The position numbers and the translations under genes are program-made. A stretch of DNA of 21,631 bases from a virus. Each line of letters begins with the position of its first letter. Position 1 is the first letter of the stretch. Shown piece after piece: positions 1 through 21,631 of this stretch. The notes under the pieces were generated by a model. It saw nothing but the letters and a program-made list of their open reading frames with translations, was not told the origin of the DNA and ran no database searches. The stretch lies in the IMG/VR virus record IMGVR_UViG_3300044634_004090, positions 1 through 21,631 of that record; one strand, 5' to 3'.

Positions 1-1041
1 GATGCAAACTTGAGTGTTTACTATTCACATCAATTTGTTGAAAATGAAACTCAAAGTGATGCAGGTGGAACAACCACAGCAGTAACAGTTGAACACACAC
101 CAGTTCTTGCTGGAACCATGACCGGTACAGTGTATGACGGTGCAACCGCTGTTCAAACATTCGTTGTTGCTCAAAGCGGTGCATTCACCTTCACAGATAT
201 CGGATCACCAAGTGCCAAGGTAACTGGTGGTACTCTCGATCTCACAACAGGCGAAGTTGAATTGACTTGGAATAGTGATCCAGGTGCAAACAGTGTTGTA
301 GTTTCATACGAATACAACATGGAATGCAACCAAGATCTTCCAGAAGTCAACCTCGTTGTTGAAAGTGAAGAAATTGCTGCAAAGACCAGAAAGCTCAAGG
401 CTGTTTGGAGTTATGAGGCTCAACAAGACCTCCGCTCACAACACAACCTCGACGCAGAGGCTGAGTTGACAGCAGTTTTAGCACAAGAAATCAACCTTGA
501 AATTGACCGTGAAGTTCTAAGCGATCTCCGCAATAATGCCGGAACAGTCGCAAGTTGGGACTTCAACACTGCCCTTGGTGACACCATCAAGGAAAAATAT
601 GAGTCACTTTATGTCAAAGTTGTTGAAGTTAGCAACGTTGTTCATCGTAAGACTCTTCGCGGTGGTTGCAACTGGATCGTCACAAGCCCAGAAGTTGCTT
701 CAATATTCGAAACAGCAACCGCAGGCTTTGCACCAGCACCAAGCGAAACATTTACAAGCAGCCTAGGCATTCAATATGTCGGCACTGTAAACAATCGTTG
801 GAGACTATATAAGGATCCATTGTTCCCATCAGGACAACTCCTCATGGGTTATAAGGGTGATTCATATATGGACAGTGGATATTTCTATTGCCCATATGTA
901 CCACTCACACAAACACCAGTGGTTCTTGATCCAGACTCCTTCTGCCCACGCAAGGGAATCTTAACAAGATATGGAAAGAAGTTGCTTAGAGAGGGAGCAA
1001 AGTTTTATGCTCGCCTCAGCATAGCTAATTTTGTGATTTAG
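1..1041 (+). CDS. 23: Major capsid protein, T4 gp23-like (5' end missing)
   Basis: This is the main shell protein of the phage head. The frame is open from base 1 (it begins Asp-Ala-Asn before a TTG), so the true start lies left of the window and 346 residues are visible. The visible part starts with a threonine/glycine-rich beta-sandwich segment (about residues 20-105), as in far-T4 capsid proteins. A helical segment follows with the pattern KLKAVWSYEAQQDL and EINLEIDREVL, then the core motif NWIVTSPEVASIFETATAGF and a C-terminal block with YCPYVPLTQTPVVLDPDSF and TRYGKKL. The C-terminal block matches the T4 gp23 region ending in the TRYG motif. Codons use more C and G at third positions (CTC, ACC, GAC) than neighbouring genes, as expected for a very highly expressed gene. 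A terminator follows at once. Any prohead-protease cleavage site would be in the missing N-terminus. Confidence 0.9.
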   Translation, partial: DANLSVYYSHQFVENETQSDAGGTTTAVTVEHTPVLAGTMTGTVYDGATAVQTFVVAQSGAFTFTDIGSPSAKVTGGTLDLTTGEVELTWNSDPGANSVVVSYEYNMECNQDLPEVNLVVESEEIAAKTRKLKAVWSYEAQQDLRSQHNLDAEAELTAVLAQEINLEIDREVLSDLRNNAGTVASWDFNTALGDTIKEKYESLYVKVVEVSNVVHRKTLRGGCNWIVTSPEVASIFETATAGFAPAPSETFTSSLGIQYVGTVNNRWRLYKDPLFPSGQLLMGYKGDSYMDSGYFYCPYVPLTQTPVVLDPDSFCPRKGILTRYGKKLLREGAKFYARLSIANFVI

Positions 1042-1080
1042 TTTTACACCGTATTTTTACGGTCAAAATAAACAAAAGAA

Positions 1081-1110
1081 CCCTCCGGTCGAAAGACTGG
1101 GGGGTTTTTT
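1081..1110 (+). terminator. Rho-independent terminator after the capsid gene
   Basis: A 10-bp GC-rich stem (1081-1090 with 1095-1104) closes a GAAA tetraloop and is followed by six Ts. A smaller 6-bp hairpin (ACCGTA/TACGGT, 1048-1063) lies between the capsid stop codon and this terminator. A 9-base direct repeat (TGTTGTCTA, 1110-1118 and 1121-1129) follows directly. Confidence 0.9.
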
Positions 1111-1188
1111 GTTGTCTATTTGTTGTCTAGTGGAATACTTTTGAGTAAATGTCAAAAATCTATTGCGTGTAATTTGATTTTATGATAC

Positions 1189-1205
1189 TATAATATAAGC
1201 AGGAG
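1189..1205 (+). promoter_or_regulatory. -10 box and ribosome site of the homing-endonuclease pair
   Basis: TATAAT at 1189-1194 is followed by AGGAG at 1201-1205, seven bases before the ATG at 1212. No good -35 hexamer sits at 16-18 bases, so the promoter call is moderate. The ribosome site is clear. It implies that the inserted genes are expressed independently of the capsid transcript, which stops at 1110. Confidence 0.5.
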
Positions 1206-1211
1206 AATTAT

Positions 1212-1571
1212 ATGTATCAAATTAAATGTCCCGAGTGTGGCGGAGAAAGATCTGTGCGGGCCAGAAAGCCTTGGATGACCGGTGAGGAGCCTTTCTTGAA
1301 AATATGCAAGTCTTGTTGTCAAAAAGGCAAAGAAAAAACTGTGGAGTGGCGGTCTAAACTTTCTGAATCTGTGAAGGCCGCACAAACCGAGGATATAATT
1401 AAAAGAAAAAGCCAATTCATGAAAGAACATCCTGAGATATGGGAGAATAATCTTATCTTTGGATACTCTGCGGGTTGGAATAAAGGTCTAAATATGCCCA
1501 AATTATCTGAGAGTACAAAACAAAAAATATCAGAATCAATGAAAATAAATAATAAAAAGAAAAACAAATGA
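1212..1571 (+). CDS. Zinc-ribbon/NUMOD3-like DNA-binding protein, homing-endonuclease associated
   Basis: A 119-residue basic protein. Two CxxC pairs (C6/C9 and C32/C35) form a probable zinc ribbon at the N-terminus. Two short helix repeats of NUMOD3 type (around residues 45-56, and KLSESTKQKISESMK near 97-112) are the DNA-contact modules often attached to GIY-YIG or HNH homing endonucleases. No nuclease catalytic motif is visible. The stop overlaps the start of the next gene by ATGA, so the two are translationally coupled and may act together. It could be the DNA-binding half of a split homing endonuclease. The zinc and NUMOD3 assignments rest on motif pattern only. Confidence 0.6.
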   Translation: MYQIKCPECGGERSVRARKPWMTGEEPFLKICKSCCQKGKEKTVEWRSKLSESVKAAQTEDIIKRKSQFMKEHPEIWENNLIFGYSAGWNKGLNMPKLSESTKQKISESMKINNKKKNK

Positions 1572-2662
1572 ATCTTGAAGAATTCAAAAACAAATATGAA
1601 AAACATGGATTTAGAGACAAAATATCAATATTGTGCAGTGTCGATGACTGTGAAAATCAAACAATAACAAATAAAGACTCTGCGGCAAGAAATATTAAAA
1701 AACATGGAGTTTTTAAATGCCGAACTTGCTGCTATACAGAGGAGGGCAGAAAAAAGATATCAAAAGCCAATTCGTATAAAAGATCCCCAGAAACATGCAA
1801 AAAAATGGTAGAAGCCAAGAAAGCGTTTTATGAAACCGACAGGGGAAAACAACTTAAGAAAAAACTCTCTATAATGACGGCTGAAAATCATTCTATCCAC
1901 AAATATGATAAAGCCAAAAGAAGAGGAGTTTTTGAGTCTCAGAAAACGGGCAGAAAGTTGTCTTATGACTCTTCTTACGAACTTAGGCTTTGTTGGCTAT
2001 TAGATTCTGACAAGTCCGTATTAGATTTTGAAACTCAAATTAGTTTTAGCATAGATGATAGAGGAAGATGTTTAGATTGTCTTGTTACTTACGAAGGAGG
2101 CAATAAAAAAGCAATTGAAATGAAGCCTAAGCAAAGAATAGACGAGTTTAAAAATCAAATAGAAGATAGTAGAAAATACGCTCTTCAAAATGGCTGGGAC
2201 TTTCAAGTGATGACAGAGAATGATTTGGGAATGACATATAATCAAATTCGAATATGGGCAGATGACTATAGAACCAAAAACACTGGGGTTGATTACCATG
2301 CATATCGAAAAGAAATAAATAAAAACAAAGCGAGAAAGTATTATAAATCTAATATATTCAATAATAAAGTCGAAGTTTATTGTGAATATTGTAAAGAAAA
2401 ACACAATCCTCTTCGTTTAACTTATAATAAAAATATTAAAAGAAATAGTCGTTATATTTGTGAACGAGAGGGCGGATTTATATCGGGTAGCAGGGCTAAG
2501 CCTAAAAAGATCAACCCTTATGAATCAGAAGGCAAAAAAGAATGTAATAATTGCAAGTCAATCCTATCTGTTGATTCTTTTAGTTCAGGCAAGCCGATTT
2601 GTAAGCGATGTAGAGCCGAAAAATATCGAAAATCTTACCAAGAAAAATTCGAATCGCAATAA
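1568..2662 (+). CDS. Free-standing homing endonuclease, PD-(D/E)XK-type
   Basis: A 364-residue lysine-rich protein. It begins with a zinc-type cysteine set (C23, C28, C51, C54) and a NUMOD3-like helix region (about 57-80). The centre has the arrangement of a TnsA/Vsr-like PD-(D/E)XK nuclease: LSYDSSYELR with E138, then V-L-D-F-E-T-Q, D170, and E184-M-K186 in AIEMKP. The C-terminal part has further CxxC pairs (C272/C275; C326/C329 with C345/C348). The position directly downstream of the major capsid gene suggests the target lies in gp23 or the adjoining intergenic region of related phages, as with T4 intergenic homing genes. It overlaps the previous ORF by 4 bases. The nuclease class is likely; the target is inference. 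Confidence 0.7.
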   Translation: MNLEEFKNKYEKHGFRDKISILCSVDDCENQTITNKDSAARNIKKHGVFKCRTCCYTEEGRKKISKANSYKRSPETCKKMVEAKKAFYETDRGKQLKKKLSIMTAENHSIHKYDKAKRRGVFESQKTGRKLSYDSSYELRLCWLLDSDKSVLDFETQISFSIDDRGRCLDCLVTYEGGNKKAIEMKPKQRIDEFKNQIEDSRKYALQNGWDFQVMTENDLGMTYNQIRIWADDYRTKNTGVDYHAYRKEINKNKARKYYKSNIFNNKVEVYCEYCKEKHNPLRLTYNKNIKRNSRYICEREGGFISGSRAKPKKINPYESEGKKECNNCKSILSVDSFSSGKPICKRCRAEKYRKSYQEKFESQ

Positions 2663-2667
2663 ATGGC

Positions 2668-4050
2668 TTACTGTACTGTTTGCAGTCTTTCAAGTTCTTC
2701 TTTTGTCATTTCTTTAGCCCCTCTTTGGATATTTTCCACTTTATTTTCTACTAAAGTTTCTCCTTCTCCATGAATTGCAAAAGATTTTATGTGACTATCA
2801 TGATATCCTGGGGCCAATTTCTGATTACTTTTTTGTTTTTTTCTTTTTGGCCTATTTGGCTCCATATCTTTCGGATCTAAACCAAAAACTTCATAATAAG
2901 TAGAACACATTTTTTGTAATTGAGCGGTTATGTTGCTTTGTTTTTGTGTTTGTTTATTAAAATAAGGAAAAGAAGTCTTGCCTTCAAACTTTTTCAAAAA
3001 TATTTCAGTAAATTCTCTTATTTTTTCTATATTTGTTTTAAGATTTTTAGAGTAAACATAATATGAAAGCCACCATCTGACGGCTGTTTCTGTATTGATT
3101 TTATTGTTTCCAAATGTTTCTTCGTATATCTGTTTGTAAAAAGCAGTTGCTTCATCTAAAAACTCTTCCCATTTCGAAACAATTTCAAGAGATTCTGAGT
3201 ATCCTCTATCATTAAAAAAACAAGACAGATCTGACTCTAATTTTTTATGATTATCTTGACATTTCTTTGTGGTTTCTCGAAGAAATTTATTTGTGACTCC
3301 AAAATAAGGCTGTTGTCTTGTGTCTTTGGTGGCGTATCTTAGAAAAGAAGCCCTTGTATCTCTCATGTGTTTCTCTTTATCGTGCCTGGTTTTTTCATTG
3401 TCTTCTGGCAATATTGCTCCTACTTTATTTGAATTGAATCCCAAAAAAATTAACTTTGGAGCAATTGATAAATCTATTCTATTGATAAGTGCAGCCCAAT
3501 CATCTCCATATTCATTTATTAATACGGGAAATTTACTACTAAGAACTTGATAAGTTGTTGATGTACTTCCTTGTGTATTTATTCTTTGGTATTCTTCTAT
3601 AGCTTCTTCTAGATTTTCAAATTCCATAAAGCATTCCGTAATTACTATCTGGTTTATGTCTTCGTAGAATTTTTGTAATTTTTTCATCTTTTCATCATAT
3701 GATTTTTTATTTTTCTTTTTCAAATCCTCATTTGGACTTATTAGTTGGACATACCAATTAATAGAATGAATTGCTCTATGCGTACCATCATTTATAAATT
3801 TAGGAGACGTTGGATCTGCGCCTTTTATTTTATAAGTTTGAATAGATGTTCCAAGATGTTTTTCAGTAGAAGTATAAGGAGTGTCGGCTAATTCGTTTAT
3901 TTTTTTAATCCATGATCTCTTTTTTCTTTCTTCCCACATTCCTCCACAAACAGATCTAGGTTCTTGGTGTCGAGGTATTTTTATTTTACCTTTTTTGTGG
4001 TCTTGATAAAAAACTCCTAAAGATACATTTTGTACGCATATTGCTTTCAT
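2668..4050 (-). CDS. DUF262-type protein, GmrS/ParB-like fold
   Basis: A 460-residue protein with DUF262 hallmarks. It has an N-terminal substrate strand with IPRHQEPR (about 25-32), then DGTHR at 88-92 in place of the family's common DGQQR, and YQRINTQGSTST near 154-165, matching the usual 'INTxGxxLS' element. In known DUF262 proteins (GmrSD, BrxU, SspE-related) this fold binds or hydrolyses nucleotides and controls a nuclease. No classical C-terminal HNH is present. The tail (412-460) has His417, His420, His427, an E-N pair and NIQRGAKEM, which could be a degenerate HNH-like element (low confidence). The start has AGAAAGG about 8 bases upstream. The gene converges on the homing endonuclease with only 5 bases between stops, so both look like parts of one accessory insert. 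Possible roles are phage-phage exclusion or a selfish nuclease. Confidence 0.6.
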   Translation of the reverse strand: MKAICVQNVSLGVFYQDHKKGKIKIPRHQEPRSVCGGMWEERKKRSWIKKINELADTPYTSTEKHLGTSIQTYKIKGADPTSPKFINDGTHRAIHSINWYVQLISPNEDLKKKNKKSYDEKMKKLQKFYEDINQIVITECFMEFENLEEAIEEYQRINTQGSTSTTYQVLSSKFPVLINEYGDDWAALINRIDLSIAPKLIFLGFNSNKVGAILPEDNEKTRHDKEKHMRDTRASFLRYATKDTRQQPYFGVTNKFLRETTKKCQDNHKKLESDLSCFFNDRGYSESLEIVSKWEEFLDEATAFYKQIYEETFGNNKINTETAVRWWLSYYVYSKNLKTNIEKIREFTEIFLKKFEGKTSFPYFNKQTQKQSNITAQLQKMCSTYYEVFGLDPKDMEPNRPKRKKQKSNQKLAPGYHDSHIKSFAIHGEGETLVENKVENIQRGAKEMTKEELERLQTVQ

Positions 4051-4152
4051 TTTTTTGCCTTTCTAATATATGATTAATTCTGTAGCTATGTGAAAAAATT
4101 GACAGGCAAACTATTAGAGTAAGATTAATGAAAAAATATCTAGTTTAGATAA

Positions 4153-4257
4153 AAAACGTTCAGCGGTGCGTCATTAGCAGGAAAAGGACTTTATCATGGT
4201 GCGTCATTAGCAGGAAAAAGCATTAAAAAAGCATTAAAAAAACCTAATCCTGTCTGA
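4153..4257 (+). pseudogene. Decayed ORF end with in-frame tandem duplication
   Basis: One + frame reads 34 codons without a stop and ends in TGA at 4255-4257. It encodes a small basic peptide in which GASLAGK occurs twice, 11 codons apart. There is no ATG, GTG or TTG after the upstream in-frame TAA at 4150. A short ORF MKKYLV-stop begins at 4128 in another frame, with TTGACA at 4099-4104 upstream. The frame ends just before a terminator, as a real gene would. I read this as the 3' remnant of a gene lost or split when the neighbouring accessory genes arrived. It could also be a chance frame. Confidence 0.35.
4165..4218 (+). repeat. 21-bp direct repeat, 33-bp period
   Basis: Bases 4165-4185 and 4198-4218 are identical. 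The 33-bp period is a whole number of codons. A second small repeat, AGCATTAAAAA twice, follows at about 4219-4240. Confidence 0.9.
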
Positions 4258-4268
4258 CAAAAATAAAT

Positions 4269-4302
4269 AACCCCCTTCTTATTTTTCAACAAGAAGGGGG
4301 TT
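4269..4302. terminator. Bidirectional terminator
   Basis: A perfect 12-bp stem (4269-4280 with 4291-4302) with five G-C pairs and a 10-base loop is followed by TTTTATTATTT on the + side and by TTATTTATTTTT on the minus side. It closes the minus-strand collar gene (stop at 4318) and would stop + transcripts from the remnant at 4153-4257. Confidence 0.85.
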
Positions 4303-4317
4303 TTATTATTTAATCAA

Positions 4318-4929
4318 TCAGTTTTTGTTTCCGTATCTGATGATATAATTCAAAACTGCAAATGGTTGCATATTATTGTGAGCAGTGCCGCCACCGGAAC
4401 TATCGATACTCAAAGCAGCAGGAGATGTAAACAAATTTGGCTCTCCAGGAGATGAATCTAAGCCAGAACCTGCGGTGTTTGATCCGTCAGAGGTCATTAA
4501 ACCAAGGGTACTTCCTACAGCGTTAGATGTGTGGGAATGGCTTGGCATTTCACCTGTTGTGAGGGTGTGAGTTTCGGCTCCACCTGTTGCTCCCATAGAT
4601 CTAGAAGTTAAACCTGATCCGGTTCCTTGACCAACAACAACTCTGCCCGCTAAGTTAGGCAAATTGAATGTTGTGGTTCCATTTCCTGCTCCGTATGTTG
4701 TGCCGATAATAGCGAACAAATCGGGATAATCACCTCTATAAACTTCTTGGCCAAGACAATTTAGCCATCCTTCTGGGGCTGTGCTTGAACCGTAAGCAAC
4801 CACTGCTCCAACTGGAACGAGTAACATTGGTGGCATAATATTTTCTTCTCTAACAACTGAATTTTTTATTCTATTTCTGATTTCTTCGACTGAACCTGGA
4901 CCTGTACCTTCTGTTGTTGTTGCTGGCAT
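4318..4929 (-). CDS. Tail-collar domain fibre protein
   Basis: A 203-residue structural protein of the phage tail-collar family (Pfam Tail_collar), found in fibre tips and in microcystin-dependent-protein-like adhesins. The signature runs from PVGAVVAYGSSTAPEGWLNC through YPDLFAIIGTTYGAGNGTTT to FNLPNLAGRVVVG (about residues 38-97). A glycine/serine loop region with GEMPSHSH follows, and the end, NMQPFAVLNYIIRYG, is typical of the family. The start is fixed by AAGGAGG a few bases before the ATG. It is transcribed from a late promoter at 4981-4988 and ends at the terminator at 4269-4302. The N-terminal 35 residues probably attach it to the virion. Host receptor binding is the likely role. Confidence 0.85.
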   Translation of the reverse strand: MPATTTEGTGPGSVEEIRNRIKNSVVREENIMPPMLLVPVGAVVAYGSSTAPEGWLNCLGQEVYRGDYPDLFAIIGTTYGAGNGTTTFNLPNLAGRVVVGQGTGSGLTSRSMGATGGAETHTLTTGEMPSHSHTSNAVGSTLGLMTSDGSNTAGSGLDSSPGEPNLFTSPAALSIDSSGGGTAHNNMQPFAVLNYIIRYGNKN

Positions 4930-4980
4930 TTTTCCTCCTTGATATTTTTAAGTGTAAACATGTGCATTCATTGCACACTA

Positions 4981-4988
4981 TATTTATA
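4981..4988 (-). promoter_or_regulatory. T4-type late promoter TATAAATA (8/8)
   Basis: The exact late box on the minus strand lies 52 bases before the collar-gene ATG and just after the stop of the upstream gene. T4 late boxes are recognised by a gp55-type sigma factor. Confidence 0.8.
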
Positions 4989-4996
4989 TTTAATAA

Positions 4997-5482
4997 TTAT
5001 AATTTGTTAATATTTATTACTACATCTTTATTCCATATGCATCCGCTTGCAACGTCCCAACCGTAATACCACATTAATTTCATTCTTAGTCCCCAAGAAT
5101 AAGGACAGATTTCTAATCCAGAATAATCTTCAGAAACTTTTTTCCAATTTATCATTACATATTCATGCTTTGTATCAGATCCATATTTTTTTGAAAAATC
5201 TAATATCTTTTCATTATTATCCAGTACCAGTATGTCGCTAAAATCTATATCTAATACGAACTTATGTTTTATACCTTCTAGTCTAAAATTTTCACCTTCG
5301 CACCATTCTACCCAATCAAATCCACAAGCGTACCATAATCCTTTTGGCTTCATATCTATTTTTTGTTCATTGCTGGCAACACTGTAGATTTTCAGCTCAG
5401 ACTTATCAGTTGTATGGAGTCTTTGATTGGCCGATAGTTTAATTTTATGGCAATCATTTTCTATAAAATTTTTAAATCTCAT
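4997..5482 (-). CDS. Conserved phage protein of unknown function
   Basis: A 161-residue protein with many aromatic residues. Visible blocks are KPKGLWYACGFDWVEWC (about 46-62), VLDIDFSDILVLDN, EYVMINWKKVSEDYSGLEICPYSWGLR, and a C-terminal WYYGWDVASGCIW. The layout suggests a compact globular domain. I recognise the general pattern from hypothetical phage proteins but no function. It starts three bases after the stop of the lectin-like fibre gene, without its own ribosome site, so it is coupled to that gene and read from the 6418-6425 late promoter. A fibre-associated, assembly or modification role is possible. Confidence 0.65.
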   Translation of the reverse strand: MRFKNFIENDCHKIKLSANQRLHTTDKSELKIYSVASNEQKIDMKPKGLWYACGFDWVEWCEGENFRLEGIKHKFVLDIDFSDILVLDNNEKILDFSKKYGSDTKHEYVMINWKKVSEDYSGLEICPYSWGLRMKLMWYYGWDVASGCIWNKDVVININKL

Positions 5483-5485
5483 AAT

Positions 5486-5740
5486 TCATTGAAAAGTTGG
5501 GTGTCCTGCTGTATTCGGTGGAACAGATGGTGTTTCTGGGGCATCGGTAACGGTGTCTCCGTCTTTAACTTTCATTACTTTTCTGTTGCCGCAGCCATCC
5601 AAGTAATCAAAATATCCAGTTCTCTGAACTGATCTTCTGGTTCCGTCTTCATTAACAATTACTGCGGTATCTAGATTTCCTTCTCCATAATAACGATAAT
5701 TAGGAATTGTTTCTGGATGGTCTGGGCTGAAGTCGTATGT
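5486..5740 (-). repeat. DNA encoding the shared C-terminal fibre module
   Basis: This segment is closely repeated at 6430-6687. A 24-base stretch is identical at 5488-5511 and 6432-6455, with many shorter identical runs. A more diverged copy encodes the end of the propeller fibre at 9900-10139, and a fourth, protein-level copy is the gene at 19994-20308. Such blocks are natural sites for homologous recombination between fibre genes. Confidence 0.85.
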
Positions 5741-6400
5741 GTACTCTTGAGCAATTCCCGTTGCTTCCTGCCCGTTTTTTAATATTTGTATATTTGTAAA
5801 ATATGCCTTTTTATCCATGTTATCTTGGTCGGCAGAAAAGCCTATTTTATAATTTCCTTCGGGAAGTTTTTCAGAGACATTAAGCGTGTTCACAACGGTG
5901 CCTTCGATATTTTCTCCTTGATAAACTATAACCTCCAAAGATTCTTCAGAAGGATTATATGTAAAATGAAAAGTATAATAGTTTTCTACATATTCGTCCC
6001 CTTCTCCACCTTCTAATTCTCCGCCTTCTCCATCTGTTTCGTTTGTTCTTCCATAAATATATGGAGTGGGACAATTCATAGAAAATGCTATTCTTGTTTC
6101 GTTAGATCCCCATTGCCATTCTGGCTCTGTGCCTGTGTTGAATATGCAGATGCCTTGATCTGAGCAGCCATCTTGGTAATCAACTGTGTATATGACTTCG
6201 CAAATATCATTAGTTTCAAACTCTGTTACAGATCTTATTGGATAACCCCCACCTTCCCCTTCTCCTCCGCTGCCGCCACCTGCGTCTCCTGAAAACCACA
6301 TCCCCTTATTATCAAATCCAAAATCTATATTTTCTACCTTGCCGGTTTCGCTTTCGTGTGAGGATAGCCAACATGGTTTAGAAGTTAAGTTACTAGACAT
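5486..6400 (-). CDS. Fibre/adhesin: lectin-like domain plus AGHPTF module
   Basis: A 304-residue structural protein. Residues 1-215 resemble an L-type-lectin-like (concanavalin-type) sandwich: WQWGSNETRIAFSM, then YYTFHFTYNPSEESLEVIVYQG and GNYKIGFSADQDNMDKKAYFTNI. Glycine/glutamate-rich loops (GGSGGEGEGGG, EGGELEGGEGDEY) interrupt it. Residues 221-304 are the shared C-terminal module: D-F-S-P, YYGEGNLDTA, RRSVQRTGYFDY, CGNRKVMKV, DGDTVTD, PAxTAGHPTFQ-type end. AAAGGAG and a late promoter lie just upstream. Carbohydrate binding at the virion surface is likely. The lectin assignment is by pattern only. Confidence 0.7.
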   Translation of the reverse strand: MSSNLTSKPCWLSSHESETGKVENIDFGFDNKGMWFSGDAGGGSGGEGEGGGYPIRSVTEFETNDICEVIYTVDYQDGCSDQGICIFNTGTEPEWQWGSNETRIAFSMNCPTPYIYGRTNETDGEGGELEGGEGDEYVENYYTFHFTYNPSEESLEVIVYQGENIEGTVVNTLNVSEKLPEGNYKIGFSADQDNMDKKAYFTNIQILKNGQEATGIAQEYTYDFSPDHPETIPNYRYYGEGNLDTAVIVNEDGTRRSVQRTGYFDYLDGCGNRKVMKVKDGDTVTDAPETPSVPPNTAGHPTFQ

Positions 6401-6417
6401 AAAATCTCCTTTAATGT

Positions 6418-6425
6418 TATTTATA
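6418..6425 (-). promoter_or_regulatory. T4-type late promoter TATAAATA (8/8)
   Basis: The exact late box lies 18 bases before the ATG at 6400, with AAAGGAG between. The box sits directly after the stop codon of the next fibre gene upstream (6430). Confidence 0.85.
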
Positions 6426-6429
6426 TTAT

Positions 6430-8043
6430 TTATTGAAAAGTTGGGTGTCCTGCTGGATTTGGCGGTACAGATGGCGTTTCTGGCACATCTGTAACTGAGT
6501 CCCCGTCATTAACTCTCATTACCTTTCTGTTGCCGCAATTATCAACATAATCAAAATATCCAGTTCTTTGAATTGATCTTCTAGATCCGTCTTCATTAGT
6601 TATAATTGCAGTATCCATATTACCTTCACCGTAATATTTATAATTTGGTATAGATTCATAATCATCTGGACTTAAATCATAATTATATGTAGTAGGTGAG
6701 CATCCTTCAAAATCTCCATAATCAACATCATTCCAATAAACCAAACTGTCATTTAAGTCTTCAACCTCTACCCATGATAATTCTCCTGGGCCTTCTCCGC
6801 CAACAAGAAATGTGGAGCACATAAAAACTTCTTCATCGTCATTGCCAGCAAAAAATTTACCATCTCCATAACCAAGTGCATCTATATAAGTTCCATGACT
6901 TAAAGTTGCAGTTGCACTACTATTAACATAAGATCCGGTCCAAATAGAGGCATCAATTGAAGAATTTAGTTCTTTAGTTTCATGAAGTTCGTATACTCCG
7001 CTACCCATATCCTTTATGAAATAAACTCCATTCAAGTCTGTAAGTCCCGAAGAGTTTGAAACTGTTATTTTTTCATTATTATTGGGTTCTTCATTACTTG
7101 TAAAAGTAATTTGTAAAGGATTTAAATTTTCTATAGTAGCTATTGAAGTAGTATAAGGTTTTGGAACGCTAACAAAAGGCCCAGCAGGAGCGTGAGGCCA
7201 CCAAATAATTTGACCATTGTTTGTGCTAACCATCCAAACTACAAATGAGTTTCCTTCATAACTTATAGTTCCAATTGTAGCTTCTGATATTGTTAGATTC
7301 TGCAATCCTACATTGTCAAAAAGAACTTCGCCTAAATCCCATCCCGGTATGAAATTCCAAGGTTGAGAAGGATCTTGATCAAATGTTGACCACCAAGTTT
7401 TACTATCATCGGCAAATGCATTCCAAGATCCGAAACTTTCTCCTCCTTCAGGATACGGAGTATACAAAAGTTGCCTAGCGTCTGTTGGAAAGTTTTCTGG
7501 CGTTACATAATTGCCTTCATTTAACTCTTGCGTCAAATCTGTTGTGTAGAAGCCCCCAGCCTTGTCATTCTCTCCGCCTTCGCCTTCTAGTATTCCAACT
7601 ATAAAATATCCAGTTTCATTGTAACCAACATCTGTAAATTCTAAATCATTTCCAGCTCCTATCTCGGAAATATAATCTGGATCTACGTCGCCTATTATCC
7701 AATTTTCCCCATCTTCGCTGTATGCAAATGCCGGATTTTTTGGGGATGATGGAGATGATGTTGTATGACCCACCGCTATAAATTTATTTCCCAAATAACG
7801 TACTTCATTGAAAAGATAGCCCTCTGTTCCTGTTGCTTGCATTGGCGTTGAATTCCAAGAAGAGGCATAAAATAGACCATAAGAATCCCCAACTTCTCCT
7901 TCTGTTCCCGTATAGACTATTATATTTGGGCCTATTGCAACTTTTCCTATATTAATTCCTGTGTCGAATGGAGCGGACCATTCCAATCCGTCAGTAGAAC
8001 TTATGACATTACCGTCAACATTTGCTACAATATACAAGCCCAT
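6430..8043 (-). CDS. Fibre/adhesin: Asp-box-like propeller plus AGHPTF module
   Basis: A 537-residue structural protein. The start is the ATG at 8043 (MGLYIVANVDGN), preceded by TAGGAGG; a longer frame to 8169 has no ribosome site and would run into the divergent gene. Residues 1 to about 250 show repeated beta-blade units with Asp-box-like turns (STDGLEW, YSEDGENW, FTDVGYN, GGFYTTD), as in sialidase-type propellers. The middle, to about 440, continues with further beta repeats. Residues 453-537 are the shared module: YYGEGNMDTA, RRSIQRTGYFDY, CGNRKVM, DGDSVTD, PAGHPTFQ. It is probably an exposed adhesin that binds a surface glycan. Confidence 0.72.
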   Translation of the reverse strand: MGLYIVANVDGNVISSTDGLEWSAPFDTGINIGKVAIGPNIIVYTGTEGEVGDSYGLFYASSWNSTPMQATGTEGYLFNEVRYLGNKFIAVGHTTSSPSSPKNPAFAYSEDGENWIIGDVDPDYISEIGAGNDLEFTDVGYNETGYFIVGILEGEGGENDKAGGFYTTDLTQELNEGNYVTPENFPTDARQLLYTPYPEGGESFGSWNAFADDSKTWWSTFDQDPSQPWNFIPGWDLGEVLFDNVGLQNLTISEATIGTISYEGNSFVVWMVSTNNGQIIWWPHAPAGPFVSVPKPYTTSIATIENLNPLQITFTSNEEPNNNEKITVSNSSGLTDLNGVYFIKDMGSGVYELHETKELNSSIDASIWTGSYVNSSATATLSHGTYIDALGYGDGKFFAGNDDEEVFMCSTFLVGGEGPGELSWVEVEDLNDSLVYWNDVDYGDFEGCSPTTYNYDLSPDDYESIPNYKYYGEGNMDTAIITNEDGSRRSIQRTGYFDYVDNCGNRKVMRVNDGDSVTDVPETPSVPPNPAGHPTFQ

Positions 8044-8054
8044 TTTGCCTCCTA

Positions 8055-8062
8055 GATAAATA
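8055..8062 (+). promoter_or_regulatory. Probable late promoter (7/8) for the 8075 gene
   Basis: GATAAATA lies 12 bases before the ATG at 8075. It is interleaved with an opposing box at 8066-8073. Confidence 0.5.
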
Positions 8063-8065
8063 CAT

Positions 8066-8073
8066 AATTTATA
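8066..8073 (-). promoter_or_regulatory. Probable late promoter (7/8) for the 8043 fibre gene
   Basis: TATAAATT on the minus strand lies 22 bases before the fibre ATG at 8043, with TAGGAGG between. Confidence 0.6.
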
Positions 8074-8074
8074 T

Positions 8075-8518
8075 ATGAACAAATCAATAGAAGATACAAA
8101 ACATTGGCAAAATTTAAAGCCTCCATTATGTCCAAATGAATATGAAATTGAGTTGTATAGGCACCACATAAGAGGCTATAAGCCCGTTTGTTTATTAGGC
8201 ATGACAAAACAACTAATAGAACTGTGCGATTTTATGATTGATTTAAACCCCATAAACCAAGAAAAGCCAGTAATAAAGTCGGATTGGTACAATATTAATG
8301 AAAAATCTGAAGTGGTGTTGGGTGACGGAGTATTAAATTTGTGCGATATTTCTTTAGTGGATAATTTATTAAAAATAACAAATAAATTAATTTGTAGAAT
8401 TTTTCTTAAGAAATTAGAAGGCATGAAATATGCAACTTATTTTCCAAATGAATTTCCCAAATCTAAAATTATAATACCCACTCAAGAAAATGTAGTTATG
8501 GTCATTTGGGAAAACTAA
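8075..8518 (+). CDS. Short class I SAM methyltransferase-like protein
   Basis: A 147-residue protein matching the plan of small class I methyltransferases. An N-terminal W-x2-LKPPLCP element (11-20) is followed by motif I-like VCLLGMTK (38-45), where the usual glycine loop is shortened. An acidic turn comes at SDW (69-71), then VVLGDGVLNL (80-89), the acceptor-side motif of the group. It is shorter than usual (families are commonly 200 or more residues), so catalysis is uncertain. It is the only + gene in this fibre block. It has no ribosome site before its ATG and overlaps the opposing methyltransferase at its stop by 4 bases. The substrate is unknown. Confidence 0.55.
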   Translation: MNKSIEDTKHWQNLKPPLCPNEYEIELYRHHIRGYKPVCLLGMTKQLIELCDFMIDLNPINQEKPVIKSDWYNINEKSEVVLGDGVLNLCDISLVDNLLKITNKLICRIFLKKLEGMKYATYFPNEFPKSKIIIPTQENVVMVIWEN

Positions 8519-9222
8519 TTTAGAATAAGATCAATGTATGTTAAACTCCATTCTAAATAGATTTTATTATGCTTTTTTTCAAAGCCTATATAATTTTCAA
8601 GCTCGTCTAATATTTCTTTATCCGTGACATTTCTTAAATCAAATAGAAGCCTGCAATATTCCGACATTTCCTGTTCGGAGTTAAAAATCCATGGGCAATT
8701 TCTCGTCTCAATTTCTATTACATTTAAATCTTTAGGAAAAACTACTTTTTTCCAATCATAATACGTCCCCTTATGCGTTCCAGTTGATGTTTTAGAACCA
8801 ACGAATTCATCTAAAAATTTAGATATTGGGCTATCAACAGACACATCAGCCAAGTGTATAATTCCAGATGGTTTCAGGTGTTTTTTCATATTATTTAGAA
8901 ACAATTCGAAATGTTCAATGTGATGAATAGAAGCCAAGCAAACTATTCTGTCTACTGTTTCTATTGGCCATTCTTCATAAGGCGAAACTACGTTTATTCC
9001 ATTAATTGATTTAGAGAAATCTAAGAAAACAATATCATTGCTATCTAAACAATACTTTTTTAAGTATCCTCCCAAAGCAGGAATATCTAATATTTTTTCA
9101 TTTTCCTTTAGTGGCAATTTATGAAATATTTGTTTAAATTCCAAATCTCTGGCATCTGGGTATTTTTTCATAGCCAAGTCATAAGATTCCCCTCTGTGCC
9201 TGAAAACTTCTTCATATTTCAT
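8515..9222 (-). CDS. Class I SAM-dependent methyltransferase
   Basis: A 235-residue protein. Motif I is ILDIPALGGYL (44-54), the second-strand acid is D68 in IVFLDFS, motif IV is DRIVCLASIHHI (91-102), and post-motif KPSGIIHLADV (117-127) completes the Rossmann core. The C-terminal part is unassigned. The family methylates small molecules, sugars or proteins; the substrate is not readable here. The start overlaps the stop of the QueC-like gene (ATGA at 9219-9222), with AAAGGAA upstream, so the pair is one operon under the 9800-9807 late promoter. This suggests linked chemistry. Confidence 0.75.
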   Translation of the reverse strand: MKYEEVFRHRGESYDLAMKKYPDARDLEFKQIFHKLPLKENEKILDIPALGGYLKKYCLDSNDIVFLDFSKSINGINVVSPYEEWPIETVDRIVCLASIHHIEHFELFLNNMKKHLKPSGIIHLADVSVDSPISKFLDEFVGSKTSTGTHKGTYYDWKKVVFPKDLNVIEIETRNCPWIFNSEQEMSEYCRLLFDLRNVTDKEILDELENYIGFEKKHNKIYLEWSLTYIDLILN

Positions 9223-9794
9223 TTTTCACATTCCTTTATTTTGTTCATTTCCATGCAAGTTTTACATCTATTACATGCTCTAATTTCTTGATCATAAATT
9301 GGTCTTCTGCAACTCCAAGTGATATTTCTTAAATCTTCTGGGAGCATTTGATAGATTTCTTCTTTCGTCATGTCTCCAACTGGGTATATTTTTTTAATAT
9401 TTGAATTAAATGCGTTTAATATTTTTGTTCCTCTTTCGGCACGAAGATCTATACCAGTATCAGATTTGGTTCTTCCTATAGCCACTTCTTTTATACTTTT
9501 GATACTAAGGCACATAGTTCCTGCTATAAAGTTATACATGTCGCTATCCCACATGAAATTTCCATTATAAGAAGGATATTCATGATAACTTTCGCTATAT
9601 GAAAAATCTCCAATTTTTTTCATATAATCTAAAATGTCTTTTACAGCCCTGTCTTCTGCTAGTGCTCTGTTCTCTTTATTGACTAAATAAAGATGATGAA
9701 CATGAATTTTTTCTTTTTCTTGCAGTAATTTCCAGAATGCTCCTGTTGAGTCTAATCCTCCAGAGAACATTAATAAAATATTTGGTTTTTCCAT
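9219..9794 (-). CDS. QueC-like PP-loop ATPase with four-Cys zinc site
   Basis: A 191-residue protein starting at the ATG at 9794. A longer reading to 9860 would run through a terminator and promoter and is not credible. The N-type PP-loop SGGLDS is at 11-16. The C-terminal zinc site is C162 (in TWSC) plus C174, C177 and C180 (ACNRCKTC), as in 7-cyano-7-deazaguanine synthase QueC. QueC converts carboxy-deazaguanine to preQ0, used for queuosine or for DNA deazaguanine modification in some phages. It is slightly shorter than typical QueC, and no QueD, QueE, FolE or DpdA partner is in the window, so another adenylating role is possible. It forms an operon with the methyltransferase. Confidence 0.68.
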   Translation of the reverse strand: MEKPNILLMFSGGLDSTGAFWKLLQEKEKIHVHHLYLVNKENRALAEDRAVKDILDYMKKIGDFSYSESYHEYPSYNGNFMWDSDMYNFIAGTMCLSIKSIKEVAIGRTKSDTGIDLRAERGTKILNAFNSNIKKIYPVGDMTKEEIYQMLPEDLRNITWSCRRPIYDQEIRACNRCKTCMEMNKIKECEK

Positions 9795-9799
9795 AATTA

Positions 9800-9807
9800 T
9801 ATTTATA
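9800..9807 (-). promoter_or_regulatory. T4-type late promoter TATAAATA (8/8)
   Basis: The exact late box is only five bases before the ATG at 9794. In T4 such a box starts transcription about six bases downstream, so the mRNA would begin at or next to the start codon. Confidence 0.7.
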
Positions 9808-9810
9808 TTA

Positions 9811-9847
9811 AAAAAATAAAAAAAGCAGCCGTCCGAAGATGGCTGCT
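9811..9847 (-). terminator. Rho-independent terminator after the propeller fibre
   Basis: A 10-bp stem (9838-9847 with 9824-9833) has a four-base loop (TTCG on the minus strand). A long T-rich run follows on the minus strand (9824 down to 9811). Confidence 0.9.
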
Positions 9848-9899
9848 CTCTATTCAACACATTCAGTTCTTCCTTGAACTTTTTGCTTCCTTGCTTATA

Positions 9900-12038
9900 T
9901 CAAGTAAAAAATGGATGTCCTGCTGGATTAACGTGTACTTCTGGAGTTTCTGTCTCATCAGTTACCGTTTCTCCGTCATTAACCATTACTACTTTTCTTC
10001 CCCCATCAGCGTTAACTAATTCAAAATAACCTGTTCTTTGAATTGATCTTCTCACTCCATTTTCTACAACCATTGCAGTATCAAGACCACCTTCTCCGTA
10101 AATATTAACATTTTGTGGAGAAAAGTCATAGTTATAAGTTTGAATTGAAGACAATCCTCCAATTACATCCAAGAATTTCAAGGCCACGGCCTCTGCATCT
10201 TCATTGGAAAGATATTGACCATAATCTCTAGCAATTACTAAAAATGCAATAGATCTTTTTCCTGACAATCCTTGGACACAATGATCATCATAATCATCTC
10301 CATCTTCGTTAATCAATTGTATAACGCCAGATGCGTCTCCTGGGACAATGATCAAGTGGTTGACCGAAGGATCACTACTCGATTCTCCACCATCGCCCTC
10401 TCTATTAACTTTGAGGAAAATAGTGTATGTAGCTCCTTGATGTGTCACGATAACAGAAGATTCATTTTGCGTACTATTATCTGAACCCAGACCGCCAGTA
10501 ACAGAAAACTCTTCTATATCCACATTAGTAGCTACCATCACGAACATTCCAGGATAAAGATTAGTGAAATAATTACTCCCTTCTCCGAAATAATCATCGC
10601 CAGAAACTACCTGTCCATTCATTAATGGTTCATAAATAGGATCTTCATTTTCATCTTCTTTGAAGTTGTTATTATTTGAACAAGCAGAATGGGTATAAGG
10701 AATACAAAGCCCTCTATTTGCACTATTGTTTTGAACATCCTCCCAAGACTGAGTTAGGTTGGTGTTCAAAAAATTTCCTCCGTCATACATGTCATCACCG
10801 CCATCATTGATTCCGAATGCTGTATACCTGAATAACATAGCACTGGTATCCATCTCTCCTGTTGAACTTAACTTGGCAAAACCAAACGCCGCTTTTGCTC
10901 CGAATGCGGTAAACCCTCCAGTACAAAGTACATCTCCACTAGAAGACAACAATATGTGTTGAACTCTAGGGTCTTCCCAATCATTTGTATTATCTCCAAT
11001 TCCAGCCCCAACGTCAAAAGATGTGTCTTTAGTTCCATCTGCGTTGAACCTTACGATTCCATTACATAATTCACCATTAAGTTGGCTGAACCAGCCGCCA
11101 ACAACAACTTTATTATTGCTTTGAACAGCAACTGCTTGAACCTTGTCATCAAGACCACTGCCTTCTGTGGTGAATGTCGAGTCTAAACTTCCATCGCTGT
11201 TTAGACGTACAATCCCAGGGTTGCAGGGAGAAGCATTAAGTTCATTGAACCAGCCACCTACTAATAACTTGCCATTAGAGTCTTTTTTAATTGATACAAC
11301 TCTGTTGTTAAACACAGCAGAAAAACTACTATCTGTAGTGCCGTCGCCATTCAATCTAGCAATATAGTTCGAGAATTCGCCACCAATATAAATCTTGCCA
11401 TCAGAATCAACAAAAATTTCATGAACTTGACTACTGGCAGCATCTACATTACTTGTGAAGGTTGCGTCTAAAACACCATCTGCACTTAATTTTACAAGTG
11501 CATCAACAGAGTTTCCGTTGTAATCACCAAAATCTCCACCTACTAAAATACTATCGTCTGAAAGAACTCTTACAACCAAAGCGTTGCCATTAAATCCAGA
11601 TTGTCCAGCATTAAATGTTGTATCAACCGATCCATCTGTATTAAGTCTAGCTATTTTTCCGTAAGATGTTCCTCCAATACTGGAGAAGTGACCAACAATG
11701 ATTAATTTTCCGCTCGATTGAGCCGCAACTGATCTGACAAACCCTCCGCTCCCAGTGTTAAAATTTGGACATGTGAATGTTTCGTCTAATGTAAAATCAC
11801 TGTTGTATCTGCGAACATTTTTCCCAAAATTGTCGCCGCCATCAATGCCAACCCAAATGTATTTTCCATTAGATAATGGATAAAATTGACTTCCGAGTGG
11901 ATCATAGTCCAAATTATCTCCGTACTCGTTCTTAGCATACGAAAAGTCATCTGTGAAAACTCTTAGATCTGGAACGAGGTTCGTGATTTCTTCATAATTA
12001 GAATTTAAATTAGATAAAATATCATTGATATCAGCCAT
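9900..12038 (-). CDS. Fibre/adhesin: seven delta-60 propeller repeats plus AGHP module
   Basis: A 712-residue structural protein. Seven delta-60-type repeats (pattern RLNxDGxxDxxF followed by a GKxxVGGxF strand) run from about residue 77 to 400: RYNSDFTLDETF, RLNTDGSVDTTF, KLSADGVLDATF, RLNGDGTTDSSF, RLNSDGSLDSTF, RFNADGTKDTSF and KLSSTGEMDTS. This fits a seven-bladed propeller. Residues 400-630 form an unassigned domain with an acidic loop (EDGDDYDDHC). Residues 634-712 are the shared module (IYGEGGLDTA, RRSIQRTGYFEL, DGETVTD, NPAGHPFFT). AAGGAGG precedes the ATG. A late-type box is weak here (TATAAAAT at 12072-12065), and a strong terminator follows. An exposed binding protein is likely. 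Confidence 0.78.
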   Translation of the reverse strand: MADINDILSNLNSNYEEITNLVPDLRVFTDDFSYAKNEYGDNLDYDPLGSQFYPLSNGKYIWVGIDGGDNFGKNVRRYNSDFTLDETFTCPNFNTGSGGFVRSVAAQSSGKLIIVGHFSSIGGTSYGKIARLNTDGSVDTTFNAGQSGFNGNALVVRVLSDDSILVGGDFGDYNGNSVDALVKLSADGVLDATFTSNVDAASSQVHEIFVDSDGKIYIGGEFSNYIARLNGDGTTDSSFSAVFNNRVVSIKKDSNGKLLVGGWFNELNASPCNPGIVRLNSDGSLDSTFTTEGSGLDDKVQAVAVQSNNKVVVGGWFSQLNGELCNGIVRFNADGTKDTSFDVGAGIGDNTNDWEDPRVQHILLSSSGDVLCTGGFTAFGAKAAFGFAKLSSTGEMDTSAMLFRYTAFGINDGGDDMYDGGNFLNTNLTQSWEDVQNNSANRGLCIPYTHSACSNNNNFKEDENEDPIYEPLMNGQVVSGDDYFGEGSNYFTNLYPGMFVMVATNVDIEEFSVTGGLGSDNSTQNESSVIVTHQGATYTIFLKVNREGDGGESSSDPSVNHLIIVPGDASGVIQLINEDGDDYDDHCVQGLSGKRSIAFLVIARDYGQYLSNEDAEAVALKFLDVIGGLSSIQTYNYDFSPQNVNIYGEGGLDTAMVVENGVRRSIQRTGYFELVNADGGRKVVMVNDGETVTDETETPEVHVNPAGHPFFT

Positions 12039-12067
12039 TTTTACCTCCTTGTATAATAGGCTACATT

Positions 12068-12949
12068 TTATATATGCATATGAAATTGTTTTGCGATAAT
12101 TTTTTTATTCCTAAAGCAATCACGCAATAATTGTATAAAATTTCCTTTAGAAACAGAAATTATGTTTTCAGAGAAACTTGCTATTAATATATCAGTAAAT
12201 AAATCTTTTATTTTTATATCTGGTTTGATGTATGCGTAATGTAATGCTCCACTTCCGAAAATAGTTTGTGGAAATGTTGTAAAATTTATTACTTTTACAT
12301 TATTGCTTGTAAAAAAATCTAATGAACTTTTATCGTCTGTTGATACGTGAACTGCTTCGTATGATCTGATCATTGCTTCATTTTGAAAAAATAAAGATTT
12401 GTAATCACATTTATAGTCTGTGTTTCTGATGTGGATGGATAAATATGGTTTCTTAATGCTTTCATATTTTTCTTTTGCATGATTTACTAGAGAATCAGAT
12501 AATATTAGTTTTGAATACAAAGAGAATGGTTTTTTTCTAGCGGCGTCCTCTCCCCCGCATGAAACATGAATTGCCAGATCAAACGCGTCAAAAACACTAT
12601 AATCGGGCAAACTTAAAGGCTTATTCTCCAAATCCAGATATCCATTAGTAGTCCAGTTAAATTTTTTTTTGCCATTCAAAATTTCATTAATATCTAAATT
12701 ATTGGGATATATTTTTATATTTTTATTTTTTATTATTTCTTTAATTTTGCAAATATCTGTAATAATGTTCGCATGATCAGAAATTGAATTATCAAATTTA
12801 AAATAATCCGCAAAGTTTATTCTATAAGTTGCATTAAGCGTGTCTATTAGCAATGTAACATTTTTATTTTTGCAATAATTGATAGAATCTTTAATAACGC
12901 ACAAAGTATCATTAAAGCCCCCTTGTGGTTGAACATACAGATATTTCAT
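12068..12949 (-). CDS. Fucosyltransferase-like glycosyltransferase (NodZ/O-FucT fold)
   Basis: A 293-residue protein starting at the ATG at 12949; the eight codons upstream to a TTG have no support. It begins YVQPQGGFNDTLC (GGFND at 10-14) followed by LLIDT, the donor-site pattern of fucosyltransferase-like enzymes. It also has YLSIHIRNTDYK (HIRNTD at 173-178), like the conserved H-x-R-x-TD loop, and VSTDDKSS further on. These fit a GDP-sugar dependent transferase of the GT23/O-FucT type that modifies a glycan or protein. The donor and acceptor are unknown; a virion fibre or host surface polysaccharide are candidates given the fibre neighbours. There is no clear ribosome site. A 7/8 late box lies 30 bases upstream. 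Confidence 0.55.
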   Translation of the reverse strand: MKYLYVQPQGGFNDTLCVIKDSINYCKNKNVTLLIDTLNATYRINFADYFKFDNSISDHANIITDICKIKEIIKNKNIKIYPNNLDINEILNGKKKFNWTTNGYLDLENKPLSLPDYSVFDAFDLAIHVSCGGEDAARKKPFSLYSKLILSDSLVNHAKEKYESIKKPYLSIHIRNTDYKCDYKSLFFQNEAMIRSYEAVHVSTDDKSSLDFFTSNNVKVINFTTFPQTIFGSGALHYAYIKPDIKIKDLFTDILIASFSENIISVSKGNFIQLLRDCFRNKKIIAKQFHMHI

Positions 12950-12978
12950 GATAGACCAACTTGGTAATACCAACTATC

Positions 12979-12986
12979 TTTTTATA
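12979..12986 (-). promoter_or_regulatory. Possible late promoter (7/8), TATAAAAA
   Basis: The minus-strand box ends 30 bases before the ATG at 12949, between that gene and the stop of the DUF2459 gene. Confidence 0.4.
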
Positions 12987-13007
12987 TTTTATGTATTATT
13001 TTTATTA

Positions 13008-13589
13008 TCAAATCCAAAAACTCAAAGGACACCAAATTCTATTGGTTATTTTTGCTTTTTTTAGTCCTTGATTTACCCAATTATTACAAGTATTAATGCA
13101 ACTGTATTTTAAATCAGATTCATAAAAATCTCCAATTTGGTAATATTCTTTTTTCTTTTTTATCAATTTTTTATTATATGAATTACCAATGTGATTTTTT
13201 ATTATTTCTAATTGTTCTTTACTTAGATTTATTTCTATTGATTTTTCAGGAATATTATCCAAGAATTCAACACGCAATACCGTTTTATTTAATCCGAAAA
13301 AAGCACCAATAATATCTTGTATTTTTACTTTATTCCAAGATTGAGTTTCTAAAAATATTTTTCTATCACCCCATCCTATTTTAACATAATTTTTTTTTGT
13401 TAAAAACATGTCTAATACATCTTTAGTTCTAAAGACATAATCAGAATGTATTGGGTCCTTGCAAATATAAATTTTGCTTCCTTTTTCTTTTTTTATTTTT
13501 CCAAATTTTATTATCGGAAATAAAAAACAAACAATTAAATAAAGTAAAAATAAAGGAATAAAAATTAAAAACAATAAAAAGTTTTTCAT
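13008..13589 (-). CDS. Membrane-anchored DUF2459-like protein
   Basis: A 193-residue protein. Residues 4-27 form a membrane segment (FLLFLIFIPLFLLYLIVCFLFP), leaving the rest probably periplasmic. The body follows DUF2459 (TIGR02117): PIHSDYVF (H48), IGWGDRKIFLETQSW (71-85), IIGAFFGLNKTVLRVEF, an NLSKEQLEIIKNHI helix, DFYESDLKYSCINTCNNWVNQGLKKA (C164, C168), and the end WCPLSFW. The conserved His and Cys suggest a papain/NlpC-like thiol enzyme, though the family has no proven activity. GGAG lies before the ATG, which overlaps the stop of a 21-codon ORF. Envelope modification, lysis or exclusion are possible roles. Confidence 0.7.
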   Translation of the reverse strand: MKNFLLFLIFIPLFLLYLIVCFLFPIIKFGKIKKEKGSKIYICKDPIHSDYVFRTKDVLDMFLTKKNYVKIGWGDRKIFLETQSWNKVKIQDIIGAFFGLNKTVLRVEFLDNIPEKSIEINLSKEQLEIIKNHIGNSYNKKLIKKKKEYYQIGDFYESDLKYSCINTCNNWVNQGLKKAKITNRIWCPLSFWI

Positions 13590-13651
13590 CTTAGCTCCGT
13601 TTTTCCAGAGATATAGATATTGTCTTTAAAAACGTTAGTTTCTTTTTTCAT
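13586..13651 (-). CDS. 21-residue leader-like ORF coupled to the DUF2459 gene
   Basis: A tiny ORF, MKKETNVFKDNIYISGKTE plus LR, with an excellent ribosome site (AAGGAGG) seven bases before the ATG. Its TGA overlaps the next ATG as ATGA. The strong ribosome site and exact coupling make translation likely. It may set the expression level of the membrane protein that follows, or be a functional micropeptide. Confidence 0.5.
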   Translation of the reverse strand: MKKETNVFKDNIYISGKTELR

Positions 13652-13675
13652 AAACCTCCTTGTTTATAAATACTA

Positions 13676-13840
13676 TTATTTAGATTTTAGAAAACTTTCA
13701 TCTTCTTGTAATTGATCTGCGCCTCTGACTAGTTCGTATCTATCTTTTTCTTCTACAGTCCATTCTCTTTCTGTAAATTCTCTGGTTATGGTGTCTAACT
13801 CTCCAGTTTTTCCTAATTTTTTTGCTAATACTTTTGCCAT
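13676..13840 (-). CDS. Small charged protein, unknown function
   Basis: A 54-residue protein beginning MAKVLAKKLGKTGELD and continuing with an acidic and aromatic stretch (TREFTEREWTVEEKDRYEL). TGGAG is placed seven bases before the ATG, and a 7/8 late box (CATAAATA, 13876-13869) lies upstream. It is probably soluble and mostly helical. It is not recognised. It stands at the head of the small-gene group that leads into the DUF2459 gene. Confidence 0.6.
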   Translation of the reverse strand: MAKVLAKKLGKTGELDTITREFTEREWTVEEKDRYELVRGADQLQEDESFLKSK

Positions 13841-13868
13841 ATAAACTCCATTTTATAAAGGGTATGTT

Positions 13869-13876
13869 TATTTATG
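13869..13876 (-). promoter_or_regulatory. Possible late promoter (7/8), CATAAATA
   Basis: The minus-strand box lies 29 bases before the ATG at 13840, in the gap after the membrane-protein cluster. Confidence 0.4.
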
Positions 13877-13894
13877 GTTATTAAACGCAATATA

Positions 13895-14107
13895 TCAACA
13901 ACCCTTAAATAAAACAACTAATAGTAATAATATGCCTAAGGTTGTAAGTCCTATTCCGCCAAAAGCCCAAAACAATAAAAGTCCCAATCCAACAACAATA
14001 AAAGATTTTTCTTTTTTTGCCTGATAATCCAAATAACAATAACGCAATAAAAATAGCAAGCCAGTAAGCAGTATAGAGACAGCAATTGTTGGCAATAAGT
14101 TTGTCAT
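13895..14107 (-). CDS. Small two-helix membrane protein
   Basis: A 70-residue protein with two hydrophobic segments: about 4-25 (LLPTIAVSILLTGLLFLLRYCY) and about 36-68 (IVVGLGLLLFWAFGGIGLTTL onward). A basic loop (QAKKEK) separates them, giving a helical-hairpin topology with an F-K-G-C end. There is no clear ribosome site. It follows the 57-residue gene by 11 bases, so it is probably read from the 14706-14734 promoter. Size and topology would fit a holin-like or membrane-exclusion protein, but no family motif is visible. Confidence 0.55.
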   Translation of the reverse strand: MTNLLPTIAVSILLTGLLFLLRYCYLDYQAKKEKSFIVVGLGLLLFWAFGGIGLTTLGILLLLVVLFKGC

Positions 14108-14118
14108 AATAATATATA

Positions 14119-14292
14119 CTATTCTCTAATAATTAAATCATCATAATCTTCAAAATCATAGTTATAAGTCTTTTTTGATTCTTGTTTTTTATAAACAATA
14201 TGTTTTCTGGTGAAGCTGTCAATTATTAGACTGCCCGTGCCGACTACAAACAACAAAATTATAATTGATATTAAAGTGATTCCGGGATCCAT
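14119..14292 (-). CDS. Small single-helix membrane protein
   Basis: A 57-residue protein: MDPGITLISIIIILLF and on to about residue 24 is a membrane segment, then a basic stretch (TRKHIVYKKQESKK), then an acidic tail (YNYDFEDYDDLIIRE). Its ATG shares one base with the stop of the previous gene (TGATG), a coupling junction. The basic stretch after the helix suggests N-out, C-in orientation. No function is recognised. Confidence 0.55.
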   Translation of the reverse strand: MDPGITLISIIILLFVVGTGSLIIDSFTRKHIVYKKQESKKTYNYDFEDYDDLIIRE

Positions 14293-14498
14293 CAGTTATT
14301 ATCCGCTATTCTATTAAAATTTTCTAATTTTTCAACTTTTTTTTGCAAATTAGAAAATTGCTTTTCAGTAATAATCTCTATCATTATAAGTCTTTCTATT
14401 GAGTCACTCATAATGTTTAATCTTTTTTTTTGTATGTTTTCTGTCCATATCAAAAATCCGATACATATAAAAGCTAAAAATAAAAATAAGTTTTTCAT
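14292..14498 (-). CDS. Small membrane-anchored coiled-coil protein
   Basis: A 68-residue protein with an N-terminal hydrophobic helix (about 4-20, LFLFLAFICIGFLIW) and a long charged helix with heptad-like spacing (IERLIMIEIITEKQFSNLQKKVEKLENF). Its ATG follows the preceding stop codon directly (TAAATG), with GGTGGA inside the end of that gene serving as ribosome site. It resembles signal-anchor spanin- or lysis-accessory-like proteins in shape only. Confidence 0.55.
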   Translation of the reverse strand: MKNLFLFLAFICIGFLIWTENIQKKRLNIMSDSIERLIMIEIITEKQFSNLQKKVEKLENFNRIADNN

Positions 14499-14699
14499 TT
14501 ATTCCACCATAATTTCTATGCCATCAAATTCGTAAACATAATCACTTTGTTGTGGGTTTTCTGATGGGCGAAAAGTTCTTGTATTTTTAAATTTTATATT
14601 AGTTATTCCGCTAATCCCCTGAGTTTCATATAAAGATTTTATTATAAGTTCTTCAACTTCTTTTGCACTGAATTCGATATAATTTTTATTAATTTTCAT
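14499..14699 (-). CDS. Small phage protein, first gene of the membrane-protein operon
   Basis: A 66-residue soluble protein: MKINKNYIEFSAKEVEELIIKSL..., then a conserved-looking TRTFRPSENPQQSDYVYEFDGIEIMVE end with alternating beta pattern. The fold is unknown. It has no ribosome site, and its ATG begins six bases after a perfect TATAAT, so its mRNA is probably leaderless. It heads a run of four coupled small genes. Confidence 0.55.
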   Translation of the reverse strand: MKINKNYIEFSAKEVEELIIKSLYETQGISGITNIKFKNTRTFRPSENPQQSDYVYEFDGIEIMVE

Positions 14700-14705
14700 A
14701 TTGTC

Positions 14706-14734
14706 ATTATATCATTATAAAATAGAAATATCAA
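14706..14734 (-). promoter_or_regulatory. Sigma70-type promoter, TTGATA-17-TATAAT
   Basis: On the minus strand, TTGATA (14734-14729), a 17-base spacer and TATAAT (14711-14706) lie between the LamG stop at 14737 and the ATG at 14699. The expected transcription start falls on or beside that ATG. Confidence 0.8.
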
Positions 14735-14736
14735 TT

Positions 14737-15435
14737 CTATAAACCAAATCTAGATTTTGTAGCATTATAATTAATTGCCACCTCATCATCAGATAATTGT
14801 TTATTATAAACTCTGACAACAGCTATATCTCCATTATAATAATATCCTCTGCTGCCATTGTATCCTCCATAAACTCCCATGCTCATGCCTCCATTATTTG
14901 TTGCAATAGTTCCTGTTTGACTGTCACTATTTTTAGAAATTCCATTAACGTATAATTTTCTATTTCCGGAAGAATATGTGCCAACTATTTGAAACCAACT
15001 AGACGTGTTGACCCCAGCATTAACAGTGTTCGTACTAAAGGTGTTCAGTGTCCCGTTTAAAACCATTCTCCATTGAATATTTGTTCCTTCTTGGAATAAA
15101 CTATATTGTGAATTGACAACTCCTTTCTCAAACCAAAAACCACTTTGAGTCGTGGCATTTGTTTTTATCCAAACTTCTACGCTAGGAGTTTGCGTATCGA
15201 GTAGCGTACTATTCGGTATCCTGATCAATCTATTATTGGTAGTTCCATTAAAACTAAAGTATTTATTACTAGTAGAACTTGAATAAGGAGGAGAATTTAT
15301 TAATTCTCCAACAAAATCATTGCCACTTAAGTCAGTGCAACTTGTTCCGCTGCCGCTGTAGCATTTGTTGTTGGCAAAATCCATATTGAATACTAAATTA
15401 TTAGTAATTATTTTCGGCCCATTAGAATAGCTCAT
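14737..15435 (-). CDS. LamG/concanavalin-type fibre protein B
   Basis: A 232-residue single-domain structural protein of the laminin-G_3 type: NLVFNMDFANNKCYSGSGTSCTDLSGN at the start, then SVEVWIKTNATTQSGFWFEK, WFQIVGTYSSGNRKLYVNG, and the family end VVRVYNKQLSDDEVAINYNATKSRFGL. These domains bind carbohydrates or act as fibre tips. It is a paralogue of the protein at 16891-17571, sharing the opening, the Asp-Leu-Ser/Ile-x-N element and the YNA-x-K-x-RFGL end. Its ATG overlaps the stop of the 50-residue gene (ATGA). Confidence 0.8.
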   Translation of the reverse strand: MSYSNGPKIITNNLVFNMDFANNKCYSGSGTSCTDLSGNDFVGELINSPPYSSSTSNKYFSFNGTTNNRLIRIPNSTLLDTQTPSVEVWIKTNATTQSGFWFEKGVVNSQYSLFQEGTNIQWRMVLNGTLNTFSTNTVNAGVNTSSWFQIVGTYSSGNRKLYVNGISKNSDSQTGTIATNNGGMSMGVYGGYNGSRGYYYNGDIAVVRVYNKQLSDDEVAINYNATKSRFGL

Positions 15436-15584
15436 TCAACGCATCCTACCTTTATTATTTCTATCACAGTATAATTAGCATTAAAAAAATCTAATGCTTG
15501 CTCTTCAGTATTAATCTGAATATGATAATTAATATAGACCTCCTCTGGATCTAATATTTTAGCATCTATGATAAAAGTTTTCAT
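15432..15584 (-). CDS. 50-residue protein embedded in the fibre operon
   Basis: A small protein beginning MKTFIIDAKILDPEEVYIN and ending IEIIKVGCVE, with a central helix EEQALDFFNANY. It overlaps both neighbours by ATGA, so it is translated in the same chain of coupled genes. The beta-helix-beta pattern suggests a tiny alpha/beta fold. It may be an assembly chaperone or a fibre accessory; this is inferred from position only. Confidence 0.65.
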   Translation of the reverse strand: MKTFIIDAKILDPEEVYINYHIQINTEEQALDFFNANYTVIEIIKVGCVE

Positions 15585-16891
15585 AATGTTGATATCCTTG
15601 CTAGGTGGGATGTGTTTGCTGCTGTTGGGAATATTATAATTTTTTTATAATTATTAGGACCGCCAATGCTCATTGTTCTAGCGTCCGCGTATCCTACCGT
15701 GGATCGAGATCCAGAACTAACGCCATTTCTATAAGTGTACCAAGTGCCGTAGCTGTGAGTCATGGCAACTTTATTTTCTCCTAATCTACTAAAACCACCA
15801 TAATCATATCTGACATAGGATGGGCTGTATTTATCTGCTAGAATGTTTGCAGTATTTCTTAGATGTCTAATGCTGAAGCCTCCATCAAAAACATTAGCGG
15901 TTGTATAAAATGAAAAGCCTAAAGCCCCTCCTGTTATAACATCACAAAAATTATAAGGGCTATAGAATTGACACAATGCGGTGAATTCGTTAGTGGAATA
16001 AGATCCTAGCCATGATGATTTAGTAGACAAACTACAGCTATCAGCAGTGACGCTTCCTACCGAACCTGTTGTCTTAATGTACTGAGCAAACGCAACTTCA
16101 TATCCACTTGTTTGATTGAACGTCGTGTTGAGCATTGCTCCAAAAATTAAGCAGCCGTCCCCATTATTGCCAGTTAATGAAGAAGATGACGTGGTAGGAT
16201 TAAATGATATAGTGTAATTGATTCCAGGCGAGGCTGCTTGAACATCTTGGACAAGAAACATTAATCTGTACCATCCATTGCCCATATTGCAAACATACTT
16301 ATTAACAAACACTAATTGATTGGCTGTTCCCGCTGTATTGGTGCCGGTTGTTCCATTAGATAAATTGTAATAACATTCTGTTGTATATGTTCCGTTTGAT
16401 ACATGAATTCTTAAATAATTGCATTCGGCTGCTTTTGCCATAATGCTGACATATAAAAATCTTTTACTAGATCCTGACGCTCCAATTAAACTAATATTAT
16501 AAGATAAAGATCCTCCGGAACTTGTTAGTTCTAGTCTTGAGCCGTTGTCTGATCCGTTTGGAGACAATGTTGATGTAGATTCGATTTGAGAGTTAGTTTT
16601 TGTCCAAATGTTTTGAGTAAAATCCTCACTATAAATAAAATTATTGTTTGATGAATTAGGATCTATATACAATCCCCGATACTGCAAAGTTCCATTGCTA
16701 TCATATTCGTAATTAAATCTTGCAACATTAGCAGAAGCAGTTTTTATATAGCCATCACTGCCAATGTATGTCCCAGAAGTTGATCTACTAAATGCAAATG
16801 GACCACCTATGCCATCAGATGGATTTAATTCTTGCCAAGTTTCAAAATCTCTGTAAAAAGTATTTTTTATATTTCCATATTGAGTAGCCAT
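15581..16891 (-). CDS. Large tail/fibre structural protein
   Basis: A 436-residue beta-rich protein. The start (residues about 30-85) has the widespread phage fibre motif FxFSRSTSGTYIGSDGYIKTASANVARFNYEYDSNG followed by LYIDPNSSNNFIYSED-like and W, found before carbohydrate-binding jelly rolls in many tail proteins. Residues 85-265 fit a CBM-like sandwich (RFLYVSIMAKAAECNYLRIHV, WYRLMFLVQDV). The end resembles a second LamG-like lobe (WYTYRNGVSSGSRSTVGYADARTMSIGG). Serine, threonine, glycine and asparagine dominate. Its ATG shares one base with the previous stop (TAATG). Receptor binding is likely. No AGHPTF module is present. Confidence 0.72.
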   Translation of the reverse strand: MATQYGNIKNTFYRDFETWQELNPSDGIGGPFAFSRSTSGTYIGSDGYIKTASANVARFNYEYDSNGTLQYRGLYIDPNSSNNNFIYSEDFTQNIWTKTNSQIESTSTLSPNGSDNGSRLELTSSGGSLSYNISLIGASGSSKRFLYVSIMAKAAECNYLRIHVSNGTYTTECYYNLSNGTTGTNTAGTANQLVFVNKYVCNMGNGWYRLMFLVQDVQAASPGINYTISFNPTTSSSSLTGNNGDGCLIFGAMLNTTFNQTSGYEVAFAQYIKTTGSVGSVTADSCSLSTKSSWLGSYSTNEFTALCQFYSPYNFCDVITGGALGFSFYTTANVFDGGFSIRHLRNTANILADKYSPSYVRYDYGGFSRLGENKVAMTHSYGTWYTYRNGVSSGSRSTVGYADARTMSIGGPNNYKKIIIFPTAANTSHLARISTL

Positions 16892-17571
16892 TATAAACCA
16901 AACCTTCCTTTTATAGCATTATAATTTTGTAAAATTTCTGAAGAAGAAAGTGCTTTGCTATAAAGCAAATGAGAGTACAGAGTAATATTATTCCATCTGG
17001 AACCTCCTTCACTAGCGAGATTAATTGTTACAGATGAAGGGGTGTCTGATCTGCTGATGGCTGTGCTAGAGTTTACAATCATAGAATTGTTAACATAAAA
17101 TTGATGACTATTTACGCCATTAGTAATAAAAGAATACATAGTAGGCAAGGTCACATCAGAAATCGTCGCAAATCCCAAATAAGTATATGATGCTGATACA
17201 TTGCCATTCATAATGTAAGCATCAACATTTTTTGTGCTCTGATTATTATGAATGATAAATCCATTCTGAAATCTGCAAGACCCCAAACCAGCAGTATTGC
17301 TCCACGTGCTAGTTGATGATTTTGCCCATGTTATTACAGTTAGTGCTTTATTTAAAACTGAGGAGTACGAACAGCCATCATTAATTCCATCAAATAATAT
17401 TCCTCCTTTATTGTCTGCACTAAAACTTGGCCCATTAGACAAAGTGGCATTATTATTATTAATTAAATCAGACCATGTATTCCCACTACCAGCATAACTT
17501 TTACTATTAGCAGCATCTAGATGAAGAGTTAATCCTTCTGTAACTATGTCCGGACCACCGTATATTGCCAT
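16891..17571 (-). CDS. LamG/concanavalin-type fibre protein A
   Basis: A 226-residue laminin-G_3-type protein and first gene of the fibre operon: GLTLHLDAANSKSYAGSGNTWSDLINNNNATL, GGILFDGINDGCSY, LTVITWAKSS, HQFYVNNSMI, and the end LYSKALSSSEILQNYNAIKGRFGL. It is paralogous to the 14737-15435 protein. No Shine-Dalgarno stands before the ATG. Upstream there are only weak candidates: TATACT at 17592-17587 and a CTAAATAA-like late box just before the ATG. Confidence 0.8.
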   Translation of the reverse strand: MAIYGGPDIVTEGLTLHLDAANSKSYAGSGNTWSDLINNNNATLSNGPSFSADNKGGILFDGINDGCSYSSVLNKALTVITWAKSSTSTWSNTAGLGSCRFQNGFIIHNNQSTKNVDAYIMNGNVSASYTYLGFATISDVTLPTMYSFITNGVNSHQFYVNNSMIVNSSTAISRSDTPSSVTINLASEGGSRWNNITLYSHLLYSKALSSSEILQNYNAIKGRFGL

Positions 17572-17620
17572 ATTTTTATTTAGCTAAGTATACACTATAT
17601 TAGTAAAAAAAAGGAATAAA

Positions 17621-17740
17621 ATGAATGGAAAAGGAAGCAAAAGAAGACCAAAAAGTGTTGATCAAAAAACTTGGGATAAAAATTGGGAAAAAATATTTGG
17701 TAAAAACAAAAAAAAAAAATTAATAATTAGTAATAATTAA
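17621..17740 (+). CDS. Small conserved phage protein, GKGSKRRP type
   Basis: A 39-residue very basic protein, MNGKGSKRRPKSVDQKTWDK then NWEKIFGK and a lysine run. The GKGSKRRP...NW(D/E)xIFGK pattern is a small protein I have seen repeatedly in aquatic T4-like phages; its function is unknown. AAGGA stands five bases before the ATG. Its last 21 bases overlap the 3' end of the adenine methylase on the opposite strand, within an A-rich tract. Confidence 0.7.
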   Translation: MNGKGSKRRPKSVDQKTWDKNWEKIFGKNKKKKLIISNN

Positions 17741-18562
17741 TTCTTTGCCTATTTTTTTTGTTTTGCTATGCGTTTTTGCGCTTGAAGTTCCACAATAAGT
17801 CCACTTTAATTTATAAATATTAAAATCTTTATACAATTTTCTAATAAAAGAATTATCATCATACGATATGACAACTTTATGTTTAGAATTTTTTATATTA
17901 TCGCACAACTTAATGTGATCTTCTTTCTCAAAATTATACTTGTATAATCTGGAATTTTTTTCCAAATCTGTATTTACGCAATACGGAGGATCAACATAAA
18001 CAACAACATTTTCTCCGTCTTCAAATAATAAATTTTCATAAGAAGAGCAAGAAATTCTGGTTTCTTTAATTATTTCCGCTGCTTTTTCTATTTTTTTAGT
18101 ATGAACTAATTTCCATCCCTGTGGATTTGAAAAATACAACCTAGACTTAATATCATAATTAACTCTACCGCCCCAAACTGTTCTATTGACGAATAAGTAA
18201 CTCAAAGCAGGGTCAGAATTTCTATTATTTATCAAATTATCAAATTCTGATTTTAATCTAGAATTATACTTTGCCTTGCCGCCAGATTTAGATTCGCACA
18301 AGCCATCTGTTTTTTTGGGCGGATCTATAGATCTACATTTTTTTATAAAATTATTTGCATCGTTCTTAAGCGCAAAATAAACACTCATTAAATTTTCATC
18401 TATATCATTTATCCATCTTTTTTTATTAGTTGGAACATGAAAGAATATTCCTCCTCCTCCGACCATAACATCTCTGTACTCGGAGTATTCCTTGGGAAAT
18501 CTCATCATTATTTGTTCTCTGATGGATTTTTTACTTTTGCCACCCGGATATCTAAAAATCAT
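17720..18562 (-). CDS. dam: DNA adenine N6-methyltransferase (Dam/D12 class)
   Basis: A 280-residue enzyme that transfers methyl from SAM to adenine N6 in DNA. Motif I is RYPGGKSK (4-11), the second SAM-site element is INDIDENLMSVY (51-62), and the catalytic motif IV is DPPY at 191-194. WGGRVNY and the target-recognition region between about 80 and 170 complete the D12-class layout. The length matches T4 Dam and relatives. The likely site is GATC, but specificity cannot be read directly. It is driven by a near-consensus promoter at 18570-18598 with its ATG seven bases after the -10, so it is probably early. Protection from host restriction or marking of phage DNA are the usual roles. Confidence 0.85.
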   Translation of the reverse strand: MIFRYPGGKSKKSIREQIMMRFPKEYSEYRDVMVGGGGIFFHVPTNKKRWINDIDENLMSVYFALKNDANNFIKKCRSIDPPKKTDGLCESKSGGKAKYNSRLKSEFDNLINNRNSDPALSYLFVNRTVWGGRVNYDIKSRLYFSNPQGWKLVHTKKIEKAAEIIKETRISCSSYENLLFEDGENVVVYVDPPYCVNTDLEKNSRLYKYNFEKEDHIKLCDNIKNSKHKVVISYDDNSFIRKLYKDFNIYKLKWTYCGTSSAKTHSKTKKIGKELIITNY

Positions 18563-18569
18563 ATTTTTT

Positions 18570-18598
18570 ATTATATCAGATACGCTAGATTATTTCAA
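18570..18598 (-). promoter_or_regulatory. Sigma70-type promoter, TTGAAA-17-TATAAT
   Basis: On the minus strand, TTGAAA (18598-18593), a 17-base spacer and TATAAT (18575-18570) precede the Dam ATG by seven bases. No ribosome site fits in that gap, so the message is probably leaderless. Confidence 0.75.
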
Positions 18599-18608
18599 TT
18601 GTTTTTAC

Positions 18609-18614
18609 TATAAT
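18609..18614 (+). promoter_or_regulatory. -10 box TATAAT before the 18621 operon
   Basis: A perfect -10 hexamer ends six bases before the ATG at 18621. The -35 region (TAGATT at 18586-18591) is poor. It faces away from the Dam promoter in a shared 58-base gap. Confidence 0.45.
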
Positions 18615-18620
18615 TAAAGC

Positions 18621-18770
18621 ATGAAGAAGATAGAAGAGATACTAGAAAAAAAATACACTGAGGATCAGTATAAAGAGATATTAAGTAAAAACGTAATGGA
18701 CTTAATAAAAGAAGCTTTTATAGCGGGATACCAGGAGTGCTTAAGAGATAGAGAAAAAATATTAGGATAA
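18621..18770 (+). CDS. Small helical protein, unknown function
   Basis: A 49-residue charged protein: MKKIEEILEKKYTEDQYKEI, then VMDLIKEAFIAGYQECLRDR. It is probably two helices; the 'EAFxAGYxE' pattern occurs in many small phage proteins of unknown role. There is no ribosome site, only a TATAAT six bases from the ATG. It is followed after four bases by the 18775 gene and is first in the operon. Confidence 0.55.
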   Translation: MKKIEEILEKKYTEDQYKEILSKNVMDLIKEAFIAGYQECLRDREKILG

Positions 18771-18774
18771 ATAA

Positions 18775-19176
18775 ATGAAAATAAATAATTTAGAAGTTTT
18801 AAACTTATACATGGGACTTAACATTATTGCCAAAGAAAAATTGCCAATAATGTTGTCATTTCAAATAGAATCAATCAGAAACTATCTTGAATCTTTTGCT
18901 AAAACTGTTGATAGGATGATATTAGAAATAAAAAAAAGACATGCAGCAATCGACCCAATAACAAAAGAATTTGTTTTGGCAAAATCTGAATCAGGACAAG
19001 TGATGCCTGATACTCTGGTTTTAGAAAGTCCAGAAAAAGCAAACGAAGAGATAGAAGAATTCTTAAAACAAGAATTAGAAGTTCCTGACGTTGATCTGAG
19101 GTTGTCTTATTTTCCAAGTGACTTTAGAATTTCAGCAGATAATCTTAAATTAATTAGGAGAATAATAAAAATATGA
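18775..19176 (+). CDS. Phage helical protein, possibly DUF1617-like
   Basis: A 133-residue mostly helical acidic/basic protein: NLYMGLNIIAKEKLPIMLSFQIESIRNYLESFAKTVDRMI at the start, and a long loop to EIEEFLKQELEVPDVDLRLSYFP at the end. The layout (helix pair, then a short strand with V-D-L) resembles small phage proteins of the DUF1617 kind; this match is from memory and weak. Weak AGGA upstream. Its stop overlaps the next ATG (ATGA), so it is coupled. Confidence 0.5.
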   Translation: MKINNLEVLNLYMGLNIIAKEKLPIMLSFQIESIRNYLESFAKTVDRMILEIKKRHAAIDPITKEFVLAKSESGQVMPDTLVLESPEKANEEIEEFLKQELEVPDVDLRLSYFPSDFRISADNLKLIRRIIKI

Positions 19177-19556
19177 TTTCATTAAAAGATTATAAAAATT
19201 CAAATAATGTTAAAAATTTAATACAAAAAATGTTTGAATCAAGACAGGTTGCACACAACTGTCACCTACAAACAAAAAGTTATAGTCAGCACAAGGCTTT
19301 AAACGAATATTATGATGAAGTTCTAGATCTGATCGATACTTTTGTTGAATCTTATCAAGGTCAATATGGAATAATTTCTGGTTACGAGAAGATCGATGTT
19401 TCTCCAGTTCCAGATGTTGAAGTTTATTTTGAAGATTGTGCAAAAATATTTATATTGGGAAGAAATTCGTTGAAAGATTCTCATTTGCAAAATATTATGG
19501 ATGAAATTGTTACGCTAGCGTATAAGACAATTTATAAACTAAAAAATCTAAAATGA
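19173..19556 (+). CDS. DUF5856-like, ferritin/Dps-type helical protein
   Basis: A 127-residue helical protein. SRQVAHNCHLQTKSYSQHKALNEYYDEVLDLIDTFVESYQGQYG (about 23-66) carries the histidine/glutamate pattern (H28, H31, H40, E59, YQG) of DUF5856, a phage family that looks like a ferritin-type four-helix bundle. NIMDEIVTLAYKTIYKLKNL closes it, as usual. Metal binding is suggested by the histidines but is not proven. It sits between two coupled neighbours with ATGA overlaps at both ends. Confidence 0.75.
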   Translation: MISLKDYKNSNNVKNLIQKMFESRQVAHNCHLQTKSYSQHKALNEYYDEVLDLIDTFVESYQGQYGIISGYEKIDVSPVPDVEVYFEDCAKIFILGRNSLKDSHLQNIMDEIVTLAYKTIYKLKNLK

Positions 19557-19918
19557 TTCAACCAATATTTAAGCAAGTAGAAATTCATAATAAAAATTGG
19601 GGCAAAGAATTATGGATTCATAATTCAGAAAAATACTGTGGGAAGGTCTTGGAATTTAATGAAAATGCCTATTTTTCAATGCATTATCATCTAAAAAAAG
19701 AAGAAACTTGGTACGTGATACATGGTTCTTTTGAATTGGAATATTACGATCTCACTCAGGCCGTTAGACTCAAAAGAAAAATCAAAGAAGGAGATGTAAT
19801 CCACATTGTTCCAGGCGTTCCGCATAAGCTAACTGCACTAGAGAAATCAAAAATATTAGAAGTCTCAACGCAGCACTTTGAAGAAGATAGTTACAGAATA
19901 GAAAAGTCAATTCAATAA
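19553..19918 (+). CDS. Cupin, mannose-6-phosphate-isomerase type II-like
   Basis: A 121-residue single-cupin protein. Cupin motif 1 is SMHYHLKKEETWYVIHG (42-58: H44, H46, E50/E51, G58) and motif 2 is GDVIHIVPGVPHKL (80-93, H91), together the metal site. The end LEVSTQHFEEDSYRIEK is like the C-terminal domain of GDP-mannose pyrophosphorylase/isomerase proteins. Family members isomerise or epimerise sugars, but single-domain phage cupins have no proven substrate. A link to the nearby fucosyltransferase-like gene, which could use a GDP-sugar, is only a suggestion. It is last in its operon, coupled to the DUF5856-like gene. Confidence 0.75.
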   Translation: MIQPIFKQVEIHNKNWGKELWIHNSEKYCGKVLEFNENAYFSMHYHLKKEETWYVIHGSFELEYYDLTQAVRLKRKIKEGDVIHIVPGVPHKLTALEKSKILEVSTQHFEEDSYRIEKSIQ

Positions 19919-19949
19919 TTTCACCAATATAAAAAAAATTTATTGTTAT

Positions 19950-19957
19950 TATAAATA
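19950..19957 (+). promoter_or_regulatory. T4-type late promoter TATAAATA (8/8)
   Basis: The exact late box on + lies 36 bases before the ATG at 19994, with AAGGAGG (19981-19987) between. Confidence 0.85.
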
Positions 19958-19993
19958 TATAATATTGTCCATTTATTTATAAGGAGGTAAAAA

Positions 19994-20308
19994 ATGGCAA
20001 GTTATACAGTTAATCTCACCCCAGATTTAGTCAATCCCACCACAGAGGCCAGCTTAGATACTACCGTTGTTAATGGTCTTTCTAAACAAAGAACATTTGA
20101 AATGACAATGGTTGAAAATCTTAGTGGCGGGTTAAAAATAGTCGGAAGAATTCCAGACGGCGGAACTTACAACGATGATACTACTTATGTAAACGAATAT
20201 GAAAATGAAGCAGGACATCCAACTTTTACAAGTGGAACTGCCGTTTCCAGACCTTCGGTCACAAGTGGTCATCCAACAGCAAGTTCATCTTCTGGAAGCA
20301 CATTCTGA
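19994..20308 (+). CDS. Stand-alone AGHPTF-module virion protein
   Basis: A 104-residue protein that is essentially the C-terminal module of the three adhesins with no head domain: SYTVNLTPDLVN, then ASLDTTVVNGLSKQRTFEM, a GGLKIVGRIPDGGTYNDDT strand pair and NEAGHPTF at 73-78. A second GHPT occurs at 92-95 in a serine-rich tail. It has the strongest late setting in the window: exact TATAAATA, AAGGAGG six bases before the ATG, and its own terminator. That points to abundant late synthesis and a virion component, for example a head or fibre decoration protein. No family name is known to me. Confidence 0.7.
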   Translation: MASYTVNLTPDLVNPTTEASLDTTVVNGLSKQRTFEMTMVENLSGGLKIVGRIPDGGTYNDDTTYVNEYENEAGHPTFTSGTAVSRPSVTSGHPTASSSSGSTF

Positions 20309-20340
20309 GTTTTATATAAGATATAAAGCAGGGATGCGAA

Positions 20341-20360
20341 TTTTGCAAAGGATTGCAAAA
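20341..20360. repeat. Perfect inverted repeat TTTTGCAA-4-TTGCAAAA
   Basis: An eight-base perfect palindrome with a four-base loop lies just upstream of the terminator at 20364. It could be an accessory hairpin, or the minus-direction stop for the small gene ending at 20361. Confidence 0.6.
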
Positions 20361-20525
20361 CTAACAACCGTCCTTCGGGACGGTTGTTTTATTTAATCTT
20401 TTTATTTCTTTTCTTAATTTTTTTATTTCATTAGCAGCTTCTTTTAATAGATCTGCTCTGTCTATTGCTCTTGCTTGCGTGACACTACTGATAAGTCTAT
20501 TAACTATGTCTTCTTGTTTTTGCAT
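20361..20525 (-). CDS. Small helical protein, RADLLxEAAxEI motif
   Basis: A 54-residue protein, MQKQEDIVNRLISSVTQARA then IDRADLLKEAANEIKKLRKE and a basic end. The 'D-x-LxEAAxEIxxLR' helix is common in small phage proteins of unknown function. It starts five bases after the stop of the 120-residue gene without a ribosome site, so it is coupled. Its last ten codons (NKTTVPKDGC) lie inside the + strand terminator hairpin, so the same DNA serves as codons on minus and terminator on +. Confidence 0.55.
   Translation of the reverse strand: MQKQEDIVNRLISSVTQARAIDRADLLKEAANEIKKLRKEIKRLNKTTVPKDGC
20364..20395 (+). terminator. Rho-independent terminator with UUCG loop
   Basis: A perfect 10-bp stem (20364-20373 with 20378-20387) closes the very stable TTCG tetraloop and is followed by TTTTATTT. 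It ends the late transcript of the 19994 gene. Confidence 0.9.
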
Positions 20526-20530
20526 AATTT

Positions 20531-20893
20531 TTATTTTTTATAATCTAAGTGGTGGTATACGTCATCTAAATATTCACCCGCTAAGTTTATTTTGGCTTTT
20601 ACCCAATCTTTTAGATCGCCAACATTATCAATTAATTTTATTATTTCTTTTGCTTTATAGTTTATACTTCGCAAGTCTCCTAAAGCCATTTTGTTTTGAT
20701 TCTCAACTTTGTAAAACTTAACATAATCTAAAACCGTATTCAGGTAATCTTCTGCGTGGGTTATTTTGGCTTTTACCCAATCTTCTAAGTCTTTTTTTTC
20801 GACCATTGACTGTAATTTTTCGCTATAAGATATGATCTTATGAAGATCATTTTTTGAATGATCATAATTTTCTAAAAATTCTTTAAATTTCAT
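20531..20893 (-). CDS. Phage protein with two DWVKAKI repeats
   Basis: A 120-residue helical protein. The start is the ATG at 20893 (MKFKEFLENYDH), with AGAGGA just upstream; a TTG further up (20914) lacks support. Two internal repeats are DLEDWVKAKITHAEDYLNTV and DLKDWVKAKINLAGEYLDDV, about 45 residues apart, each a helix-turn-helix. This 'DWVxAKIxxAxxYLxxV' unit recurs in hypothetical proteins of aquatic T4-like phages. The function is unknown. It is first in a two-gene minus operon. Confidence 0.65.
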   Translation of the reverse strand: MKFKEFLENYDHSKNDLHKIISYSEKLQSMVEKKDLEDWVKAKITHAEDYLNTVLDYVKFYKVENQNKMALGDLRSINYKAKEIIKLIDNVGDLKDWVKAKINLAGEYLDDVYHHLDYKK

Positions 20894-20928
20894 ATATTCC
20901 TCTATATTTGTCAAATATATATATTAAC

Positions 20929-21543
20929 ATGAACATTAATATTGAGCCATTTTATTGTTATATTAAAAAAGAGCATTTATTTGCTTACGAAAGTAATTTT
21001 GAAGAATTTGAATGTGTGTATGTTTTTGGAGCCAGAAGCGTCCCGGCAAGAGCATTATCATTTCATATAATGACTGATGGCGGTGCTCAAAGAGCGAATA
21101 TTCCGATAAATGCTTTGGTTCATAAACAAGACCATGAAAAACTTAGATTAGATGAATTGCAGCTGTGGGATTGTTTTGGAGAAAAAATAAATTGCATTTC
21201 TTTTAAATATTTAGTTAATAAAAGATGCCAAATAATAACAAAAGAAAAAAAATTATTATGGGGATCTTACATGATGACATTTGATTGGGAGGATAATGCT
21301 TACAGTGATACTCCCCATGATTATAAAAATGCCCATATGATAAAATTAGATAATGGATGTTTTGCTTTACAGCCTAATAATAGAATACTTTGGAGAGACA
21401 CAAATTTTATAACCAAACCCCTAGATTTAAATAATATTCCAAAATATAAAGTTGATAAACAAGTATTTATTTGTGAAAATTCAGATAAATGGGTGAGTGA
21501 GGATACAGATAATTTCTATTATGAAGTTAAAAAAGAAATATAA
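20929..21543 (+). CDS. Unknown phage protein
   Basis: A 204-residue protein starting at the ATG at 20929 (MNINIEPFYCYIKKEHLF); a TTG seven codons upstream is less likely. Readable blocks are EFECVYVFGARSVPARALSFHIMTDGGAQRANIPINALVHK, LQLWDCFGEKINCISFKY, WGSYMMTFDWED and GCFALQPNNRILWRDTNF. It is rich in aromatics and beta pattern and is probably a compact globular fold. I do not recognise a family with confidence. It is divergent from the DWVKAKI gene across a 35-base AT-rich gap; no ribosome site is evident. Confidence 0.6.
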   Translation: MNINIEPFYCYIKKEHLFAYESNFEEFECVYVFGARSVPARALSFHIMTDGGAQRANIPINALVHKQDHEKLRLDELQLWDCFGEKINCISFKYLVNKRCQIITKEKKLLWGSYMMTFDWEDNAYSDTPHDYKNAHMIKLDNGCFALQPNNRILWRDTNFITKPLDLNNIPKYKVDKQVFICENSDKWVSEDTDNFYYEVKKEI

Positions 21544-21556
21544 ATCAATTTTGCTA

Positions 21557-21585
21557 TTGATATCTAGTTAAATAATAAATATAAT
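21557..21585 (+). promoter_or_regulatory. Sigma70-type promoter, TTGATA-17-TATAAT
   Basis: TTGATA at 21557-21562, a 17-base spacer and TATAAT at 21580-21585: the same hexamers and spacing as at 14706-14734. A 7/8 late-type box (AATAAATA, 21574-21581) overlaps it. Confidence 0.75.
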
Positions 21586-21593
21586 ATAGCATT

Positions 21594-21623
21594 ATGAATA
21601 GGTTATATTATGGCGAAAAGTAA
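21594..21623 (+). CDS. Nine-codon mini-ORF at the promoter start site
   Basis: ATG eight bases after TATAAT reads nine codons (MNRLYYGEK) to a TAA and overlaps the next start codon in another frame. If translated, it could modulate the gene at 21610. It is too short to call firmly. Confidence 0.2.
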   Translation: MNRLYYGEK

Positions 21624-21631
21624 AGATGTAA
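21610..21631 (+). CDS. Start of a gene running off the right edge
   Basis: ATG followed by six more codons (MAKSKDV) continues beyond the window. AGG at 21600-21602 is a weak ribosome site. It lies downstream of the TTGATA/TATAAT promoter. The product cannot be told. Confidence 0.45.

Follow-up and report, generated by a model that had tools for sequence, protein, structure and literature searches.

The module and its four copies in the window

The window, by which we mean the whole 21.6-kb fragment of an IMG/VR virus record analyzed here, comes from a T4-type phage and opens with the gene for the major capsid protein gp23, whose nearest relative in our phage collection (80% identical) belongs to the 595-kb uncultured phage LR756511.1. 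Three proteins encoded on the minus strand (P0001, P0002, and P0003) carry one and the same module of 80-89 residues at their C-termini, each below a different N-terminal part (hereafter the head), and a fourth gene, P0004, encodes the module alone (hereafter the bare form; Table 1). The first-pass annotation had proposed that the module ends three adhesins and occurs by itself at 19994, and both the alignments and the HMM searches place the four copies there. For P0002, the most likely start is the ATG at 8043, which lies behind an AGGAGG, and not the position 8169.

Table 1. Coordinates of the capsid gene, the module-bearing genes, the module copies, and the associated signals in the window.
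Feature	Position	Strand	Basis and remarks
gp23, T4-type major capsid protein	10..1041	+	PF07068, E = 2.5e-68; first gene of the window, 5' end cut by contig
P0001, 304 aa	5489..6400	-	ORF; N-terminal head of ~213 aa and C-terminal module
Module copy 1, 88 aa	5489..5752	-	Alignment; ends NTAGHPTFQ
TATAAATA upstream of P0001	6418..6425	-	Sequence
P0002, 537 aa	6433..8043	-	ORF; head of ~446 aa and C-terminal module
Module copy 2, 89 aa	6433..6699	-	Alignment to copy 1
P0003, 712 aa	9903..12038	-	ORF; DUF5122 (delta-60) beta-propeller head and C-terminal module
Module copy 3, 82 aa	9903..10148	-	Alignment; AF2 model with six beta strands
TATAAATA, late-promoter-like element of bare gene	19950..19957	+	~36 nt before ATG
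AGGAGGT ribosome-binding site of bare gene	19982..19988	+	Read from sequence
P0004, bare module, 104 aa, with extra C-terminal SGHPTASSSSGSTF	19994..20305	+	Alignment, profile, shuffles
Terminator downstream of bare gene, 11-bp stem	20363..20388	+	Sequence

Over the 80-89 residues of the module, the tails of P0001 and P0002 are 75-79% identical and those of P0001 and P0003 are 60% identical, while the bare P0004 shares ~34-40% identity with the tails (34% with that of P0001). A search of P0004 against the six frames of the window recovered only the three tails (E = 5e-9, 3e-4, and 6e-4), and when only the three tails went into an HMM, it found the bare protein at an i-E of 1.3e-5. As the best of these matches reaches 5e-9 within a single record, and the bare protein scores 22.3 bits with the three-tail HMM against 12.7 bits for the best of 20,000 same-residue shuffles, we conclude from these comparisons that its kinship with the tails is not due to chance.

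The terminator downstream of the bare gene suggests that it is a one-gene transcript. The absence of a head, together with the identity values given above, might be taken to mean that the gene is the decayed remnant of a headed protein, but the gene is equipped with a ribosome-binding site, a promoter-like element, and a terminator of its own, the 104-aa form with its GHPTA...GST[FLI] end is conserved in five loci (L009, L011, L012, L014, and L015), and bare relatives are widespread. On this conservation and these gene signals we reject decay as an explanation, and we give it virtually no probability.

Distribution, core pattern, and predicted fold of the family

Five viral scans combined with whole-record profile searches yielded 65 non-redundant modules (76 distinct stretches) on ~50 IMG/VR contigs, the longest of which is 459 kb, and the module profile gives a match in each of the 32 carrier contigs. 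The carriers are without exception metagenomic fragments, and their proteins are known from genes alone. The PF07068 gp23 family was detected in 13 of the 32 carrier contigs, and putative gp21- and gp22-like genes, named from position and sequence without a library match, lie upstream of gp23 in L011, L018, L023, L024, and L031. On the evidence of gp23 and the gp21-gp22-gp23 order, we classify the carriers as T4-type phages.

In the other collections that we searched, the module was not found. When five module sequences were compared by tblastn with 50,697 phage records, there was either no match or only noise (E >= 0.3), and none of the 84,980 GTDB genomes scanned, from bacteria and archaea, contained a relative. 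Eleven records of huge or T4-type phages, including T4 itself, were searched by profile, again without a match; as these include LR756511.1, despite its closely related gp23, and ten other phage records, we take the module to be dispensable or replaceable. Sixty members were compared with Pfam, where no match was better than 0.029 and neither Peptidase_S74 nor any other chaperone was hit, and with PHROGs, where nothing was significant (the best E, 0.0058 in three of the 60 members, was to a family of unknown function). A sequence search with the module gave no match in PDB. We regard the module as an undescribed, phage-only family of ~75 residues in large T4-type phages; the initial statement that no described family has this plan agrees with the outcome in each library searched (phage records, GTDB, Pfam, PHROGs, PDB, and BFVD).

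The invariant or near-invariant positions of the family are E, L, D, T, S, Q, R, D, and G, which can be written as the pattern E[GAS]x[LM]DT...SxQR[T]...DG. The first-pass annotation had treated AGHP(T/F)F as the hallmark of the module, but the AGHPTF end is confined to one clade and most bare relatives do not have AGHP(T/F)F; the core E..LD...S.QR...DG serves instead. AF2 models were made for two copies, the P0003 tail (mean pLDDT 80.6, pTM 0.58; strands at 3-5, 25-28, 31-34, 38-44, 50-56, and 60-62) and the bare P0004 (pLDDT 67.8, pTM 0.42). The two have the same strand order, as judged by eye from DSSP strings, which agrees with the earlier proposal that the copies are one module, and the core is predicted to be all-beta. 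The low pTM would fit a domain that is complete only as an oligomer or on a partner. Foldseek searches with the module models returned nothing significant (best E of 0.86 in PDB and 0.48 in BFVD, where no match reached E <= 0.001), and the structure therefore gives no functional clue.

Among the 22 contigs with a length of 90 kb or more, 21 have a bare copy, and most family members are bare proteins of about 70-104 aa, although this count is biased, since the profiles in the later scans came from bare proteins and favor bare forms. Bare modules also occur as tandem pairs (L005 and L150). Fused forms were found in 12 of the same 22 contigs, nearly always with a bare copy as well. The bare protein had been proposed as a filler or competitor of the headed proteins, but this is better reversed, as bare forms prevail and the fusions look accessory.

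Heads and their proposed exchange

The P0003 head matches PF17164 (DUF5122) at E = 1.3e-60, with 201.8 bits against a gathering cut-off of 27, which confirms the delta-60 propeller of the original reading. The heads of P0001 and P0002 have no Pfam or PDB match by sequence, so that the labels given to them, lectin-like and Asp-box-like, respectively, remain guesses. The P0001 head is homologous to those of L007 and L009 and to the N-terminus of L014 and L031. The heads may be adhesive, a reading based on their domain families.

Among relatives the module is placed at the C-terminus, at the N-terminus, or internally, and it is therefore not only an end piece. At the C-terminus it follows DUF5122 propellers in P0003, L014, and L044 and, by homology to P0003, in L007-L010, L020, L023, and L024; in L030 and L111 it follows RCC1 propellers, with one L111 protein adding an F5/8C domain. 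At the N-terminus it precedes an unclassified domain of ~150 aa (L016, L018, L020-L024, and L030), a DUF4350-like domain below the Pfam cut-off (L142), or Cys-rich or TPTP-rich ends (L040-L043). The internal module of L031 is preceded by a P0001-type head and a DUF5122 propeller and followed by a TPTATP linker and a GLEYA domain, so that in this locus, as in L014, P0001-type and P0003-type heads are joined on one module. In L042, the propeller is encoded without a module, which has a gene of its own beginning ~60 bases downstream.

This range of placements bears on the suggestion in the first-pass annotation that the module might be a folding chaperone, or more broadly a folding, trimerisation, or solubility domain rather than a dock. 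Peptidase_S74-type chaperones are conserved C-terminal domains common to unrelated tail-spike fibres, and the module resembles them as a C-terminal domain under unrelated proteins. Its C-terminal position in all three window proteins and the moderate AF2 monomer models, which would fit an oligomer, are consistent with such a role. However, the module does not match Peptidase_S74 in Pfam, and it occurs alone in most contigs and at N-terminal or internal positions in others. Because it is also free-standing and N-terminal, the chaperone reading is poorly supported, and we consider it improbable.

P0001 and its L007 orthologue are 87% identical in the head and 78% in the tail, and P0002 and its L008 orthologue are 85% and 73% identical, respectively. 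P0001 and P0002 have unrelated heads, and yet their tails are 79% identical, which matches the 73-78% of the two orthologous pairs, where the heads share 85-87% identity. In a tree of the module, the tails of P0001, P0002, L007 (P0001-type), and L008 (P0002-type) group together without being sorted by head (89/87), and the bare, N-terminal, and C-terminal forms require seven changes (bootstrap 6-8), on an alignment of only 80 columns in which many forks are poorly resolved. Recombination or gene conversion inside the module would be the simplest account of the shared tails.

The module as a candidate virion anchor

As the module suffices alone, works at either chain end, and stays constant while the heads vary, a virion anchor fits it best. 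We think it highly probable that the module anchors proteins on the particle when head and tail are taken together, and put the phage head itself at slightly better than an even chance. The reading that we favor, with somewhat more confidence than doubt, is that the module fixes proteins to the virion, probably to the surface of its head, with the bare form acting as the basic decoration protein and the fusions displaying binding heads. The bare module, made from a gene with its own promoter-like element and terminator, would decorate the particle, with the gp23 head surface as the most likely site. Fusions at either end (propeller, lectin-like, discoidin, or GLEYA) would occupy the binding sites of the bare form and present their heads as interchangeable surface-binding adhesins, as with T4 Hoc, and heads may be swapped between copies by recombination within the module. 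The display role of the module is well supported, and its location on the virion and binding to the capsid are inferred. A dock with interchangeable heads had been proposed at the outset, and this part is sustained by the unrelated heads across genomes, the placement at either end, the joined heads of L014 and L031, and the similar tails of P0001 and P0002; the case for the capsid over the tail is only circumstantial.

Part of that case comes from promoter-like elements. T4 late promoters use TATAAATA, and the exact element occurs 10 times in the window against 4.2 expected; as one of 100 shuffles was as high, this excess is weak evidence, and the promoter argument therefore rests on a count across many contigs. 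In that count, 23 of 51 module genes have HTATATA at 22-52 nt upstream, compared with 48 of 724 other ORFs (Fisher p = 1e-12); the motif was picked after inspecting upstream sequences, and the p-value is too small because some of the loci are related and hence not independent. The capsid operon (gp21-gp22-gp23) likewise has TATATA elements ahead of its first gene in L018, L023, L024, and L042. Furthermore, genes of the gp23 cluster are present in 14 module-holding loci, where their neighbors include ORFs that start with MKTFxEWL or MKSFxEWL (67 ORFs, where shuffling gives an expectation of 0.55). These starts resemble those of T4 IPI (MKTFKEF) and IPIII (MKTYQEF), and peptides of the IPI/IPIII type direct internal proteins to the T4 head.

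The gene neighborhood can also be read in favor of the tail. The module might dock on the sheath, tube, baseplate, or neck, in which case the fusions would serve as whiskers or side adhesins, with the bare form capping empty sites. Adhesive heads are commonest on tails, and a tail site would fit too, because tail-collar and fibre-like genes adjoin the adhesin genes in the window (4321-4929), L018, L020, L023, and L024. Whiskers along the tail are known from the jumbo phage vB_PcaM_CBB (PMC5259590). However, the promoter-like element is common to module genes and the capsid operon, many neighboring genes are putatively head-targeted, and in many loci the bare gene lies near UvsX or Dam genes rather than tail genes, as T4 soc lies near dam. 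We regard a tail dock as unlikely, though less so than the other alternatives.

The same neighbors could point to a separate role of the bare protein, intracellular or directed against the host, with the fusions having borrowed its domain for an unrelated purpose. In the window and in L011, L028, L034, L035, and L036, a Dam-type gene lies at a distance of 1-2 kb from the bare gene, another group of bare genes is near UvsX (both labels are from sequence), and gp32-like neighbors occur as well, so that bare genes often adjoin genes of this kind and not structural ones. But T4 soc likewise lies outside the head cluster near dam, and the invariant core and the promoter-like element are common to bare and fused copies; a separate function is in our view very improbable. 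In T4, soc is ~1.5 kb from dam and hoc is ~4 kb downstream of gene 23, and the similar layout of the module genes is a resemblance and not homology.

For the anchor reading, the decoration proteins of T4 and T5 offer the closest comparisons. The C-terminal domain of Hoc binds the capsid capsomer while its three Ig domains are exposed (PMC9958956), and Hoc-type decoration proteins aid attachment to cell surfaces (PMC7602432). Like Hoc, the module occurs in T4-type phages and would place an anchor domain at one end and displayed domains at the other; in contrast to the one fixed Ig set of Hoc, it carries unrelated heads, at either terminus, with several copies per genome. The bare module matches Soc by analogy, as both are small free-standing proteins with a gene outside the head cluster near dam, but module fusions are natural, whereas for Soc only engineered display fusions have been described (PMC7602432). 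Membership in either family is ruled out by hhalign, which gave a probability of 0.5% for Hoc and of 1.7%, over eight columns, for Soc. The pb10 protein of T5 and other host-attachment decoration proteins bind both the capsid and cell-surface carbohydrates (PMC7602432); the module would likewise be a candidate decoration protein with surface binding, although it matches no PDB chain by sequence or fold.

In its most extended form, the anchor reading would amount to a plug-in display, in which the bare anchor, of unmatched fold, coats the virion and swappable heads, several in each genome and traded through recombination inside the anchor, sit at identical sites, giving each particle a mixed adhesin coat. 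We put this forward tentatively, as a possibility somewhat short of an even chance. Our results name a protein family of large environmental phages that had gone without annotation, and its sequence signature is offered as a means of locating the surface adhesins of these phages. If the anchor is on the head, natural display on the phage head surface would be modular and multi-headed, going beyond the single Ig-type heads of T4 and T5, and the module would be a natural, small, two-ended display scaffold.

Adhesin genes and the module

The adhesin genes of the window are separated by a conserved gene block, which is also found in L007, L008, L009 and L012-L014. It comprises a QueC-like ATPase (PF06508) together with a SAM methyltransferase and an unknown protein of 147 residues. 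Three more adhesin-like proteins in the window lack the module, which is therefore not used by every adhesin here; the first of them matches Laminin_G_3, and PHROG virion or tail structural matches were found among the three. In the related viral locus L042, a propeller-type gene has no fused module, while a separate module gene, whose product has Cys-rich and TPTP-rich ends, lies ~60 bases past it. This pair is a split version of the propeller-module fusion.

Coordinates of the features discussed (L numbers, related IMG/VR loci)
Feature	Locus	Position	Strand
Putative endonuclease genes	window	1212-2659	
Block between adhesin genes	window	8075-9860	
Adhesin-like, no module	window	14740-15435; 15584-16891; 16894-17571	-
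Propeller-type gene	L042	7606-9936	
Module gene	L042	10001-10462	
GC shift, repeats	L010	15883-20000	
TTTEGTGPGS start	window	4321-4929	-
TTTEGTGPGS start	L008	5801	
TTTEGTGPGS start	L024	13083; 14040	
TTTEGTGPGS start	L028	14938; 15331	
TTTEGTGPGS start	L033	14924	
TTTEGTGPGS start	L034	14167; 14551	
TTTEGTGPGS start	L035	14384; 14768	
TTTEGTGPGS start	L044	10994; 18381	
Small gene, start MRFKNFI	window	5000-5482	-
Small gene, start MKFKEFL	window	20534-20914	-
MKTFxEWL-type starts	L011, L020, L024, L031, L041-L043, others		

Putative endonuclease genes and a repeat region

Immediately 3' of gp23, the window carries genes that we take to be putative HNH- or homing-type endonuclease genes, which are present in several relatives too; T4 has segD after gene 23. 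In L010, GC content jumps abruptly from ~33% to 59% over a region where 12 copies of the repeat CTAGTTGGTATCA, several of them behind stem-loops, lie between short ORFs at a spacing of 116-620 bp. Either this 459-kb contig has a cassette-like array here or it contains a chimeric join.

Shared N-terminal peptides

A second shared tag, TTTEGTGPGS, is the common N-terminal peptide of otherwise unrelated collar- or fibre-like proteins, and may serve as a further shared signal for docking or assembly. Numerous small genes begin with MKTFxEWL-type peptides, which resemble T4 capsid-targeting sequences; there are 67 such ORFs, against 0.55 expected from shuffling. These genes may encode internal head proteins of these phages.
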